Assembly (NCBI RefSeq): GCF_006517175.1
Contig: NZ_CP041186.1
Location: 6,723,074-6,787,073 of the forward strand
Source of the DNA: Persicimonas caeni
GTDB taxonomy: Bacteria > Myxococcota_A > Bradymonadia > Bradymonadales > Bradymonadaceae
DNA: 64,000 nucleotides
Direction: 5' to 3'
Each line of letters starts with the position of its first letter. Positions within the stretch are counted from its first letter, which is position 1. Position numbers and translations under genes: made by a program. Below the pieces are notes generated by a model, which had not been told where the DNA came from, did not search any database, and saw only the letters and a list, made by a program, of their open reading frames with translations. Positions 1 to 64,000 of this stretch are shown here, piece by piece.

Positions 1-1527
1 GACGGGACCCTCAACCTGTCGACGTTGGCCGAGCCGAAGGGTCCGGATGAGCCGCCCCCCGAGCGTGGACCCGAGCGCGACAAGCTGCAAATCTATCGGC
101 TGGTGGTGTCGGACGGCACCTTGCACTACGAAGACGAGACCTTCGAGGACGTCGATGCGCGCGCCAACTTATTCGTGTCGACTCATGGCGCCGTGCGAAG
201 CTCGATCGACTCACTCGGGTTTAACACCTCGGCCGGGCCGCTCGAGAGGTCCGTGTCCGTCGTCGTCGACACGGCGAGCGTGGACGTCCGCGCAGGGGAG
301 GTTCGCTTCGCCTCCGACGAGGTCGTCGTCGCCGAAGACTCTCGTTTCGACGATATTCGTTTCTCCCGCAAGCCCAGCGGCGAGGACGCAGACCAGAACG
401 GCTCCTCCCACCTGGCCGGAGAGGTCGAGCGCATGAAGATTGCCCCAACGCTCGCGCTTGCGCTCTCGGGAGACACCGCCCTGACTTCGCCGGTCGAGGC
501 GACGCTGACCTTCGAAGGACCGGCGGATAACTTGGGGGTCTATGCCCAAGCGAAAGTCGCGGGAGGCGGCGAGATCGACTTGCGAGGCGCGTTCGAGCGC
601 CCCGCCTCTACGCTCGACCTCGAAGTTCGAGCCGACTCACTCGCCCCCGCCGCCTGGGTCGACATGGACGCGGAGGACATCGCGGTGGGCGTGTTCGAAG
701 GGGACCTCCACGTCGGTCTGACAGAGCAGCGGCCCGTCGACTACACACTGACGGGGTCGGCCAGGGGCGTGCGGGTCGAAGGGCGCACGGCCGAACGCGC
801 CGACTTCGATCTCACGGGCAAGTGGGTGCGCGGTGCGCCTGGTGCGGACGAAGGCCTCCAAAGACTCACGGCCAAGGGGACACTATCGCTGCGTGGATTC
901 GAGGCCGACGGAACGCGAGCACGCCAACTCGATTCCCGGGTCGACTTCGTACACACGCCATCGCGTGACACGGGAGATATCCGAGCCGACCTCGACCGGC
1001 TGGTGGTCGACGAGCGCGTCTACGGTTCGGGTCGCGTCGAGCTCGATCTGGAGCCGGGCGGGAAGTTCCGGCTCGACGTGCGCGCGGTGCCCGAGGCGGC
1101 GCCCGACTTTCCTCTCCGACTCGACGCTGTGGGCGTGCACTCGGAGGCATTCGACTCGTTCGAGTTGTCGCGGTTTCAGGTGGGCGGGCGCGGTCTTCTG
1201 TGGAAGCTTCGCGAGACCGCCCAGATCAGGATCACCGACGAGGCCGTCGTCATCGAGTCGCTCGTACTCGTCGGGCCGGGCCAGCCGATTCGCCTCGACG
1301 GAACCTATCCGCTCGACGGCACGCTCGCCGCCATCGCCGAGCGCCTCGGCAACGCAGGGCTCGATGCGCTGATGAGCGGCAAGCAGATGCCCGCCGTTCT
1401 GCGCGACGCGTTGCCTGAGAACCTCGACAGCCTCACCCCCGAAGAGATCCGCGAAGCGATTCCCGACGAGGTCGAAGAGCAACTCTCCGACGAGATCAAA
1501 CGGCGGCTACGGCTGCCGAAGTTCTAG
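1..1527 (+). CDS. AsmA/TamB-like protein, C-terminal part (5' truncated)
   Basis: The reading frame is open from the first base of the window, so the true start lies outside it. The visible ~508 residues are almost entirely alternating polar/hydrophobic beta-strand sequence with repeated 'GxxDLRG', 'ARGVRVEG' and 'LDGTYPLDGTL' patterns. That is typical of the AsmA/TamB/DUF748 superfamily of periplasm-spanning beta-groove proteins involved in outer-membrane lipid or protein homeostasis. The C-terminus is an acidic/basic helical tail (EEIREAIPDEVEEQLSDEIKRRLRL). No catalytic motif is seen. The fold-level call is inferred from composition and strand periodicity, and the exact family is uncertain. 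Confidence 0.6.
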   Translation, partial: DGTLNLSTLAEPKGPDEPPPERGPERDKLQIYRLVVSDGTLHYEDETFEDVDARANLFVSTHGAVRSSIDSLGFNTSAGPLERSVSVVVDTASVDVRAGEVRFASDEVVVAEDSRFDDIRFSRKPSGEDADQNGSSHLAGEVERMKIAPTLALALSGDTALTSPVEATLTFEGPADNLGVYAQAKVAGGGEIDLRGAFERPASTLDLEVRADSLAPAAWVDMDAEDIAVGVFEGDLHVGLTEQRPVDYTLTGSARGVRVEGRTAERADFDLTGKWVRGAPGADEGLQRLTAKGTLSLRGFEADGTRARQLDSRVDFVHTPSRDTGDIRADLDRLVVDERVYGSGRVELDLEPGGKFRLDVRAVPEAAPDFPLRLDAVGVHSEAFDSFELSRFQVGGRGLLWKLRETAQIRITDEAVVIESLVLVGPGQPIRLDGTYPLDGTLAAIAERLGNAGLDALMSGKQMPAVLRDALPENLDSLTPEEIREAIPDEVEEQLSDEIKRRLRLPKF

Positions 1528-1641
1528 CTGTCTCGGCTGCATGTGAGGGGCCGAATCCGTGACTTTTGGCTTCCGAGCACCATCTTTAGCTCACGTTCTA
1601 CAGTGAATCCGGTACTCGAATAGTCGAACTGCGGAGGTAAG

Positions 1642-2001
1642 ATGCTCTCACGTGAAGAAGTGGAGAAGATAGCCGAGGTGCTCGATGGAATGCCCGTTTG
1701 GGGCTGCATTCCCGGAAGCCCTGCTCAGAAGGCCGGGATTCAGTACGGTGACGTTTTGCTGCGCGTCAACGGCTGCAGGGTCAAGTGCTTCAAGGAGTAT
1801 GCGGCCGCCCAGAAGCTCGACAGCCGGAAGATGACCGCCCAGGTAGCTCGTGAGGATGAAATCTTCGAGGTCGAAATCAATCTCAAAGATCCTGAGTGGC
1901 GTCCCGAGCCCGAAGAGACGTTCAAGAAAATCGCCGACAAAGGGTATATGGCCCGCTTGTTGGGGGATGACTCGGGGAGCGACGACAAACGAATCACCTG
2001 A
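1642..2001 (+). CDS. Small PDZ-domain protein
   Basis: A 119-residue protein with no signal peptide. Residues ~15-75 look like a PDZ domain: a carboxylate-binding-loop-like region (PVWGCIPGSPAQKAGIQYGDVLLRVNG) followed by the usual strands. The GSPAxKAGIxxGDxLLxxNG pattern is the hallmark of HtrA/CtpA-type PDZ domains, but no protease domain is attached, so a cytoplasmic adaptor or peptide-binding role is inferred. The start is supported by a strong Shine-Dalgarno (GGAGG) six bases before the ATG. The C-terminal tail (~85-119) is charged and probably disordered. It stands alone between the AsmA-like gene and a sigma-54-type promoter. Confidence 0.75.
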   Translation: MLSREEVEKIAEVLDGMPVWGCIPGSPAQKAGIQYGDVLLRVNGCRVKCFKEYAAAQKLDSRKMTAQVAREDEIFEVEINLKDPEWRPEPEETFKKIADKGYMARLLGDDSGSDDKRIT

Positions 2002-2050
2002 GTAGTGGAGCGCAAGATTTTCGCACGGGCAGCGGCTGTGCAACTTTTGC

Positions 2051-2064
2051 GCAACACGTGTTGC
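2051..2064. promoter_or_regulatory. 14-bp perfect palindrome, possible operator or enhancer site
   Basis: GCAACACGTGTTGC is a perfect 14-bp inverted repeat centred on CACGTG. It lies about 65-80 bp upstream of the sigma-54-like promoter at 2129-2144. That position suits an upstream activator or repressor site, but no regulator is identified. Confidence 0.35.
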
Positions 2065-2128
2065 AACAAAGTGAGCCTCTCGTTCGACATCATGTGTCGA
2101 CGGCAGGCTCATTTCCTTTTTTAGAGGT

Positions 2129-2144
2129 TGGCATAGTACTTGCT
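2129..2144 (+). promoter_or_regulatory. Sigma-54 (RpoN) type promoter
   Basis: TGGCATAGTACTTGCT matches the -24/-12 consensus TGGCAYR-N4-TTGCW at every fixed position. The -24 GG and -12 GC have the required 12-bp phase (G at 2130 and 2142). Expected transcription start is near 2155, about 45 nt before the ATG at 2200. This also argues against the earlier in-frame ATG at 2140 as the real start. Confidence 0.6.
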
Positions 2145-2199
2145 GGTATTTGTGGTAGATCAATCGCGATTGACATCTCCCGACCCGTGCAAGTCCATT

Positions 2200-3303
2200 A
2201 TGACGTTTCGCTTCCCGCGCCTGCTGAGCCCCGAGTCATCCGACTCGGTCGCCCCGAAACACCGAACCACAGATGCTGATGGCCGTGCCTTTGCGTCCAG
2301 CCGAACCCGTCAATTCCCCACCTTGAAAGACACATCGTCCGACGGCGGCCTTCCTCAGGTGCCCCAGGGCGAGGGCGGCTTGGGAGACGAGCAGACCGAT
2401 ACCTTCGGTGCGTTTGCAGCTTGTCGAGGTGCCAAGGACTGTAACGAGTGTCCTCACCGCCCGGTCGAGATTACCCATGGCTGCGCCGAGCAGTCGCTGA
2501 TTGTGCCGCCCCAGGCTGCCTCTTGGCTGCACATGCTCGAGGACTACGAAGGGTACTGGTTGGTGGAATGGACCCAGGCGGACGAGTCGACCCCGATTCA
2601 TCTCGTGGTCGGGGAGGGGCGAGTCTTCTACGGCATCGCGCGGCAGTGTGGCTCGTGGCTCGACTCTACGTTCGACGAACGGCACGAGGAGCTCAGCGCG
2701 GACTACCGGGAGTATGTGAAAGAGCGTCGCGCCGATGCCAACCGCGTCGCGATGCTCGAGCTGCTCGTCGATCTCGACAAGTTCGAGGTCGACGCACAAC
2801 GAAAGAGCGCCTTTTTGAATCACTTGGCGCGTACGCTCGCTCCCGGGGCCAACGGAAAGGGGAAGCGTTGGCGTCTCGACTCGCGCTTGTTCGAAAACCA
2901 CTCGTTTCTGTCGTTCCAGCCCGTCGAGCTGCTCACCGCCATCGGGCGGCAGTTGTGCCCGGTCGACGACCTCGAGGAGCGACTTCGCTCGATGAACGTC
3001 GAGCCCGACGAAGGGTGGATCTTCACGCGTGACGGAGATCGAAGCGGCGCTTTCGTCTGCTCGACCGAGTCGCTTCCCGAGAGTATCGACCGAATCCGCG
3101 AAGTCTCGAGCATTGCCGATACCACACTGGCGGCGGCCACCGGCGTTGGTAAGGATGACGGCAAGATTAAGCCAGTCGTCAGCGTCCACGGCGACCACTT
3201 CTGGATGGCGTTGGCCGACGAAGAGGTCGTGGTCGTCACTCGCCATCCCCTGGTGCACCTGGGGCGCATTTGCACAATGATCGACGATTTCCGCGCGGCG
3301 TGA
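2200..3303 (+). CDS. Hypothetical protein with CxxxxxCxxC cluster, possible DUF4388/roadblock-like parts
   Basis: About 367 residues, not firmly recognised. An N-terminal low-complexity stretch of ~80 residues precedes a Cys/His cluster (CRGAKDCNECPHR), then another 'HGC'. This could bind metal or a cluster. The central part (HLVVGEGRVFYGIARQCGSWL) resembles DUF4388/PATAN segments of bacterial regulatory proteins. The C-terminus (ALADEEVVVVTRHPLVHLGRI) looks like the last strands of a roadblock/LC7 domain. Both resemblances are weak. I chose the ATG at 2200 because a sigma-54-like promoter sits just upstream and the alternative ATG at 2140 lies inside that promoter. No good Shine-Dalgarno is visible. 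A role in polarity or motility GTPase regulation would be speculation. Confidence 0.6.
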   Translation: MTFRFPRLLSPESSDSVAPKHRTTDADGRAFASSRTRQFPTLKDTSSDGGLPQVPQGEGGLGDEQTDTFGAFAACRGAKDCNECPHRPVEITHGCAEQSLIVPPQAASWLHMLEDYEGYWLVEWTQADESTPIHLVVGEGRVFYGIARQCGSWLDSTFDERHEELSADYREYVKERRADANRVAMLELLVDLDKFEVDAQRKSAFLNHLARTLAPGANGKGKRWRLDSRLFENHSFLSFQPVELLTAIGRQLCPVDDLEERLRSMNVEPDEGWIFTRDGDRSGAFVCSTESLPESIDRIREVSSIADTTLAAATGVGKDDGKIKPVVSVHGDHFWMALADEEVVVVTRHPLVHLGRICTMIDDFRAA

Positions 3304-3396
3304 CCCGCGCCGGCTCATCGTTCCGCCTTCTCAAGACCTACTCGGTGCAGTAAAGTGCCTGCATCGTTAAACGGTAGTATCGAGGTGAGCGGGACG

Positions 3397-3732
3397 ATGA
3401 GCGACGAGACGAATCCTTCTGGAATGACCGTGGCCGAAGACGACACCCTGCCGATGGGCGTGGAGGTCTCCAAGGTCGACCTTCTAGCCACGGTCGTCGA
3501 CGCGGAATGGAAACGCCCGGCGGGGCATGTGCGCACTGAAGGCGCGCCGGCCGAAGCCTACTGGTGCGAACACCAAGGCTGCCGGCTGCGCTTCGAGCGG
3601 ACCGGGCGAATCTGGCAGGGCTTTCTCGACATGCTCGACGCCGGCGAAACCCTCGAGACGGGGGCTTCCGAGAATATCGGAAAGGTCGCCCGCGAGCTCA
3701 AAAAGCTCGTCGAGCAATGCCGCGTCTCCTGA
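3397..3732 (+). CDS. Hypothetical small acidic protein
   Basis: A 111-residue protein (from ATG with GAGGTG about ten bases upstream; an in-frame GTG at 3355 is an alternative start). The first ~30 residues are acidic and Thr/Ser-rich. The rest holds 'AYWCEHQGCRLRFERTGRIWQGFLDML', a Cys-x4-Cys element in a compact domain, and a C-terminal helix with another Cys. I do not recognise the family. It is convergent with the reductase gene on the other strand. Confidence 0.55.
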   Translation: MSDETNPSGMTVAEDDTLPMGVEVSKVDLLATVVDAEWKRPAGHVRTEGAPAEAYWCEHQGCRLRFERTGRIWQGFLDMLDAGETLETGASENIGKVARELKKLVEQCRVS

Positions 3733-3739
3733 CGACTCA

Positions 3740-3856
3740 TCACGGTTGCAGGTTGTCGTACGCTCGTTCGAGCGCGTCTTCGTCGAACTCCGCGGGAACC
3801 TGACACTCATCGCAGGGCTCGCCCAACTCGGGGCGGATATCGTCGCTATAGATCAT
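3740..3856 (-). CDS. Possible 38-residue ORF with CxxC motif
   Basis: Just downstream of the reductase gene, in a different frame, an ATG opens a short frame encoding an acidic peptide that contains EPCDECQVPAEFDEDALERAYDN. The frame stays open upstream of this ATG through a Cys/His-rich stretch, so the real start could be earlier. There is no Shine-Dalgarno. The non-random CDEC motif and acidic helix suggest it may be real, perhaps coupled to the reductase, but support is thin. Confidence 0.25.
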   Translation of the reverse strand: MIYSDDIRPELGEPCDECQVPAEFDEDALERAYDNLQP

Positions 3857-3918
3857 CGAATCGTAGCAGCGCCCGTGGGCGTGACGGTCTCTGGCACTGG
3901 CGCTGGCAAAGGGGCCGC

Positions 3919-5178
3919 TTAGCGCCGGCCGACCTCCATGGTCATCCCTGCATCGCTCAGTCGGTCGACCAGCGCCATGCCCATGGCCGACGCGGGCGTC
4001 AGGATGCCTCCCTCGGTGCAGTCGTCACATTCGTCGAACGCCAGGCACAGCGCCGACTCGGCGAGCATCAGGGCGGTGGCGCCGTAGCCCGGGTCGGAGT
4101 CGGCGGCGATGGTCGCCTCGACCTCGAAGGACTCTCCGGTCTCGGAGATGCCGCGCCCGAGGTGCTTCACGCGGAAGAAACCGCTCTCGATCGCCTCGCG
4201 GCTCGGACCTTCGCCGGGGCTCGGGAGGACGTATTTTCGAAGGAGATTGCGCGTCGGCGTCAGCGCCATCAGGCCGGCGAACGCGCCGAGGCCGGCGGTC
4301 AATCCGGCGGCGCGCAGCGCGCCGGTCACGCCCTTGCCGGTGCTGGTGGTCTCTTCGTAGCTGAAATCTCGCCCATACGGATAGCCGAGCACCGCGTTGC
4401 TGCGACGCACGATCTTTTCGTTGATGCGCGCCATGATAAACGGCGCAGTCCACAGGTCGGCCTTTTTGTCGTGGCTCACCGACGTCTGAGTGCTTCCATC
4501 GGGGCCAGTTTGCTCACCTTCGGGGTTCAGCGAGTAGGGATGACCCACCACGCGTCGCAGCTCGGGCTCCTTGCCCAGCCGCTCCATCAGGTTCGACATG
4601 CTGTCGAGCGTGCCGCCACTGAAGCCTCCCTTGGCGCCCATCAAAAACATCTTGTTTTCGCGGCAGGGAGCGCCGAACTCGCGCTTGGCGAAGTCTTGGA
4701 CCATCAAGGTGCCCAGGTCGCTGGGGATGGAGTCGAACCCGCAGCAGTTGACGATGCGCGTCTTGTTCTCGCGCGCCTGGTCGTGGTGCGCGTCGATCAT
4801 CTCACGGATCCAGTGCACCTCGCCGGTCAGGTCGCAGTAGTCGGTCTGCTTGTCGACGCACGCGGCGACGAGCTTGCTGCCGTACTTGTCGTAGGGACCG
4901 ACGGTGGTGCAGACCACGCGAGTACGCTCGGCCATCTCGTCGAGGCTCGGGCGGTCGGTGGCGTCCGCGATCACCAAAGGCACCTTCGCCGCCTGGCCAA
5001 ACTCGTGCATCAGCTCGTCTCGCACTACCTCGAGCTTAGCCCGGTTGCGCCCGCCGAGGGCCCAGCGAAGCTCGTCCTCGCCATAATGGGCGGCGAAGTA
5101 CTCGGCCACGAGGCGCCCGGCAAAGCCGGTGGCGCCCCACAAAACGATGTCGAATTCGCGGTCCTGGCGGTCGCTCAT
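3919..5178 (-). CDS. Saccharopine dehydrogenase-like NAD(P)-binding reductase (trans-acting enoyl reductase family)
   Basis: A 419-residue protein. It opens with a Rossmann nucleotide-binding motif (IVLWGATGFAGRLVAEY) and 'ALGGRNRAKLE', then 'VVCTTVGPYDKYGSKLVAACVDKQTDYCDLTGE' and 'NCCGFDSIPSDLG'. These are signatures of the saccharopine dehydrogenase-like oxidoreductase family, which includes mycobacterial trans-acting enoyl reductases. A hydrophobic segment near residue 290 (AAGLTAGLGAFAGLMAL) suggests membrane association. Substrate is unknown; lipid reduction is an inference from relatives. A GGAAGGAAC Shine-Dalgarno supports the start. No polyketide or lipid partner is adjacent. Confidence 0.85.
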   Translation of the reverse strand: MSDRQDREFDIVLWGATGFAGRLVAEYFAAHYGEDELRWALGGRNRAKLEVVRDELMHEFGQAAKVPLVIADATDRPSLDEMAERTRVVCTTVGPYDKYGSKLVAACVDKQTDYCDLTGEVHWIREMIDAHHDQARENKTRIVNCCGFDSIPSDLGTLMVQDFAKREFGAPCRENKMFLMGAKGGFSGGTLDSMSNLMERLGKEPELRRVVGHPYSLNPEGEQTGPDGSTQTSVSHDKKADLWTAPFIMARINEKIVRRSNAVLGYPYGRDFSYEETTSTGKGVTGALRAAGLTAGLGAFAGLMALTPTRNLLRKYVLPSPGEGPSREAIESGFFRVKHLGRGISETGESFEVEATIAADSDPGYGATALMLAESALCLAFDECDDCTEGGILTPASAMGMALVDRLSDAGMTMEVGRR

Positions 5179-5202
5179 GTTCCTTCCTGGAGTAACTGGC
5201 CG

Positions 5203-5799
5203 TTATGTGACGGGTTCAGCTCCTCCGGGATACTCCACGTGTCGCTCCGTTTCAACCCGCCGCGTGCCGACGCGTTCGTGGCGACGCTCGCGGAATCGGT
5301 GCGCCAGCACCACATACAAAGGCCCGGCGATGAGGCCGAAGAGCACGTGCGCTGCCCAGTTGACCACGCTTCGGGCCGCGATGAACCACTCGAAGACGGC
5401 GGTAAAGAAGTAGAAGTTGACGATATAGAGAAGAAAGCCGTACCCGGCGCCGATGGCCGCTGCGAGGGCCGTGCTCTGGCGGCGCACCAAGACGGCCAGA
5501 GCGACGGTGAACACCACCGACAGAATCAGGTGAGTCGTCACGCCGACCAAAAAGACCCCCAGCTCGAAATTACCCGGGGTGAACGGCATCGGGTCCGCGC
5601 CGTAGGCGAACATCGACATCATGTGCGGTGGCCCCCAAAACCAGCCTCCGATGGCTGGAGTGAGCGCCATCTCGAAGAGCAAGAAGACAACGCCGGCGAC
5701 CAAACCGGCGATGGTCGCCGCCTTCATGTCGATGCGAAACGGCTCGTACAGATCGAAGCCACGGTCGTGGCGGATGTGTTCTCGGTGTTCGACGGTCAT
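5203..5799 (-). CDS. Four-span integral membrane protein, unknown function
   Basis: 198 residues starting at an ATG preceded by GGAGGAG; an upstream in-frame ATG (5832) has no ribosome site. Four hydrophobic segments are clear: around 'AATIAGLVAGVVFLLFEMAL', 'LGVFLVGVTTHLILSVVF', 'AAIGAGYGFLLYIVNFYFF' and 'AHVLFGLIAGPLYVVLAH'. The C-terminal tail is Arg-rich and cytoplasmic by the positive-inside rule. No catalytic motif is seen. It lies 24 bp upstream of the reductase gene on the same strand, so the two are probably co-transcribed. Confidence 0.7.
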   Translation of the reverse strand: MTVEHREHIRHDRGFDLYEPFRIDMKAATIAGLVAGVVFLLFEMALTPAIGGWFWGPPHMMSMFAYGADPMPFTPGNFELGVFLVGVTTHLILSVVFTVALAVLVRRQSTALAAAIGAGYGFLLYIVNFYFFTAVFEWFIAARSVVNWAAHVLFGLIAGPLYVVLAHRFRERRHERVGTRRVETERHVEYPGGAEPVT

Positions 5800-5967
5800 A
5801 TACTCCTCCCTGTGAATGAGGAACATTCCCACGCGCCGAACGCTCCGGCCACGCGGGCCAGACTACCCAAATTTGAGGACTATTTAATCGCCCTCAAGGT
5901 TTCAAACTCGTCCGCTTCCACCCAAGATGACGAATGATCGAGGCAGCCGAGCCAAGAGAGGTCTGAT

Positions 5968-7083
5968 GTGAGAGGAGAGCCGACAGTCGCCCATTCGCTC
6001 GTGCCCGCACCTCCCGAGCATTTCGTGACACGCGACGGCGCGGGCCTTCGCGTCGGCGACCGGCCTTATCGCGTCTTCGGCTGCAATACGTATTACCTGA
6101 TGGCGTGGGCGGCGGATCCGAACCTGCGCCGCCACGTCGACGAGGTGCTCGATACGGCGGTTCAATTCGGCCTCAACACGGTGCGCACCTGGGCGTTCAA
6201 CGACGGCGAGGACCAGTGGAACGCGTTGCAGCCTCGCCCCGGCGAGCACGACGAGCGAGTCCTCGAGGCCCTTGACTATGTGGTCTGGCAGGCCGGTCGG
6301 CGAGGGCTTCGGCTCATCTTAGCGCTGGTCAATCACTGGGACGACTATGGGGGACGGCGCCGATACGCCGCGTGGAGCTCGACGGCCAAGCGCGCCGACG
6401 ACTTCTACCGCGACGCCGCGTGTCGGCGCTGTTATCGCCACCACGCCCGCACGCTCGTCGAGCGCACCAACTCCTATACCGGCCGCGTCTACCGCGACGA
6501 CCCCACCATCTTGGCCTGGGAGCTCGGCAACGAGCCGCGCTGCGCGCGCGACCCGAGCGGGTTGACCCTGCAGTACTGGCTGGAGGAGATGTCGGCGCAT
6601 CTCAAGGAGCTCGACCCGAACCACCTGGTCGGTACCGGTTTGGAAGGCTTTTGGGGCAAGTGGCGCGAAGGGCGCTACAACCCGCCGCGCTGGCTCGGCG
6701 GGCAGGGAAGCGACTTCCTGTGGAATCACCAGCCCGACACGATCGACCTGATGAGCTTTCACGTCTATCCCGACCACTGGCACATGGACGAGAAGGCGAC
6801 GATGCGCTGGATTCGAGAGCACCTCGATGCGGCCGCCGAGCTCGGTAAGCCGGCGGTGATGGGCGAGTTCGGCAAGCGAGGTCCGCGTGCGCTGCGCGAG
6901 CGTTGCTTTCGGAAGTGGCTCGATGCGACCACCAGCGCAGCTACCGACACGGAGCACCCCGCCGCGGCCGGCGCGCTCTTCTGGGCGCTCTACCACGACG
7001 ATTACCCCGACTACGATCGCTTCGGCGTCTACCGGCGCCACGAGAGCACCGTCGACCTCCTTCGCAGCTACACGGCCCGCTGA
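5968..7083 (+). CDS. Glycoside hydrolase family 5-like (mannan endo-beta-mannosidase type)
   Basis: 371 residues from a GTG start with an AGAGAG site upstream. The (beta/alpha)8 hydrolase signature is clear: 'NTVRTWAFNDGEDQWNALQPRPGEHDE' near the N-terminus, the acid/base Glu189 in 'WELGNEPR', and the nucleophile Glu300 in 'VMGEFGK'. 'FHVYPDHW' lies in between. This pattern matches GH5 beta-mannanases of the plant/fungal type. No secretion signal is evident, which is unusual for a polysaccharide hydrolase and suggests an intracellular oligosaccharide substrate or a missed start. It is divergent from the membrane-protein gene. Confidence 0.85.
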   Translation: MRGEPTVAHSLVPAPPEHFVTRDGAGLRVGDRPYRVFGCNTYYLMAWAADPNLRRHVDEVLDTAVQFGLNTVRTWAFNDGEDQWNALQPRPGEHDERVLEALDYVVWQAGRRGLRLILALVNHWDDYGGRRRYAAWSSTAKRADDFYRDAACRRCYRHHARTLVERTNSYTGRVYRDDPTILAWELGNEPRCARDPSGLTLQYWLEEMSAHLKELDPNHLVGTGLEGFWGKWREGRYNPPRWLGGQGSDFLWNHQPDTIDLMSFHVYPDHWHMDEKATMRWIREHLDAAAELGKPAVMGEFGKRGPRALRERCFRKWLDATTSAATDTEHPAAAGALFWALYHDDYPDYDRFGVYRRHESTVDLLRSYTAR

Positions 7084-7086
7084 GGG

Positions 7087-8565
7087 TTACTTCTTCGCGC
7101 GCATCAACTGCATGTAGTAGCGCACGATATTTTTGTAGTTCTCGACGCCGATGCGCTCGTCGACTCCGTGGATGCGCTTGGTGTCGTCGGCGGTCAGCCG
7201 CATGGGGATGAATCGATAGACGTCGTCGGCCACGTCCGTGAACCAGCGCGAGTCGGTGCCGCCCACCATCAGGCCGGGGATGACGACCGTCTCTTCGCCG
7301 AAGATCTCGCGGGTGGTGCGGCGCACGTGCTCGAACGCAGGTGTCTGACTGCTCGACACCGGCGAGGGGTTCGAGTTGAAGCTGCCTTCGGCGGCCTGAA
7401 TCTCGACGCGCTCGTCGTCGATGACCTCTTCGACGTGTCGCATCACGTCGTCGCGCGTCTGGCCGGGGGCGATACGGAAGTTGACGGTCGCCCGCGCCGT
7501 CTTCGGCAGCACGTTGTCCTGCACGCCGGCGTTGAAGATGGTCACCGCGGTGGTGGTGCGCACGGTGGCGTTGGTCTGCTTTTTCTTCTCGAGTTGGCCG
7601 ATGAGCACCGGCTCGAGGAGCCACAGATTGGCGAAGACCACGCGCATGGCCATGGGCATCTCCGGGCCGACGGCCTCGAACATCTGGCGGGCCGGAGCGT
7701 TCAACTCGGCGTCGAACTGGTTGTCTTCGAGCCGCTTGACCGCCCGCGCCAAGACGCCGATGGCCGTCTCGTTGGGCGGCATCGACGAGTGGCCGCCCTC
7801 GGCCTTCGCCGTCAGGTGCAGCGTCATGAACCCCTTCTCGGCCAACCCCACGAGCGCGACCGGCTTGTCGACGCCGGGCATCATCCCTTCAGTGATCACC
7901 AGCCCTTCATCGAGCACGTACGCCGGCTCGATGCCGCGTTTCTCGAGCAGCGCCGCCATCTCTTTGGCGCCGCGTCGGCCCCCGATTTCCTCGTCACAGC
8001 CGAACGCAAAGATGAAGGTGTGCCTCGGCTGCGCGCCCGCTCGGAGCAGCGTCTCGGTCGCCTCCAGGATGCCGAGCACCCCGGCCTTGATGTCGAGCGT
8101 GCCGCGCCCCCACACGTAGCCGTCGGCGACCGCGCCCGAGAAGGGCGGCTTCGTCCAGTCCTTCTCCTCTCCCTCTTCGACCGGCACCACGTCGAGGTGC
8201 GACATGAGCACCGCCGGCTTGGCCTCCGGGTCTCGGCCCTCCCACGTATACATCAGGCTGCACGGGCCGACCTTCTCGCGGTCGAGCTCGGCGTGCACCC
8301 GCGGAAACGAGGTTTCGAGGTAGTCGGTCAACGTCTCGAAGGGCGCGAGCTGCTTGTCGGTGTACTGCGCCGGCGAGAGGGTCGGTATCCGGACGGCGCC
8401 GGCCAGGCGCTCGACGGCACCCTCATCGACTTCGGGTAAGTCTTGCGGCGCAGAGACCTCGGGCTGGACGGACTCGACCCCGGCTGCGCGGACCAGCAGG
8501 ATAGCGGCGAGCACGACGAACGCGGCGGTTAGGCCGCCTAACACTGTCATCACTAATTTCTTCAT
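7087..8565 (-). CDS. M20-family metallopeptidase (carboxypeptidase S-like), membrane-anchored
   Basis: 492 residues. The N-terminus is a single hydrophobic segment (LVMTVLGGLTAAFVVLAAILLV), either an anchor or uncleaved signal. The M20 dinuclear-zinc site is visible: 'MSHLDVVPVE' (His), 'GRGTLDIKAG' (bridging Asp), 'GCDEEIGG' (catalytic Glu and ligand Glu), and 'GTDSRWF' plus a late His region. A dimerisation lid domain occupies roughly residues 230-350. The family cleaves C-terminal residues or N-acyl amino acids; the yeast CPS/PM20D1 branch fits best by length and anchor. The ATG was chosen at the start of the hydrophobic segment. It is convergent with the GH5 gene with only 3 bp between stop codons. 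Confidence 0.88.
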   Translation of the reverse strand: MKKLVMTVLGGLTAAFVVLAAILLVRAAGVESVQPEVSAPQDLPEVDEGAVERLAGAVRIPTLSPAQYTDKQLAPFETLTDYLETSFPRVHAELDREKVGPCSLMYTWEGRDPEAKPAVLMSHLDVVPVEEGEEKDWTKPPFSGAVADGYVWGRGTLDIKAGVLGILEATETLLRAGAQPRHTFIFAFGCDEEIGGRRGAKEMAALLEKRGIEPAYVLDEGLVITEGMMPGVDKPVALVGLAEKGFMTLHLTAKAEGGHSSMPPNETAIGVLARAVKRLEDNQFDAELNAPARQMFEAVGPEMPMAMRVVFANLWLLEPVLIGQLEKKKQTNATVRTTTAVTIFNAGVQDNVLPKTARATVNFRIAPGQTRDDVMRHVEEVIDDERVEIQAAEGSFNSNPSPVSSSQTPAFEHVRRTTREIFGEETVVIPGLMVGGTDSRWFTDVADDVYRFIPMRLTADDTKRIHGVDERIGVENYKNIVRYYMQLMRAKK

Positions 8566-8726
8566 GTCGCACAGCTTACTGGGAACGGGCGCGGAAAAGA
8601 AGAGGGGCCCGCGTTTCGCCTGGACTCGGTGGCGGTGATTCGCCCGTCGACTCTGGTCGGCGGCCGCTGTGAGTCTAACATTGGTGTGTGAATTCGGAGG
8701 CGGCGAAATCAGACCTGGAGGTCCCG

Positions 8727-9326
8727 ATGTCCCTTCTGACGGGCACACCTGATACTCGCACCCAGCATTCCGAGGGCTTGGGGTTGTTCAATGTCTTTTT
8801 GGCCAAGGGCATTCCGGTCGCGCTGGGAATCATTGGCGTCATCATCGAAGGCTGGGGAGGCATTTCGTGGCCAGGCGCGCTGATCAGCGGCACCGTCGCG
8901 GCCGTGGCGATGAGCGCCTTCAATGGGCTGGGGCGTGCCCTCGGGCTGACGGGGCTTCGCTTCGACGAGATGCTCGGCACCCTGATGGCCGAGCCGCGTA
9001 CCACCGGGGCGCGCGCGCTGGGGATGTTCATCCACCTGGCCTTCGGCGCGCTCTTGGCCGTGGGCTGGGCCTACACCATGGCCTTGTTCAACTGGTCGAC
9101 CAACTGGTTCAGCGGCATGCTCTGGGGCGCCTTTGTCGGCGCGCTCGCCTTGCTGCTGGTCTCGTCGATGGGCGTCATCCACCCCAAGATGCGCGAGCAT
9201 CGCCAAGAAGACCCGGGGCCGGCGGGGACCAACTTGGGCAGGATGACACCGGTGTGGGTGGGGCTCGCCCACCTGGTTTACGGCGCCACGATGGGGTTGT
9301 TGTACGCAGGCGTCTTCTTGGAATGA
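8727..9326 (+). CDS. Integral membrane protein, unknown function
   Basis: 199 residues with four or five hydrophobic segments: 'GIPVALGIIGVIIEGWGGI', 'GALISGTVAAVAMSAF', 'ALGMFIHLAFGALLAVGWAYTMALF', 'GMLWGAFVGALALLLVSSMGVI' and 'VGLAHLVYGATMGLLYAGV'. I chose the ATG preceded by GGAGG (five-base spacing) over an upstream in-frame GTG at 8688. The alternation of Gly-rich spans and the conserved-looking 'HLAFGALLAV...HLVYGATMGLLY' suggests an internal duplication. Family not recognised. It sits 33 bp before the hybrid kinase gene on the same strand, so a sensory link is possible. Confidence 0.65.
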   Translation: MSLLTGTPDTRTQHSEGLGLFNVFLAKGIPVALGIIGVIIEGWGGISWPGALISGTVAAVAMSAFNGLGRALGLTGLRFDEMLGTLMAEPRTTGARALGMFIHLAFGALLAVGWAYTMALFNWSTNWFSGMLWGAFVGALALLLVSSMGVIHPKMREHRQEDPGPAGTNLGRMTPVWVGLAHLVYGATMGLLYAGVFLE

Positions 9327-9359
9327 GCTGATTGCACCTGAGAATAGTCGGGAGGTTGG

Positions 9360-11762
<2,403 letters not shown>

Positions 11763-11765
11763 TGG

Positions 11766-12755
11766 TCAAACCTCGAGCAGTCGCTCGAGCTTGATGCCCA
11801 CGCCGCCGGTGGCCCGACGAAGCTCGCGGTACTCCTCGAGCGCCTCGGGGTCGCCGTCGCTGCGGCGCATCGCGCGGATGAGCGTGTTCTTCGGGGTGTG
11901 CTCGGAGGGGACGAACTCGACGACGCGGGTCTCGTAGCCCGCCGCGCGGAGCAGGAGCATGCGAAACGTGTCCGTGATCTGCGCGCCGCTCGTGCGTCGA
12001 AGCTGCGGGGTCTGCCAGATGGGCCGAAAGGCCCCGTCGACGTCGGCCTCGTCGAGCTCCTTCCAGCCGCGCGCGAGCTCCGCCTGGCAGCAGGGCGCCA
12101 CCGCGATGAGCTCGGCCTCTTCGGCGATGCCCAGCGCGATGGCGTCGTCGGTGGCGGTGTCGCAGGCGTGCAGCGAGATGACCGCGTGGGTCTTGTCGAC
12201 CCCGTCTCCGAACGCGCTCTTCCAGGCCGACGCCGAGTCGAACACGTCGAGGTCGGCCGCCTCGTAGCGCAGGATATCCTGCAGGCCGGTGATCTCGGTG
12301 CGTCGGCGGCACTCGTCGACGAGCTTGGCGTTGATGTCGACGCCGAGGATACGCGCGGGCTGCTCCCAGACGTTCCGAAAACACCACGCCAGCGCCGTCG
12401 TCAGGTACGAGCGCCCGCAGCCTGCGTCGATGAAGTTGAGCACCCCGAAGCGCTCCATCAGCTCGCGAAGCGGCGGGCCCATCAGCCACAGCATATGGTT
12501 GAGCTGCAGGTATTTGCTCACCTGCGGCGGAGGCATGGTCGCGTCGCGATGCAACAGCCCCAACGCCCGCAACAGCGCCGGCGCCTCGCCGGGCAGCACC
12601 AACAAGTCCTTGCCGCCGGTCAACTCGCGGGTGCGCTCGTCGGTCCAATACTCACGGGCCATCTCGCCGAAGGCCTCTCGCCACTGTTCTCGCATGCCGG
12701 TTTCTCGTACTTGGAGGCAGACCTTCCAGGTCTGGAGCAGCCGCCGCCTACTCAT
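11766..12755 (-). CDS. SAM-dependent methyltransferase (Methyltransf_32-like)
   Basis: 329 residues. The SAM site is 'FIDAGCGRSYLTTALAW' (motif I), followed by an acidic strand end ('ILGVDINAKLVDE'), 'VISLHACDTATDDAIALG' and 'LIAVAPCCQAELARGW'. The HACD and PCC motifs are characteristic of the Methyltransf_32 family, which includes proteins of the RRNAD1/METTL25 type; the substrate is unknown. The ATG overlaps the TGA of the upstream P-type ATPase gene (ATGA), so translation is probably coupled. It is convergent with the hybrid kinase, with stop codons only 3 bp apart. Confidence 0.85.
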   Translation of the reverse strand: MSRRRLLQTWKVCLQVRETGMREQWREAFGEMAREYWTDERTRELTGGKDLLVLPGEAPALLRALGLLHRDATMPPPQVSKYLQLNHMLWLMGPPLRELMERFGVLNFIDAGCGRSYLTTALAWCFRNVWEQPARILGVDINAKLVDECRRRTEITGLQDILRYEAADLDVFDSASAWKSAFGDGVDKTHAVISLHACDTATDDAIALGIAEEAELIAVAPCCQAELARGWKELDEADVDGAFRPIWQTPQLRRTSGAQITDTFRMLLLRAAGYETRVVEFVPSEHTPKNTLIRAMRRSDGDPEALEEYRELRRATGGVGIKLERLLEV

Positions 12756-15061
12756 TCACTGCGAAGCATTCGCATGCCATTGAAAATCACCAACAGGCTC
12801 GTGCCCATGTCGGCCAACACGGCCATCCATAGCGTCGCCATTCCCACCGCGGCCAGAGCGAAGACGGCCACTTTGATGCCCAGCGCCAACACGATGTTCT
12901 GGCGGATGATGCGGCCGGTGCGCGCGCCCAGGTCAATGGCCTGCGGCAGCTTCTCGAGGTCGTCGGCCATCAGCGCCACGTGCGCTGTGTCGAGCGCGAT
13001 ATCGGTGCCCGCCGCCCCCATGGCGATGCCCACCGGGGCCGCCGCGAGCGCCGGGGCATCGTTGATGCCGTCGCCGACCATGGCCACGTGCCGGTGACGC
13101 TTCGACAGCTTCTCGATGGCGCTGACCTTGTCCTCGGGCAGCAGGTTGGCGAGCACCGCGTCGTCGTCGAGGCCGAGCTCCTCGGCCACGGCGGACGCGC
13201 ACACGGCGTTGTCGCCGGTGAGCATGTAGACGTCGCCGACCTGCCCGCCGCGCAGTCGCTCGACGGTGGCCTTCGCCTCCGGGCGCGGCGTGTCCTCGAT
13301 GGCGATGAGCCCGAGGAACTCGTCCCCGCGGGCCACGCCTACGACCGTCTGGCCGTGCTCCTCGAGCGCGGTCCACCTCGCCGAATTGGCCTCGGAAGCC
13401 GCGTCGAAGTCGACGCCGTGCTCTTCGAGCAGCGTGCGGCTGCCGACGAGGATCTTCTGGCCCGCCTCGCCCGACCGAGAAGGCGCCGGCGCGTCGGCCG
13501 TCGCGCTCGACGAGCACCCCCCCGAGCAGCACGACTCGCCGGCCTCGGCGACCATCTCGACCTGCTCGGCTTGTTGGGCTTGTTTGGCTTGTTGGGCTTG
13601 TTTGGATTGGGCCAAGTCGGCCTCGGCAACCCACGCCTCCACGCCGCGGCCCACCTGCGCCTGAAACGACACCAGCCGCCCGCCGTTGTAGTCGAGCCCC
13701 CGGGCGTCGGCGGCCTGCGTGATCGCGCGGGCCAGGTAGTGCTCACTTCGGCTCTCGGCGGTCGCGGCGAGCCGCAACAACGCGTCGTCGTCGACGCCGG
13801 ATACCGGCACGACCTCGGTCACCTGCGGCCGGCCTTGCGTGAGCGTCCCCGTCTTGTCGAAGGCGACCGCGCGGATGCGCCCGAGCTCTTCGAGGAAACG
13901 TCCACCCTTGATGAGAATCCCGTCGCGGGCGGCGCGGGCGAGCGCCGAGGCGGTCGTGATCGGCGTCGCCAACACCAGGGCGCACGGACACGCGATGACC
14001 AACAAAACAAGCGAGCGGTAGAACCAGGTCTCCCAGTCCCCGCCGAAGAAGATCGGCGGCACGGTCGCGGCGAGCACGGCCAGGGCGATGACCGACGGGG
14101 TGTAGCGGCGCGCGAAACGCTCGACGAAGCGCTCCGACTCCGAGCGGTTCTGCTGGGCGGTCTCGATCGCCTCGATGACCTTGGCCAGCGTGGTGTCGTC
14201 GGGGGCGTGGTCGACGCGGATGTCGAGGCTTCCCTGCCCGTTGAGCGTGCCGGCGAAGACCTCATCCCCCGCCCGCTTGTGGGCCGGCTTCGACTCGCCG
14301 GTGATCGGCGCCTGGTCGACCTCGCTCTCGCCGGCCTCGACGACCCCGTCGACCGGGATCTTCTCGCCCGGACGCACGATGACCTGCTCGCCGATGCCGA
14401 CCATCTCGACGGGCACCACCTCTTCCTGGCCGTCGCGCACCACCCGCGCCTCGTCGGGCGCGAGTTCCATGAGCTTCCCGATGGCGCTGCGCGCCCGCGA
14501 CATGCTCGCCCCTTCGAGCCACTCGGCAAACGCGAACAGCGCGACGACCATCGCCGCCTCGAGCCACTCGCCTAGAATCAGCGCCCCGATGACCGCCACG
14601 GTCATCAACACGTTGATGTCCATGTCGAGCCGCTTGGCCGAGCGAATCGCGGTCTTGAAGACGGGAAACCCGCCCACCGCGGTCGCCACCACGAGGCTGG
14701 CCACCGCCACCGTGGGCAGCGCGAACACGTGCATGCACAACACGCCCACGACGATGAGAAGCCCGGCGACCAACACCGGAAGCAGATCCGCATCGCGCCA
14801 CCAGGGTGGCCGCGTGGGCATGCTCCCGGCCCCGGGGCGCTTTCGCGGCGTGGCCGAAAGCCCCACCGGCTCCAACGCGGCGCCGACTTGGTCGGGATCG
14901 AATTCGGGCGCATGACTCACCCGCACACTGCCGGCGGCCAGGCTCACCTGCACACCCTCGACGCCCGGCAGCGGCCCGAGGGTGTCCTCGACGAGTTTGA
15001 CCTCGCTCGAGCAGCACAGGCCTTTGACTTGGTAGGTCGTGGTGGTTGTGACGTTCGACAT
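12752..15061 (-). CDS. Heavy-metal translocating P1B-type ATPase (Zn/Cd/Pb class)
   Basis: 769 residues. An N-terminal HMA-like domain carries 'GLCCSSEVKLVE' rather than the canonical GMxCxxC. A cluster of membrane spans follows, then the actuator loop with 'TGES', the intramembrane metal site 'CPC' (Cys358-Pro-Cys360), phosphorylated Asp402 in 'DKTGT', and the hinge 'MVGDGINDAPAL'. The CPC motif plus a final-helix Asp ('LADMGTSLLVIFNGMRML') suggests divalent Zn/Cd/Pb export. Unusual: the nucleotide-binding domain carries a Gln/Ala/Lys low-complexity insert (~480-498) followed by 'CCSGGCSS', a possible extra metal-binding segment. No MerR or ArsR regulator is adjacent. Operon with the coupled methyltransferase. 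Confidence 0.95.
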   Translation of the reverse strand: MSNVTTTTTYQVKGLCCSSEVKLVEDTLGPLPGVEGVQVSLAAGSVRVSHAPEFDPDQVGAALEPVGLSATPRKRPGAGSMPTRPPWWRDADLLPVLVAGLLIVVGVLCMHVFALPTVAVASLVVATAVGGFPVFKTAIRSAKRLDMDINVLMTVAVIGALILGEWLEAAMVVALFAFAEWLEGASMSRARSAIGKLMELAPDEARVVRDGQEEVVPVEMVGIGEQVIVRPGEKIPVDGVVEAGESEVDQAPITGESKPAHKRAGDEVFAGTLNGQGSLDIRVDHAPDDTTLAKVIEAIETAQQNRSESERFVERFARRYTPSVIALAVLAATVPPIFFGGDWETWFYRSLVLLVIACPCALVLATPITTASALARAARDGILIKGGRFLEELGRIRAVAFDKTGTLTQGRPQVTEVVPVSGVDDDALLRLAATAESRSEHYLARAITQAADARGLDYNGGRLVSFQAQVGRGVEAWVAEADLAQSKQAQQAKQAQQAEQVEMVAEAGESCCSGGCSSSATADAPAPSRSGEAGQKILVGSRTLLEEHGVDFDAASEANSARWTALEEHGQTVVGVARGDEFLGLIAIEDTPRPEAKATVERLRGGQVGDVYMLTGDNAVCASAVAEELGLDDDAVLANLLPEDKVSAIEKLSKRHRHVAMVGDGINDAPALAAAPVGIAMGAAGTDIALDTAHVALMADDLEKLPQAIDLGARTGRIIRQNIVLALGIKVAVFALAAVGMATLWMAVLADMGTSLLVIFNGMRMLRSE

Positions 15062-15364
15062 CGGAGGTGCTCGGGTAGATACAACGAGTTTCGGGGCTCA
15101 CGACTACAGGAACCCATCAGGGGCGCTCAACAATCCAAAGTGATGGTGAATGGTCATTGCCTACAGATCGAAACCTCCCGGAAGTCGTCCACGTGCGGCG
15201 GGCCGGAGCACGGTCAACCCGCATAAAGCGCCGCCGACGGTCGAGACGAGGCTGTCGCAAAAGGGCGGCGTCGTTTGGAGGCAGTGCTTCCAGCGCTGGT
15301 TGCAGGAGCGTGCAGCCTTGCTACCAGGGCAAGATGCCCGGCCTCCAAAGGCTTTCGCGGCAGC

Positions 15365-15414
15365 CTCGAGACGACCGGGCCCCGATCAGGCTGTGCGCCT
15401 CGGCCAGGCTGAGC
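15365..15414 (+). repeat. Copy 1 of a ~50-bp dispersed duplication
   Basis: TCGAGACGACCG-x-GCCCCGA followed by GGCTGTGCGCCTCG recurs at 16723-16772 in the same orientation, about 1.3 kb away and flanking the MBL-fold gene. A related shorter block (GCGCCGCCGACGGTCGAGAC) is at 15227-15246. Confidence 0.5.
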
Positions 15415-15490
15415 GCCCCAACGGGGTCGGGGTGCGGTGCTCCGCGCCTCACAATCATACATAAGTGCTCTTGTGGGCTGGAAGGGCAAT

Positions 15491-15530
15491 TCGAGCCCGT
15501 GAACGTGCACGTGCACCTGAACGTGAACGG
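15491..15530 (+). repeat. Left arm of 40-bp inverted repeat made of GTGAAC/GTGCAC hexamers
   Basis: After CGAGCCC, five hexamers of the form [GC]TG[AC]AC follow in a row and end in GG. The reverse complement of 15636-15675 matches nearly all of its 40 positions. The arms are 105 bp apart. Confidence 0.7.
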
Positions 15531-15635
15531 CAGTTAAACCAGCAGTGAGACAGAGATCTGCTCGAAAATGCGAGTGACCGCATGCGCTTGATTCGAGCGC
15601 AGTTGCTGTTTCGAGCTCGATAGCAGTCGAAAAGA

Positions 15636-15675
15636 CCGTTCACGTGCACGTGCAGGTTCATGTTCACGGGTTCGA
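15636..15675 (-). repeat. Right arm of 40-bp inverted repeat made of GTGAAC/GTGCAC hexamers
   Basis: Read on the minus strand it is CGAACCC followed by hexamers GTGAAC, ATGAAC, CTGCAC, GTGCAC, GTGAAC, GG. It pairs with 15491-15530. The hexamer composition differs slightly between arms, which suggests drift or recombination within the repeat. Confidence 0.7.
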
Positions 15676-15866
15676 GTCGACCTCATCCGGCATTCGGACT
15701 TGTGAACAATCGTTGGGCGCGAAGCAGCGGGGGCCTATATGGTCGGCTTATCAGAAGTGGTTCTTTTCCAGGTATGCACCGGCGTCCGCCCACTTGGCCG
15801 CAAGCCCAACGCCCCTACGTTGTGCGCGTCACCGTCGACCGCCTCATGTCCACCAGGGAGGACGCC

Positions 15867-16688
15867 GTGGAAGAAATCACCTTAGCCGAACCGACCCGGG
15901 TCGCCCCCGACACCTTCGCCCTCTCATCGTATGTCCCGTTGCCCGGCCTGGGCGTCTTGCCGGTCAACGCGTTTCTCGTGCGCGCCCAGCAGCCCATCCT
16001 CGTCGACGCGGGGCTGTCGGCCACCCGCGAGGCGCTCCTCGCCCGCCTCGAAGAGCTCGTCGACCTGGACGAGCTGCGCTGGATCTGGCTCACGCATACT
16101 GACCCCGACCACATCGGCGCCATCGAGCTGCTCTTGGAGCGCGCCCCCAACGCCCGGGTGGTCACCACCTACCTCGGCATGGGCAAGATGGGCCTGCACC
16201 GCCCGCTGCCCCCCGAGCGCGTCTACCTGCTCAACCCGGGCCAAGAACTCGATCTGGGCGACCGCAAGCTCTTCGCTCTGCGCCCGCCCACCTACGACGC
16301 CCCCGAGACGACCGCCGCCTTCGACCCGAAGACCCGCGCGCTCTTCGCCGCCGACTGCTTCGGCACCCTCATGAAAGCCCCCGCCCAGACCGCCGCCGAA
16401 ATCCACCCCGACGAGCTTCGCGACGGCATGATCACCTGGGCGAGCGTCGACGCCCCCTGGCTCGAGTTCATCGATGAAGAGGCCTTCGAGGCCTCGGTGC
16501 GCGCGCTCGAGCGCCTGGCGCCCAAATACGTCTTCAGCGGGCACTTGCCCCCCGCCGAAGACCTGTCCGACACGCTCGCCGCCTGCCTGCGGGACGCCCG
16601 CGGCGTGACCCCGTTCGTGGGGCCCGACCAGGCCACCATGGAGGCGATGATGGGGGAGGAGCCGCCGAGTGGTGAGGCGCGGGCTTAG
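15867..16688 (+). CDS. MBL-fold metallo-hydrolase (ODP/flavorubredoxin-like)
   Basis: 273 residues from a GTG with GGGAGG five bases upstream; an in-frame ATG at 15846 has no ribosome site. The metal-binding motif 'THTDPDHIGAIE' has the HxDxDH-like form typical of the oxygen-binding diiron protein (ODP) branch of the metallo-beta-lactamase fold. Further ligands are likely in 'FAADCFG' (Asp) and 'FSGHLPPAED' (His). Relatives include the diiron module of flavodiiron NO/O2 reductases, but no flavodoxin domain is fused here, so the activity is open. Flanked on both sides by copies of a ~50-bp duplication. Confidence 0.85.
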   Translation: MEEITLAEPTRVAPDTFALSSYVPLPGLGVLPVNAFLVRAQQPILVDAGLSATREALLARLEELVDLDELRWIWLTHTDPDHIGAIELLLERAPNARVVTTYLGMGKMGLHRPLPPERVYLLNPGQELDLGDRKLFALRPPTYDAPETTAAFDPKTRALFAADCFGTLMKAPAQTAAEIHPDELRDGMITWASVDAPWLEFIDEEAFEASVRALERLAPKYVFSGHLPPAEDLSDTLAACLRDARGVTPFVGPDQATMEAMMGEEPPSGEARA

Positions 16689-16722
16689 CGCCCCGGGGCG
16701 CGGTGCTCTGCGCCGCCGGCGG

Positions 16723-16772
16723 TCGAGACGACCGCGCCCCGAGGTGGCTGTGCGCCTCGAACAAGCTGTGCG
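16723..16772 (+). repeat. Copy 2 of a ~50-bp dispersed duplication
   Basis: Matches 15365-15414 at most positions in the same orientation. It lies just after the MBL-fold gene, so the two copies bracket that gene. Confidence 0.5.
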
Positions 16773-16938
16773 TCCTAGCCCGGGGCCGGTCGCGGTCACG
16801 GAGCCGGTATCCGGGAGCCGGCTGGCCTCCCCAACCAAAACATGGCATATTCGTCGGCACGTACCCGACAACTGAACTGTCCCCGGGAGGGGGACCCCGC
16901 TGGCGGCATGCGAGCGGAGCAATGCGAATGGAGACGTG

Positions 16939-17679
16939 ATGCACGAAGCTAAGTTCGATATTGGTCTCAAAGCGCTGTTCAACCGTGGTAAGAACCGAGT
17001 CCAGAACATCGAGGTGGCCCAGCCCAGCGGCCGCGAGATGATCGGGATGGCGTACAACCTGCTCGACCAGGAGTTCGCGCCCTACGATGCGGCGGTCGCC
17101 GCCGTGCAGAAGGAGGGCGAGGAGGCCGCGCGTGCGGCCGAGGAAGTCGCGCTCGCCGAGGTCGACACCGAGGAGGCCTTCGCCCACCTGCACGCGACCG
17201 GCAACGCGCGCCTGTACGAGCTCAAGGCCGACCCGAACGAGGACGCCGACCTGTACGAGCGGCGCATGAGCCGTGGGATGCCGTTGAATCCGTCGGAATT
17301 CTCTCACTTGGGCGTCGACCGTACCTCGGCGGCGATGGCCACGGCGATCGAATTCATGACGGGTGAATTTCCCGACGGCCATGCCGCGCTCGAGCGCGCC
17401 CGGGAGGCGCATGCCAACCTGAAGGCCAAGCTCGAAGCCGCCGATTCCGAGGAGGCCGAGCGCGTGGCCGCGATGCAGGCGCTGTTCGACGCGCGCACGA
17501 GCGCCAAACGCGCCTACTCGGCGGCGCGCAAGCTCGTCGACGCGGCGTTGTCGCTGGACGGTTCGGAAGAGCGCATCTCGCAGCTGATGCCGCCGCTGTC
17601 GTCGATCTATGACTCGGCGACCCCCTCGACGGACGAGCCCGTTGTTCCTGACGAGCCGGTCGAGCCGGTGGAGGCGTAA
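16939..17679 (+). CDS. Hypothetical Ala/Glu-rich helical protein
   Basis: 246 residues. Ribosome site GGAG five bases before the ATG (a GTG at 16936 is an alternative). Sequence is mostly predicted helix with long Ala/Glu/Lys/Arg heptad-like stretches (~50-80 and ~145-200), consistent with coiled coils. The tail 'PSTDEPVVPDEPVEPVEA' is an acidic Pro/Val repeat. No signal peptide and no recognised family. It ends right before the hairpin array at 17709, which probably terminates its transcription. Confidence 0.6.
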   Translation: MHEAKFDIGLKALFNRGKNRVQNIEVAQPSGREMIGMAYNLLDQEFAPYDAAVAAVQKEGEEAARAAEEVALAEVDTEEAFAHLHATGNARLYELKADPNEDADLYERRMSRGMPLNPSEFSHLGVDRTSAAMATAIEFMTGEFPDGHAALERAREAHANLKAKLEAADSEEAERVAAMQALFDARTSAKRAYSAARKLVDAALSLDGSEERISQLMPPLSSIYDSATPSTDEPVVPDEPVEPVEA

Positions 17680-17708
17680 GCGCGGAGTTTCGCCACACGA
17701 GCCTCGAG

Positions 17709-18050
17709 AACGCCAACCCCGACCATGGGGTTGGCGTTTTTTCTTGCCAGAACGCCAACCAATGCTGCTAGGTTGGCGTTTTTTCTTGCTGGAACGCCAA
17801 CCAAGACCGATGGGTTGGAGTTTTTTCTTGCTAGAACGCCAACCAAGGCCGTTGGGTTGGCGATTCTTCTTGCTGGAACGCCAGCCCAAGCCCCTTGGCT
17901 GCCGTTCTTTGGGGGCGAGTGCTGCAACCAAGGTCGTTGGGTTGGCGTTCTCGCTGGCCAAAACCGCAACGCGACTCGTTTGGGTTGGCGTTTTTGCTTG
18001 CGAGAACGCCAGCCCAAGGCCTTTGGCTGGCCTTCTGTCAGCGAGAGTGC
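17709..18050 (+). terminator. Tandem array of about eight terminator-like hairpins (42-bp period)
   Basis: Units begin at 17709, 17751, 17793, 17835 and 17877 at an exact 42-bp spacing, with three more degenerate units to about 18050. Each has AACGCCAACC, a 6-12 base loop, GGTTGGCGTT and then a T-rich run (TTTTTTCTTGC). Unit 1 has a perfect 12-bp stem with a 6-base loop and unit 2 a perfect 10-bp stem; later units carry single mismatches. The T-runs lie on the plus side, so they would stop transcripts from the gene ending at 17679. The array fills the gap between two convergent genes. Confidence 0.85.
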
Positions 18051-18071
18051 TGCAACTCGAGGGGCCGGGCT

Positions 18072-19826
18072 CTACTCCAGGTGGTGATAGTCGAGCTTCA
18101 GCTCCTCTTCGAGCGCCTCTTGCACCGCCTCGGGGATCTCGGGCACCTCGCGGGTCCACAGCTCCATGTGGCCGTCGTCGCTGCGTCCGTACGGGATATT
18201 GACCTTCCAGTCGTCGGCTTCGTCGGGGTGGTCCTCGCGGTATTGCGCGCCGCGTGATTCCTCGCGCATCAGCGCGCCGCGAAAGATGGCCTCGGCGCCG
18301 ACGAGCATGAAGCGCAGGTTGACCGCCCACTGGAAGCTGTCGGAGCCGGGGCCGCCGTCGACGCTGAGGTCGCCGGCCTTTTCGATGATCTGCGACAGCT
18401 CCGAGAGCCCGTCTTCCAGGTCCTCCTGCGTGCGCAGGATGCCCGCCTTGTCCCACAACAAGCGCCTCAGCGCGGCGACTAGATCCTGCGGGCGATGCTC
18501 GCCGCTGCGGTCGGCGAGATCGTCGAGCTCGTCGGTGTAGCGGGCGATAACGGCGTCGTCGAGGGAGGGGTTGGGTGACTCATTGGGTGAGGCCTCGTCG
18601 GAGAGTGCGTCGGCGAGGTGGGCGCCGCAGAGTTGGCCGAAGACGACGGTCTCGCACAGGGAGTTGCCGCCCAGGCGGTTGGCCCCGTGCAGCCCCGACG
18701 TCGCCTCGCCGACGGCGTATAGCCCGTCGAGGCTCGACTGGCCGGTGGTGAAGTCGACGCAGACGCCGCCCATGGCGTAGTGGGCGGTGGGGGCGACCTG
18801 CATCGGGTCTTCGGCGATATCGATGCCGAGGTCCTGGAAGCGCTCGTAGACCGACGGGAGACGCTCCTGCAAGAAGTCGCGGTCGCGGTGGGAGATGTCG
18901 AGCAGCACGCCGCCGGCGTCGGTGCCGCGGCCCTGGCGGATCTCGCGGGCGTTGGCGCGGGCGACGACGTCGCGGGCGGCGAGCTCCATCTCGTCGGGAG
19001 CGTACTCCTCCATGAACCGGTCGCCCTCGGCGTTGAACAGGTGGCCGCCTTCGCCGCGCACCGCCTCGGTCACAAGCTCACCGCGGCGGTCCTCGGGCTC
19101 GACCATCCCGGTGGGATGAAACTGGATGAACTCCATGTCGCGAAGGTGCGCGCCCGCTCGGTAAGCCAGCCCGACCGCGTCGGCGGTGTTCTCGTCGGGG
19201 CGCGAGGTGCTGCGGTCGTACAACGCGGTGCACCCGCCGGCGGCGATGACCACGGCGCGGGCGCCGATGGCCACGTACTCCCCCGAGTCGATGTCGAAGC
19301 CGACCGCCCCGCAGGCGCGCCCGTCGTCGGTGGCGACGTGGGTGATGCAGACGTTCTCCAGATACGGCACGTCGAGCTGCCGGGCGCGCCGCACCAGGGT
19401 CTCGAGGATGGCCGCGCCGGTGCGGTCGCCCACAAAGCACGTGCGCCGGTAGGTCTGCGCGCCGAAGTAGCGCTGGTTGATCTTGCCGTTGTCGGTGCGC
19501 GCAAACCCCGCGCCCCACTCGTCGAGCTCGCAGACCCGCTCGGGCGCCCGCTTGGCGAGCAACTCCACGGCGGTCGGGTCGCACACGTAGTGGCCCTCGC
19601 GGATGGTATCGGCCGCATGCACCTCCCACCGATCCTCCTCGTCGAGGTTCCCCAGCGACGCATTGATCCCACCCGCCGCCCAACTCGTATGCGCATCGCC
19701 GTGGTCGCGCTTGCCGAGCACCAGGCACTCGACGCCCGCCCCGGCGAGCTCGATGGCCGTACGCAAGCCGGCGGCGCCGGCGCCGATGATCAGAACGGTG
19801 GTGTGTTGTCTGTGGGTCTTTGGCAT
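18072..19826 (-). CDS. SDH/fumarate reductase-type flavoprotein, orphan
   Basis: 584 residues from an ATG with GGAG upstream. N-terminal FAD-binding Rossmann motif 'VLIIGAGAAGLRTAIELA'. 'DAHTSWAAGGINASLGN' contains the His that anchors FAD covalently in SdhA/FrdA proteins, which L-aspartate oxidases lack. Active-site motifs 'IQFHPTGM', 'HYAMGGV' and 'GLHGANRLGGNSL' are present, with a C-terminal helical domain from ~430. The family interconverts succinate and fumarate, but no iron-sulfur (SdhB) or membrane-anchor gene is adjacent. L-aspartate oxidase is a less likely alternative. It converges on the terminator-hairpin array. Confidence 0.85.
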   Translation of the reverse strand: MPKTHRQHTTVLIIGAGAAGLRTAIELAGAGVECLVLGKRDHGDAHTSWAAGGINASLGNLDEEDRWEVHAADTIREGHYVCDPTAVELLAKRAPERVCELDEWGAGFARTDNGKINQRYFGAQTYRRTCFVGDRTGAAILETLVRRARQLDVPYLENVCITHVATDDGRACGAVGFDIDSGEYVAIGARAVVIAAGGCTALYDRSTSRPDENTADAVGLAYRAGAHLRDMEFIQFHPTGMVEPEDRRGELVTEAVRGEGGHLFNAEGDRFMEEYAPDEMELAARDVVARANAREIRQGRGTDAGGVLLDISHRDRDFLQERLPSVYERFQDLGIDIAEDPMQVAPTAHYAMGGVCVDFTTGQSSLDGLYAVGEATSGLHGANRLGGNSLCETVVFGQLCGAHLADALSDEASPNESPNPSLDDAVIARYTDELDDLADRSGEHRPQDLVAALRRLLWDKAGILRTQEDLEDGLSELSQIIEKAGDLSVDGGPGSDSFQWAVNLRFMLVGAEAIFRGALMREESRGAQYREDHPDEADDWKVNIPYGRSDDGHMELWTREVPEIPEAVQEALEEELKLDYHHLE

Positions 19827-19894
19827 GTCGGTCTCCGCGTGTCGAAACTTCACTGACGAAACCTAACCACAGCCTGTCCGTACGCCTTGCGGTG

Positions 19895-20054
19895 GAACGG
19901 CGAACTCACCACGGGGACACAGGGGGGCACGGGGAAAGGCCATGTTGTTTTATCCCCCGTGTCCCCGTGCTCCCCGTGGTGAACCCTCTCGTCGCAGGGC
20001 AGAACGGCGAACTCACCACGGGGACACAGGGGGCACGGAGAAAGGCCCTGTTGT
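19895..20054 (+). repeat. ~105-bp palindromic tandem repeat, left part of array
   Basis: Begins with CGAACTCACCACGGGGACAC and runs to a matching inverted arm (CCCCCGTGTCCCCGTGCTCC) ending CGTGGTGAACCC, then a GTCGCAGGGCAGAACGG linker. One full unit and half of a second are seen before the IS insertion; the array resumes at 21688. No gene lies between 19827 and the IS. Confidence 0.8.
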
Positions 20055-20090
20055 CGGTATGTGTCAAGATAGTTGTCGCGTCTGAATTAT

Positions 20091-21140
20091 CTACGTCTCT
20101 TGTAAATTGAGCGGCGCAAGCCGCACCTCTTCGGGGCGCGTCCATCCTCGCGGCCTTCGACTCCAGCGTGCGGGATTCTTTTGGCGCGCCTGTTCATAGA
20201 GCTTTTGGCGTCTTTGTAGCAGCTCGACGTCTTCGCCCGCGTGGCGCTGCTCGGGGGTCACCCAGCCGATCCCGCTGTGATAGTGCTCGGTGTTGTACCA
20301 GCGGACAAACGCCTCGACCCACTCAGACCATTCATGCACGCCGTCGAGCGGCTTTTTGGGGTAGCCAGGCCGGTATTTGAGCGTGCGAAAGCTCGATTCG
20401 CAGTGAGGGTTGTCGTTGGAGACGCCCGGGCGGCTAAACGAAGCGGCCACCTCCAGGCGCTCCAGCGTCGCCAGAAGCGTCGAGCCCTTCATCGCAGCCC
20501 CGTTGTCGGCGTGGATGCAAAGTCCGCTCGCCTCGACCTGTTCGGCGAGGATCGTCTTTTCAATGAGGCGGCTCGACAGCTCCATCGATTCTTGGTCTTC
20601 GACGCTAAAGCCGACGATCTTGCGGCTGAACAAGTCCATGATCCAGTAAAGGTAGACAAACCGGCCGCGTACCTGGGTGGGCAAGTATGTGATATCCCAC
20701 ACCCAGACCTGGCCGGGGCTGGCGGCCACTAATTCGGGCTTCGGCCTGGGCTTCGGCGGCCGGCTTGGCTGGCGGTGGGTCATCATCTTCTCTTCGCGCA
20801 ACACGCGGTAAAATGTCGACTCGCTGGCGACATACTCGCCCCGGTCGGCCAGGCTGCATACGATCTGCCGGGGGCTCACATCACAGAATTCACGACCTGT
20901 GGCGATGGCGACCACCTGTGCTCGCTCCTCGTCGGTGAGCGCGTGCGCACACCGACTGTGGGGTCCCTGGCGAGCGTCCTCGGCCTGCGGGTCTTTTCGC
21001 CACCGCTGTATGGTGCGCTCGCTGATGCCCAGGGTCCGACAGGCCTGGGCCTGACGCGCGCCGTGGGAGACCGCCTCTGCGATCATGTCGAGGATGACTT
21101 GTCGCTCTTGCCGATCATGGGAGCGTCCTCGTCCCCCCAC
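20091..21140 (-). CDS. IS3-family transposase OrfB (DDE integrase domain)
   Basis: 349 residues in the -1 frame relative to OrfA. An N-terminal helix-turn-helix (QACRTLGISERTIQRWRKD) precedes the rve-type catalytic core: first Asp in 'VWVWDITYLPT', second in 'CIHADNGAAMKGS', Glu in 'DNPHCESSFRTLKYRPGYP', i.e. the DD(35)E set. It is expressed as an OrfAB fusion through frameshifting; its own GTG at the start lacks a good ribosome site. The frame is intact, so the element may be active. Confidence 0.92.
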   Translation of the reverse strand: MGGRGRSHDRQERQVILDMIAEAVSHGARQAQACRTLGISERTIQRWRKDPQAEDARQGPHSRCAHALTDEERAQVVAIATGREFCDVSPRQIVCSLADRGEYVASESTFYRVLREEKMMTHRQPSRPPKPRPKPELVAASPGQVWVWDITYLPTQVRGRFVYLYWIMDLFSRKIVGFSVEDQESMELSSRLIEKTILAEQVEASGLCIHADNGAAMKGSTLLATLERLEVAASFSRPGVSNDNPHCESSFRTLKYRPGYPKKPLDGVHEWSEWVEAFVRWYNTEHYHSGIGWVTPEQRHAGEDVELLQRRQKLYEQARQKNPARWSRRPRGWTRPEEVRLAPLNLQET

Positions 21141-21613
21141 AACCGGCGCGCCTTTTTTGAGAGCACCAACAAGGCGGCCGTCTCGGCCAGCGCGGCCTCC
21201 TTTCGGCGAAGCTCGCTTTCGAGTTCGCGCTTGTCCCGTTGGGCCTGGCGCAGCTTCTGGGTGGCCTCCTTCTTGGCCCTGGTGCGTCCATCAAGCCCCT
21301 CGTACATCTGCGCTCTCCAGCGTCGAAGGTCGCTTGTATGCACTCCTTCCTCGCGCAGGAAAGCGCCAAACTCCTTGCCCTCGAGCGCCTCGGCGGCCAT
21401 CACAAGACGCAGCTTTTCGGCCGAAGAGCGTCTCTCGGGTGCCGACTCTGGCTTTGCCTCAGCACGCAAGGCACCATCGAGCGCCGCCTTTCTCCACCGC
21501 CAAAGCGTCGTCTTGCCCACGCCGCTCAGCTCGGCCAGGCTCTCCGGGCTGATCTTTTCGTCGAGCATCCGTCGAACAAGACGCTCTTTTAGCTCTTTAG
21601 GATATGGACTCAT
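21083..21613 (-). CDS. IS3-family transposase OrfA (HTH and leucine-zipper part)
   Basis: 176 residues from an ATG with GGAG upstream. Helix-turn-helix in 'SPESLAELSGVGKTTLWRWRKAA', then a second DNA-binding-like helix pair and a long Arg/Glu/Leu heptad region (KLRQAQRDKRELESELRRKEAALAETAALLVL) that would mediate oligomerisation. Overlaps OrfB by 58 nt. Confidence 0.9.
   Translation of the reverse strand: MSPYPKELKERLVRRMLDEKISPESLAELSGVGKTTLWRWRKAALDGALRAEAKPESAPERRSSAEKLRLVMAAEALEGKEFGAFLREEGVHTSDLRRWRAQMYEGLDGRTRAKKEATQKLRQAQRDKRELESELRRKEAALAETAALLVLSKKARRLWGDEDAPMIGKSDKSSST
21152..21158 (-). promoter_or_regulatory. Programmed -1 frameshift site (A6G) of the IS3 transposase
   Basis: On the minus strand the heptamer A-AAA-AAG sits in the OrfA frame as TCA-AAA-AAG. 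This is the canonical IS3-family slippery site. A -1 slip here joins OrfA to the OrfB frame (continuing GAPVVGGRGRSHDRQ), giving the full transposase. Confidence 0.85.
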
Positions 21614-21687
21614 CTCGGATCTCCTTGTTGCCCCTTCGTTCCATGAAACTAACAATCGAAGAGGCGACAACTATCCTGACACCTGGG

Positions 21688-21945
21688 GTTGTTTGGTCCC
21701 CCGTGTCCCCGTGCTCCTCGTGGTGAACCCTCTCGTCGCAGGGCAGAACGGCGTACTCACCACGGGGACACAGGGGGCACGGAGAAAGGCCCTGTTGTTT
21801 GGTCCCCCGTGTCCCCGTGCTCCTCGTGGTGAACCCTCTCGTCGCAGGGCAGAACGGCGAACTCACCACGGGGACACAGGGGGGCACGGAGAAAGGCCAT
21901 GTTGTTTTATCCCCCGTGTCCCCGTGCTCCCCGTGGTGAACCCTC
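21688..21945 (+). repeat. ~105-bp palindromic tandem repeat, right part of array
   Basis: Resumes the second unit after the IS and carries about two more complete units, differing by a few substitutions (CTCCTCG versus CTCCCCG; TTTGGT versus TTTTAT). Ends at GGTGAACCCTCTC before a unique ~100-bp stretch leading to the glyoxalase gene. Confidence 0.8.
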
Positions 21946-22044
21946 TCTTGCAAAGCCAAGCACCTTGGAAAAGCCCCCGTCCGTATGCATATTGGCGCCG
22001 ACTGATAGAAGAAGCGACCAACCACAATTGATTGGAGGAAACCG

Positions 22045-22599
22045 ATGAGCCGACACTTCGACGAAGCCGACGGACTGTACGAGGAGCGCGATCCCGCCAC
22101 CCAGGGGTACGTGTTCAACCAGACGATGATGCGGATCAAGTCGCCCGAGCGTTCGCTCGATTTCTACACGCGGGTGATGGGGATGACGCTGGTCAAGAAG
22201 CTCGACTTTCCGGAGATGGAGTTCAGCCTGTTCTTCTTGGCGGTGGTCGAGGAGGACGAGCGTGGTGAGTGGGCCGAGGGGGATGACGAGCGCCTGGTGC
22301 AGACGTTCTCGCGCCCGGCTATGCTCGAGTTGACCTACAACTGGGGTGATGAGGACGACGACAGCGTCGAGTATCACAACGGAAACAGCGAGCCGAAGGG
22401 CTTCGGGCATATCGGCTTTTCGGTGCCCGACTTGGACGCGGCCTGTGAGCGCTTCGACGAGCTGGGTGTCGACTTCGTCAAGCGTCCGGATGGGGGCAAG
22501 ATGAAAGACATCGCGTTCATCCAAGATCCGGACGGCTATTGGATCGAGATCTTCGAGCCCAAGCGTCTGCCCGAGGCGCTCGAAGAGCATCTGGGCTAA
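22045..22599 (+). CDS. gloA: Lactoylglutathione lyase (glyoxalase I)
   Basis: 184 residues with GGAGG six bases before the ATG. Converts the methylglyoxal-glutathione hemithioacetal to S-lactoylglutathione in the cytoplasm. Metal ligands fit the family: Gln in 'NQTMMRIKSPERSLDFYTRVMGM', Glu in 'MLELTYNWG', His in 'GFGHIGFSV', Glu in 'YWIEIFEP'. The extended N-terminus and long loop (EEDERGEWAEGDDERLVQ) match the longer, eukaryotic-like GlxI class. Its stop codon touches the left end of the MITE-like element. No glyoxalase II is adjacent. Confidence 0.95.
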   Translation: MSRHFDEADGLYEERDPATQGYVFNQTMMRIKSPERSLDFYTRVMGMTLVKKLDFPEMEFSLFFLAVVEEDERGEWAEGDDERLVQTFSRPAMLELTYNWGDEDDDSVEYHNGNSEPKGFGHIGFSVPDLDAACERFDELGVDFVKRPDGGKMKDIAFIQDPDGYWIEIFEPKRLPEALEEHLG

Positions 22600-22759
22600 G
22601 AGCTGGTTTCAATACCTTGTTTGGCCCCTGACTTCGTGAAATTGCCGATGCCTGCGTTGAAAATGCTCGACGATAGCCTCCGGCATCGCCTGCGCTTTTC
22701 GCCTTGGCCTCGACAATTTCATTTTGTCAGTGCCTCAAAACGGTTTTGAAACCAACTCT
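22599..22759. repeat. MITE-like palindromic element
   Basis: A 161-bp element with ~75-bp imperfect terminal inverted repeats. The left end AGAGCTGGTTTCAATACC pairs with the right end read as AGAGTTGGTTTCAAAACC; inner blocks CTGAC, TGAAATTG and GAAAA also match in register. TTA/TAA-like bases flank it (TAAGAG ... CTCTAA). It has no coding capacity. Its left end abuts the gloA stop codon. Confidence 0.65.
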
Positions 22760-22792
22760 AAGCTCCATTTGCACTCGCCTCTTTCGTGGAAA

Positions 22793-22843
22793 GGTTCGGT
22801 CTCGGGTGTGCACGATGGTGCACATCGGGCCGAACCTTTTTTT
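22793..22843 (+). terminator. Intrinsic terminator in the alcohol dehydrogenase leader (possible attenuator)
   Basis: GGTTCGG pairs with CCGAACC around an inner GTGCAC-GATG-GTGCAC stem, followed directly by seven T. It lies ~33 nt before the ATG. A second GCCGAACC copy at 22848-22855 could compete for GGTTCGG, and CCGAA/TTCGG beside it could mask the ribosome site. That layout suggests conditional read-through, not simple termination of the upstream gene. Confidence 0.6.
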
Positions 22844-22875
22844 CGAGGCCGAACCTTTCTTCGGAGGAGGATGCC

Positions 22876-23943
22876 ATGGCCGAGACCATGCGTGCTTTCG
22901 TCATGAAGACGATTGGCGAGACGGGATTCGCAGACAAACCTGTACCGACAGATCCGGGGCCCAACGGGGCGATCGTGCGCACGAAGGTCGCGCTGGTGTG
23001 CACCTCGGACACCCACACCGTGGGCGGGGCGATCGGGGAGCGCGAGAATCTGACGCTGGGCCACGAGGCGGTGGGCGTGGTCGAGTCGCTCGGCTCGGAG
23101 GTCGAGAGTGTGAGCGTGGGCGACCGGGTGGCGGTCAACGCGATCACGCCCTGCTACAAGTGCGACAACTGCGTGCGCGGCTACACCTCGCAGTGCACCG
23201 AGATGCTCGGGGGCTGGAAGTTCGCCAACGTGCGTGACGGGGTGTTTGCCGAGTATTTCGTGGTCAATGACGCCGAGGCGAACCTGGCGCGCATCCCCGA
23301 CGGCGTGCCCGACGAGAAGGCGGTCTACACCTGCGACATGATGTCGACCGGGTTCGCCGGCGCCGAGAACGCCCGTATCCCCATGGGCGGCACCGTGGCG
23401 GTCTTCGCCCAGGGCCCGGTCGGGCTGATGGCCACGCTGGGCAGCCGCATGCAGGGCGCAGGGCTGGTCATCGCCGTCGAGAGCATGCCCCAGCGCAAAG
23501 AGCTCGCCCGGGAGTTCGGCGCCGACGAGGTGGTCGACTTCACCGAGACCGACGCCGTCGAGGCGATTCGCGAGCTGACCGACGGGGAGGGCGTCGACAG
23601 CGCCATCGAGGCGCTCGGGGCGCAGGCGACCTTCGAGGCCTGCGTCGAGGCGACCCGGCCCGGGGGAACCATCTCGAACGTCGGCTACCACGGGGAGGGC
23701 GACTACGTGAAGATCCCTCGGCTGGGCTGGGGCGTGGGCATGAGCGACAAGACGATCAATACCGCGTTGTGCCCCGGCGGCAAGGTGCGCATGAAGCGAC
23801 TGCTGCGCCTGCTCGAGCGCGGCCGGGTCGACCCGACCCCGATGACGACCCACACCTTCGGGTTCGACAAGATCGAGACGGCGTTTCGGATGATGAAGAC
23901 CAAAGAGGACGGGATCATCAAGCCGCTGATTCGCTTCGATTGA
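22876..23943 (+). CDS. Zinc-dependent NADP alcohol dehydrogenase (medium-chain family)
   Basis: 355 residues with GGAGGAGG upstream of the ATG. Catalytic zinc ligands follow the Thermoanaerobacter/Clostridium secondary-ADH pattern: Cys in 'VCTSDTHTVGG', His-Glu in 'LGHEAVGVVES', Asp in 'YTCDMMSTGFAG'. Nucleotide site is 'VAVFAQGPVGLMATLGSRMQGA' and cofactor choice is set near 'AVESMPQR'. 'CYKCDNCVRGYTSQC' retains three Cys in the structural-zinc loop. Oxidises alcohols or reduces ketones/aldehydes in the cytoplasm. Preceded by an attenuator-like hairpin. The neighbouring glyoxalase may reflect a shared carbonyl-detoxification role (inference). Confidence 0.92.
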   Translation: MAETMRAFVMKTIGETGFADKPVPTDPGPNGAIVRTKVALVCTSDTHTVGGAIGERENLTLGHEAVGVVESLGSEVESVSVGDRVAVNAITPCYKCDNCVRGYTSQCTEMLGGWKFANVRDGVFAEYFVVNDAEANLARIPDGVPDEKAVYTCDMMSTGFAGAENARIPMGGTVAVFAQGPVGLMATLGSRMQGAGLVIAVESMPQRKELAREFGADEVVDFTETDAVEAIRELTDGEGVDSAIEALGAQATFEACVEATRPGGTISNVGYHGEGDYVKIPRLGWGVGMSDKTINTALCPGGKVRMKRLLRLLERGRVDPTPMTTHTFGFDKIETAFRMMKTKEDGIIKPLIRFD

Positions 23944-23989
23944 GAACTTGTAAAGTAAGAACTTATGAGGGGGCGATACGTGCTCGAAG

Positions 23990-24250
23990 TTACGGTGTTC
24001 GGTCGTGGACAGGCATCCGGTCGGGGCCGTCGCAACGGCTGATGGTGTGGCGGTCGGCCGGGGGCAGAAGCTTGGTTTGATCGGCGGGGTCTTCGGCCGG
24101 CGAGGCGTCGTCGGGCAGGGGGTAGGAGTCGAAGCCCGTGAGTTGGTCGGTCTTTCCCTGCGAGTCGAGCCGGAAGAAGACGGCCACCGTCGCCAGGGGA
24201 ATCATGAGGATGAAGAAGTAGGCGAAGATGATGAGGGTTTCGTAGAGCAT
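23990..24250 (-). CDS. Small single-span membrane protein, paralogue of the one at 27393-27587
   Basis: 86 residues. One N-terminal membrane span (MLYETLIIFAYFFILMIPLA) then 'FFRLDSQGKT', 'DSYPLPDD' and a longer polar tail. The span, the 'IPLxTVxxFF' end and the 'DSYxLPD' motif are shared with the 64-residue protein 3.1 kb away. AGGA precedes the ATG. Function unknown; size and topology resemble small subunit or stabiliser proteins of membrane complexes. Confidence 0.65.
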   Translation of the reverse strand: MLYETLIIFAYFFILMIPLATVAVFFRLDSQGKTDQLTGFDSYPLPDDASPAEDPADQTKLLPPADRHTISRCDGPDRMPVHDRTP

Positions 24251-24400
24251 GGGGAGTCCTGGATGGGAGGTGCGTCGCCCATAGTGTACAAAACGTGCGG
24301 GGGCAGAGCAAAACGGCAAGGTGAAGTTCGGCGCTTTGAAACTGGGCAGGTTGTGTACGCCGAAGGCGATTGGTGCGTGGGCATCTTGCCCTCGTGAATC

Positions 24401-24464
24401 GGAGCGGAGGCGAGGGCAAGATGCCCCCGCACCGAAGGGAGGCGAGGGCAAGATGCCCCCGCAC
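24401..24464 (+). repeat. 32-bp hairpin repeat, two units left of the group II intron
   Basis: Unit is CGAAGGGAGGCGAGGGCAAG followed by ATGCCCCCGCAC, with a GGGCA-AGA-TGCCC hairpin. A further inverted copy of the hairpin (GGGCATCTTGCCC) is at 24379-24391. The intron begins immediately after the second unit. Confidence 0.8.
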
Positions 24465-24993
24465 GTGCGCTGGAGAGTTTAGACAGCGCGATGGTGAGAG
24501 TCCATCCGGGGCAAGTTCCGCCCCGAAGTTGAAGGTAACTGCGTCGCCGCGAGGCGGGGTGGGAAGCAACCGAGGTAACGAAGAACCAGTCCGTAGCGAA
24601 AGCGAACTCGATTCAGCCAAAGGCACTCGGCGAGCCTATGTGCGGTCGGCGAAGCCCGGATGCCGACGAGCGGTAAAACAGATACGGGAGAAGGGCAAAA
24701 CCCGTACCCCAAAGCCCACGGCCCCGAACAGACACGGCTCGGTTCGAGGGAACGAAACAGGAGCGTACGCTCGAAGGAAGCCACGCGCACCAAGGAACAC
24801 ACGGTGACGCGATGGGAGTGCATGGTGGTTGGAGACAGAATGGTTCTTAGTGGCTGTCTAGATGAATCCAGGAGATCTGCCGACGGGTCAAAAGACGCCG
24901 GCAGAAGTCAGAGCATTCGTAGTAGCGAGGAAACCTGGGAAAGCAGGTGGAGCGAAGGGATGCAGGAAAGTGGAATCAGGAAGGAAAAGAGCG

Positions 24994-26013
24994 ATGGAAG
25001 ACCAATCGACGTCAGTGTCCTGCGGGACTAAACAAGTCGAAGACACCCCGACCCAATGGACATGGGTGGAACCAGCGATCTGGACCGACCGGATGCTCGA
25101 GGCGCTCGAAAGGGGCGTCAAAGGAGGCAAGTGGTTCAGCCTGATTGACAAAGTCTATCGGGAGGCCACGCTGATCCGCGCATGGGATGCAGTCAAAGCC
25201 AACGACGGAGCAGCAGGCGTCGACGAGATGACGATCGCCGACTACGAGCGACACATCGAGTCGAACCTGAAGCGACTGAGCCGCGTGCTCAAAGAGGGGA
25301 CCTATGTGCCCCGAGCCGTCAGGCGAACCTGGATACCCAAGCCGGGTCGAGCCGAGAAGCGACCGCTGGGGATTCCGACCGTAGAGGATCGGATCGTCCA
25401 GACGGCGCTCAAGATGGTACTGGAGCCGATTTACGAGCGAGATTTTGCTCGTCATTCCTACGGCTTTCGACCTCAACGGGGAGCCAAAGATGCGCTGCGA
25501 CGCGTCGACGGGCTTCTCAAGCAAGGTTATCGGTGGGTGGTGGATGCCGACCTGAAGGGGTACTTCGACACGATCGACCATGATTTGCTCATGGCGCGCG
25601 TGGAGGAGAAGGTCTCAGACGGACGCATTCTCGAGCTCATCAATGCCTTTCTTACCTGCGAGGTCGTCGACCAAGGGGAAAGCCAAAAGCCCCACAGAGG
25701 CACGCCACAGGGCGGTGTGATTAGCCCGCTCCTGGCAAATATCTTTCTCGATCCGCTCGACCACCTGATGGAAGAGCAAGGGTTTGAGATGGTGCGTTAC
25801 GCCGACGATTTTGTGATTCTATGCCGGGACAAAGAGCAGGCCGACAAGGCGCTCGACGTGGTCAGAAAGTGGGTGCAAGCCAACGAACTGACGCTACATC
25901 CGGAGAAGACCCAACTCGTCGACGAGTCCGAGGGAAGTTTCGACTTTCTGGGCTACGCCTTCAAGCGCGGGAACAAGTACCCGAGCAAGAAGGCCAAACG
26001 GAGGTTTCTTTGA
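24994..26013 (+). CDS. ltrA: Group II intron reverse transcriptase/maturase, N-terminal part (frameshifted)
   Basis: 339 residues from an ATG with AGGAAGG upstream. Reverse-transcriptase blocks are all visible: 'GAAGVDEMTIADY' (RT0/1), 'RPLGIPTVEDRIVQTALKMVLEPIYE' (RT2), 'SYGFRPQRGAKDAL', 'VVDADLKGYFDTIDHD', 'GTPQGGVISPLLANIFLD' and the catalytic 'RYADDFVILC'. It promotes intron splicing and retrohoming. The frame stops at TGA just after 'KKAKRRF', and the maturase domain continues in another frame, so the protein is broken or needs recoding. Confidence 0.9.
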   Translation: MEDQSTSVSCGTKQVEDTPTQWTWVEPAIWTDRMLEALERGVKGGKWFSLIDKVYREATLIRAWDAVKANDGAAGVDEMTIADYERHIESNLKRLSRVLKEGTYVPRAVRRTWIPKPGRAEKRPLGIPTVEDRIVQTALKMVLEPIYERDFARHSYGFRPQRGAKDALRRVDGLLKQGYRWVVDADLKGYFDTIDHDLLMARVEEKVSDGRILELINAFLTCEVVDQGESQKPHRGTPQGGVISPLLANIFLDPLDHLMEEQGFEMVRYADDFVILCRDKEQADKALDVVRKWVQANELTLHPEKTQLVDESEGSFDFLGYAFKRGNKYPSKKAKRRFL

Positions 26014-26323
26014 CCGGATTCGGCAATTGACCCCGCGCACCAGTGGCCACAGCTTGGCTACCATCATCGAGGCGATCAATCGCACCGTCCGCGGATGGTA
26101 CGAATATTTCAAGCACAGTTATTTCAACGTGTTTGACAGCCTCGACGGCAAGATCCGTAGGCGACTGCGCGCCATTCTGCGCAAGCGCCTCAAGATCTCG
26201 GGCCACACCAATCACACCGATAATGTGCGATGGCCCAACGCCTATTTTGCCAACCACGGGCTTTTCTTTATGGCCGAAGCCCGACGGCTGGAACTCGAGT
26301 CCTTACGAAAAGGAACCCGCTGA
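26009..26323 (+). pseudogene. Group II intron maturase-domain remainder (frame-shifted from the RT part)
   Basis: About 105 residues in the next frame (FDRIRQLTPRTSGHSLATIIEAINRTVRGWYEYFKHS...). The 'GWYEYFKHS' core and 'RWPNAYFANHGLF' are the maturase X domain normally fused to the RT. One extra T in the AGGTTTCTTTGAC stretch near 26005-26011 explains the break. No HNH endonuclease follows, so it is an En-minus type. Confidence 0.8.
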
Positions 26324-26403
26324 CTGGAAAGCCGTATGCGGGAAATCCGCACGTACGGTTTGGAGGGAGGGGCGCCCGGTGAACCGGGGGTCCCTACCCC
26401 TAT

Positions 26404-26499
26404 CGAAGGGAGGCGAGGGCAAGATGCCCGCGCACCGAAGGGAGACGAGGGCAAGATGCCCCCGCACCGAAGGGGGGCGAGGGCAAGATGCCCCCGCAC
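26404..26499 (+). repeat. 32-bp hairpin repeat, three units right of the group II intron
   Basis: Units at 26404, 26436 and 26468, each ending GCCC[CG]CGCAC, with one to three substitutions among them. They stop 3 bp before the stop codon of the minus-strand DUF429-like gene. As a minus-strand transcript they would form a row of GGGCA/TGCCC hairpins directly after that gene. Confidence 0.85.
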
Positions 26500-26502
26500 C
26501 GA

Positions 26503-27396
26503 TTAGGTCGGCCAGGGCACGCCCAGAATCCAACCCTCGAACGCGAGCTGCTCGGTCCACGAGCAGTCGCTTCGGCGGCCGACGGGCGACTCGCGCGGCT
26601 CGAAGTAGTCGGCGAGCTCGCCCGACTCCTGTGTCTCGACGAGCCAGCGGGCGCAGGCCATCGCGTCGCGCTCGTGAGCGTTGAGGTCGGGGCGCGTGTC
26701 CTCCAACTCCTTCCTCACACCGTCGAAGAGTGACGGGTAGCATTCGGCGAGCAGGTGATGGGCGTCGTCGGCGTCGAACGCCTCGTGCATCCACACCTGG
26801 AAGTCGACCTCGTCGCGTTCGCGCCGGTCGATGAGTTCGTCGACGGCGGCCAAGAACGTGATCGTGTGAAACCCCACCGCTGCACCCGAACCCATATAAA
26901 ACGTGCTGATGACCTGCGGGGCGAGCATCTCGACCTGGCGGAAGTAGCCGACTTGGTGGCCGGTGTAGAACCGGCAGTCGTTGCGGCTGTCGTTGAACCG
27001 GAACGGGCCCGGTCCGTCGGCTGCGTCGTTGACCGCTCGTGCGGCGGCGCGCGCCGTACCGTGCTCGGCGTAGGCTCGGGCGAGGTGGCGTACGAGGTCG
27101 CGCCAGGGCGTCTCGGTGGGTTCGTCCAGGAGCGCTCGGGCGGTGCCGTACGGGTAGGTGAATCCCGAGTCGACCGCGACGAGCGTGCGGGGCTCGTCGG
27201 GGGCGAGCAGCTCGGCGAGGCGCTCGCGCATCTCGCGGCGGCGCCAGCGGGTTCGGCGAGGCTTGCTCGGCTCGAGGAGCTCGAAGTCCCATCCGTCTGG
27301 GCCGCGAGTGGCGAGTACGGCGGCGAGGTCGGCGGCGGTGTCTTCGGTGCCGGCGCCCGACCAATCAATCGCTACAAAACGTTCGAAATCTGTCAT
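26503..27396 (-). CDS. DUF429-like predicted RNase H-fold protein
   Basis: 297 residues. 'FVAIDWSGAG' at the N-terminus and 'TLVAVDSGFTYPYG' give the paired Asp strands of an RNase H-like fold. 'LAECYPSLFDGVRKEL' and 'NAHERDAMACARWLV...FEGWILGV' match the C-terminal half of DUF429 proteins (YP motif, H-x-x-DA, GWI). Nuclease activity is predicted for the fold but not shown for this family. The ATG overlaps the stop of the small membrane-protein gene upstream (ATGA), so the two are coupled. The 32-bp hairpin repeats follow its stop codon. Confidence 0.65.
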   Translation of the reverse strand: MTDFERFVAIDWSGAGTEDTAADLAAVLATRGPDGWDFELLEPSKPRRTRWRRREMRERLAELLAPDEPRTLVAVDSGFTYPYGTARALLDEPTETPWRDLVRHLARAYAEHGTARAAARAVNDAADGPGPFRFNDSRNDCRFYTGHQVGYFRQVEMLAPQVISTFYMGSGAAVGFHTITFLAAVDELIDRRERDEVDFQVWMHEAFDADDAHHLLAECYPSLFDGVRKELEDTRPDLNAHERDAMACARWLVETQESGELADYFEPRESPVGRRSDCSWTEQLAFEGWILGVPWPT

Positions 27397-27587
27397 TCGG
27401 GATAGTGGGGGAGCAGCTTGGGAGCCTCATTGTTGGCCGACTCGTCGGGCAACTCGTAGGAGTCGAGTGTCGGCAACAGGTGGCGTGTCTTCGGGTTGGA
27501 GTCGATCTTGAAGAACATGACCACCGTCGTCAGGGGGATGAGGTGAGCGACGATGAGGCCGATGATGATGATGTAGTCAGGGAGCAT
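27393..27587 (-). CDS. Small single-span membrane protein, paralogue of the one at 23990-24250
   Basis: 64 residues: membrane span MLPDYIIIIGLIVAHLIPLT, then 'TVVMFFKIDSNPKT' and 'LDSYELPDESA'. It shares the IPLxTVxxFF junction and DSYxLPD motif with the other copy. It is the first gene of a coupled pair with the DUF429-like gene. Confidence 0.65.
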   Translation of the reverse strand: MLPDYIIIIGLIVAHLIPLTTVVMFFKIDSNPKTRHLLPTLDSYELPDESANNEAPKLLPHYPE

Positions 27588-27689
27588 GGCGGGCGCCGTG
27601 TCACGAGTCGAGCGAATCGTCTACGGCTTTGGGATGCAGCGCGCCCGGGGCCGGTTTCGCGAAGAAATTGCGCCGGCCCCGGGCTATGC

Positions 27690-29120
27690 TCATCGAGCTT
27701 CGTCCGCGCCTAGGTCGGGCGCCGCGCCCTTGTCGTGCGTCTCGCCGTCGATGTCGATGCCCGACTCCTCGACGGTCACGCCCTTGTCGATGGCCACGGA
27801 GGCGTCATCACGCAGGTGGAAGTCGAAGTTCGCCGCGTCGACGAAAAGCCCCGCTGCGATCTCCTCGGAGTTGTTCTCGACCTGGCCCTGCGCGTCGTTT
27901 CGCCGCGTGATGCGGTTGACCAGGTTGTTGCGGATGTCGACGTCGGTATTCGAGAACCGGTAGTCGATGGAGCTGTAGAACTTGGTGGCCCCGTCGGTCG
28001 CCAGAATCGTGTTGTGGTAGACCTTGGCGCCGCGTGCCTGCGCGAGTTCGATGCCGGTGTCCATCGACGCGTTGTCCGCGTAGATGACGTTGTTGCGGAT
28101 GATGCCGTCGTAGTGGCCGATATAGCCGGCGTTCGGGTACGGGTTGTCGGCGTACTGGCGGTCCTGGCCGTTTTCGACCAGGCCGAAGCCGATGCCGCGG
28201 GCGCAGTTCACGATCAGGTTATTCTCGACGACCGTGTCGCGCGACGCGCTCCAGAAGTGGATGGCGTGCTCGGCCAGGCCCTCGTCGACGCAGTAGATGC
28301 CGTGGAACTCGTTGTTGCGCACGACCCAGCCTTGCGAGGAGTGGACGTCGACGCCGCCGGTGTAGCAGCCGCCGGGGTTGCGCTCGACGTTGGGGCGTCC
28401 CTGGTCGGTCATCTCGAAGTAGGAGCACTCGATGCGTCCGTCGTCGACGAAGGCCGAGTCGTCGCCGTTGGGGTTGACCTTCACGAACTGCTCGCCGCCG
28501 TCGATGATGCGCAGGCCGTAGAGCAGGGTGCCGGTGACGTTCTCGCTGCCGCCGCCGGGCGTGACGTGGACCGGGTGGTCGATGGCGCGCTTGACGGTGA
28601 TATGCGCGATCGTGACGTCCGAGGCGGTGATGTAGAACGGCTCGGTGACGTTGTACTCGCCGTCGATGATGACCTTGGTTGCGTCGTTCGACACCGAGCG
28701 GAAGGTCACGCCGTCGGCCTTGAAGTGCATGTGCGAGCCGGGCTTGTAGGTGCCGTCCTCGAGCAGGAACGTGGTGCCCGGGGCGGCCTCGCGCACGAGC
28801 TGCGGCAGCTCGCCTGCGCGGTCGGGGCCGATGCGCACCTCGGTGCCGCCGTCGCTCGCCGGAAGCGCCGGGCAGGCGAGCGGGTCGTCTGTGCCGGCGT
28901 CGGTCTGGCCTGTGTCGGAGCCGGTGTCGGCGCCCGAATCCGCGCCGCTGTCGGTCGCCGCGTCGGACGGGTCGGAGGTGTCGGTCGAGGCGTCCGGGGA
29001 GTCGGCGTCGTCGCCCGACTGGGCGTCGGCGAGGGTGTCGGTGTTCTTCGGCGCCGGGTCGTCGGAGCAACCGGTCATCGAGGCCAACAGCAATACGAGC
29101 AGGATCGTCGTCTTCTTCAT
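27690..29120 (-). CDS. Lipoprotein with right-handed parallel beta-helix
   Basis: 476 residues. Lipoprotein signal with lipobox 'ASMTGC', then a ~60-residue Asp/Thr/Ser/Ala linker, then a beta-helix domain (~85-440) with repeated 'NNxI' turns (VVRNNEFHGIY, VVENNLIVNC, IIRNNVIYAD, VYHNTILATDG, DIRNNLVNR). 'NYCxGG'-type Cys pairs may form disulfides. The fold suits polysaccharide lyases or surface adhesins; no catalytic set is evident. Located 63 bp after a metalloprotease gene on the same strand and likely co-transcribed. Same architecture as the lipoprotein at 56390-57994. Confidence 0.85.
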   Translation of the reverse strand: MKKTTILLVLLLASMTGCSDDPAPKNTDTLADAQSGDDADSPDASTDTSDPSDAATDSGADSGADTGSDTGQTDAGTDDPLACPALPASDGGTEVRIGPDRAGELPQLVREAAPGTTFLLEDGTYKPGSHMHFKADGVTFRSVSNDATKVIIDGEYNVTEPFYITASDVTIAHITVKRAIDHPVHVTPGGGSENVTGTLLYGLRIIDGGEQFVKVNPNGDDSAFVDDGRIECSYFEMTDQGRPNVERNPGGCYTGGVDVHSSQGWVVRNNEFHGIYCVDEGLAEHAIHFWSASRDTVVENNLIVNCARGIGFGLVENGQDRQYADNPYPNAGYIGHYDGIIRNNVIYADNASMDTGIELAQARGAKVYHNTILATDGATKFYSSIDYRFSNTDVDIRNNLVNRITRRNDAQGQVENNSEEIAAGLFVDAANFDFHLRDDASVAIDKGVTVEESGIDIDGETHDKGAAPDLGADEAR

Positions 29121-29183
29121 GTTTTGGACCGCACAAGCATCAAAGAATCGTAAATGAGGGTCTTTTAGCTTTACGGCGTGAGG

Positions 29184-30815
29184 TCACGGGAGCGCAAGGG
29201 AAAAGCGCGTCGAGGGGGCGACGACTTCGACGTGCGTGGCTCCTTCGGGGGCTTCGGGGACGAGCACCGAGCGCTCGCCGAGGTGCGCGTAGCGCAGCAG
29301 GGGGACCTGTCGGCGGTCGACCTCGCCGCCTGCGCGGTTGGTGAAGATGGCCGTCGCCCATTCGCCGGTCGACGGGTCGCGCTCGTGGGTCTGGCGGCCC
29401 CATTCGGGAGCGTCATTCTGGCTCCAGTTGATGTAGCGCCAGGTCGTCTTGGGGGCGAGCGACATCGGGTTGACCAGCGCGTTGGCCGCGCGCATGCGGT
29501 CGAGGATGCCCAGGTAGGTGTAGTCGGAGACCCACAGGTCGTCGCAGTAGCCCATGAAGTCGGTTACGTCGTCGTGGGCGTAGAGGGTGTCGGTGCGCGC
29601 GTCCCAGCCGGGCACGCCCACCGAGTTTTCGGCGTAGGGATACGAGCGGTCTTCGCTCCACCAAGAGACTCCGCAGGGCGCGTGGCCGCGTCCGTGCATG
29701 TGGCCGAGCTCGTGGACGAGCGTCCACGCCCAGCGCTCGCCCGAAAAGCCCAGGCCCGAGCCGACGCGGTAGCTCGTCGAGTCGGCGCTAGAGACCGTGA
29801 AGCTCTGGCCGGTGGTGCATCGGCCGCCGCAGTAGTTGGAGAAGGTGTCGGCGGGCTTGATGAGCCCGTAGTAGTAGGCGTGCTCGGCGCCGTCGTTTTG
29901 CTTGAGGGTGCGAAGCTCGCGGTTGAAGTCGCCCCAGTCGACGTAGCCGTCCCAGTCGATGGCCTGGCGCACCTCGAGGCGGAGCTCGACGGCGGGGTAG
30001 AGCGCGCGCAGGGCGTCTTCGAAGAGGGCGAGCTGCTGGGGGCTCGTGTCCGGCAGGCGGCCCGAGCCGTCGCCGTTGTAGCGAAAGGGGACGAGCACCA
30101 CGTGCAACTCGCCGGTCTCCTCGCTCGCTGCGAGCGGGGCGGTCGAGCCGTCCTGGGGCCAGCGGGCGGGCGAGGCGGTCGTGTCCTCGACGCTCGGCCC
30201 GCCGTCGCCGAGCAGGCGGAACGAGGCGGACATCGACGCGGTGAGGGTGCCGGCGGGCACGCGGAACTCGAAGCTCGAGTCGCGCACGTCGGGGCTCGAC
30301 GCGCCGCTGACGGTCATCGTGTCGGTGATGGTCTCGGTGTGGCCGTCGGCGTCGTCGACGAGCACCAACTCGGCGGTGACCTCACGCGGCGTCCAACTCG
30401 CCGCGGGGGTCACGGCCACACGAAAGAGCGTCTCGCGTGCGGCGACGAGCGGCACGTCGGAGACGACCGGCGCGCCGTCTTCGACGAGCTTCGTCTCGAT
30501 GGTCTGGAACGCCTGGATGCCCGTGATGTCGAGGTCGGCGGCGAGCGTGAGGCTCGTGGAGGTATCGGGCGTGGTGTCAGGGGTCGTATCTTGGCCGACG
30601 TCCTGTCCGGTATCCGGGCTGGACGTATCGGGGGCGACATCGGCGCGAGCGGCGTCTTCGCCCGCTGAGGTGTCCTGCGGAGCGCCCGCGTCGGCGTCGG
30701 GTTGGCTGCGCTGGCGTTTCGAGTCGCCCGTATCTTCGCTGCAGGCGGTCACGGAGAGCACCAATATGGACGTGAGCAGGGAGACGGCGAGGCGCGACGC
30801 GACGGGGGTGTTCAT
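29184..30815 (-). CDS. Secreted zinc metalloprotease lipoprotein (HExxHxxGxxH)
   Basis: 543 residues. Signal with lipobox 'VLSVTAC', an Asp/Thr/Pro-rich linker (~26-95), a beta-rich region (~95-240), and a catalytic domain with 'WTLVHELGHMHGRGHAPCG', the extended metzincin-like zinc site HExxHxxGxxH, followed by 'DFMGYCDDLWVSDYTY', a likely Met-turn. It resembles M66/M43-type proteases. Cys pairs (NYCGGRCTTG) suggest an exported, oxidised protein. Predicted to act at the cell surface. Confidence 0.88.
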   Translation of the reverse strand: MNTPVASRLAVSLLTSILVLSVTACSEDTGDSKRQRSQPDADAGAPQDTSAGEDAARADVAPDTSSPDTGQDVGQDTTPDTTPDTSTSLTLAADLDITGIQAFQTIETKLVEDGAPVVSDVPLVAARETLFRVAVTPAASWTPREVTAELVLVDDADGHTETITDTMTVSGASSPDVRDSSFEFRVPAGTLTASMSASFRLLGDGGPSVEDTTASPARWPQDGSTAPLAASEETGELHVVLVPFRYNGDGSGRLPDTSPQQLALFEDALRALYPAVELRLEVRQAIDWDGYVDWGDFNRELRTLKQNDGAEHAYYYGLIKPADTFSNYCGGRCTTGQSFTVSSADSTSYRVGSGLGFSGERWAWTLVHELGHMHGRGHAPCGVSWWSEDRSYPYAENSVGVPGWDARTDTLYAHDDVTDFMGYCDDLWVSDYTYLGILDRMRAANALVNPMSLAPKTTWRYINWSQNDAPEWGRQTHERDPSTGEWATAIFTNRAGGEVDRRQVPLLRYAHLGERSVLVPEAPEGATHVEVVAPSTRFSLALP

Positions 30816-30902
30816 ATCTCACACTCGAGAGCGGGCTGTAGACAGGGGACCTGCTTATACCAGCCCTGCGAGGCGGTGTCATTTGGACACAAGTCGATTC
30901 GC

Positions 30903-30942
30903 CAAAAAAGAAGCGGCCCCGGGGCGAAGCTCCGGAGCCGCT
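30903..30942 (-). terminator. Rho-independent terminator (minus strand)
   Basis: AGCGGC-CCGG pairs with CCGG-GCCGCT around a short GC-rich loop, and on the minus strand the stem is followed by TTCTTTTTT. It lies just downstream of the gene remnant at 30966. Confidence 0.75.
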
Positions 30943-30965
30943 CGAAGGTGAAGGAGGGGGCTGAC

Positions 30966-31550
30966 TTACTGGACGGTCAGCGGGGCGACGATGGTCGAGG
31001 GAAGACCCAGCGTCGATTTGCTCACCGTGCTCGCCGGCCAACTCCAGATGGTGCTACCGCTATCGGAGCAGGCGCCCGTGCTGATGTCCCAGTAGCTCGC
31101 GTAGGCGTTCTGCTGGCTCGAGATCGCCGCCTTGTTCTGCGGGTTGTTGGGGAGCAGATAGGCGTTGCTCTGCACCGACCAGACTGCGGTTTTGGCGTGG
31201 ATGCTCTGCTCGACGTCGTCGAGGTAGATGTACGGGGTGCCGCTGCAACCGGTGTTCGAGTACAGCGTGTAGGTGATGGTCGGGGTGCCGTCCCACTTGA
31301 GCGAGACCAGGTAGCCGTTGCCCGTGCGCACGGCGACCTGCTCGAGGCTGGCGCCGAGGACGGTACCGATCACCGTGCCGTTGCCGTCGACGAGCTGAGA
31401 GCCGCCGCTGCTGGCGCCGTCGCAGACGTGGCTGGTGAAGTCGACTTCGCCGGTTTCCAGGTTGCCGTTGCGCGCGGTTCCGCCGCCGTCACCGTTGTCG
31501 AGGCCGGAGGTTACCGTGATGCCGCTGTCGGGGCAGGTGTCCCCGCACCC
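30966..31550 (-). pseudogene. C-terminal remnant of a secreted DUF7151-like protein
   Basis: The frame encodes 'CPDSGITVTSGLDNGDGGGTARNGNLETGEVDFTSHVCDG', a pattern like the Cys-bounded DUF7151 repeat (C-x-x-GG...GLDxNGNG...EVxxTxxVCxG), then a beta-rich C-terminal domain of ~140 residues. Upstream the frame runs into two REP-like repeats (31548-31600 and 31778-31830) whose translation is clearly not native, and no start, signal peptide or ribosome site is present. The N-terminal part has probably been lost by a repeat-associated rearrangement. The terminator downstream remains intact. Confidence 0.55.
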
Positions 31551-31600
31551 GCATAGAATGCGGCTCGTCGGGGAACCTGGTTCCCTTACGAGGGGCGTGA
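31548..31600 (+). repeat. REP-like double hairpin, copy 1
   Basis: CCGCAT-AGA-ATGCGG hairpin followed by CTCGT-C-GGGGAACC-T-GGTTCCC-TT-ACGAG, i.e. two consecutive perfect stems. It is the best-formed member of a family of eight in the window. Confidence 0.85.
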
Positions 31601-31777
31601 AGTCGGGGGCGCGCGCCCGCTCTGCGGCGCCGGGGTCCGTTTCGGGTCCCGAACGTGTTTGGGCGGCGCTCGCGCCGCCGGAGACATGCAAGCTGCGGCC
31701 AGAGTCCGCAGGGCGGGCCAGAGGCGCCGCGCCCCGACCGAAGCGAGGGCACCGGCGAAGGGGCGAAAGGGCGCGCA

Positions 31778-31830
31778 CCCGCATAGAATGGGCTTCGTCG
31801 GGGAACCTGGTTCCCTTACGAGGGGGGCGA
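31778..31830 (+). repeat. REP-like double hairpin, copy 2
   Basis: Same orientation as copy 1, 178 bp away, with GGCTTCGTCGGGGAACCTGG followed by TTCCCTTACGAGG. The region between copies 1 and 2 is GC-rich and apparently non-coding. Confidence 0.85.
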
Positions 31831-31969
31831 GATTGCACCACTAGATGTCAACGGACGGGCAAACTGATCGCGCTCAGTTCGGCCAAAGTGATCGCGATTT
31901 TCGGGCGGATGTCATGGGCGATTTCTCGTCGTTCTCCTCAAGGTGCTGGTTCGGCCAAAGTGATCGGGT

Positions 31970-32722
31970 TTAGGCCGTCTTGGCTCGGGCTTTCGACGGC
32001 GGGTTTCGATACGAGTGCCCGTCGAGCGTGACGACGTGGCAGTGGTGTAGCAGTCGGTCCATCGCCGAGCTGGCGAGCAGCGCGTCACCAAACATGGCGT
32101 ACCACTCGTCGATGGCGCGGTTGGATGTGATCACGAGCGAGCCCTGCTCGTAGCGGCGGCGTATCAGCTCGTACAGGTCGACCGGCTCGTCCTGGGCCAG
32201 CGGACGCAGCCCAAGATCGTCGATGATCAGGAGGTCGACCGCGCACAGCTTGTACATCAGCTTGTCCCAGCTGCGGTCGGCGCGGGCTGCTCGAAGCTCG
32301 CTCAAAAGCTGATGTGCGGCGACATACCTGGTCTTGTAGCCGGCTCGACAGGCCCGGTGACCCAGCGCCTGGGCGATGTGCGACTTGCCCGTGCCGGCCG
32401 GGCCGACCAGGAGCACGTTTTCTTGGCGCTCGACAAAGCTTGTGGTGCCGAGCTCGATGATCCGCTCGCGTGGGATCTTGGGATTGAAGCTGAAATCGAA
32501 ATCCTGAAGCGTTTTGTGGGCCTCGAAATCAGCCTGGCGAATCAAGCGCGTCAGCTTATTGGCATCGCGGCGCTCCACCTCGTCGTGGAGCAGTCGATAG
32601 ACAAAGTCGACGTAGCCAAGCTTGTCGTCGACGGCCTGCTCGGCGCGAAGCTCCAGCGTATTGAGAAGCCCCGACAGCCGCAGGCGCTTGAGGATGGGGA
32701 CCAGATCATCACGAGCGCTCAT
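31970..32722 (-). CDS. istB: IS21 IstB-like ATPase helper
   Basis: 250 residues. Walker A 'LLVGPAGTGKSHIAQALGH', Walker B 'VDLLIIDDLG', sensor region 'GSLVITSNRAIDEW'. AAA+ regulator of target choice that partners IstA, related to DnaC. Start codon lies 14 bp inside the end of istA. Confidence 0.95.
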   Translation of the reverse strand: MSARDDLVPILKRLRLSGLLNTLELRAEQAVDDKLGYVDFVYRLLHDEVERRDANKLTRLIRQADFEAHKTLQDFDFSFNPKIPRERIIELGTTSFVERQENVLLVGPAGTGKSHIAQALGHRACRAGYKTRYVAAHQLLSELRAARADRSWDKLMYKLCAVDLLIIDDLGLRPLAQDEPVDLYELIRRRYEQGSLVITSNRAIDEWYAMFGDALLASSAMDRLLHHCHVVTLDGHSYRNPPSKARAKTA

Positions 32723-34301
32723 GGTAGACCTCCTCGGCCAGGGCCAGCTCCTCGAAATTTCGGGCAAAACGCGGGTGGGCGAGCTTGCCGTGCACGTAGA
32801 CGGCCTGCGGGATGGCAGGCTCTAAGTCGATGCCCTCCACCAGAATCCGCTTGATGCCTTGATAGGTGTAGTTTCCGAAAGCGCGAGCCCTTCGGCAGGC
32901 GCCCTCGGCACGCTCGACGGGGAACTGCTCGAGGTACGACACGATCGCCTGGACTGCGCGCAGCTGATTGAAGACATCGTCGGCCCCGAAGACCTCCTCG
33001 ACATATTCGCCGACGATCGGGCTCATCCGGTCAGCCTTGTCCTGCCACCACTGACGGCTTCGGTGGCGCAGATCGCGCCGCCCCTCAGGAAGGTGTGCCT
33101 CATGGGTGCTCTTTCTGGGACCGCTTCGCTTGTGCGAGGTGCACAGCTCGTCGTCATAGAAGATATCGACGCTTGCGCCTCGAGCTCGGATCCAGACGGT
33201 CTGGCCGATGAGCCGAAACGGCACCGAGTAGAGCCGGCGCTCGAATTCGACGTGGCTGTCGCGGTGGACCTTGGCCTTCTTCCAGACCACCGGCACAAAG
33301 GGCGTCGGCGGCAGTGCTTTAAGTGCTTCTGCCTCCTCAGCGTCGAAGTGCTCGCGGGGCACCCTGTGAGTGGTGCCGTGGACTCGCCGATTGGCAATCT
33401 GGTCGAGCCACAGGCTCAATTGCTCCTTGGCCTCGTCGAGCTTCTCGAGGGCGCGCGGCGCAAAGAAGTTTGATTTGACGTACTTGACCGCCGACTCGAC
33501 TTTGCCCTTCTTTTCAGGGGCATACGGCGGGGTCGGGTCAATCATAAAGCCGTAGTGGCGAGCAAGCTCACGGTAGCTTCGGTTGAGCTCCGGTTTGTCC
33601 TTGAGCCCGAAATAGCAGCGCACAACCGCCGCTTTGAGATTGTCCGGCACCACCGTCTCGGGCACGCCGCCGAAGTACTCGAAGGCGTCGACGTGCAGGC
33701 GAAGCCAGGTGTCGACCTTTTGGTCGAAAACCAGGTCGACGTACATCAGACGGCTGAAGCCCAGGACCATCACGAAGGCATAAGCCTTTCTGACTTTGCC
33801 GCTCATCGGGTCGAAGAGTCGGCCGACATAGCCAAAGTCGACCTGGGCAATCTCTCCTGGCGCGGTCTCGACGCGAATGACCACATCTTGCGGACGTGGG
33901 CCTCTGTCGGCTTTGATGCGGGCGCACATGCGCTTGACGGCGGACAGGCTGCCGTCGAAATCGGCGTGCTCGAGCCGAAGCCTGTCCCAGATGGCTCGGG
34001 GTGAGCGCGTGCGCTCGTACATCTCTTCAATCTGTGCGCGCCACGGCTCGACCGTGGAGGTCTCCTGGGGCGGCGTGCTCGTCGGAAGGAGCTCTGCGAC
34101 CGCCTGCTTGAGCTCGTCCAGTGGGATGATCTCGGAAGGCTCGCCTTTGAGCAATCCAGCCTCATCGAGCGCGTGGCGGTATTTGCGCTCGGTATTGGGA
34201 CTCATCTTTAGAAGGCGGGCAATCTCGCGGCAGCCAACGCCCTCACGGTGCATCCGCACCAGGTCTTGTAATCGATGCATGTCGATCCTCTCATTGCTCA
34301 T
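32709..34301 (-). CDS. istA: IS21 IstA transposase
   Basis: 530 residues with GGAGG five bases before the chosen ATG. N-terminal helix-turn-helix (REGVGCREIARLLKMSPNT), then the rve core with 'AQVDFGYVG' (Asp), 'VVPDNLKAAV' (Asp) and 'KKGKVESAVKYVK' (Glu), then a beta-barrel DNA-binding tail. Both frames are uninterrupted, so the element may still move. Confidence 0.95.
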   Translation of the reverse strand: MSNERIDMHRLQDLVRMHREGVGCREIARLLKMSPNTERKYRHALDEAGLLKGEPSEIIPLDELKQAVAELLPTSTPPQETSTVEPWRAQIEEMYERTRSPRAIWDRLRLEHADFDGSLSAVKRMCARIKADRGPRPQDVVIRVETAPGEIAQVDFGYVGRLFDPMSGKVRKAYAFVMVLGFSRLMYVDLVFDQKVDTWLRLHVDAFEYFGGVPETVVPDNLKAAVVRCYFGLKDKPELNRSYRELARHYGFMIDPTPPYAPEKKGKVESAVKYVKSNFFAPRALEKLDEAKEQLSLWLDQIANRRVHGTTHRVPREHFDAEEAEALKALPPTPFVPVVWKKAKVHRDSHVEFERRLYSVPFRLIGQTVWIRARGASVDIFYDDELCTSHKRSGPRKSTHEAHLPEGRRDLRHRSRQWWQDKADRMSPIVGEYVEEVFGADDVFNQLRAVQAIVSYLEQFPVERAEGACRRARAFGNYTYQGIKRILVEGIDLEPAIPQAVYVHGKLAHPRFARNFEELALAEEVYHERS

Positions 34302-34487
34302 CGGGTCCTCCAGAGCAGGGGCTAAAGCCATCTGCTCTGCATTCTCCCAGTCTGAGCGTTTCAGGTCATCGACATCCGCCCGATTTTGCGATCACTTTGG
34401 CCGAACCAGGGCCGATCACTTTGGCCGAACCAGCCGTGGTCACTTTGGGCGAACCAGCTACGATCACTTACCCCGGTCTGTGACACA

Positions 34488-34910
34488 CTAGATGAGTAGA
34501 GCGAGGGCGAGGAGGCCGCGGGTGGTCCAGGCGGTGGTGCGCAGCCAGTTGGTGCGTACGAGGCGGTCGATGATGGGGGCGTCGTGGGCTTCGTTGAGCC
34601 GGGAGTGGGCGGGGACTTGGAGGAGGGCGGTGGAGGCCCAGATGAGCGCGAGGAGGCCCAGGCCCGTCCATGCGAGAGGGGAGGTCGGGAGCAGGACGAC
34701 GAGGAGGACGGCGGTGGCGGCCTCCAGCAGCATCGGTGGGCCGACGACCCAGCCGGTGCGGCGCACGTGCTCGCGGGTGTAGGGGACGAAGGCGTCGCCG
34801 CCCACCAGGGCGAAGCCCGGGTAGTGCACGATTTGGACGAACCAGATGAGCCCGACCATGTAGAGGGTCGCGGCGACGTGGGCCAGCTGTGTCAGCTCGA
34901 GCAGGGTCAT
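34488..34910 (-). CDS. Four-span membrane protein
   Basis: 140 residues from an ATG overlapping the TGA of the renalase-like gene (ATGA); an ATG five codons earlier is possible. Spans near 'QLAHVAATLYMVGLIWFVQIV', 'GWVVGPPMLLEAATAVLLVVLL', 'WTGLGLLALIWASTALLQV' and 'TRGLLALALLI'. 'FVQIVHYPGFALVG' is a distinctive His/Tyr segment. Family not named with certainty. The IS21 element sits directly at the stop codon, and the TAG is preserved in the target duplication. Confidence 0.65.
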   Translation of the reverse strand: MTLLELTQLAHVAATLYMVGLIWFVQIVHYPGFALVGGDAFVPYTREHVRRTGWVVGPPMLLEAATAVLLVVLLPTSPLAWTGLGLLALIWASTALLQVPAHSRLNEAHDAPIIDRLVRTNWLRTTAWTTRGLLALALLI

Positions 34911-35947
34911 CGCGACAAGATCCATTGGGCTGCTTGGAGGCCACTTTCGAAGGCGCCCTCGACGCGGGAGCCGTTGAGCCAGTCACCTGCAAAGATGAGC
35001 CCGCGGTTGGCGTCGACCAGACACCCCAGGTCGAGGGCGGGCGTGGCGCGGGCGTAGCGCCAGCGGTGGGCGCGGGCGTAGCTCGCTGGTGGCAGCAGAT
35101 CCGCGTGCACGCCGACCTTGCGCTCGAGGGTGCGTTCGAATTCGCCCAAGAGTTTCTCCTGGGCCAGTTCGGCGGGGAGCTCGAGGAACTCGCGCGACCA
35201 GTCGGCGCCGGCGTGCACCACCCAGGCGTTGCTGCGCGGGCGGCCGGGCTTCGAGCCCTCTCGGGCGATCCAGCTCAACGGGCCGTCGTTGACGAACGCG
35301 GCGTCGAAGTCGACCGGCAGGGGGGCTTCGAAGTCGACCATCAGCGCCCAGGTCGGCGCGAAGTCGACCCGCGCGGCGCGGGCGGCCATCGACGAGGCGA
35401 CGTCGGCGAAGAGTTCGGCGGCCTGGGGGGCGGGCAGAGTCGACACGACGATGTCGTACAGGGTGTCGTTCGAGGTCTCCTCGAACTCCAACGTCCAACC
35501 CTCCTCGTGGCGCTGCAGGGCGCAGGCGCGGGCGTTGTAGTGGACGTCGAGCCCGCGCGCCAGGTGGCGGGTGAGCGCGCTCATCGACGGCCGGCCGACA
35601 TAGCGCTTTTCGGTCGACCGCTTGCTGCGCACGCCCTTGGCGTCGATGACGGCGAGCTTTGGGGTCCACTCGTCGGCGACGCGGTCTTGGACCCAGAAGT
35701 CGACGTGGCGGCGCAGTGCGCGGCCTTTGACGGTGAAGTACTGCGCGCCGTGGTCGAATTGCAGGTTCGTATCGGTGCGCCGAGTCGACACGCGCCCGCC
35801 GGTGCCCCGGCTCTTGTCGAAGACGTCGACGCGCAGGCCCGCCTCGTGGAGCTCACGCGCGCAGGTCAACCCGGCGATGCCGGCGCCGAGGATGGCGACC
35901 GTCGGTCGGGGTTTGTCTGAATCTGTCGGGTGGGTCGGTTCGCTCAA
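34907..35947 (-). CDS. Renalase-like FAD/NAD(P)-dependent amine oxidoreductase
   Basis: 346 residues. No ATG is available near the N-terminus; a TTG with GGAGAG upstream is the best start. FAD-binding motif 'VAILGAGIAGLTCARELHEAGLRVDVFDKSRGTGGR' and 'FDHGAQYFTVKG' match renalase-type flavoproteins, and the C-terminal FAD motif is 'NRGLIFAGDWLNGSRVEGAFESGLQAA'. Bacterial renalases oxidise abnormal dihydro-NAD(P) isomers, a housekeeping repair role; this assignment is by similarity. Coupled with the downstream membrane protein. Confidence 0.85.
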   Translation of the reverse strand: MSEPTHPTDSDKPRPTVAILGAGIAGLTCARELHEAGLRVDVFDKSRGTGGRVSTRRTDTNLQFDHGAQYFTVKGRALRRHVDFWVQDRVADEWTPKLAVIDAKGVRSKRSTEKRYVGRPSMSALTRHLARGLDVHYNARACALQRHEEGWTLEFEETSNDTLYDIVVSTLPAPQAAELFADVASSMAARAARVDFAPTWALMVDFEAPLPVDFDAAFVNDGPLSWIAREGSKPGRPRSNAWVVHAGADWSREFLELPAELAQEKLLGEFERTLERKVGVHADLLPPASYARAHRWRYARATPALDLGCLVDANRGLIFAGDWLNGSRVEGAFESGLQAAQWILSR

Positions 35948-36049
35948 GGGGCTCTCTCCTGTCTGTCGTCGCGTCAACGTGGACAGGAGTGAGATGCAAA
36001 CGACGATGATGGCGTTACATCATCTTTGGCAGGCTGAGGCAGGCTGACT

Positions 36050-36490
36050 TCAGGCGGCTTCGGCCAGGTCGCGGTACTGCTCGACCACCCAGCGAAAACA
36101 CTCGTGGGCCAGCTTGTCGACGGCCTCGTCGACGCTCACCCAGCGAAGCTCGCAGTGGCCGTGCTGGGGGCGCTCGGCGAGCAGGGCGGTGAAGATGTGG
36201 CAGTGCTTGTCGTAGGCGGTTCCGTCAGACCGGCTGATGGTGAGTTGGCGGACCAACGTCAGCTTCGAGGGCGCGTCGATGCGGTAGCCCGTCTCCTCGA
36301 GCATCTCGCGGTGCAGGGCGTCGACGGGCGACTCTCCGTCCTCGAGGCCGCCGCCGGGCAGGAACCAGCCGCTGTTCTCCTCGACGATGAGCACCTTGGC
36401 CTCGTGGATGATGAGGGCGTAGGCGCCGGGGCGTACCGTGTAGTCGCGGTCGTCGCGTTTGCGACCGAATGTGGGTGTGTTGTCAGTCAT
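36050..36490 (-). CDS. Nudix hydrolase
   Basis: 146 residues. The Nudix box is complete: GGGLEDGESPVDALHREMLEETGY fits GX5EX7REUXEEXGU. It hydrolyses a nucleoside-diphosphate-linked substrate with Mg2+; the substrate cannot be told from sequence. The ATG chosen begins 'MTDNTPTFGRKRDD'; no clear ribosome site. The next 340 bp to the pentahaem gene hold no convincing gene but contain a sigma-54-like promoter. Confidence 0.88.
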   Translation of the reverse strand: MTDNTPTFGRKRDDRDYTVRPGAYALIIHEAKVLIVEENSGWFLPGGGLEDGESPVDALHREMLEETGYRIDAPSKLTLVRQLTISRSDGTAYDKHCHIFTALLAERPQHGHCELRWVSVDEAVDKLAHECFRWVVEQYRDLAEAA

Positions 36491-36744
36491 AGTGGTGGGG
36501 TCGTACCGCATTGACGGCGCTCGTGTCCATCTCATCGAGCCACAAACGCCGCATCCATTCGAACATGGTCCAAACAGCAGGAGGCGGTGTTTTATTCAAT
36601 CGACAACCCGCGTCACAACACGGAGGAGCAGGTCGCGCACTTTTTGCCGGAATTGCCCTCTGTGGGTGCATGATTTGCGCTGAGCTGGCCTCGTCAGAAG
36701 CAGTTGAACCTCTTGCGGCGCGCAGTGGGGCGAGTCTGCGCAGG

Positions 36745-36760
36745 TGGCACGGGCCTTGCT
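36745..36760 (+). promoter_or_regulatory. Sigma-54 (RpoN) type promoter
   Basis: TGGCACGGGCCTTGCT matches the full consensus TGGCACG-N4-TTGCW with correct GG/GC phase. It lies 68 bp upstream of the pentahaem lipoprotein ATG, predicting a ~58-nt leader with AAGGAG near its end. Confidence 0.7.
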
Positions 36761-36828
36761 GTTACACGTAGGCGTCAGTCTACAAGAATCCCGGTTTAAT
36801 GCCCGTCGATGGGCTAAGGAGCGCCGCC

Positions 36829-39800
36829 ATGACCGGCCACCTGAATACGATACTCGAACACCGCGCACGTGGTCTCCTCCACGTCGCCTTGTGGCTGTTG
36901 TTGGTGGCGACCCTCGCCGCGTGCTCGTCGGACGAGCCCGAGAAGGAGGCGCGCGATACCGGCGTGACGGTCGACGCCGATGATGAGGCGGATGCTCCGG
37001 TGGAGGACGTCGGAGTGCCCGACGTGACGGATGTGACAGACGTGACAGATGCGACGGACGCGACGGACGTTACCGACGCAACGGACGCAGCAGATGCAAC
37101 GGACGTGACGGATGCGACTGACGCGACGGATGCGACGGATGCGACAGACGTGACGGATGCGACGGATGCGACAGACGTGACGGATGCGACTGACGTGACG
37201 GATGCGACTGACGTGACGGATGCGACTGACGTGACGGATGCGACAGACGTGACGGACGCAACCGATGCAACGGACGCAACCGACGCAGAAGATAGCGGCG
37301 ACGTCGACCTGATCTGCCCGGACGCCGACGGCGACGGGTTCCAGGCCACCGCCTGTGGGGGCGATGACTGCGACGATACCGACGCGGCCGTGCATCCGGG
37401 GGCGACGGAGGTCTGTGGCAACGGCGTCGACGACGATTGCGATGCGACCACCGCGGATTTGTTCGACGCCGACTCGGACGGAACCAACTGTGCGGTTGAC
37501 TGCGATGATTCGGACGCGTCGGTTTATCCCGGTGCGACCGAAGTTTGCGGCAATGGCGTCGATGACGATTGCGATGCGACCACGGCGGATCTGTTCGACG
37601 CGGACTCGGACGGGACGACGTGCGACGTGGACTGCGACGACAGCAACGCGTCGGTCTATCCCGGAGCGGCCGAAGTGTGCGGAAACGGCGTCGACGACGA
37701 CTGTGACGCGACCACGGCGGATCTGTTCGACGCGGACTCGGACGGGGTGACGTGCGACGTGGACTGCGATGATTCGGACGCCTCAGTTTATCCCGGAGCG
37801 ACCGAAGTGTGCGCGAACGGCGTCGACGACGACTGCGACGCGAGCACCGTCGACGTGTACGACAGCGACTCCGATGGCGCGACGTGCGACGTCGACTGCA
37901 ATGACAGCAACGCGTCGGTTTATCCCGGCGCGACAGAAGACTGCAGCAACGGCGTCGATGACGACTGTAACGGCCAGGTCGACGCGAACGACGCCGATTG
38001 TCAGACCGTCGCCGAGGTCTGTGACAACGGGATCGATGACGACTCGGACGGCCTCGTCGATTGCGCCGATTCGCAATGCTCCGCGCACGCGGCGTGTGCG
38101 GGGAACCTGTGCAGCAACGCCATTTCGATCTCGGGCTCGGCGAGCTACACGATCGACACGAGTGTGTTGACCGACGACTACGCGGGCTCGTGCGGCACGA
38201 CGGGCGGCCCGGAGGTCGTCTTCGAGTTGACACTCTCCGGGGACTCCGACGTGCATATCGACACGATGGCCTCCGACTACGACACGTACCTGTACGTGCG
38301 CGAGACGACCTGTGACACCGGTCTGGAGAGCGCGTGCAACGAAGACGTCAATATCGCCGAGTCGTGGTCGCGCATCGCCATGCACGCGCTCGCTCCGGGC
38401 ACTTATTACGTGTTCGCGGACACGTCGGGCATCGGTGGGGGGACGCTGGCGTTCGACGTGGTCGTCTCGTCGGTCTGGTCGCACTCGCCGGGCATCGTCG
38501 AAAATGACCCGCTCGTGCGCATGCCGGGCACGCAGCCGGCCGACGGCGTCAGCGTCGAGGGGCCTGGGCGTTGCCTGAACTGTCACGACGACTACGATCC
38601 GGTCGCCTCGCCGGGGCATATGTGGAAGGGCTCGATGATGGCGCAGTCGGCGCGCGACCCCATCTTCTGGGCGGCGATGACCGTGGCTGCCCAGGACGCC
38701 ATCTGGGCGCTGGGCGACGCCAACGCGACCGACCTGTGCGAGCGCTGCCACTTCCCCAGCGGCTGGATCGAGGGGCGGAGCGACCCGACGAACGCCTCGC
38801 AGATGACGGGCAGCGACTACGACGGGGTGCACTGTGACTTCTGTCACCAGATGTACGACCCGTTCTTCGAGGATACCTTCAACGGCACCCGCGAGGGCAA
38901 CGACTGGGTGGGCTACTGGGACGAGACCGACCTGAGCAGCACGCCGTCGAGCACACGTGCGCTGGACACCTATATTGCCGACGACACGCTCAACGACCTT
39001 GTGGCGTACTTCAACGGCGGCCCGTTTTACGACGCGAACAACCAGCCGATGAGTCCGAACTATACGGAGAACGCCGGCGGACAATACTTCGCGAGCAGCG
39101 GAGGGGAGAAGCGCGGTCCGATGGCCGACGACACCGCCTCGCACAGCACGCTGTATAGCCGATATCACAAGAGCAAATACATGTGTGGGACGTGTCACGA
39201 CGTGTCGAACTCGGTGCTGCACAACCTCTCATACGCCGGGACCACGCCGGGGGACGGCACTACGGTGCTGCCGTCGGAGAAGGACAACGCCGCGAGCTAC
39301 TTCCACGTCGAGCGCACCTTCTCGGAGTTCATGTTGTCGGCCTACGGTCAGCAGGGCGGGTCGCCGGGGACGGGGGCGTACGCGCCGAGCAACTTCGACA
39401 CCGAGCGTCCCAATGACGTGATCGCCACGTGTCAGAACTGCCATATGCCGATCGTGACCGGGAAGGGCGCCGACAAGAATAGCGCGCCGCTTCGGCCCGA
39501 CGACAGCATCGAGCACCCCAAGACGGGCGTGCCGCAGCACGACCTGACCGGCGGCAATATGTTGGTGCCCACGATTCTGGCGAGTACGCTGCAGGGTTCG
39601 CCGAATTACGACGCCACCAACGCCAGCCTGCTCGGGCAGGGGCCGTCGGTGCTCACGCTCGACTTCACGCAGGGCCTGCAGCTCGACGCGACAGCCTTGC
39701 TCGACGCGGCGAGCCGCGCGCAACAGACGCTGCAGCGAGCGGCGACGATCGAGAACGTCGCCTACGACGCGGCCACCGGTCAGCTCGACTTCCGCATCGA

Positions 39801-40500
39801 CAACCACACCGGCCACAAGCTCATCTCGGGCTTCCCGGAGGGGCGGCGCATGTTCGTCAATATCCGGGCGTACAACTCCGGCGGGCAGGTGATCTGGGAG
39901 GTCAACCCGTACGACTCGGCCGCGGCGACGCTCAAGGGCTTGTCGGCCGACTATTCGCCGAATAGCCCGGCGCTCGAGCCGTGGGAGGAGTACGTCGACG
40001 AGCTGGTCTACGAGATGCACCCGTCGAGCTCGCTGACGGGCGAAGCCAAGACCTTCCACTTCGTGTTGGCCGACGGGCGCGAGAAGGACAACCGCATCCC
40101 GCCCAAGGGCTTCCGTATCAACGAGGCGGCCGCCCGCCAGGTCGAGCCGGTGTGGCATGGTCAGTCGTCGCCGGGCTACTTCACCAGCGCCGAGTACGCC
40201 GGCGGCTGGGACGACGTATCGCTGACGATCGTCGCCGGGGCGGCCGCGGTCGACATCGAGCTGTACTACCAGACCATCAGCCGCGAGTACGCCGAGTTCC
40301 TGCGCGACGAGATCAACGGGGATGCGACGACCTTGCCGAGCCCGACGTTGGCCGGCAACGCCATCGCGTACGTCGCCCAGGACGACCCGTTCTTCAGCCA
40401 ACTCAGGGCATGGGGCGATACGTTCTGGCAGTTGTGGGACCACAACAAGCACGTGCCGGGTGCGGCGCCGGTGTTGATGACGTCGGCGTCCGCGCCTTGA
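36829..40500 (+). CDS. Large pentahaem c-type cytochrome lipoprotein with MopE-like repeats
   Basis: 1,223 residues, AAGGAG upstream. Order: lipoprotein signal with lipobox 'LVATLAAC'; a stalk of ~90 residues built from T-D-A/V-T-D repeats; five to six ~41-residue Cys/Asp repeats of the form DADSDG-x-x-C-x-x-DCDDS...YPGATEVCGNGVDDDCD (~160-400), as in MopE/MYXO-CTERM-type calcium-binding proteins; a PPC-like beta domain (~430-560); then a cytochrome region with five CxxCH haem sites at residues ~582, 637, 669, 786 and 868. The last 300 residues are beta-rich with no haem motif. Predicted surface electron-transfer protein. A sigma-54-like promoter precedes it. Confidence 0.9.
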   Translation: MTGHLNTILEHRARGLLHVALWLLLVATLAACSSDEPEKEARDTGVTVDADDEADAPVEDVGVPDVTDVTDVTDATDATDVTDATDAADATDVTDATDATDATDATDVTDATDATDVTDATDVTDATDVTDATDVTDATDVTDATDATDATDAEDSGDVDLICPDADGDGFQATACGGDDCDDTDAAVHPGATEVCGNGVDDDCDATTADLFDADSDGTNCAVDCDDSDASVYPGATEVCGNGVDDDCDATTADLFDADSDGTTCDVDCDDSNASVYPGAAEVCGNGVDDDCDATTADLFDADSDGVTCDVDCDDSDASVYPGATEVCANGVDDDCDASTVDVYDSDSDGATCDVDCNDSNASVYPGATEDCSNGVDDDCNGQVDANDADCQTVAEVCDNGIDDDSDGLVDCADSQCSAHAACAGNLCSNAISISGSASYTIDTSVLTDDYAGSCGTTGGPEVVFELTLSGDSDVHIDTMASDYDTYLYVRETTCDTGLESACNEDVNIAESWSRIAMHALAPGTYYVFADTSGIGGGTLAFDVVVSSVWSHSPGIVENDPLVRMPGTQPADGVSVEGPGRCLNCHDDYDPVASPGHMWKGSMMAQSARDPIFWAAMTVAAQDAIWALGDANATDLCERCHFPSGWIEGRSDPTNASQMTGSDYDGVHCDFCHQMYDPFFEDTFNGTREGNDWVGYWDETDLSSTPSSTRALDTYIADDTLNDLVAYFNGGPFYDANNQPMSPNYTENAGGQYFASSGGEKRGPMADDTASHSTLYSRYHKSKYMCGTCHDVSNSVLHNLSYAGTTPGDGTTVLPSEKDNAASYFHVERTFSEFMLSAYGQQGGSPGTGAYAPSNFDTERPNDVIATCQNCHMPIVTGKGADKNSAPLRPDDSIEHPKTGVPQHDLTGGNMLVPTILASTLQGSPNYDATNASLLGQGPSVLTLDFTQGLQLDATALLDAASRAQQTLQRAATIENVAYDAATGQLDFRIDNHTGHKLISGFPEGRRMFVNIRAYNSGGQVIWEVNPYDSAAATLKGLSADYSPNSPALEPWEEYVDELVYEMHPSSSLTGEAKTFHFVLADGREKDNRIPPKGFRINEAAARQVEPVWHGQSSPGYFTSAEYAGGWDDVSLTIVAGAAAVDIELYYQTISREYAEFLRDEINGDATTLPSPTLAGNAIAYVAQDDPFFSQLRAWGDTFWQLWDHNKHVPGAAPVLMTSASAP

Positions 40501-40533
40501 AATCACCTCCGGCTCGCCCACGTTTTGTACGTG

Positions 40534-40567
40534 AGTGCACCGCCCGAACCGACGAGGGCGGTGCACT
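40534..40567. terminator. Strong hairpin after the pentahaem gene
   Basis: AGTGCACCGCCC pairs perfectly with GGGCGGTGCACT (12 bp) around a 10-base loop. No T-run follows (GAAATAG), so it may stabilise the mRNA end instead of terminating alone. It sits between the pentahaem gene and chaB. Confidence 0.6.
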
Positions 40568-40605
40568 GAAATAGTAACCTAGGTTCTCGATGCACGGGGG
40601 AGACG

Positions 40606-40830
40606 ATGCCCTACCACAGCAACGCCGAGCTGCCCGACAGCGTCAAAGATAACCTTCCCAAGCACGCCCAGGACATCTACCGCGAGGCGTTCAACAATGC
40701 CTACGACCGCTTCTCCGATCCCGACAAGCGCCGGGGGGATGCGTCGCGCGAGGAGGCGTCGCACAAGGTGGCGTGGAACGCGGTCAAGCAGGAGTATCAC
40801 AAGGAAGACGGCGAGTGGAAACGCGACTGA
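40606..40830 (+). CDS. chaB: ChaB family protein
   Basis: 74 residues with GGGGGAGACG just before the ATG. 'LPDSVKDNLPKHAQDIYREAFNNAYDRFSDPDKRRGDASREEASHKVAWNAVKQEY' covers the whole ChaB domain, a small helical cytosolic protein annotated as a regulator of cation transport ChaA in E. coli, though its molecular role is poorly defined. No chaA is nearby. Confidence 0.85.
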   Translation: MPYHSNAELPDSVKDNLPKHAQDIYREAFNNAYDRFSDPDKRRGDASREEASHKVAWNAVKQEYHKEDGEWKRD

Positions 40831-40865
40831 GCCGGCCGACGGCGCATTCTAAGCGACTTCCAACG

Positions 40866-40884
40866 AGACACCATCGCGGTGTCT
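40866..40884 (+). promoter_or_regulatory. Hairpin directly before the App1-type gene ribosome site
   Basis: AGACACC-ATCGC-GGTGTCT forms a perfect 7-bp stem. A further GGTGTC follows immediately, overlapping the GAGG ribosome site of the gene at 40896, so an alternative pairing could hide it. Speculative. Confidence 0.35.
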
Positions 40885-40895
40885 GAGGTGTCAAG

Positions 40896-42074
40896 ATGCC
40901 AGTTCCACCGCCTATCCGGAAGGCTCTGGGGATTTACGACCGCCAAATGGAGCGGCTCAACCAAGCCATCCGACAGCAAATTGGCTATTTCGATTCCATC
41001 CGCGTGCTTCCCTACAACGGCTTCGGCGCCTCGGACGGGGTGTGGCTCAAAGGCCGGGTGCTAGCCGACGACAAGGTCGACGCCGAGCAGGGGGACAACG
41101 AGCTCGAGAAGCTCGCCAATATGTTCCGCCGTGCCCACACCGACGAGGTGCCCGAGGCTCAGGTGCGCGTCTCCTTTGGCAAGCGCACGGTTCAGGTGGA
41201 GACGTCGTGGGAGGGCTTCTTCGACGTCGACATCTTACCCGACGAGAGCCTCGAACCGGAGGCGTTGTGGCACGACGTCGACCTCGAACTCATCTCTCCG
41301 CGGCCGCATGTCGACCAGCCGACATTTCGGTTCCGAGGCGAGGTCCAAATCCCCTCCAACCCTCGCATCGGTATCATCAGTGATATCGACGACACGATCA
41401 TCAAGACGGGCGCCGATACCATCTTTCGGCAGGCGCGCATCGTTTTGCTCAACGGGCCGTATAGCCGAACGCCCTTTGCCGGGGTGGGGGCGTTTTACCG
41501 AGCGCTTCAAAATGTGGACGGCGAGCCGACCAACCCGATGTTCTACGTGTCGTCGTCCCCGTGGAATATGTACGACCTGTTCGACGAGTTCTTCCGGGCG
41601 CACGATATCCCCAAAGGCACCATCTTCCTGACTGACTTCGGTCTCGACCGCGACAAGTTCATCGCCGGTGGGCACGACCACAAGACGCGCCGCATCCAGC
41701 GCGTCCTCGATACCTACCCGGACCTCGACTTCATCTTTATCGGCGACACGGGACAACACGACCCCAAGTTGTACCGCGAGTTGGTCTACGAGAATCCTGG
41801 CCGCGTCGCCGCGGTCTATATCCGGGACGTGCATCCGAACGTCGACGAGGAGCGTGACGCCGAGGTGGGGCGGATTGCCGAGGAGTTGGAGTCGGAGGGC
41901 GTCCAGATGTTGCGCGTCGAGGACACCCTCGATGCGGCTCGTCATGCCTGTGAGCATGGCTACATCGAGCCGGCCGACCTCGACCGTGTCGTGGAGGCGT
42001 GTCGGGCCGAACAAGCCCGGCCCGACGAGCCTCGCGGTGCCATCAAGAGGCTCGCCAGCCGGTTTCTTGCTTAG
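40896..42074 (+). CDS. App1-family (DUF2183) phosphatidate phosphatase-like protein
   Basis: 392 residues. HAD-type motif 'IISDIDDTIIKTGAD' (DxDxT), 'YVSSSPWNMYDLFDEFF', 'IFLTDFG', 'HKTRRIQRVL' and 'FIFIGDTGQHDPKLY' match the App1/LNS2-like phosphatase fold; the yeast member removes phosphate from phosphatidic acid. An N-terminal beta domain of ~160 residues (VLPYNGFGASDGVWLKGRVL) is typical of bacterial DUF2183 proteins. Its stop codon is the start of a four-copy 17-bp direct repeat. Confidence 0.9.
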   Translation: MPVPPPIRKALGIYDRQMERLNQAIRQQIGYFDSIRVLPYNGFGASDGVWLKGRVLADDKVDAEQGDNELEKLANMFRRAHTDEVPEAQVRVSFGKRTVQVETSWEGFFDVDILPDESLEPEALWHDVDLELISPRPHVDQPTFRFRGEVQIPSNPRIGIISDIDDTIIKTGADTIFRQARIVLLNGPYSRTPFAGVGAFYRALQNVDGEPTNPMFYVSSSPWNMYDLFDEFFRAHDIPKGTIFLTDFGLDRDKFIAGGHDHKTRRIQRVLDTYPDLDFIFIGDTGQHDPKLYRELVYENPGRVAAVYIRDVHPNVDEERDAEVGRIAEELESEGVQMLRVEDTLDAARHACEHGYIEPADLDRVVEACRAEQARPDEPRGAIKRLASRFLA

Positions 42075-42136
42075 TAATTGGATAGGCTTAGTAAATGGAT
42101 AGGCTGAGTGATTGGATAGTCTTAGTAACTCGATAG
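42069..42136 (+). repeat. Four tandem 17-bp direct repeats
   Basis: GCTTAGTAATTGGATAG, GCTTAGTAAATGGATAG, GCTGAGTGATTGGATAG, TCTTAGTAACTCGATAG. The first contains the stop codon of the upstream gene. AT-rich against the local background. Confidence 0.9.
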
Positions 42137-42153
42137 TCGCGAGTGAGTGGCCG

Positions 42154-44874
42154 CTATTGCGCGGCGGGTTGGAGTTCGTAGGTCTCCACCGCGGCCGCCT
42201 CGACTTCGTCTCGCTCGAAGAGCAGGTCGGTCGGTGTGTTCGACAGCCACTCGTCCATCAGGCTGTTGTAGAACGGTGACTCGCGGTGCAGGTCTTGGCC
42301 ACCAGGCAGCTGGAAGTTGCCGCGCATGCCCTCGTCGGTGGCCCCGAAGACAACCCGGGTCGACGCGCCGGCGGAGTGGCTGTAATCGCCGTCGCGGCCG
42401 CGCGGGTTGGCCACGTCGACGGTGGTGTAGCCCCCGTCGTTCGCATACGGCCCTTCGTCGAATAGCGTGATGCCCGCCGACGAGAAGAGACTCGACAGCG
42501 TCACCGTGTGAATCCTCCCCCACAACCAGTCGCTCGCCGCGGTGCTGCCGAAGAGGTCTTCGAGTTCGGTAGCCGTGGATTCGAGCGCGGCGACCACCAC
42601 ATCGGCGCGTGTCTCGACGGCGGCGTCGGTGGTCACGTCGTCGAAATAGGCGGTGCCGTTGATGAGGGAGTCGGGATCGAGGAAGAGGCGCGACAGTGGG
42701 GACTGGAGGGTGCGCCAGCTTTGGCGAGCGTCATAGTCGTCGGTCGAGGCGAGTTCGTCGGCGAAGGCCGCTTCGGTCAGGTTCGGCAAGAGCACGTGGA
42801 ACGCCGAGCATCCCGCGGCTTCGCCGACCACGCTCTGGTCGTCGACCGGGGCGGCGTCGGCCGGCTGGTCGCCCTGCAAGCCGTCGGGGCACTCGTAGCC
42901 CCAGTTCTCGAGGGTCGTCAGCACCGCGGCAGCCTCGGCAGAGAGCTGATCGCTATTCTCGTTGGCCGTGGTGATGACCTCGGGCAACAGGCGAGCGCCG
43001 TGCAGCGAGTAGACGTCGGCCTGGATGTCGAGCATCGTTTGGGCGGTGTGCGAGCCGCTCTGTGCCTCGAGAAGGTCGACGATGCGGCCGTGGCGAAAGC
43101 CGGGGGCGACGCCGCTTTGCCAGGGCGTGTGACCGTCGTTGGTCGGGTTGCCGTCGGCGAGGCTGCCGTCGAAGTCGTTGTTCGCCGTGGCGATGAATCC
43201 GGCAGGAGGGTTGAGCAGACTGGGGACATCCTCGTCGGCCACATACCCTTGCCATTCGGCGCTGCCGTCGCCGGGAAGGGGGAGCCAATGCGCCAGCTCC
43301 AGCGAGGCCCACGGGCGCTGCGGAATGGCTGCTTGTGGTGCCCAGGCGATATTGCCGTCGGTGTCGATGAAGACCCAGTTCTGGTTGATCGTGCGCACCG
43401 GCGCCAGTGTGTCTCTGGCCTCTTCGACCGAGCCCGCGCGCATCAATTCGAACAAAAAGTCGATGTCGTTACCCGGCTCCTGGGCGACCCATTTGATGGT
43501 GACGGCTTGGCCGGCGGCGACGTCTTTGGAGATCACCGGGCCGTGATGGGGCACCCATTCGTAGGTCTCGGTGACGGAGTCGCCGCCGCTGACCTCGAAG
43601 GTGAAGTCCTTTTGGACGAGCGGAACTTCTTGGCCGTTGAAGATGACCGCGTCGCCGGTCTCGTTGAGCTCCTCGATATAGACGTCGGCCAGGTCGTACA
43701 CCGCGGTGGTCACACCCCAGGCGAGGCTCTCGTTCTGGCCGATGATGACGCCGGGCACCGCCGGAATGCCGGCGCCCGCCGCATGCAGGTCGCCTTGGCC
43801 GTTGGTCTTCGAGTCGAGCTCGACGAAGTGCCAGATGGCCGGGTTCGTGAGCGACAGGTGCGGGTCATTGGCCAGCAGGGCGTTGCCGTCGGCGGTGATA
43901 CCGGGGGAGACGACCCAATTATTCGAGCCGTCCCACTTGCTGCGGGGGCCGAACGCCATCGACGGATTGGCCTGGAGGCGCGCGAGCGCTCCTTTGATGA
44001 CTGAATGGGCCGGGTGCAGGAACTGATGCGCCTGGCGAATGGCCTCGGTGTCAGTCGGCTGCGCGGGCCATTCGATAGAGGTCGTCGGGCTGGCGCCCGA
44101 TGCGCCGAAGATGGTGCTGTCGACGGCCGGCTCAAGGCCGAACAGGTCGCGGGCGAGGTCGCTATCGAGCGCGGCGTAAGCGTCGCCCCGGGCCAAGTCG
44201 GCGTCCGACGAGTCACTGAGTTGGAAGGCGAGCTGCAGGTATAGCGCGATGCTGTCGGCAGGTTCCCAGTCGCGGATATTGTCGCTGTTGACCAGCGGAA
44301 ACTCGTATTCTTCGGTCAGCGTCGCGTCATTCTCTCCGGCGCGCATCTTGTCGAGCCAGGCGTTCACGCCGGTCGAGTAGGCGTCCAAGATCTCGCGTGT
44401 ATGGGGGCTGACCTCGGCCAAATACGCCTCTTCGAGCGGCTCGCCTTGGCGAGTGGCCATCAGTTGGCGAAACGAGCGGTCGCTCGAAAGCCCGGTGGTG
44501 CCGATAACCTCGGCGAGTTGGCCGCGGATCTGGCGGCGGATGAGGTCCATTTGGAAGAAGCGATGTTGGGCGTGGAAGTAGCCCTGGGCGGCAAAACAGT
44601 CGAGGTTGGTCTGGCAGTCGATGTGGACCACTCCGGCGTCGTCGAGCTGGACGGTCACCGGGGCCGAGAGCCCCTCAATCATGATCGCTTGGCCGTCGTC
44701 CGCATCCCCAGGGGCGTCTGCAGCGTCGTCGCCGTCTGCGACATCACCCACGTCGACGGCCGCGTCGGGCTGCGGGTCTTCATCATCGTTGTCATCGTCG
44801 CAAGCCGGCGCGACCAGCGCCCCAAAAGCCAAGATGGCTACTGCAAGGAAATGTGTGCGTAGAGAGTTCTGCAT
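42154..44874 (-). CDS. Penicillin acylase family lipoprotein (Ntn hydrolase)
   Basis: 906 residues. Signal with lipobox 'ALVAPAC', Asp-rich linker to ~65, then the S45 family precursor: alpha chain, spacer and a beta chain beginning at catalytic Ser317 in 'KWDGSNNWVVSP', where autocleavage would occur. Further family motifs: 'LLANDPHLSLTNPAIWHFVEL', 'IGQNESLAWGVTTA', 'NWVFIDTDGNIAW', 'NNDFDG'. Members hydrolyse penicillin G, acyl-homoserine lactones or other amides. The substrate here is unknown; quorum-signal acylase is one option. Surface-anchored. Confidence 0.93.
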   Translation of the reverse strand: MQNSLRTHFLAVAILAFGALVAPACDDDNDDEDPQPDAAVDVGDVADGDDAADAPGDADDGQAIMIEGLSAPVTVQLDDAGVVHIDCQTNLDCFAAQGYFHAQHRFFQMDLIRRQIRGQLAEVIGTTGLSSDRSFRQLMATRQGEPLEEAYLAEVSPHTREILDAYSTGVNAWLDKMRAGENDATLTEEYEFPLVNSDNIRDWEPADSIALYLQLAFQLSDSSDADLARGDAYAALDSDLARDLFGLEPAVDSTIFGASGASPTTSIEWPAQPTDTEAIRQAHQFLHPAHSVIKGALARLQANPSMAFGPRSKWDGSNNWVVSPGITADGNALLANDPHLSLTNPAIWHFVELDSKTNGQGDLHAAGAGIPAVPGVIIGQNESLAWGVTTAVYDLADVYIEELNETGDAVIFNGQEVPLVQKDFTFEVSGGDSVTETYEWVPHHGPVISKDVAAGQAVTIKWVAQEPGNDIDFLFELMRAGSVEEARDTLAPVRTINQNWVFIDTDGNIAWAPQAAIPQRPWASLELAHWLPLPGDGSAEWQGYVADEDVPSLLNPPAGFIATANNDFDGSLADGNPTNDGHTPWQSGVAPGFRHGRIVDLLEAQSGSHTAQTMLDIQADVYSLHGARLLPEVITTANENSDQLSAEAAAVLTTLENWGYECPDGLQGDQPADAAPVDDQSVVGEAAGCSAFHVLLPNLTEAAFADELASTDDYDARQSWRTLQSPLSRLFLDPDSLINGTAYFDDVTTDAAVETRADVVVAALESTATELEDLFGSTAASDWLWGRIHTVTLSSLFSSAGITLFDEGPYANDGGYTTVDVANPRGRDGDYSHSAGASTRVVFGATDEGMRGNFQLPGGQDLHRESPFYNSLMDEWLSNTPTDLLFERDEVEAAAVETYELQPAAQ

Positions 44875-44975
44875 CGCGGCCTCGCTTTTTATTCATTTGG
44901 TAAATCATCAGAGTACAAGCGAAGCTATGCACAAATTCCACGAGTTCGAGCGCCGAGGAGCCCAGCACGATGGGT

Positions 44976-45608
44976 CTATACGGTAGTCGACCAGCCTTTT
45001 TCGTCGCCGCGCACCATCTGCTCGAGCTCGTAGCGCGGGTAGACGTACTCGTGCATGAACTGCAGCGTGGTCTCGGCCAGCCCGCGCACCATCTGCTCGA
45101 CGGTTTCGTCGTTGCAGGTGCCGTCCTCGTTGAAGACGTTTCGCACGCCGGCCACCGAGATGGGGCTGGGGAGCACCAGCGCGCCGACGTGGCCGCACAT
45201 GCCGCGCATCTGCTCGAGCGTCTTGATGGCACCGATGCGGCCCGAGGCGACGCCGAGCAGGGCGACCGGCTTGCCTTTGAGCGCGGAGGGAAAGCCGAGG
45301 TTCTCGACGATCAATTTGGTCATCGCGGTGAATGTGCCGTGGTACTCGGGAGAGGCGAGGACGACTGCTCCGCTGGCCTTGACCGCTTCGGTCAGACGCT
45401 TGGCGTCGTCGGTTTCGGGTTGGCCCGGGAAGCTCAGGTCGAGTTCGCGAGCGTCGAAGTGCACGACCTTGACGCCGCGCTTGTCGAGCTCGTCGTTCAC
45501 CAGCGCCAGCACCTTCGAGGTGTAGTTGTTCGGGCGGCTGGTTCCCGAGATGGTGACGATCTGCTTTTTGGGCTTCTTAGACACTTTGGACGTGGCGGCC
45601 ACGTGCAT
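44976..45608 (-). CDS. NADPH-dependent FMN reductase (flavodoxin-like)
   Basis: 210 residues. 'VTISGTSRPNNYTSKVLALV' binds the FMN phosphate, and 'VLASPEYHGTFTAMTKLIVENL' is the family signature (SPEYxxxxxxxxKxxxD-like). 'LLGVASGRIGAIKTLEQMR' follows. Reduces FMN, azo dyes or quinones. The ATG touches the AGGAG ribosome site, so the in-frame GTG two codons later may be the real start. 101 bp upstream of the acylase gene on the same strand. Confidence 0.88.
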   Translation of the reverse strand: MHVAATSKVSKKPKKQIVTISGTSRPNNYTSKVLALVNDELDKRGVKVVHFDARELDLSFPGQPETDDAKRLTEAVKASGAVVLASPEYHGTFTAMTKLIVENLGFPSALKGKPVALLGVASGRIGAIKTLEQMRGMCGHVGALVLPSPISVAGVRNVFNEDGTCNDETVEQMVRGLAETTLQFMHEYVYPRYELEQMVRGDEKGWSTTV

Positions 45609-45631
45609 CTCCTGGGTAAGAGGCTCGGAGG

Positions 45632-46426
45632 TTAACGATTCAAACGCGCGGCGATGGAGCGGACGAGCTTGCGCGGGGAGAAGCGCACCATCGTCGCGCC
45701 AAACTTGTTCTTGAGGCCGGGGATGGCCACTGTCTTGCCTCGCTGCATGGACAGGTAGGCGTGCTCGGCGACCGACTCGACGGTGGCGACGCCCGACTTG
45801 AACAGCAAGGTGTCGTCGTTAGATGCCTCCTCGGCAAATTCGGTGCTCGTCGCCCCGGGGCAATGGGCGGTAGCGGTCACGCCGGTGCCTTCGAGCTCGT
45901 GGGCGATGCCCTCGGTAAAGGAGAGCACGTACGCCTTGGTCGCATAGTAGACCGACATGTAGGGCCCGGGTTGGAAGGCGGCGGTCGACGCGATGTTGAG
46001 GATGCGGCCGAAGCCGCGCGCGAGCATGCCCGGAAGGAACCTGTGCGTCAGGTCGGTCAGCGCGACGACGTTCACCTCGACCTGGTCGAGTTCGCGAACG
46101 CGGTCGAGTTCGTGGAACGGACCGTTGCTGCCGAAGCCGGCGTTGTTGACCAGGTAGTCGACGTTCACGTCGTCGGCGTCGAGCCGCTCGAAGAGGGCGG
46201 TGCGCGCCTCGGCATCGGCCAGGTCGCACGGCTCGACGCGCACGTCGATGTCGTACTCGGCCTGCAAGGCTTCGGCGAGTTCCTCGAGGCGCTCTTGGCG
46301 CCGGGCGACGACCACCAGGTCGATTCCATCGGCCGCGAAATGCCGGCACAACTCGCGGCCGATGCCGCTGGAGGCGCCGGTCACCAGGGCGCGTCGGTTC
46401 TGCGTCTGCATCGATTTAGACATCAT
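45632..46426 (-). CDS. Short-chain dehydrogenase/reductase
   Basis: 264 residues. 'ALVTGASSGIGRELC' (NAD(P) binding), 'VVVARRQERL' (Arg suggests NADP), 'LVNNAGFGSNGPF', Ser in 'RILNIASTAAFQ' and catalytic Tyr-Lys in 'YYATKAYVLSF'. Classical SDR; substrate unknown, similar to DltE/YqjQ-type proteins. Start at tandem ATGs with GAGAG just upstream, exact codon uncertain by one. Confidence 0.92.
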   Translation of the reverse strand: MMSKSMQTQNRRALVTGASSGIGRELCRHFAADGIDLVVVARRQERLEELAEALQAEYDIDVRVEPCDLADAEARTALFERLDADDVNVDYLVNNAGFGSNGPFHELDRVRELDQVEVNVVALTDLTHRFLPGMLARGFGRILNIASTAAFQPGPYMSVYYATKAYVLSFTEGIAHELEGTGVTATAHCPGATSTEFAEEASNDDTLLFKSGVATVESVAEHAYLSMQRGKTVAIPGLKNKFGATMVRFSPRKLVRSIAARLNR

Positions 46427-46608
46427 CTCTCTCGCTGGTCGGTCGGGATTTACCACTGCACGCGGCGACCCTAGCGCGTCTTCGACGCGGGTCGCAAGCT
46501 GTAGCAAGTCAGTGGCGAATCGCTCGTGTATCGCTCGGATGGTTGATTGCATCTTAAGGGGGCGAGGAGTCGCGCCGATCATGCCGACCACAACTCACCG
46601 GAGATGTT

Positions 46609-47211
46609 ATGAGTCAGAGAACACGACACGCTCGAAGAGAGGGGCGGCACCGGTTGCTCGTCACCGAGGGCGTCCTCTTTCCGTCGACGCGCCTGCAGTT
46701 TCACTTCATTGATCCGCAGCGACGGGCCCTGGTGCGACAGGCGATGCTCGAGGAGGGCAGGTTGCTGCTTCGGCCGAAGGACGAGTCCTTCGAGAGTGAC
46801 ATCGCCACGCTTGCAGAGATTGTCGATTACTTGGAGTTCTCGCCGCAACGCACGGCGGTGACGCTCGGAGGCATCGAGCGTGTGCGCCTGGTCGGGGTCG
46901 AACCGCGCGAGGGACATGCGATGGCGACTTGGAGGCGTGTCGACGAACTCGTCTCCGACTGCATTGCGTGCAACTCGCTCGTCGCCGACATCTTGGGCAC
47001 GCTCGACCATCTGTCCAAACAGGGCGTGGAGCTTGCCGGCGAGGTGGCGTCGATGGCCGCTGAAGCACGCGACCCTTCTGCGGTGGCCGATATCGTCGGC
47101 TCGGTCACCTTCGAGCGCGGCCGCGACCAACTCGAGCACCTGGCCCAGATCAACGTCTATCAACGGTTGGTTGCGGTGCACAGTCGGCTCGTGACGATTG
47201 TGAATGCCTGA
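46609..47211 (+). CDS. LON substrate-binding domain protein
   Basis: 200 residues, GGAG eight bases before the ATG. 'LLVTEGVLFPSTRLQFHFIDPQRRALVRQAMLEEGRLLLRPKD' matches the N-terminal beta domain of Lon protease, and the C-terminal ~90 residues are helical. There is no AAA+ or protease domain, as in the stand-alone bacterial LON-domain proteins whose function is unclear. Confidence 0.7.
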   Translation: MSQRTRHARREGRHRLLVTEGVLFPSTRLQFHFIDPQRRALVRQAMLEEGRLLLRPKDESFESDIATLAEIVDYLEFSPQRTAVTLGGIERVRLVGVEPREGHAMATWRRVDELVSDCIACNSLVADILGTLDHLSKQGVELAGEVASMAAEARDPSAVADIVGSVTFERGRDQLEHLAQINVYQRLVAVHSRLVTIVNA

Positions 47212-47376
47212 TTGTCACACATACGCTGCTGGCACGGTATGATTTTTGCTCTCTTTCAGGTGTATGTTCAGAATCCTTTGGGACTCGCCGCTGCGCACAT
47301 CGCAACTGGCGGGAAAAAATTTCACCTAGTCGCACCTGTCCGCAGAATTTGCGCCTAACACTACGATTGAGAGCAC

Positions 47377-48423
47377 ATGCACCGGCAAAATGATTCGCTG
47401 CCTTCGGATTTTTCACGACTCCACTGTGACGAGGCCTCGCAGTGTCTGTATTTCGAGATTTTGTCCACCATGGATGAGGCCGTCATGGTGATCGATGACG
47501 AGGCGCGCGAGCTCGTCTTCATCAACGTGGCCGCCCGCGATTTGGCGGCCAGCGCAGGCATCGCGGCAACCTATGAAGCGGTGAGCACGAGGGTGCTGCC
47601 GCGGGAGGGCGCCGAGACGGCCGGTGACTCGTCGCGCATGTGTGAGATCGAACTCGACGGGCGCGTCTTCTCGTGCAGCATTCAAAACGAATGCGGCCCG
47701 TATCGGGTCGTGTTGCTGCGTGATGAGACCGACCGACGCCGCCTGGAGCAGCTGGCTGCGTCGGTCAACACCACCGAGCACATCGACCGGGTATTTGCCG
47801 GGATTCGCCACGAAATTGGCAATCCCATCAATGCCCTCAAGATGACCCTGACGGTGCTCCAGCGCAATCTCGAGCGCTTCGACCGCGAGGCGATCGTCGA
47901 GTACGTGGAGCGTTCGCTGACGGACGTGGCCCGCGTGGAGTACCTGCTGCGCTCCCTGCGTAATTTCAACATGGTCGAGGACCCCGAGCCCGAGCAGCTC
48001 GACTTGGCCGACTTCCTGGCTCAGTTCTTGGCGCTGGCGGCGGGCGACTTTCCTTCCATTACCCACCATGTAGACGCGGACGCTCGGGTGGTCCGAGCCG
48101 ACCCCCGCGCCCTCCAGCAGATTCTCATCAACCTGTTGTCGAACGCCTCAGACGCCATCGAAGACGTCGACGAGCCCCGAATCGAGATTCGCGCGGGCCG
48201 CGACGGTGAGCGAGTTGTCCTCGAAGTGAGTGACAACGGACAAGGCATGGATGAGGAGACCCTCCAGAAGCTGTTCGAGCCCTTCTTTACGACCAAGCAG
48301 AAGGGCACCGGTCTGGGCATGGTCATCGTTCAGAAGATGATGGCGCGCATGGGCGGAGAGGTCGGCGTGCAGAGCCATCTCGGCCAGGGAACGACGTTCA
48401 CGCTGCAACTGCCAGCAGTCTGA
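47377..48423 (+). CDS. Cytoplasmic PAS-type sensor histidine kinase
   Basis: 348 residues, no membrane span. N-terminal PAS-like domain (~25-125; EILSTMDEAVMVIDDEARELVFINVAA), phospho-acceptor His145 in 'GIRHEIGNPINALKMTL', N box 'NLLSNASDAIED', G1 'DNGQGMDEE', F box 'FEPFFTTKQKGTGLGM'. NtrB/AtoS-like HisKA type. It is followed 130 bp later by a response regulator gene, so the two likely form a pair. Confidence 0.93.
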   Translation: MHRQNDSLPSDFSRLHCDEASQCLYFEILSTMDEAVMVIDDEARELVFINVAARDLAASAGIAATYEAVSTRVLPREGAETAGDSSRMCEIELDGRVFSCSIQNECGPYRVVLLRDETDRRRLEQLAASVNTTEHIDRVFAGIRHEIGNPINALKMTLTVLQRNLERFDREAIVEYVERSLTDVARVEYLLRSLRNFNMVEDPEPEQLDLADFLAQFLALAAGDFPSITHHVDADARVVRADPRALQQILINLLSNASDAIEDVDEPRIEIRAGRDGERVVLEVSDNGQGMDEETLQKLFEPFFTTKQKGTGLGMVIVQKMMARMGGEVGVQSHLGQGTTFTLQLPAV

Positions 48424-48455
48424 ACTCGGCCGCGTTTCAGCACCCGGTCTTCGGG

Positions 48456-48471
48456 TGGCATGAATTTGGCA
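48456..48471 (+). promoter_or_regulatory. Possible sigma-54 promoter before the response regulator
   Basis: TGGCATGAATTTGGCA has correct GG/GC phase and one mismatch in the -12 element (TGGCA for TTGCA). It lies ~82 bp before the regulator ATG. Weaker than the two other sites. Confidence 0.3.
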
Positions 48472-48552
48472 GGGTATGGCGTGTAGCGGATAGACAACTT
48501 GCACGAGGCGCGGATTTCACCGTGTCGGCACAACAAACGCCGGGTGGCACGC

Positions 48553-49755
48553 ATGAAGAATGTTCTGATTGTTGATGACGAAGAATCGTTTCTCAAGAGC
48601 TTGATCGATGGCTTGGAAGCCTACTCGGCGGACTTGCGCGTGTGGACGGCCTTCGATGGCTGCGAGGCTATCGAACTGCTCGAAGACACCCCCATCGACC
48701 TGGTCGTGACCGACCTGAAGATGCCGCAGGTCAACGGCTTCGAGTTGCTCGAGCATATCAACCGCGAATTCCCCAGCCTGCCCGTGCTGGTCATGACTGC
48801 CTTCGGGTCGCGCAAGATTGCTCGCAAGTTGAGCGAGTTGGGTGTGAGCCAGTTTTTGGACAAGCCCGTCGACTTCGACCACCTGGTCAGCCGGATCTTC
48901 GACCAGCTCGACGCACGCTCTCGCGGGCGCATCAAGGGCATCGCGCTGCCCACGTTCCTGCAGCTCATCGAGATGGAGAAGAAGACCTGCACCCTGCAGG
49001 TACGCTCCGGTGACGACATCGGTCTGCTCTACTTTCTGAAGGGAGAGTTGATCAACGCCGAGATCAGCGGCGCCGACGGCGAAGAGGCAGCCTCGGAGAT
49101 CGTGACCTGGCAGAAGCCCGATATCGCGCTCGACGGAGTCCTTCGCAAGCAAAAGCGCACTATCCACACGAAGCTCGGGCCGCTGCTCATGGAGGCGTAC
49201 CGTCTGCTGGACGAGCGTGGTGCCGGCCTCGAGGACGAAGAGTCGGAGGTCGAGTTCGACCTGGGCCTCGACGCAGCTTCCGGGGCTTCGGAGCCGGAGG
49301 TGCTGTCGGCGCAGGCTGCCAACTCAGATGTGGACGCGTCTGCGTCGACTGCGTCGTCGAGGCAGTTGCGTATGGCTCTCGAAGGCTTGGCGTCCTTGGA
49401 GGGATTCGTCGGCGCCGGCGTCTTCTCGCCGAGTGGCGAGGCGCTCGCGTTGCTCGTGGACGAAGCCGAGCAGGCTCGCCTCGTCGAGGTGGGCGGGCAG
49501 GCCGATGCAGTGCTCGGTGTCGCCGGGGCGGCGGCGTCAGCCGCAGGCAGCGCAGGAGGGCCACTGATTCACATCGACGGTGATGATGCACACATTTTGA
49601 TGTGTACCCTCGACCTCGATGGTGATGGTCGCCCCTCCGAATCGGCTGGAGCTTTTGCTCACGCCGTGCTCATCCTCGCCGATGATAGCGACTTGGGCAG
49701 GGCGAAGAAGACGCTGAGTTCGGTGAGCGTCCACGTCGGCTCTCGGGTGGCATAG
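48553..49755 (+). CDS. Response regulator with DUF4388 and roadblock-like domain
   Basis: 400 residues. Receiver domain to ~125 with acidic pocket 'IVDDEESF', phospho-acceptor Asp54 in 'LVVTDLKMPQVNGFELL', Thr in 'VLVMTAFGS', Lys in 'LDKPVDF'. Then DUF4388/PATAN (~130-215; KGIALPTFLQLIEMEKKTCTLQV...GLLYFLKGELINAEI), an acidic Ser/Ala linker, and a C-terminal domain like roadblock/LC7 (LEGLASLEGFVGAGVFSPSGEAL), known to regulate Ras-like GTPases. No DNA-binding domain, so output is through protein contacts. Adjacent to its likely kinase. Confidence 0.9.
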   Translation: MKNVLIVDDEESFLKSLIDGLEAYSADLRVWTAFDGCEAIELLEDTPIDLVVTDLKMPQVNGFELLEHINREFPSLPVLVMTAFGSRKIARKLSELGVSQFLDKPVDFDHLVSRIFDQLDARSRGRIKGIALPTFLQLIEMEKKTCTLQVRSGDDIGLLYFLKGELINAEISGADGEEAASEIVTWQKPDIALDGVLRKQKRTIHTKLGPLLMEAYRLLDERGAGLEDEESEVEFDLGLDAASGASEPEVLSAQAANSDVDASASTASSRQLRMALEGLASLEGFVGAGVFSPSGEALALLVDEAEQARLVEVGGQADAVLGVAGAAASAAGSAGGPLIHIDGDDAHILMCTLDLDGDGRPSESAGAFAHAVLILADDSDLGRAKKTLSSVSVHVGSRVA

Positions 49756-49783
49756 AGCCAAGATGACAGTGAGGACTGAGCAA

Positions 49784-50173
49784 ATGACTCGTCTATTCGT
49801 CTATGGAACACTTCGCCCCTCCGAGAGCCGGTGGCCGGCCATCGAGGAGTTCGTGGCTCGTGCCGAGCCGGCCAAGCTCGAAGGCTTTCGGATGCATGCG
49901 CTACCCGAGGGGTACCCTGCCATCGAACCGGGGCAGGGCGAGGTCATCGGAACGCTGCTCCATCTGGAGCCGGCACTCGTCGTCGCCGCATTGGCGAAGG
50001 CCGACCAGATCGAAGGGTATATCGAGGGCTCTCCCGATTCGCTGTACGAACGCGTCGTGGTCGACGTGGGCGGCGCGGACGCCTACACCTACGTGTACCA
50101 TCCGAACCGGCGCGACCATTTGCATACTCGTGGCCGACTCATCGAGAGCGGCGACTGGTTAAATCGAGGCTGA
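49784..50173 (+). CDS. Gamma-glutamylcyclotransferase-like (GGACT/AIG2) protein
   Basis: 129 residues. 'RLFVYGTLRPSESRWP' is the family's substrate loop (YGTLR/xxG), 'GEVIGTLLHLEP' carries the usual core strands, and a Glu in 'DQIEGYIEGSPDSLYER' fits the catalytic acid. Substrate could be a gamma-glutamyl or epsilon-linked amine. The start was chosen for GAGGA eight bases upstream. The 3' end overlaps the convergent CIA30 gene by 15 bp. Confidence 0.85.
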   Translation: MTRLFVYGTLRPSESRWPAIEEFVARAEPAKLEGFRMHALPEGYPAIEPGQGEVIGTLLHLEPALVVAALAKADQIEGYIEGSPDSLYERVVVDVGGADAYTYVYHPNRRDHLHTRGRLIESGDWLNRG

Positions 50174-50701
50174 CCGGTGTAGGCGCACGCGTGCTAGGTC
50201 GATACGAAAGGGGCCGTCTTGCTTGTCGGAGATGAGTACTCCGACGGATCGGATGCGTGTCGGGTCGAGGCGGGCCCCGGCGGACAAGTGCGTGCCGCGT
50301 CGCCACAGTTCGAAATCAGTGAAGGGGAGTACGAGTTCGGTCCAAGGGCCTGATGGCGGCTCGAATGGGTGGCGCCAACTCGATTTCGGTGGTGTGTCGT
50401 CGGTGCGCACGGTGAATTTGTAGCGGTGTCCGTCACCGCGAACGAGCAGTCGAAAGGCGTCGAGGTCATCGAAGTCGGTGACGCCGCGGTCGTCGTCGAC
50501 GAGGCGGGCGGAGCAGAATCCTCCGTTATTCGCCAGGGATACGATTCCCTCGAAGCGAAGAAAGCCCCGTTCGGCCTCACCGTAGTCGACGGGGGCGTCG
50601 ACCCAGTGGACGTGGCTGTGGGAGCGACCTCCCATGACGGGGTCATCTACGGTTTTCCATTCCTCGACGGAGCGGGCGGCGTCGAAGTCGACATGATTCA
50701 T
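50159..50701 (-). CDS. CIA30-family protein
   Basis: 180 residues. 'WKTVDDPVMGGRSHSHVHW', 'FEGIVSLANNGGFCSAR', 'YKFTVRTDD' and 'FTDFELWRRGTHL' match the NADH:ubiquinone oxidoreductase intermediate-associated protein 30 domain, a jelly-roll fold; bacterial members are of unknown role. Its ATG overlaps the stop codon of the ferredoxin gene (ATGA), so the proteins are made together. Confidence 0.88.
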   Translation of the reverse strand: MNHVDFDAARSVEEWKTVDDPVMGGRSHSHVHWVDAPVDYGEAERGFLRFEGIVSLANNGGFCSARLVDDDRGVTDFDDLDAFRLLVRGDGHRYKFTVRTDDTPPKSSWRHPFEPPSGPWTELVLPFTDFELWRRGTHLSAGARLDPTRIRSVGVLISDKQDGPFRIDLARVRLHRSASI

Positions 50702-51033
50702 CGGATGGGCTCCTCGTCCGTGTGCTGTCCCCAGAAGCCCGGGTATTTGGTGACCTTCAGGTCGTCTTCGACTCGAATCTGGCAAGCGAGTCGAAGTCCC
50801 GAGGAGGGGTCGTGCGGCGGAAAGTCGAGCCGCCAGCGCTCACGGGCGGTCTTCTCGCCGACGGTCCCCTCGACGATCTCGACGGCGCAGGTGCCGCAAG
50901 TTCCGAAGCCGCGGCAGTTCAGCCACTGGGCGTTGTCGTTGTGTGGGGTTTCGCCGGCGCGAAGCAGTACGTCGCGCAGGCGCTCGCCTGCTTCGCATTC
51001 GATAAGATGACCGTTGAACTCGACTTTCGGCAT
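50698..51033 (-). CDS. Plant-type [2Fe-2S] ferredoxin
   Basis: 111 residues. Cluster Cys ligands in 'NCRGFGTCGTCAVEI' (C-x5-C-x2-C) and 'LRLACQIRV' (fourth Cys) with the beta-grasp frame 'VEFNGHLIECEAGERLRDVLLRAGE'. Soluble electron carrier. First gene of a coupled pair with the CIA30 gene, divergent from the deacetylase gene. Confidence 0.92.
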   Translation of the reverse strand: MPKVEFNGHLIECEAGERLRDVLLRAGETPHNDNAQWLNCRGFGTCGTCAVEIVEGTVGEKTARERWRLDFPPHDPSSGLRLACQIRVEDDLKVTKYPGFWGQHTDEEPIR

Positions 51034-51132
51034 GACGGGTCTCTGCGGTTATGGTGTCGAAGGTCAAATGATACGTTCGCACGTGGCGCACATCTTAAAG
51101 ATGCACGCCAAGGCGGCTTCGTTACCTCACCG

Positions 51133-52062
51133 ATGTATCGAGACATGCTCCAGCTCTACTACAGCGACCTTTATACGGGTGCGATCTCCGAGGAGGCGCG
51201 CTTTCCGAAGTCGCGCTATCGCAAGGTGCGTGAAGAGCTCGACCGGCGCGGACTGACGGGGACTGATATAGCAGTTGAGGAGGCGCGACAGGCTCGTCTC
51301 GATGAGGTGCATTTGGTCCACGAACCCGAGTATGTGCGCCGCTTTATGGAGAACGAGCTCGACGACAAGATGGTGCGCAAGATCGGCTTTCGGCCGTGGA
51401 CCGAACAGTTCGTCGACCGCACGTTCAGTATTGCGGGCGGTACCCTTCAAGCCTTCGAGGCGGTCATGGGCGGCGCGCAGTTCGCGGGCAACCTCGCCGG
51501 AGGTACCCACCACGCCTACGCTGACCGTGGCGAGGGGTTCTGCGTGTTCAACGACCTGGCGATCTGCGCGGTACGCGCCCTCGAGGAGTTCGGCTACGAG
51601 CGTGTGGCAATCGTCGACTGCGACGTTCACCAGGGAAACGGCACGGCCGTCATCTTCGCCGACGAGCCGCGCGTGCTCACCTACTCGATTCACTGCGCCG
51701 GCAACTATCCGTTCGACAAAGAGGAGAGCGACGTGGACGTGGCGGTGCCGGTGGGCTCGGGCGACGAGGCGTATCTGGAGTTGCTCGACCGAAGTTTGTC
51801 GCGCGCTCTGTACGGCTTTCGACCGCAGCTGGTCTTGTATCAGGCGGGCGTCGACGCACTCGAAGAAGACCGGTGGGGGCGGCTCGCGCTGACGCGCGCC
51901 GGCCTGCGGCGGCGCAACGGCCTCGTATTCGACCTGGCCGAGGCGTGGGCCTGCCCGGTGCTGATCACGATGGGCGGCGGCTACTCGCGGCCCATCGAGG
52001 CCTCGGTGGCCGCTCACGCCGACGTGTTCGAGGAGGCGTCGCGGCGCCTGAAGTCGCGGTGA
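51133..52062 (+). CDS. Histone deacetylase-like amidohydrolase
   Basis: 309 residues. Zn-site motifs 'GGTHHAYADRGEGFCVFNDLAIC' (tandem His), 'VAIVDCDVHQGNGTAVIF' (Asp/His ligands), 'YQAGVDALEEDRWGRLALT' (third Asp) and 'MGGGYS' define the arginase/HDAC fold of the AcuC/acetylpolyamine amidohydrolase group. Removes acetyl from lysine or polyamines. The frame is open far upstream, but the ATG at 51133 begins the family-conserved 'LQLYYSDLYT' region; no strong ribosome site. Confidence 0.9.
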   Translation: MYRDMLQLYYSDLYTGAISEEARFPKSRYRKVREELDRRGLTGTDIAVEEARQARLDEVHLVHEPEYVRRFMENELDDKMVRKIGFRPWTEQFVDRTFSIAGGTLQAFEAVMGGAQFAGNLAGGTHHAYADRGEGFCVFNDLAICAVRALEEFGYERVAIVDCDVHQGNGTAVIFADEPRVLTYSIHCAGNYPFDKEESDVDVAVPVGSGDEAYLELLDRSLSRALYGFRPQLVLYQAGVDALEEDRWGRLALTRAGLRRRNGLVFDLAEAWACPVLITMGGGYSRPIEASVAAHADVFEEASRRLKSR

Positions 52063-52090
52063 CCGGCTCCGGAATTGTCCCCCTAAACTA

Positions 52091-52141
52091 AAGGGGGCGT
52101 CAGGGAACGACGTTCCCCGACGAGCCGCACGACATGCGGTC
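52091..52141 (-). repeat. REP-like double hairpin, copy 3 (3' side of RAYT)
   Basis: On the minus strand: CCGCA-tgtcg-TGCGG then CTCGTCGGGGAACGTCGTTCCC. The stem has changed to GGGAACG/CGTTCCC from GGGAACC/GGTTCCC elsewhere, a compensatory pair change that supports a selected hairpin. Confidence 0.8.
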
Positions 52142-52159
52142 GAACGCGCCTTCGGGCCG

Positions 52160-53080
52160 TCACGCGCACCGGCACAGCCCCGGTGGATACGTCCCCGTGG
52201 GGAAGCTCACCTGCGACTTACCTTTTCGCCACCTTCCCATCGCCCGTTTATAGGCGTCGACGGTGGTCATGCGAGCCTCCAAGTACGCACTCTTCTTCTC
52301 CTCGTCGGCGCAAAGGCATTTGACTCGAGGAGAGCGCTTGGGCGCGGGCGGGATATACCTCCACTTCATGCGCTTGACCTTGGCGGGGCCCGCGACGCTC
52401 TTTCTTTTTCGAGCGCGCTCTTTTTGCAGTTCGGTTGCTTGTTCCTCGATGTGGGTCACAACGAGCTGGCGCGCCTCCTCCTCGGTTTTGTTTTCCCACA
52501 TCGGCAGCGTTGCGAGTACGAGCTCGTCGCTTCGCATGGCCTTTTCGCGCGGAGTTGACGGATCCTTGCGCCGAAGTCTGCGCAGCTCTTCGTAGTCGAT
52601 GAGTCGTCCGACCTGCGCCTCGCCGGTCTTGTGGGACTTCCATGACGACACCCCCGGCCAATCCTCGGGGTGGCGCACCGCATCGGACAGGCACGGGTTG
52701 TTGACGATGTAGTTGAGCTTCTCCAGGAGCATGTCATCGCCGATGATCTTGGGCGCATCAAAGGGGCGTGGAAACACCGTGCCGGTGCGGTTTCTGTGGC
52801 GGTTGAGGCGAGCGGCAAGCTCGCGCTGGAAGTCGCGCATGAACTCGGACAGGTTCATCTTGGGCGCGCGTACGAGCAGGTGAAAGTGATTGCTCATGAA
52901 GACGTAGGCGAAGATCTCGACCTCGTGCTTCTGAGCCGCCCAAGCCAGACAGGCTAGGCAAATGCGTTGCATCTCACCGTCATCGTCAGGGCGCATCAAG
53001 AACCTCGCCTCGATGCAGCGATTGGTCACAAAGTAGAAGGCGTCGTCTTCGAGGATTCGAATATTGTCAATGGCAGGCAT
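52160..53080 (-). CDS. REP-associated tyrosine transposase (RAYT, IS200-like Y1)
   Basis: 306 residues, GGGAGG upstream of the ATG. HUH motif in 'MSNHFHLLVRAP', an upstream 'FYFVTNRCIEARFLM' strand, and the catalytic Tyr in 'LLEKLNYIVNNPCLSDAV' define the Y1 transposase fold of the RAYT group. The C-terminal ~140 residues are a basic extension (KERARKRKSVAGPAKVKRMKWRY). RAYTs nick REP hairpins; here REP-like double hairpins flank the gene on both sides in opposite orientation. It lacks classical IS ends of its own. Confidence 0.92.
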   Translation of the reverse strand: MPAIDNIRILEDDAFYFVTNRCIEARFLMRPDDDGEMQRICLACLAWAAQKHEVEIFAYVFMSNHFHLLVRAPKMNLSEFMRDFQRELAARLNRHRNRTGTVFPRPFDAPKIIGDDMLLEKLNYIVNNPCLSDAVRHPEDWPGVSSWKSHKTGEAQVGRLIDYEELRRLRRKDPSTPREKAMRSDELVLATLPMWENKTEEEARQLVVTHIEEQATELQKERARKRKSVAGPAKVKRMKWRYIPPAPKRSPRVKCLCADEEKKSAYLEARMTTVDAYKRAMGRWRKGKSQVSFPTGTYPPGLCRCA

Positions 53081-53205
53081 CGCAACTTCCTCCCGATTAG
53101 CAGTCAATCCAGTTAGCTCTCACTATGGTTTTCGGCAGAACCGGCCGAATCGTTGCGTGCTCGGGCGAATTTTTTTCGAGCGATCGGGATACAACGAGGC
53201 GCTGA

Positions 53206-53256
53206 CCCGCATGAGACGGGCTCCGTCGGGGAACCTGATTCCCTGTCGCGAGGGGA
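53206..53256 (+). repeat. REP-like hairpin, copy 4 (5' side of RAYT)
   Basis: CCGCATGAGACGGGCTCCGT followed by CGGGGAACCTGATTCCC; the main stem has one mismatch. It lies 126 bp upstream of the RAYT start codon. Confidence 0.75.
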
Positions 53257-53367
53257 AGGTTTTGGGGCAATCTCTGTTTTTCGAGCAGGAGGGGGCAGCA
53301 TCCTCCTGACTGATGGGCATCTTTGTCCGTCGCCGGCACCTCTCGACGGTTGAAATGTAGCGGAGGG

Positions 53368-53410
53368 CCGCATACCACGGGGCTCGTCGGGGAACCTGGT
53401 TCCCGTCGGC
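53368..53410 (+). repeat. REP-like hairpin, copy 5
   Basis: CCGCATACCACGGGGCTCGT then CGGGGAACCTGGTTCCC with a perfect inner stem; a GTCGGCGGTTCCC partial duplicate follows. The 53081-53440 gap holds only these two copies and no gene. Confidence 0.75.
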
Positions 53411-53440
53411 GGTTCCCGTCGGCGGCCCGTTGGAGGGGTC

Positions 53441-54235
53441 ATGCTCACCCGTTCGAAGCACGGGGCGAATTTCATGGGCGATCGAACGTTCGACATTCTG
53501 CTCGACATTCACCACGGCTTGCCGCGTCAGGGGCCGGGCGACGACATGTGTACGCGTCGTGCGCTTGCCATGTTCGACGGGCTACCCGCAGCCCCCGACG
53601 TGCTCGACGTAGGTTGTGGGCCGGGGATGCAGACACTCGCGCTCGCCGAGGCTCTCGGTTCAGAGGTCACGGCGGTCGATATCTTCGACGTGTTTCTCGA
53701 CGAGTTGCGCGACCGCGCCCAGGAGCGGGGACTCGATGCGATGGTGCACCCGGTCAAGGCGTCGATGGATGCCATGCCCTTTGCGGATGCTTCCTTCGAC
53801 CTCATCTGGGCGGAGGGTTCCGCCTATGTCATGGGCGTCGGCGAGGCGCTTCAGGCGTGGCGGCCGCTCCTTCGGGATGGCGGCTGCATCGCCTTCACCG
53901 AGATGGTCTGGCTCGTCGATGAGCCGCCCGCCGAAGCCGCCTCCTTCTTCGGGCAGGAGTACCCGGCGATGACCGACGTGCCCACTAACCTGCAGCTCAT
54001 CCGAGATGCCGGCTACGAGGTCGTCGGGCATTTCACCCTCCCTGACTCGGCGTGGTGGGACAACTACTACGCGCCGCTCGAGGCGCGACTGCCCGAGATG
54101 CGACGCAAATATGCCGACGACCCGCAAGGGTTGGACATGATCGCGGCGAGTCAGCGCGAGATTGACGTGCGCCGACAGTTTCCAGATGCATACGGCTACG
54201 AATTCTTCGTGGCAAAGTCCACCTATATGACATAG
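53441..54235 (+). CDS. SAM-dependent methyltransferase (Methyltransf_11/25 type)
   Basis: 264 residues with GGAGGGG upstream. 'VLDVGCGPGMQTLALAEALGSEVTAVDIFDVFLDEL' is motif I plus the acidic ribose contact, 'MPFADASFDLIWAEGSAYVMG' is the post-motif region, then 'LLRDGGCIAFTEMVW'. Class I fold, small-molecule substrate unknown. Confidence 0.9.
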   Translation: MLTRSKHGANFMGDRTFDILLDIHHGLPRQGPGDDMCTRRALAMFDGLPAAPDVLDVGCGPGMQTLALAEALGSEVTAVDIFDVFLDELRDRAQERGLDAMVHPVKASMDAMPFADASFDLIWAEGSAYVMGVGEALQAWRPLLRDGGCIAFTEMVWLVDEPPAEAASFFGQEYPAMTDVPTNLQLIRDAGYEVVGHFTLPDSAWWDNYYAPLEARLPEMRRKYADDPQGLDMIAASQREIDVRRQFPDAYGYEFFVAKSTYMT

Positions 54236-54363
54236 CGCATTGAGCGGGGGCCGGGGAGCTGTGCTAAGAAAACCCTGGAATGCTCGGCCCAGCTCGCAAC
54301 GTTTGCGTCTGGCGATTCACTTGGCGCCGGCCCTCGCTCCGGCTGTTTCATCGGAAGTGCCAC

Positions 54364-56343
54364 ATGTCTATTGAAGAGCTGCACCCTTGGTTTCTGGGCG
54401 CTTACGCCGAGAACCACGACGTCCTCGAAGATCTGCTTACCGAATTTTTGGCTGACCATGTCTACTGGCGGCGAAATTTCCATCCGGAGTGCCGCCCGCC
54501 GGTTCCCACCTCGGCGCAGTATCGCGATGACTACATCGAGTTCGTTGCCGAGCTCAAACAAGAGCTGTTCCAGTTGAGCGCCGACCTGAAGCGCTCGGTG
54601 CCTTGGTTCAGCCCGCGCTACGTGGGGCACATGTCGTCGGACCTGTTGCTCCCGGGGCTTATCGCAAGGGTCATGACCACGCTCTACAACCCCAACAACG
54701 TCTCCGAAGACGCCTCGCCGGCCACCCTCGAAAAGGAACTCGAGGTCGGCATGCAGCTGGCCGAGATGTTTGGGTATCCCATCGATGAGAGTGCCGAACC
54801 CTGCGCCTACGGTCACCTCACGTCGGGCGGAACGGTCGCCAACTACGAGGGCCTGCGCAACCTGATCGCGCTGGAGATGTACCCGATGGCACTGGCCCAG
54901 GCCTCCCGTGAGTTCGACGGCGAGTTGGGGCCGATGGGCCCCCTGGTCAAGCGGCTGACCGAGTACAGCGACTGGGAACTCGTGAACCTCGGTGTCGACG
55001 ACATCATCGCGCTGCGCCGCGAGGCGCTCGGCTCAGCCAGAGAGCTGCACGGCCCTGCCGGTTTCGAGCGGTTCCGCAAGGCCATCAAAGCGGCGCGCTT
55101 CGAGGCGCTCGGCGCGGTTGACTTTTTCCGCACGCACAGCGAATTGAAGCCGCCGGTGGTGCTGGTGCCGTCGACGGCGCACTACTCGTGGGAAAAGGCG
55201 ATGAAGGTCTTGGGCCTTGGTGCTCAGCACCTTCTCGAGGTCGGCGTCGACCGCAACATGCGCATGGACGTCGCCCAGCTTCGCACCGTCTTGGAGCAAT
55301 GTCTGGACCAGAAGGTGCCCGTGCTCGCCCTGGTGGGCGTTCTGGGTAACACCGAGTTCGGCACCGTCGATCCCATCGGCGAACTGATGAACGTGCGCGA
55401 CGAGTTCTCCGAGCGCGGCCTGCACGCCCCGGTTCATATCGACGCGGCGTGGGGCGGCTACCTCGCTTCGGTCTTTCGGGCCGAAGGGGGCGGACTGGTA
55501 GGGCGCGACATGCTCAAGAAGAAATTTCACTACTTCCCCAGCCAGACCGTCTACGAAGCCTTCGCCGCGCTGGGGCGCACCGATTCGATCACCGTCGACC
55601 CTCACAAGCTCGGCTACGTACCGTATCCCGCCGGCGCCTATGTCGCCAGAAACCGCGGCATGATCGAATTCCTCACCCAGGAGGCAGCCTACGTCTTCGA
55701 TATCGAAGAGGAGAGCCACCAACGCTCGCTGGCCGACAAGCTCCGTCATCTGGGCCAGTACATTTTGGAGGGCTCCAAGCCCGGCTCGGCGGCCGCCTCG
55801 GCCTACGTGACGCATCGCGTCCTACCGCTGCACCACGACGGCTTCGGTCGCATCTTGCAGCAGACGATTCGCTCCTGCGAGTACTTCTACGACGCGATGC
55901 CCGAGTTCAAGGAGCGCGTGGGGGACTTGGTCAATCTGACCATCCCGTTCGAGCCCGACAGCAACTTGGTATGCTTGGCTATTAACCCGCGCGCCAACGA
56001 CTCGCTGGCCCGGATGAACTGTTTTGGCCGACGTCTCTTCGAGCACATGAAGATTGATCCGAAGCAGCCCATCCAACAGCGCGAATTCGTTGCTTCGTAC
56101 ACCTCGCTGTTGGCGGAGCGCGTCAGTGATGAACGCGCCGCCGAGTTGCTCGGTGAGCTTGGCATCGACCCAGCTAGCCTGACGCCGAACCCGAGCGACG
56201 CCGAAGGGCAGGCCGACCACGTCTTTCTGATCCGCAACACGCTGATGAACCCGTGGCTATTGCACGAGCAGAACGGCAAAAACTACATCGACCTGTATTT
56301 GGATTATTTGGAGAGGATCATTCGCCAGGAGTTGGAAGGGTAG
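54364..56343 (+). CDS. PLP-dependent group II decarboxylase (tyrosine/glutamate decarboxylase-like)
   Basis: 659 residues. 'GHLTSGGTVANYEGLRNLIALEMYP' binds the PLP phosphate, 'PVHIDAAWGGYLAS' carries the Asp that pairs the pyridine N, and Lys415 in 'TVDPHKLGYVPYPAGAY' forms the Schiff base. The length and the N-terminal ~100-residue extension match the bacterial tyrosine-decarboxylase/PanP-like branch, not the short GadB type. Product would be an amine (tyramine, GABA or beta-alanine); substrate cannot be fixed. No antiporter is adjacent, which argues against a simple acid-resistance system. GGAAG precedes the ATG. Confidence 0.9.
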   Translation: MSIEELHPWFLGAYAENHDVLEDLLTEFLADHVYWRRNFHPECRPPVPTSAQYRDDYIEFVAELKQELFQLSADLKRSVPWFSPRYVGHMSSDLLLPGLIARVMTTLYNPNNVSEDASPATLEKELEVGMQLAEMFGYPIDESAEPCAYGHLTSGGTVANYEGLRNLIALEMYPMALAQASREFDGELGPMGPLVKRLTEYSDWELVNLGVDDIIALRREALGSARELHGPAGFERFRKAIKAARFEALGAVDFFRTHSELKPPVVLVPSTAHYSWEKAMKVLGLGAQHLLEVGVDRNMRMDVAQLRTVLEQCLDQKVPVLALVGVLGNTEFGTVDPIGELMNVRDEFSERGLHAPVHIDAAWGGYLASVFRAEGGGLVGRDMLKKKFHYFPSQTVYEAFAALGRTDSITVDPHKLGYVPYPAGAYVARNRGMIEFLTQEAAYVFDIEEESHQRSLADKLRHLGQYILEGSKPGSAAASAYVTHRVLPLHHDGFGRILQQTIRSCEYFYDAMPEFKERVGDLVNLTIPFEPDSNLVCLAINPRANDSLARMNCFGRRLFEHMKIDPKQPIQQREFVASYTSLLAERVSDERAAELLGELGIDPASLTPNPSDAEGQADHVFLIRNTLMNPWLLHEQNGKNYIDLYLDYLERIIRQELEG

Positions 56344-56352
56344 AGGGGGCAT

Positions 56353-56391
56353 TGCAGGGACCGCGTGCTCGCGGCCCCTGCATCCTTCCTT
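56353..56391 (+). terminator. Intrinsic terminator between convergent genes
   Basis: TGCAGGG-a-CCGC pairs with GCGG-c-CCCTGCA (11 bp, one internal mismatch) over GTGCTC, followed by TCCTTCCTT. It ends the decarboxylase transcript. Confidence 0.65.
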
Positions 56392-57994
56392 ACAATGCTC
56401 CCAGATCCTCGGTCGACTCTCGCGCCGCACCATCTTGGTGCTTCTCGTACGCACACTCCACCGGCATCGCTTCGCTCTCCAAGGACCCCGCCGCTCCGCG
56501 CGCCGGCGAGTCCGACGCCAGCGTGAAGTCCTGAGAGCCCAAGTCGACAAAGCCGGGCGCCGTGCCCGTCAGGTTGTCCGATTCGGTGACCGTCCCGCTG
56601 GCCGAGCCGTTGAATGAGTTGATCCAGCCCTCCGGAAGCCAATTGTAACTCATGTCGAGTTGACCCGTGTTATCGAGCAACGAGAGTGTCGAACTCTCCG
56701 GCGTATAGATGATATTGTTGCGCATCACGGCCGTCTCGTCGTCCGTCGACAATCTCAGCAGTGTGTTGCGATCGTTGCGAAGGGAGACCACTGTGTTGTG
56801 GTACAGGTGCAGTGTCCCTTTGCGGTAGTTGGCTTGGTCGCTTCCGTCGCCGCCGTAGTGGATAATCTGACGGTTGCCCGAGTCGTCTGCAGGTTCGACC
56901 AGGACGTTCCCGTACACGAAGGTGTCGCGATACGACGGGTCGCTTTTGACCTCATCCTTGCCCGAGTCGACCAGGTCGAGCTGTCGGTTACCACCCTCGA
57001 GCCAGTTGTAGCGCACGACCAGTCCCGCCGAGCGGTCCTTCAGGTTGTTGCCGCCGCATCCGTCGCAAAGAGGGCCAAAGCGGTTGTACTCGAAGGTGAT
57101 TCCGACCGCCGAGGAGTAGTTGTTGTGCTCGTAGTAGCTTCCCTGGATGCCGTTCCCGTAGATGTGGTTGCCGGTGATGAGCACGTCGCGGGCGTTGGCG
57201 GTGATGAAGATGCCGTTGCCCGACCCATGAATGACACAGTTCTTCAGCGTCAGGTTGGAGCCGTCCTCGATGTAGAATGAGGCCGCGTTGCTGCGGTAGG
57301 TGCCGTTCGACCCGCCGTCATCGACGAAGGAATTCGAAGGATGCGCTCCGGTGATCTCGAGGTTCTCGACACGAATATGAGATGGCTGACCCGACGGGTT
57401 ACTCGAGCCCCCAATCTTGACCACTCCACGGTTCTCATTCCAGAAGTCGAGTTCGGTGCGTGTCGTGGCATTCTCGCCGGTGATGACCGGTCGTTTGTCG
57501 CCGTCCATGATGCCGCGCACGACCACCGGCTTCTCGGCGGTGCCGGCGGTGGCGATGACCCACTTGCTTGCGTACGGCTCGGGCCGATAGTGGATGTTGA
57601 TGAGGCTACCTGGCTGCAGCGACTCCCATGGAACTTCCGATGGGTCGGCGTACTCCTGACCCGGCCCAACCTCGTAGACGTGGTCGAACGTCTCGTTCGC
57701 AGCACCACCCGCCGGGCCGCAGTTGTCGGGTGTTGGTGGCGTGTCGGCGTCGACTTCGGCGTCAATGTCAGCGTCCGTTTGGCCGCTGTCGGCGGCGTCA
57801 CTCGGGTCCGCGTCTTGGGCGGTCACATCGAGCGCTGTGTCGGAGGCGTCGGCGAGGTCACCAGTGTCTGTGGTGCCTGCATCCGACTCTGTCTGCTCAT
57901 TGGTATTTTGCTTCGGATCGTCGTCCGAGCAGGCGGGCAGGGCGAGGGCGCCCACGAGGGCGATGACGATCCATCGAGTCGACATGTTCTTCAA
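56390..57994 (-). CDS. Lipoprotein with right-handed parallel beta-helix
   Basis: 534 residues. Lipobox 'GALALPAC', Asp/Ala/Thr linker (~25-85), then a beta-helix (~100-500) with typical turns: 'IRVENLEITGAHPSNSF', 'LTLKNCVIHGSGNGIFI', 'VLITGNHIYGNGIQ', 'VVRYNWLEGGNRQ', 'LYHNTVVSLRND', 'AVMRNNIIY'. Resembles pectate-lyase-like or poly-uronate-binding proteins; no catalytic set confirmed. The best start may be a TTG with GGAG seven bases upstream, with the ATG three codons later as the alternative. Same plan as the lipoprotein at 27690-29120. Confidence 0.85.
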   Translation of the reverse strand: MKNMSTRWIVIALVGALALPACSDDDPKQNTNEQTESDAGTTDTGDLADASDTALDVTAQDADPSDAADSGQTDADIDAEVDADTPPTPDNCGPAGGAANETFDHVYEVGPGQEYADPSEVPWESLQPGSLINIHYRPEPYASKWVIATAGTAEKPVVVRGIMDGDKRPVITGENATTRTELDFWNENRGVVKIGGSSNPSGQPSHIRVENLEITGAHPSNSFVDDGGSNGTYRSNAASFYIEDGSNLTLKNCVIHGSGNGIFITANARDVLITGNHIYGNGIQGSYYEHNNYSSAVGITFEYNRFGPLCDGCGGNNLKDRSAGLVVRYNWLEGGNRQLDLVDSGKDEVKSDPSYRDTFVYGNVLVEPADDSGNRQIIHYGGDGSDQANYRKGTLHLYHNTVVSLRNDRNTLLRLSTDDETAVMRNNIIYTPESSTLSLLDNTGQLDMSYNWLPEGWINSFNGSASGTVTESDNLTGTAPGFVDLGSQDFTLASDSPARGAAGSLESEAMPVECAYEKHQDGAARESTEDLGAL

Positions 57995-58205
57995 GAGTTT
58001 GCTCCGAATAGTCGGTGGTTAGCGCGCTTCAAAAGGCCACTAGCGATTAAATTGCGGCTCTCCTGATTATCACCGGCGATGCGCGTGGGCAATGACGCTT
58101 TCACAATGAATTCGCGTCGGCTCGTTGCTTCTCCTGTCAATTCGAATGGCAGTGACCGAGTACGCTCGAGCAGGACGACTACGTGCAGTAATCGGCCTGG
58201 AAGGA

Positions 58206-58240
58206 CACGGTGAGGGAATGGGGTTCGTCGACGAGCCGGG
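58206..58240 (-). repeat. REP-like hairpin, copy 6 (degenerate)
   Basis: On the minus strand GGCTCGTCGACGAACCCCAT followed by TCCCTCACCGTG; it has lost part of the stem. It lies 40 bp from copy 7 in the same orientation. Confidence 0.6.
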
Positions 58241-58279
58241 CCTTAGGCGCCGTCGTCAAAACTGATGGTATTTTCCGGC

Positions 58280-58326
58280 ACGGTGAGGGAATGGGGTTCC
58301 CCGACGAGCCGCATTCTGTGCGGGGG
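58280..58326 (-). repeat. REP-like double hairpin, copy 7
   Basis: On the minus strand CCGCAcagaaTGCGG, then CTCGTCGGGGAACCCCATTC and CCTCACCGTG. The first stem is perfect and the second is shortened to GGGAA/TTCCC. Confidence 0.75.
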
Positions 58327-58446
58327 CGGGGGCACTTGGTCTCGTTTTCTGAGGGCTTGTTCGGAGCAAGTACGAGCACATCGGGTGCGTTGTGCAGATG
58401 GCTGCAGTGATGACATTGTTAGCCAACCTTCTGCACGGAGCCGAGG

Positions 58447-58881
58447 ATGATTCGAAAGCTACAGCCCGACGAGATAGACAGGGCCGTCGAAATCTGGCTG
58501 CGCGCCTCCATTGACGCTCACAGCTTCATCGACCGAGAGGTTTGGGAGTCAGGCGCCGAGGATATGCGCGAGGAGTATCTGCCTTCGGCCGAAAACTGGG
58601 CCCTGGATCACGACGGCGAGGTCGTAGGGTTCTTCTCGCTCGAAGGAAACATGCTCGCAGCCCTCTTCGTCGACCCGGAAGTCCAAGGCCGAGGCTTCGG
58701 CAAGAAGCTGCTCGACAAGGCGAAGTCGCTGCACTCTAGGCTTGTCGTGTCTGTCTACGAAGAGAACGACCGGGCTGTCTCGTTTTACAGGCGCCACGGA
58801 TTCGCCTGTGCTGACCGTCGCAAGGACTTGCATACCGAGCATATGGAGTGGGTGATGGAGTGGGAGGCGGGGCAGGAGTAG
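58447..58881 (+). CDS. GNAT-family N-acetyltransferase
   Basis: 144 residues. Acetyl-CoA motif A 'LAALFVDPEVQGRGFGKKLLDKAKS' (Q/RxxGxG/A), 'VSVYEENDRAVSFYRRHGFACADRR' as motif B. Resembles the YjaB/PhnO-like small GNATs; the acceptor is unknown. Short GAGG before the ATG. Confidence 0.92.
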   Translation: MIRKLQPDEIDRAVEIWLRASIDAHSFIDREVWESGAEDMREEYLPSAENWALDHDGEVVGFFSLEGNMLAALFVDPEVQGRGFGKKLLDKAKSLHSRLVVSVYEENDRAVSFYRRHGFACADRRKDLHTEHMEWVMEWEAGQE

Positions 58882-58910
58882 GGGCTGATTTGGTGGTGAA
58901 AAATTGGGGG

Positions 58911-58956
58911 CTCGTGAGGGAACCAGGTTCCCCGACGAGGCCCATTCTGTGCGGGT
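58911..58956 (-). repeat. REP-like double hairpin, copy 8
   Basis: On the minus strand CCGCACAGAATGGG, then CTCGT-CGGGGAACC-T-GGTTCCC-TC-ACGAG with both outer and inner stems intact. It lies between two convergent genes (GNAT and the lipoprotein). Confidence 0.8.
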
Positions 58957-58971
58957 TTGCTGAGTTTTTGG

Positions 58972-59733
58972 TCACTCTTTGACCGTCGCCTTCCAGACCT
59001 TTTCTGCGTGGGCGAGGAACCCTTCGGGAGCTGTCGCGAAGGCGGGATCGGCTTTGTAGTCACCGCCGATCCATTCGGTCTGCGACAGACGCATCTTGGA
59101 GTCGCCGCGCAGCACGTACTTCTCGCCGTCTTCGATGACAAGCACCTTGTGCGTCGCCGGGCTGACGTCCGAGCGACAGGCGGAGCGCCAGGCGAAGGTC
59201 GCCTCGCCCACGCTATCCTCGTCGAGGTCGGTCACCGACCAATCGCCGGTGAGCGGCTCGAGCGTCGTGTCGAACTCGCACTCGTCGATGAGTTCGACGA
59301 ATTGGCGTACTTGCTCCCAGTCGCCACCTTCGGATTGGCGCCAATGGCGCGCCTGCAGCTTGGTGCCCGTCTTACCGGTAAGCTTGCGGCCGAAGATAAC
59401 CATATTGGCGCCTTTGGCATCCGTCCAAGCGATTCCATCGACGACCTTCCCCTCAACGGAGACGCCCTCGGGCAACGTGTCGGCGAATTTGGTCTGCTCG
59501 ACCTTCGTGGTCGGCTGCACCGGTTCCTCTTGGTCGGGAGCTTCGGCTTCAGGTTTCTTCTCCTCGTCTCCAGCGTTGTCTTCTACCTTCGACTCGGCGG
59601 AGGCCTCGGCTTCGACGGTCTCAGCCTCGGCCGGCTCGGCGTCGTCCTGCGGAGGCTTCTCGCAGCCCGTGAGGGTCACGCCGAGAGCAAGCCCGGCCAA
59701 GACGATTCCATATCCAATGCGATTACGATTCAT
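58972..59733 (-). CDS. Hypothetical lipoprotein
   Basis: 253 residues. Lipobox 'LGVTLTGC', then an acidic Glu/Ala-rich linker (~26-75) and a globular domain with 'WTDAKGANMVIFGRK', 'DLDEDSVGEATFAWRSACRSDVSPATHKVLVIEDGEKYVLRG'. The 'DLDxDxxxEATFxxRxACRSDVSPATxK' stretch is conserved in a group of uncharacterised surface proteins (M949_RS01915-like, from memory). Function unknown. Confidence 0.75.
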   Translation of the reverse strand: MNRNRIGYGIVLAGLALGVTLTGCEKPPQDDAEPAEAETVEAEASAESKVEDNAGDEEKKPEAEAPDQEEPVQPTTKVEQTKFADTLPEGVSVEGKVVDGIAWTDAKGANMVIFGRKLTGKTGTKLQARHWRQSEGGDWEQVRQFVELIDECEFDTTLEPLTGDWSVTDLDEDSVGEATFAWRSACRSDVSPATHKVLVIEDGEKYVLRGDSKMRLSQTEWIGGDYKADPAFATAPEGFLAHAEKVWKATVKE

Positions 59734-59852
59734 GTGAGCTCCGTACCAATCGGTGCGCGGATTGCCCGGGCGTTGGCGCGAGCGCCAACGTATCTCGCAG
59801 GCTCCCGGATGTATCCAATAGTGTGTGGAGTTCCTCTAACACGGAGGCAGGC

Positions 59853-60371
59853 ATGAGACCATTCGTTCGAACGGGGCTCGCGCTCACCGCGGCGTTGGCA
59901 TTTGGTTGTCAGTCCGGCTCGGCGCGCGCCGGGGATGGAGACGCGGCGGCCGAACAAGCACAGAAGGGCGAACAAGCAGAGGAGGCAGACATGCTCGAAT
60001 CGATCGACCTCGACGGGCACGCCTGGGAGCATCGCATTATCTTGCTGTTCGCCCCCAGTGCTACACAGGCTGACTACCAGGCGATACGCGACGCCCTGTC
60101 GGAGCGCCAAGACGGCGTCGAGGACCGCGACCTGGTCGTCTATCACCTCTTCTTCGAGGAGGCGGGGCATGTGGGCGACCGCGGAATCTCACCCGTGGCC
60201 ACCCGCCAACTCGCCGAGCGTTACGACGCGTCGGATGACGGCTTCACCTACGTACTCATCGGAAAAGACGGCACGGTCAAGAACCGCGCTGATGAGGCCG
60301 TGGCGGTCGACGACATCTTCGGGCGTATCGACAGCATGCCGATGCGCCGGCGCGAGATGCGCGAAGAGTAA
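59853..60371 (+). CDS. DUF4174-like lipoprotein
   Basis: 172 residues, GGAGG five bases before the ATG. Lipobox 'ALAFGC', Ala/Glu linker, then 'WEHRIILLFAPSATQADYQAIRDALSERQDGVEDRDLVVYHLF' and 'FTYVLIGKDGTVKNRADEAVAVDDIFGRIDSMPMRRREM', which match the whole DUF4174 domain (thioredoxin-like fold without CxxC). Only 9 bp separate its stop from the convergent LRR gene. Confidence 0.8.
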   Translation: MRPFVRTGLALTAALAFGCQSGSARAGDGDAAAEQAQKGEQAEEADMLESIDLDGHAWEHRIILLFAPSATQADYQAIRDALSERQDGVEDRDLVVYHLFFEEAGHVGDRGISPVATRQLAERYDASDDGFTYVLIGKDGTVKNRADEAVAVDDIFGRIDSMPMRRREMREE

Positions 60372-60380
60372 AGCACAACT

Positions 60381-61604
60381 TCAACCGCGCTGGGCGTCGA
60401 CCAGCGCCGTCCACGCCTCGTCTGAGAAGTCGGTCGCGTGCACCTTCTCGAGTTTTGGCAAACGGAGTAGTGGCTCGAGCGACGCGGCGGGATCGTCGTC
60501 GGCAGGCGTTCCCTGGATGTCGAGCGACTCGAGGTGGTCCAGGCCCGCCAGCGGGGTCAGGTCCTCGACGTTCGTCTGTAAGATGTCCAACACGCGCAAT
60601 CGCTCGAGTTTGGCCAGCGGTGAGATGTCTTCAACCCACCCGTCATCGAGGGAGAGCACCTCGAGCGCCTGGAGGGACTCTAGCGGCGACAGATCCTCGA
60701 AGGCGCCCCAACTGACCGACAACTCACGAAGCTCGGTGAGCGGCGACAACGGCGCCAGACTCGGCAGCGCGCATTGGCCGACGTCGAGGGCCTCGAGGTT
60801 GTGAAGCTCTCCGATGACCTCCGGTAGCTCGGCATACTCCGCCTGCGCCCAGGAACTCGGAAGGTCGCCGTGATTCCAAGAGCCCTCGAGGTCGAGGCGC
60901 CGAAGCTTTTCCATCGTCGCCATCTCGGCAGGATACGCCGTCACCTGCTTCATCTGGGCGAATTCGAGTGACTCGAGCTTTGGAAGCTCGGTCAAGGTCA
61001 ATGGAAAGTGGTCGAAGGCATTATTTCGAAGTCGCACGGTCTGGAGGTTGTCGAGTCGTGCGAACTCGACGGGGAGCTCGGCCAAGCCGGCCGAGACGAC
61101 CTCGATCTCCTCGAGCCGTTCGAGGTGTTCGACGGCCGGCGGAATCACCAGGTGGGAGCGCTGCCCGTCGATATCGCGCGCAAAGTGGCCCCAGACCTCC
61201 AGATACACGAGCCCGGTGAGATGCTCGCAGACGAGGTCGATGTCGTCGAAGATGAAGTGGCTGGCCAGGCGTAAGTGAGTGAGTTGCTCGGCCATGGGCA
61301 ACGCATGGTTGACCCGGACATTCTTCAACTTCAGGTCGGTGACCGCGGTCTCGAACAAGCGACTCGGCAACGGGACCGACGCGTCTTTAGGGCCTTCGAC
61401 CGAGATGGCGGCGAGGTGCGGGAGCTCGCCGAGTGCTCTCGAGACTTCCAAGTCACCGTGGATGCCCACGAGGCTCAACGAGCGCAACTCCTCGAGACGC
61501 GCGATGTCGTCGGGGATGCGGTCGAGCCCCTTGCAGTTCAGCCGAAGCGCATGTGCATCGGTGGCGTGTTCGAGTGCATCGTCGAGCGATTGAAAGACTT
61601 TCAT
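60381..61604 (-). CDS. Leucine-rich repeat protein
   Basis: 407 residues from an ATG with GAGGCGG upstream. About 14-16 LRR units of ~22-24 residues, e.g. 'LTHLRLASHFIFDD', 'LQTVRLRNNAFDHFP', 'LKLKNVRVN', 'LRELSVSWGAFEDLSPLESL', 'LRVLDILQTNVEDLTPLAGL'. No signal peptide, so cytoplasmic; a protein-binding scaffold is likely. No effector domain fused. Confidence 0.88.
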   Translation of the reverse strand: MKVFQSLDDALEHATDAHALRLNCKGLDRIPDDIARLEELRSLSLVGIHGDLEVSRALGELPHLAAISVEGPKDASVPLPSRLFETAVTDLKLKNVRVNHALPMAEQLTHLRLASHFIFDDIDLVCEHLTGLVYLEVWGHFARDIDGQRSHLVIPPAVEHLERLEEIEVVSAGLAELPVEFARLDNLQTVRLRNNAFDHFPLTLTELPKLESLEFAQMKQVTAYPAEMATMEKLRRLDLEGSWNHGDLPSSWAQAEYAELPEVIGELHNLEALDVGQCALPSLAPLSPLTELRELSVSWGAFEDLSPLESLQALEVLSLDDGWVEDISPLAKLERLRVLDILQTNVEDLTPLAGLDHLESLDIQGTPADDDPAASLEPLLRLPKLEKVHATDFSDEAWTALVDAQRG

Positions 61605-61789
61605 CGGCACCGCCTCGGTTCGGTGAAACGAGTCGAGTTCAAACGAGCAGAGTGAGAGAGGCTCGGTTATATCGGCCTGCCGATGGGTCAACAAGAGGAG
61701 TTTGGACGACGCAAGGAGACGCACACGCCGTCGTGAGAGGCGCTACCCTGAGAACGCGAAGGCGAAGAAGAGGTACGCTGCCTCTGCAC

Positions 61790-63094
61790 TCAGTATGCGA
61801 GCGGGGCGACCGGCTGGTTCTCGGTCACCGCCGGCAACAGGCGAAGAAGACGCGTCAGCGCCCGTGGTTCGGTTCGAATCAAGAGGAGGTTGCGGCCTCG
61901 GCGCGCGACCAGCCAAAACGCCTCGTCCATCGTCGCCAAGCAAGCCGGGAAGTACTCGTCGTCCAACGCCGCACGCAGCTTACCGGGATAGTTGGCGATG
62001 CGCTGGGCGTGTGTGAGCAGGCGGTTGTAGTTACGGATCGTGGGAAGGTCGACGCTGCAGTCGACCGGCACGAAGAGCTTGCTCGACGTCATTTGCCGCA
62101 GAATCCACACCTCGAAGGCGTCATCCGCGAACAGCTTGTCGATATTCCATGCGACTGGGCGAACGGTGTAGTCGGTTTGGAGGCGGGAGGCTGCGATCGC
62201 CAGGTGCCCGAGCCCACACCTACTGGGTGGAGCGCCGTCCATCGCGTGTTCCTCCGCCTCGACTCGCAGCAGGTCTTCTTCTCCGTGCGAGAGAACGTCG
62301 AGGAGCACGCGCGCAGTCTCCTCGCAATTTGGCTTCTCCAAGCCCTCGGCCACGAGCGTGCCTTTGTCAGCTCGGAAGCTCGCAAGCGGTTTGGCGGTGG
62401 CATCACGGATGACCACCTTCATCGGCTCTTCGAAAGTGTGGCAAAGGCGCAACAACAAGATGCAGTTGATCAGTCTCGGCCGGGGCGTCAGCTCCCAGTG
62501 GCCATGCTTCGATGCGGTTAGGCCCGGCTGCGTCTCTTCGAATCCGAGCCCACGATCGAACCCAACTTCGGTCGGGTCGTTGTCAATGCCCCCTGTCTCG
62601 CTCCGCTCCTCCTCTTCTGGGAGGGACTCGAGGTCGATTCCGAGCGAGGCGGCGACGTCGAAGACCTCATCACGGTTTCGCGTGATTGGGAGCACTTCCT
62701 GCAGGTACTTGCGAGCTTGAATTGGCTCGTCTCGATGGTTGATGGCGAGTTGGAGGAGGGTTTGCACAGCCGAGTGATGATCGCCACGCCGGAACTGGAG
62801 GTGGGCGAGCTCCACCATCGCCTTCTCGTTCGCCTCCGGCTTCGACGCGGCGAATCGAAGCGCGTTTTCCGCCGCTCCGAAAAGGCCCTGCTCGATGAAG
62901 TCGTGGGCGAGGGGCACCAGCTCGTGAGCCAGCGCCACTGCGGTTTGATCGGTGAAGTCCGGAGACCGCAGCAAGAGGTTGATAAACGCATCGAGTTCTT
63001 GAGCGGTGGAGCTGTCGTCTTCAACCTTCCAGAGGTCGCCGATGAGGTCGAAGTAGTTGGTCCAGGGGTATTGTTGTTCGGCTGTATTTCGCAT
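61790..63094 (-). CDS. Hypothetical protein, possibly TPR-containing
   Basis: 434 residues. Residues ~40-140 are helix pairs like TPR ('FIEQGLFGAAENALRFAASKPEANEKAMVELAHLQFRRGDHHSAVQTLLQLA'). An acidic linker follows and then a ~250-residue domain with no recognised motif ('HGHWELTPRPRLINCILLLRLCHTFEEPMKVVIRDATAKPLASF'). Cytoplasmic. Upstream of the kinase gene but on the opposite strand. The 297-bp gap to the kinase has an AT-rich stretch near 63235-63265 that may hold promoters. Confidence 0.65.
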   Translation of the reverse strand: MRNTAEQQYPWTNYFDLIGDLWKVEDDSSTAQELDAFINLLLRSPDFTDQTAVALAHELVPLAHDFIEQGLFGAAENALRFAASKPEANEKAMVELAHLQFRRGDHHSAVQTLLQLAINHRDEPIQARKYLQEVLPITRNRDEVFDVAASLGIDLESLPEEEERSETGGIDNDPTEVGFDRGLGFEETQPGLTASKHGHWELTPRPRLINCILLLRLCHTFEEPMKVVIRDATAKPLASFRADKGTLVAEGLEKPNCEETARVLLDVLSHGEEDLLRVEAEEHAMDGAPPSRCGLGHLAIAASRLQTDYTVRPVAWNIDKLFADDAFEVWILRQMTSSKLFVPVDCSVDLPTIRNYNRLLTHAQRIANYPGKLRAALDDEYFPACLATMDEAFWLVARRGRNLLLIRTEPRALTRLLRLLPAVTENQPVAPLAY

Positions 63095-63391
63095 GTCTGT
63101 CGAAGCTTGTCGTGTAAGGTGGGGGGCGCTGGACGTTTGTCGCGTAGGTTAACGTGATTGGAGTTCAGTGCCGTGACCGCCGTGGATTTGTGTTGCCCGC
63201 AGTATACAAACGATGGCCGGTCGATGGGAAGCTGAAGTGATAAAAACGTTACAATAGTGTGAATAAGTGTTTCCCTTTGCGTTGTATAGCAGAGCAGGTG
63301 GACATCACGAATCGACGAAAAAATGGATCGCGCCGGGCGCGGCGGCTACACTGGCGGTATTCGCAGTATCGATCTCTATGGGAGTTCGGTG

Positions 63392-64000
63392 ATGAGTCAG
63401 GCGGTCTCCGACGACAACACGATCATCGGCCGGACGTTTTTCGGCGAGTATCGGGTGGTCGAAAAGCTGGGGGAGGGCGGAAACGGCGCGGTCTACCTCG
63501 CCCGCCAACGCGCCATCGAGCAGTATATCGCGTTAAAGGTGCTCCCCGGCGAGCAGGCGGCGACCGAGGAGGTCATCGGGCGCTTTCATCGCGAGGCGCG
63601 CGCCATCAGCATGCTCACCCACCCTAATATCGTGCGGGTGCTCATCTTCGGGCGCACCGATGACGACCTGCTGTGCCTGGCGATGGAGTACGTCGATGGG
63701 CGTGACCTACGCACGGCGATGGCCGAGCGCGACTTCGACGAGTTGCGGGTCATCAAAGTCATGAAGCAGATCTGCAGCGCGGTCTTCGAGGCCCACGAGT
63801 TGGGCATCATCCACCGCGACCTCACCCCCGAGAATATCCTGCTGTGCGAGTTTCGCGGAGAGCCCGACTTCGTCAAAATCCTCGACTTCGGTCTGGCTAA
63901 GATCCGCCAGCCCGACGACGCCGACCCCGGACTCACACGCCAGGGCGTCGTCTACGGCACCCCGATGTACCTGTCGCCCGAGCAAGGCCGCGCCGACGAC
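63392..64000 (+). CDS. Hanks-type Ser/Thr protein kinase, N-terminal part (runs off the window)
   Basis: 203 residues visible, no stop before the window edge. GGGAG seven bases before the ATG. Gly-loop 'VVEKLGEGGNGAVYLARQ', Lys in 'YIALKVLPGE', alpha-C Glu in 'FHREARAISML', catalytic loop 'IIHRDLTPENILL' (Thr in place of the usual Lys), 'KILDFGLAK' and 'GTPMYLSPEQ'. Typical of myxobacterial/bradymonad PknB-like kinases. What follows the kinase domain is not seen. Confidence 0.93.
   Translation, partial: MSQAVSDDNTIIGRTFFGEYRVVEKLGEGGNGAVYLARQRAIEQYIALKVLPGEQAATEEVIGRFHREARAISMLTHPNIVRVLIFGRTDDDLLCLAMEYVDGRDLRTAMAERDFDELRVIKVMKQICSAVFEAHELGIIHRDLTPENILLCEFRGEPDFVKILDFGLAKIRQPDDADPGLTRQGVVYGTPMYLSPEQGRADD

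Follow-up and report, generated by a model that had tools for sequence, protein, structure and literature searches.

A tandem array beside an acidic helical protein gene in Persicimonas caeni, and gene-array pairs with a constant repeat period

The window array and the genes flanking it

The window, i.e., the whole stretch of 64,000 nucleotides analyzed here, is a part of contig NZ_CP041186.1 of Persicimonas caeni, whose genome comprises a single contig of 8,047,206 bp. We found a tandem array of eight units at positions 17708-18045 of the window. The genes around the array are convergent, one being located at 16936-17679 on the plus strand (gene X) and the other at 18072-19853 on the minus strand. 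All gene calls in this study were our own simple codon-score calls. The features of the locus are as follows.

16936-17679, plus strand: gene X, GTG start, 247 aa, a member of subfamily A and the protein partner of the array (gene call, protein searches, structure model)
17708-18045, no strand assigned: array of eight units of 41-44 bp (unit alignment, Tandem Repeats Finder)
17708-17749, plus strand: unit 1, perfect 13-bp stem followed by T6, likely the intrinsic terminator of X (-24.3 kcal/mol, z -5.7)
17750-17791, plus strand: unit 2, perfect 11-bp stem followed by T6 (-16.6 kcal/mol, z -3.8)
17792-17833, plus strand: unit 3, stem with one mismatch followed by a T-run (z -1.3)
17834-17875, plus strand: unit 4, stem retained, T-run broken (ATTCTTC; folding, sequence)
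17876-17918, plus strand: unit 5 (43 bp), variant arms, no T-run, similar to unit 8 (folding, unit alignment)
17919-17960, plus strand: unit 6, decayed left arm, no T-run (folding, sequence)
17961-18001, plus strand: unit 7 (41 bp), broken stem, T5 (folding, sequence)
18002-18045, plus strand: unit 8 (44 bp), stem, no T-run, with the broken start of a ninth unit next to it (folding, sequence)
18072-19853, minus strand: convergent neighbor, FAD_binding_2/Succ_DH_flav_C protein (domain matches)

The units start at 17708, 17750, 17792, 17834, 17876, 17919, 17961, and 18002. The first five starts are spaced by exactly 42 bp, and the units from the fifth on are 43, 42, 41, and 44 bp in length. The array begins 28 bp past the end of gene X and stops 26 bp short of the end of the convergent gene, of which we regard the product as an L-aspartate oxidase-like FAD-dependent oxidoreductase. 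Tandem Repeats Finder recovered the array independently with a period of 42 and a score of 233. An earlier note on this DNA described about eight tandem units between convergent genes, the first five being spaced by exactly 42 bp; the unit alignment and Tandem Repeats Finder agree with the former and the unit start positions with the latter. The protein partner of the array was absent from that note.

The 371-nt array region yielded folding z scores of -8.5 (plus strand) and -7.6 (minus strand) against shuffled sequences, and a terminator scan detected two sites versus 1.1 (sd 1.2) in shuffles. The earlier note took every unit to be shaped as an intrinsic terminator, which turned out not to be the case. 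Units 1-4 are palindromic, and a stem combined with a T-run (at least five Ts) was found only in units 1-3 of the eight; the T-run is absent from units 4, 5, 6, and 8, and T5 of unit 7 follows a broken stem. It is plausible that units 1-3 terminate the transcript of gene X, and the earlier interpretation stands to this extent, but the terminator shape does not define the array. Likewise, the view that the loops vary while the stems persist was right only in part, as no stem covariation beyond shuffles was detected when the 16 units of the window array and the second array described below were aligned (paired, 80.5% vs 81.2%; covariation, 0.075 vs 0.073). A search of the window array against Rfam gave four matches with E values of 0.04-0.6, all far under the gathering scores.

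We rejected two readings of the window array. It is not a CRISPR array, since the units are contiguous, alike over most of their length, and not separated by unrelated spacers. A chance origin is incompatible with the result of Tandem Repeats Finder, the folding z scores, and the family-wide association with a particular period (see below).

A second array in P. caeni and possibly related arrays in a sister genus

A genome search for further arrays of the window unit retrieved one in P. caeni. The DNA search placed this second array near 4,396,609-4,396,897 (E 3e-38, 73% identity), and the unit model extended it to 4,396,592-4,396,965. When the 16-unit covariance model was run over the P. caeni genome, only the window array and the second array were detected at E < 0.01. 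The second array lies between divergent genes. One of these we read, from its protein, as B-family DNA polymerase-like, and the array precedes the inferred start of this gene by approximately 60 bp. As the flanking genes diverge, no gene end needs a terminator at this position.

Three genomes (G013, G016, and G018) represent a sister genus within the family. In them, the unit model and the DNA search together identified 17, 15, and 18 matching array pieces, respectively, with a period of 42/43 bp. The arrays fetched from the sister genus contained 4-20 unit matches each, and many array positions were common to all three species. A possible homology of the window array to the sister-genus arrays is suggested by covariance-model matches with a best E value of 4.8e-6. 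Regarding the gene contexts of 34 fetched sister-genus arrays (all but L280, and counted apart from the two P. caeni arrays of the window unit), 14 were tandem, 11 convergent, and 6 divergent, with 3 undetermined. Among 165 distinct sister-genus units, the words CTCAG, CTTA, and GTTCTC were conserved, and neither palindromic covariation nor a T-run in the consensus was found. Most of the sister-genus arrays stand apart from any detectable X-family gene. No homology was apparent when the window unit consensus was compared with the arrays beside the sister-genus X genes, the scores of 14-16 being below the 99% null of 24.

The possibility of a coding repeat was rejected, since overlap with called genes did not exceed 60 bases in any of the 34 sister-genus array rows; the array at L268 has a 45-base overlap with a weak ORF call. 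The exact-arm pattern matched at least 116 stretches in genome contigs and 41 in viral contigs, the matches listed being mostly coding repeats; among those listed, only L029 and L092 resembled hairpin tandems, and their periods are different. The latter two (L029, 761-955; L092, 2498) are unrelated hairpin tandems of Bacteroidota that share the AACGCCAACC arm and have periods of 37 and 23, respectively. Besides the arrays, CRISPR-like repeats (GCCCCGCACACGCGGGGAAC) occur at 3505-3593 and 6920-7071 of L334, a locus of the sister-genus genome G013.

The X family and the period of the adjoining arrays

The protein encoded by gene X is acidic (pI 4.6) and all-helical in its structure model, and carries the C-terminal tail DEPVEPVEA. 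It had no match in Pfam up to E 1. No library among NCBIfam, Pfam, and PADLOC names the X family, and no recognizable nuclease or recombinase match was obtained from them; the NCBIfam entry PQLLE_fam gave matches far under its cut-off to a single A member (E 0.003) and to six of the 32 B members, at best with an E value of 2.7e-4. With the X protein as the query, 6 of 115 genomes were found to contain relatives, and six of the matches were in P. caeni. A 15-row profile retrieved relatives from 6 of 25 genomes, P. caeni accounting for 10 matches. X relatives were present at five sister-genus loci, each with an array downstream. According to Tandem Repeats Finder, 15 of the 21 loci from the X search have a 42/43-bp array immediately behind the gene, and the unit sequences of these arrays are quite different. 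Two random control stretches of 400 kb each from the P. caeni genome contained few arrays of the 42/43-bp type, three of which adjoin genes of 250-282 aa ending, like X, in PVEA or PVGA. The pattern [DE]PVEA-stop had 14 matches in the P. caeni genome versus one for the reversed pattern. All of the 14 are at ORF ends (two are fragments), and 10 of them, including five of the nine new ones, lie no farther than 1.4 kb from a 41-43-bp array. These matches define subfamilies A (containing X), B, and C and one gene, D; C and D join A and B solely on the basis of the C-terminal tail, to which C adds its array. Altogether, about two dozen X-family members, fragments included, were detected in P. caeni, and the paralogues occupy many places in the genome. 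A search of 282 Myxococcota genomes revealed family B in 29 of them.

Subfamilies A and B belong to one protein family, as judged by sequence similarity and shared helical topology. The A and B profiles matched with an HHalign probability of 91.6 and an E value of 8e-7, on which coiled-coil bias may have had an effect. The AF2 models of X (pLDDT 90.7) and a B member (pLDDT 93.4) share the same helix order, in which two long helices are connected by a short helical stretch, and both have an acidic tail modeled with low confidence. The mean pI values of subfamilies A, B, and C are 4.8, 5.3, and 4.6, respectively, and no known DNA-binding domain was found in their proteins. Fold searches of the X-family models retrieved no match in PDB or BFVD at E <= 0.001; VIA Z scores of up to 10 were recorded against colicin coiled coils, a chemoreceptor, and BAR domains, possibly reflecting a mere common helical-bundle arrangement.

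Repeats of other kinds also occur in the window and around X-family genes. A second tandem family, REP-like and with units of about 29-36 bp around GGGCATCTTGCCCTCG, is represented by its exact core at 22 of the 468 loci that were fetched. Its sites are at 26404-26502 of the window (where the array only appears related to this family, as judged by eye), L291 (2514-2788), L389 (1395-1482), L365, L366, and L375, and some copies adjoin X-family genes. The region 19900-22000 of the window contains an IS3-like two-frame transposase pair (20091-21140 and 21083-21670). On one side of the pair, a 106-bp repeat (21688-21947) bears ACACAGGGGGGCACGG words, and a related word is present at 19917; this transposase also adjoins the X paralogue at L357. 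At 37026-37972, large coding repeats (18/27/45 bp, 132 bp) lie within one ORF of 1223 aa, which encodes an aspartate-rich repeat protein.

The association between the X family and the period was assessed by autocorrelation on flanks. At 49 of the 97 family loci, a tandem period of 41-43 bp was located no farther than 800 bp away, versus 15 of 764 control genes (10 of 507 in P. caeni and 5 of 257 in the sister genus), the control genes including neighbors of family arrays. Orthologues from the three sister species are among the 97 loci, as are four loci that we had discovered via their arrays (the window, L381, L311, and L386). The set consists of the family loci other than L405, L413, L423, and L448, which are B matches that are weak or lie at a contig end, and about a dozen unfetched B matches. 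After the removal of the four array-found loci, Fisher's p is approximately 7e-36, a value to be read with the fact that the loci are not independent of each other, many being orthologues. The period threshold of 0.62 was fixed when the test was written and not tuned later; the final count used lags of 41-43 and 800 bp, and an earlier control test lags of 40-44 and 700 bp. Among the 61 family flanks with a strong period between 25 and 70 bp, 48 peaked at 41 (12), 42 (27), or 43 (9), and no other period in this range was represented by more than four flanks. The control genes displayed a range of periods rather than one.

The side of the array depends on the subfamily. In P. caeni, the period was found downstream at all eight full-length A genes and all three C genes, and at six of 11 B genes, all six upstream. 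In the sister genus, 10 of 13 A loci (downstream) and six of 14 B loci have the period, as compared with none of four A and two of 16 B loci in other genera of Bradymonadia. Overall, the A array is downstream wherever present (18/18), beginning 11-339 bp after the gene, and the B array is mostly upstream in P. caeni and the sister genus. Among 24 B loci in other families of Myxococcota, which were found by protein similarity, 12 have the period with unrelated units and the side is variable (eight downstream, four upstream). The period was also seen at two of three fragments but not at gene D (0/1). In the flank period test, 48 of the 97 family loci had no array.

Features kept among the arrays and their interpretation

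The units of 36 family arrays fell into 27 unrelated groups by local similarity. Hairpins (z < -1.5) were found in seven of the 36 family arrays versus 19 of 49 control tandem arrays, showing no enrichment in the family. Several units of P. caeni fold well. A run of five or more T or A residues was found in two of the 36 family units, and phased A-tracts, judged by eye, were dropped as a common feature for this reason. What is kept is the period, the protein partner, and, within a clade, the side; neither the hairpin nor the terminator is kept, and the terminator look is particular to the window array. The counts show the window array to be the cis part of a two-part module of a gene and an array. 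The protein part is an acidic all-helical family, in which A contains X, B is its relative, and C is grouped by the tail and array only, and the DNA part is a tandem array with a period held at 41-43 bp and a sequence free to differ between loci.

The array could be an ordinary terminator expanded by slippage, its closeness to X being incidental. Units 1-3 are indeed terminator-shaped and next to the end of X, and single hairpins with AACGCC..GGCGTT arms and T-runs are found between genes in relatives. As in intrinsic (Rho-independent) terminators, a stem and a T-run are combined in these three units, but five of the eight depart from this form and the family at large lacks both stem and T-run. 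The same array family is also located upstream of a gene, and the association with the X family (49 of 97 versus 15 of 764) speaks against an incidental closeness. We thus consider this origin highly improbable, and the terminator as the full explanation is rejected by the second array at divergent genes, the incomplete units, and the family without T-runs.

Neutral minisatellites, in which a local property favors tandem duplication of about 42 bp with no function, are improbable as well. Unit-level indels, the absence of the array at half of the loci, and the free unit sequence are as expected for such repeats. On the other hand, a neutral process should yield a range of periods as the controls do, in contrast to the 48 of 61 strong flanks at 41-43 bp, and the side is fixed within clades.

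The gene and the array can be copied as one block. Two C genes separated by approximately 60 kb (L424 and L425) share a block of about 1.65 kb with 94-95% identity, which contains the array, the gene, and 266 bp upstream; the flanks are different, and the two arrays differ by a whole unit. The suggestion of slippage in the earlier note is supported by this indel at the level of the unit. For 17 loci of subfamily A, array similarity is correlated with protein similarity on the same strand (Mantel r 0.87, 0/5000 permutations) and not on the other strand (r -0.31), much of the correlation coming from orthologues. In G013, the gene copy of a duplicated X has no array. The P. caeni locus L382 (532438) retains an X gene remnant, in which the start and the tail were joined after the middle was lost, with 42/43-bp arrays still downstream.

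It is conceivable, albeit unlikely, that the array is a substrate for copying and moving the gene block, with the protein as a helper or cargo. The block with new flanks, the paralogues at many places, and the related arrays dispersed in the sister genus fit such a spreading or recombination element. Nevertheless, the protein has no recognizable nuclease or recombinase family match, many array positions are common to the three sister species, and movement does not need a constant period. REP/BIME elements are intergenic repeat clusters found partly beside a dedicated gene and partly dispersed, and the X-family arrays are likewise partly beside their own gene and partly dispersed. In contrast to the REP/BIME-RAYT system, X is not a Y1 (HUH) transposase (no Pfam match up to E 1), the period is held at 41-43 bp with the sequence free, and Y1 numbers do not track arrays (26 matches in P. 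caeni versus two weak ones in the array-rich genome G013). A gene that is followed by DNA with palindromes and copied together with it resembles an integron cassette (gene and attC), but the modules differ in that many tandem units stand behind one gene.

Similarly unlikely is an RNA module, in which the array is transcribed, as the 3' portion of the X mRNA or, in subfamily B, as a leader, and the repeats of 41-43 nt serve as an RNA ligand, sponge, or antitoxin-like partner. In type III toxin-antitoxin systems, a protein gene is accompanied by tandem repeats of about 35-48 bp, to which the window repeats of 41-44 bp beside gene X are comparable. The short distance between the A genes and their arrays, the relative strand kept between array and gene, and the well-folding units in P. 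caeni are consistent with this idea. However, the sister-genus units lack covariation, hairpins are no commoner than in control arrays, and joint copying of gene and array also explains the strand coupling. Furthermore, the array side differs between A and B, and arrays occur in all gene contexts. The array of type III systems (ToxIN/AbiQ kind) is upstream of the toxin in contrast to the downstream position behind full-length A genes, and the all-helical X has no ToxN/AbiQ match in NCBIfam, Pfam, and PADLOC.

We tentatively favor a module with a helically phased array working at the DNA level, in which X may be a part of the complex reading or using the array. The DNA-level mechanism is suggested by the constancy of the period, the absence of conserved RNA structure, and the mixed positions of the arrays in tandem, convergent, and divergent contexts. 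The array would act as DNA, given that 41-43 bp amounts to four turns of B-DNA (the four-turn phasing per unit is an arithmetical observation) and that the arrays retain no conserved RNA structure or T-run. It may repeatedly present one face of the helix to a putative binding factor, with X as an adaptor or scaffold acting together with this factor. The factor is hypothetical, as the proteins of all three subfamilies are acidic and have no known DNA-binding domain, and X itself appears too acidic for an obvious DNA binder. Other observations that speak against this reading are the 48 family loci with no array in the flank test, the variable side of the B array in other families of Myxococcota, and the distance of most sister-genus arrays from any detectable X-family gene. 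Units 1-3 of the window array would double as the terminator of the X transcript, and the copy number of units may shift via slippage or unequal exchange. Plasmid iterons and partition centromeres are phased tandem sites next to a gene, as the X-family arrays would be, but X is acidic with no DNA-binding domain found, and the unit sequence is unconstrained between paralogues.

We could not match the pairing of gene and array with any known system, and a literature search of open-access papers retrieved no description of such arrays in these bacteria. A wider version of the favored reading is possible but doubtful: across Myxococcota, an acidic helical protein and a DNA array would form two-part loci that are read by spacing (four helical turns per unit) instead of sequence. 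As a part of that version, and with the same doubt applying to the two jointly, the loci may constitute a DNA ruler or scaffold system, each paralogue having its own freely evolving array.

DNA elements are normally recognized by sequence or hairpin. Here, the repeat length keeps to a span of three bases in arrays of unrelated sequence, which come from different families of one phylum and adjoin one protein family that no library searched has a name for. Should the array instead be an RNA module or a spreading element, the loci would still represent a class of gene and repeat for which we found no description. If spacing is what is read, the marking of a chromosomal locus in this manner would be new.

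Follow-up and report, generated by a model that had tools for sequence, protein, structure and literature searches.

Pairs of a REP-associated tyrosine transposase (RAYT) and its REP repeats have been reported from many phyla, including deltaproteobacterial RAYT relatives (PMC6006769, PMC3733652), and are thus not confined to the gammaproteobacteria named in the original prediction. The E. coli RAYT reads the GTAG tetranucleotide through residues W94, Q95, E100, H101, and R104 (PMC6006769), and RAYTs have been viewed as single-copy genes that are not themselves mobile (PMC3116915). CGTC-tagged REPs have been reported without an adjacent dedicated transposase (PMC3733652), and among the TIRYT/TIRtron relatives, some have flanking inverted repeats that occur in moderate copy number, while members of subclass 2.3 can be multicopy (PMC3733652, PMC6006769). 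The window analyzed here, a 64,000-nucleotide stretch of a genome represented by one contig of 8.05 Mb, harbors a RAYT gene that is bracketed by palindromic repeats. It is considered quite probable that the two represent a cognate RAYT/REP pair, because of the fold and motifs of the protein, the layout of the flanking repeats, their copy number, their restriction to the RAYT-bearing genome, the family-specific enrichment of copies, and a fixed 3′ end combined with a variable 5′ extent. The genome-wide data derive from model and pattern searches, together with 40 stretches of 20 kb.

The RAYT open reading frame spans positions 52160 to 53107 on the minus strand, with a likely ATG at approximately position 53080 that is preceded by GGGAGGAAG, thus specifying a product of approximately 306 amino acids (52160 to 53080). 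This product matches Pfam PF01797 (Y1_Tnp; E = 1.3e-7) and scores 68 bits with the NCBIfam model NF047646 (REP_Tyr_transpos), which is under the curated cut-off of 80. It harbors the HUH motif NHFH and the Y motif YIVNNP, and so possesses the HUH and single-tyrosine core with a Y---NP motif that defines class 2 RAYTs. An AlphaFold model built from 11 family members (mean pLDDT, 89.9) returned the E. coli RAYT with its REP hairpin (PDB 4er8; E 1.1e-5) as its top Foldseek match in the PDB, followed by the transposases of IS608 and ISDra2. By fold, motifs, and arrangement, the window system therefore belongs to the RAYT family. The five GTAG-reading residues of the E. coli protein align, in the order given above, to F, P, A, P, and I in the window RAYT. 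A C-terminal extension of approximately 150 amino acids (residues about 155 to 306) is conserved in relatives, and no structural match to this part of the AlphaFold model was found by Foldseek. The gene is neighbored by a histone-deacetylase-like gene and a methyltransferase gene. A conserved 5′ leader (GGTTCTGCCGAAAACCATAGTGAG and variants) precedes the RAYT genes of this type (type A), those of a second type in the same genome (type B), and that of the genome G008 discussed below (L001 to L019 and L080), the surrounding DNA having diverged; this leader is possibly a regulatory or recognition element.

As had been anticipated, the RAYT is flanked by repeats in opposite orientation. On its 3′ side lies a minus-strand copy with the loop variant GTC (52098 to 52143; 52.7 bits with covariance model R1), and on its 5′ side lie two plus-strand copies, a proximal one (53203 to 53248; 58.8 bits), whose equivalent position is also occupied at the second type-A RAYT locus (L002), and a distal one (53364 to 53409; 55.3 bits), in which the 3′ arm and flank are tandemly duplicated (GGTTCCCGTCGGC twice, at 53383 to 53420). 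Exact tandem duplications of a hairpin arm plus a few unique flanking bases were likewise observed at L020, L023, L042, and L119 (at about position 2270). Dispersed copies are located on the plus strand at 31545 to 31590 (66.3 bits) and, 230 bp away in the same orientation, at 31775 to 31820 (69.0 bits), and on the minus strand at 58281 to 58327 (CCCCA loop; 32.8 bits) and at 58913 to 58958 (68.1 bits), the latter downstream of a gene encoding a GNAT acetyltransferase (Pfam). These seven copies were recovered with R1 at E ≤ 1e-4; the remaining member of the eight originally counted, at 58206 to 58242 on the minus strand and adjoining the copy at 58281, is a degenerate partial copy recognized from the sequence only and missed by R1 at E ≤ 1. 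A search with the core CTCGTCGGGGAACCTGGTTCCC, allowing up to three mismatches, yielded 10 matches in the window, 3 of which represent the second strand of a palindrome, against 0.00 expected from shuffles. Beside the copies at 31545 and 31775 begins a gene for a DnaA/IstB-like ATPase (31840 to 32400 and beyond), probably an IS21-family helper, of which six equal-scoring copies are present in the genome (170115, 1706102, 2709231, 6187795, 6755178, and 6949166). The distance to a type-A repeat is 330 bp for one of these and 2.5 kb for another, and a third is located within a type-B cluster; the element possibly prefers REP-rich DNA.

Across the genome, the type-A repeat is present in 64 copies at E ≤ 1e-3 and in 86 at E ≤ 1 (covariance model), the typical unit being ACCCGCATRRAATGSGCYTCGTCGGGGAACCTGGTTCCCTTACG. 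The palindrome bears a CGTC tag (CGTC-G-GGGAA-loop-TTCCC) and is preceded, at a distance of approximately 16 nt, by a CCGCAT box. Of 57 distinct copies, 54 carry CGTC at the 5′ foot of the hairpin, in place of the canonical GT[AG]G tetranucleotide, and 51 retain all five pairs of the GGGAA/TTCCC stem. The five bases of the loop are variable (CCTGG, CCCCA, TGTAC, and others), and CGT often pairs, across an internal loop, with an ACG that trails it. Among the full-length copies, 42 of 52 contain the box as CCGCAT or CCGCAC. Most copies are intergenic, without overlap with predicted genes, and the short palindrome in dozens of copies thus corresponds to a canonical REP in distribution. At 4.308 to 4.313 Mb (L118/L119), several copies occur in DNA for which a simple gene caller predicted almost no genes.

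The form of two adjacent hairpins that had been proposed for the repeat does not hold in general. CCGCA(T/C) is conserved as a sequence and its partner arm is not: all six pairs of CCGCAT/ATGCGG are present in only 3 of 52 full copies, the outer pair in 10 of 53, and the third pair in 15 of 53. A conserved CCGCAT/ATGCGG hairpin was thus rejected, as its pairs rarely form and the pair counts reveal no covariation beyond that of shuffles. The second stem, GGGAA/TTCCC, is genuine, though invariant; the first amounts mainly to a sequence box that is conserved. Nor does the change GGGAACG/CGTTCCC in the copy at 52091, which had been read as compensatory, speak for selection of a stem, since the predicted fold places the two bases concerned at either end of a three-base loop, and some copies have one change without the other (CGTGG loops). 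No stem covariation was detected within the type-A family (cells with changes on both sides were at least as numerous in 460 of 500 shuffles), an outcome which had been named beforehand as refuting the reading; because the stem is invariant within this one genome, however, the lack of covariation is not decisive.

Two type-A RAYTs are encoded in the genome, at 6.775 Mb (the window) and at 3.893 Mb, which are 86% identical (82.5% over 1.08 kb) and share the same inverted layout, with two repeats upstream and one downstream. A further 17 RAYTs (type B) are 39 to 43% identical to the window RAYT, and none of these has a strong R1 (CGTC) copy beside it. Most are instead flanked by palindromes of the ACACGGTGTCAGACACCGTGT type, which do not have the GTC foot; an exact palindrome pair was not seen for L018, L019, or one side of a few other type-B RAYTs. 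The 13-base core of this second palindrome occurs at 96 sites in the genome. Many pairs of type-B gene units are 82 to 97% identical, reaching 97% over approximately 1.3 to 1.5 kb, and because such identity is combined with a sharp left edge at an AAACAGA box and unrelated flanks, these units appear to be mobile. Two type-A genes and 17 apparently mobile type-B genes in one chromosome seem to contrast with the view of RAYTs as single-copy genes that do not move themselves (PMC3116915).

Such observations are central to the strongest rival to a cognate pair, according to which the repeats are subterminal ends of an IS200/IS605-like element (a “TIRtron”), the dispersed copies descend from old insertions as solo ends and MITE-like derivatives, and the RAYT is an ordinary transposase which has not been domesticated. 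This explanation overlaps the cognate-pair reading, from which it differs in what moves, and falls a little short of being probable. In addition to the 17 copies of the type-B unit, it draws on the AAACAGA box located approximately 35 nt outside the palindrome and common to both type-A RAYTs and the left end of the 17-copy family; in the window, alignments point to a candidate left terminus containing this box at 53272 to 53286 on the minus strand, outside the proximal palindrome. Furthermore, some dispersed type-A copies are units of 150 to 360 bp with a second hairpin at the opposite end. Against this, type A comprises two gene copies but about 60 repeats, and most repeats are without the AAACAGA box and are preceded by unrelated upstream DNA. 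The homology that links related dispersed copies has its limit on one side at the hairpin's 3′ end and covers 47 to 307 bp on the upstream side; three groups of extended units were distinguished, one of which (approximately 155 bp) carries a hairpin of its own, CGCCCCGAG...CTCGGGGCG, at the other end.

The genomic distribution of the copies is markedly local. With flanking copies removed and copies within 2 kb merged, 17 of 39 independent dispersed type-A sites have a type-A RAYT no more than 100 kb away, against a circular-shift mean of 1.9 (P = 0.014, a moderate value given only two type-A RAYTs). Within 20 kb of the 17 type-B RAYTs, there are 0 type-A sites against 3.3 expected. Conversely, of 46 dispersed type-B sites, 32 have a type-B RAYT at a distance of up to 50 kb (circular-shift mean, 9.5; P = 0.004), and only 1 has a type-A RAYT at such a distance. 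For Thauera, Nunvar and colleagues described more than a third of the REPs as lying close to the rayt gene and suggested that they form preferentially there (PMC2817692), so that local accumulation is not without precedent. Clusters at 4.27 to 4.36, 0.167 to 0.21, and 5.635 to 5.639 Mb have no type-A RAYT nearby, and no decayed RAYT remnant was found in the stretches of these orphan clusters that were read; such clusters count against the cognate-pair reading. Orientation agrees in 23 of 26 neighboring dispersed copies (permutation P = 5e-5), following the neighborhood and apparently not gene direction. Orientation set by the replication fork was also considered and is unsupported, as flips occur within single clusters, with dnaA at 3.30 Mb and a weak sampled GC skew.

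Local copies could alternatively be products of replication slippage and of tandem or segmental duplication at the palindrome, without transposase activity. Some copies are indeed plain tandem duplications of flanking DNA, as in the tandem arrays of 109 to 113 bp at 6.793 Mb; arm-plus-flank motifs are duplicated at several copies, and all 10 neighboring pairs less than 400 bp apart are in the same orientation, with 0 inverted, a pattern which also departs from the REPIN layout, in which an inverted REP pair is the replicating unit. As a general account, this origin is nevertheless judged improbable, since most copies combine unrelated flanks with a sharp shared 3′ end, copies reach tens to hundreds of kilobases away, and enrichment near each RAYT family is family specific. 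A search for empty sites or target-site changes, using joined flanks and the sequence stretches read, found none and returned tandem-array and self matches only, a result that also counts against the cognate-pair reading.

No copy of the type-A repeat was detected in 20 further genomes from the family or in 56 further genomes from the class. The repeat is absent from relatives without this RAYT, and the equal abundance in RAYT-free relatives that would have told against the original prediction was not encountered. That the palindrome is instead a host-selected regulatory or topological element (a terminator, or a gyrase or nucleoid site), only incidentally associated with the RAYT, agrees with its mostly intergenic location but is very improbable in view of this absence from all other genomes of the class examined, of an orientation that follows neighborhood rather than gene direction, and of the clustering near RAYTs.

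A single contig scan identified no close relative, the best of the full-length matches being 39 to 40% identical. A sample of 379 genomes from the phylum yielded, outside the genome of the window, a RAYT of 52% identity at best, which belongs to another genus (G008). Located at 1,279,249 to 1,280,142, this gene is flanked by inverted repeats of the form GTC-GGGTG-CCACCC, which retain the GTC foot and differ from GGGAA/TTCCC in the stem, the change affecting both arms jointly. In this 5-Mb genome, the 13-base core has nine exact copies, all of them at 1,278,764 to 1,282,039, within approximately 2.5 kb of the RAYT. Sequence identity shows another genome, G006, to be a Lujinxingiaceae MAG and G018 to be Lujinxingia vulgaris, which places the genome of the window in the same GTDB family grouping, within the order Bradymonadales. 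Several RAYTs of G006 are accompanied by GTC-GGCTCCCCTGAGG repeats. The CCGCAT box was seen in type A, in type B, and in an outer copy of G008, and not in G006. Most other long RAYTs that were tested gave no strong flanking match. Short repeats in opposite orientation, often as small arrays and each of a different sequence, were observed on both sides of the RAYT relatives L165, L168, L169, L175, and L163 from deltaproteobacterial, myxobacterial, and planctomycete MAGs.

The reading of the window locus as a REP/RAYT system is thus retained with respect to the protein family and fold, the inverted flanks, the dozens of intergenic copies, and their absence from relatives, and the equivalent arrangement around the 52%-identical RAYT of another genus lends it further support; the double-hairpin form and the argument from a compensatory change are given up. 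For the cognate pair, it is proposed that the RAYT, as an HUH-tyrosine single-strand DNA transposase, most likely recognizes the repeat as a folded single strand, through the hairpin formed by GGGAA/TTCCC, its (C)GTC foot, and the CCGCAT box approximately 16 nt upstream. The protein would most likely nick near the hairpin, and the hairpin, together with variable upstream passenger DNA, would most likely be pasted into nearby single-stranded DNA, so that new copies would build up in the vicinity of the RAYT gene and, within a given neighborhood, would mostly share one orientation. REP binding, nicking, the use of GTC as a guide, and transposition itself are steps that we infer.

More tentatively, with doubt outweighing confidence, we suggest that the long-RAYT lineage recognizes a GTC foot, together with a CCGCAT box, in place of GTAG, has been only partly domesticated, as one branch would still be a 17-copy mobile element with REP-like ends, and spreads REPs by local, strand-coherent copying. 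Such a lineage would stand between IS200/IS605 elements and domesticated REPtrons, and one chromosome would accommodate two systems that do not cross. The findings bear on how REPs spread and on whether RAYTs are domesticated or still mobile. A CGTC-footed palindrome stands beside the RAYT in both type-A loci, and repeats with a GTC foot accompany RAYTs in two other genera as well. Two RAYT families and two palindromes with little spatial mixing in one genome constitute a natural specificity experiment, and because copies are concentrated near the gene, local target choice becomes testable.

The window system is of a known kind, differing in its recognition tag, its longer protein, and its unusually local spread. 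It resembles the REPtrons of E. coli, Pseudomonas, and Stenotrophomonas (PMC2817692, PMC3116915, PMC8266576) in its HUH/Y1 transposase, its inverted hairpin flanks, the dispersal of copies in intergenic DNA, and the presence of one repeat family per RAYT type. In contrast to REPtrons, it has (C)GTC in place of GT[AG]G at the hairpin foot, with the GTAG-reader residues replaced, its protein comprises approximately 306 amino acids rather than roughly 150 to 200, and its repeats cluster near the gene without being paired as inverted doublets. With IS200/IS605 elements (IS608 and ISDra2), which are bounded by hairpin ends, it shares the catalytic fold and subterminal hairpins, whereas the Y motif YIVNNP ends in NP rather than in the Q of the Y---Q motif, the gene has neighbors other than the frequently associated tnpB, and hairpin copies outnumber gene copies. 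TIRYT/TIRtron proteins, or TnpA-Y1 subclasses 2.1 and 2.3 (PMC3733652, PMC6006769), are likewise longer RAYT relatives with a C-terminal extension; unlike the present system, with its NHFH/YIVNNP motifs, these subclasses were reported without REP-like flanks. Finally, the CGTC-tagged REPs (PMC3733652) are likewise short palindromes with 5-nt loops and a CGTC tag at the foot, but their families 1 to 4 have stems of 8 to 9 bp that start with A-T pairs in positions 1 and 2 and end in a CCA-like tail, while the repeat described here carries the same tag on a stem that starts with GGGAA (GGGAA/TTCCC) and has its RAYT adjacent.
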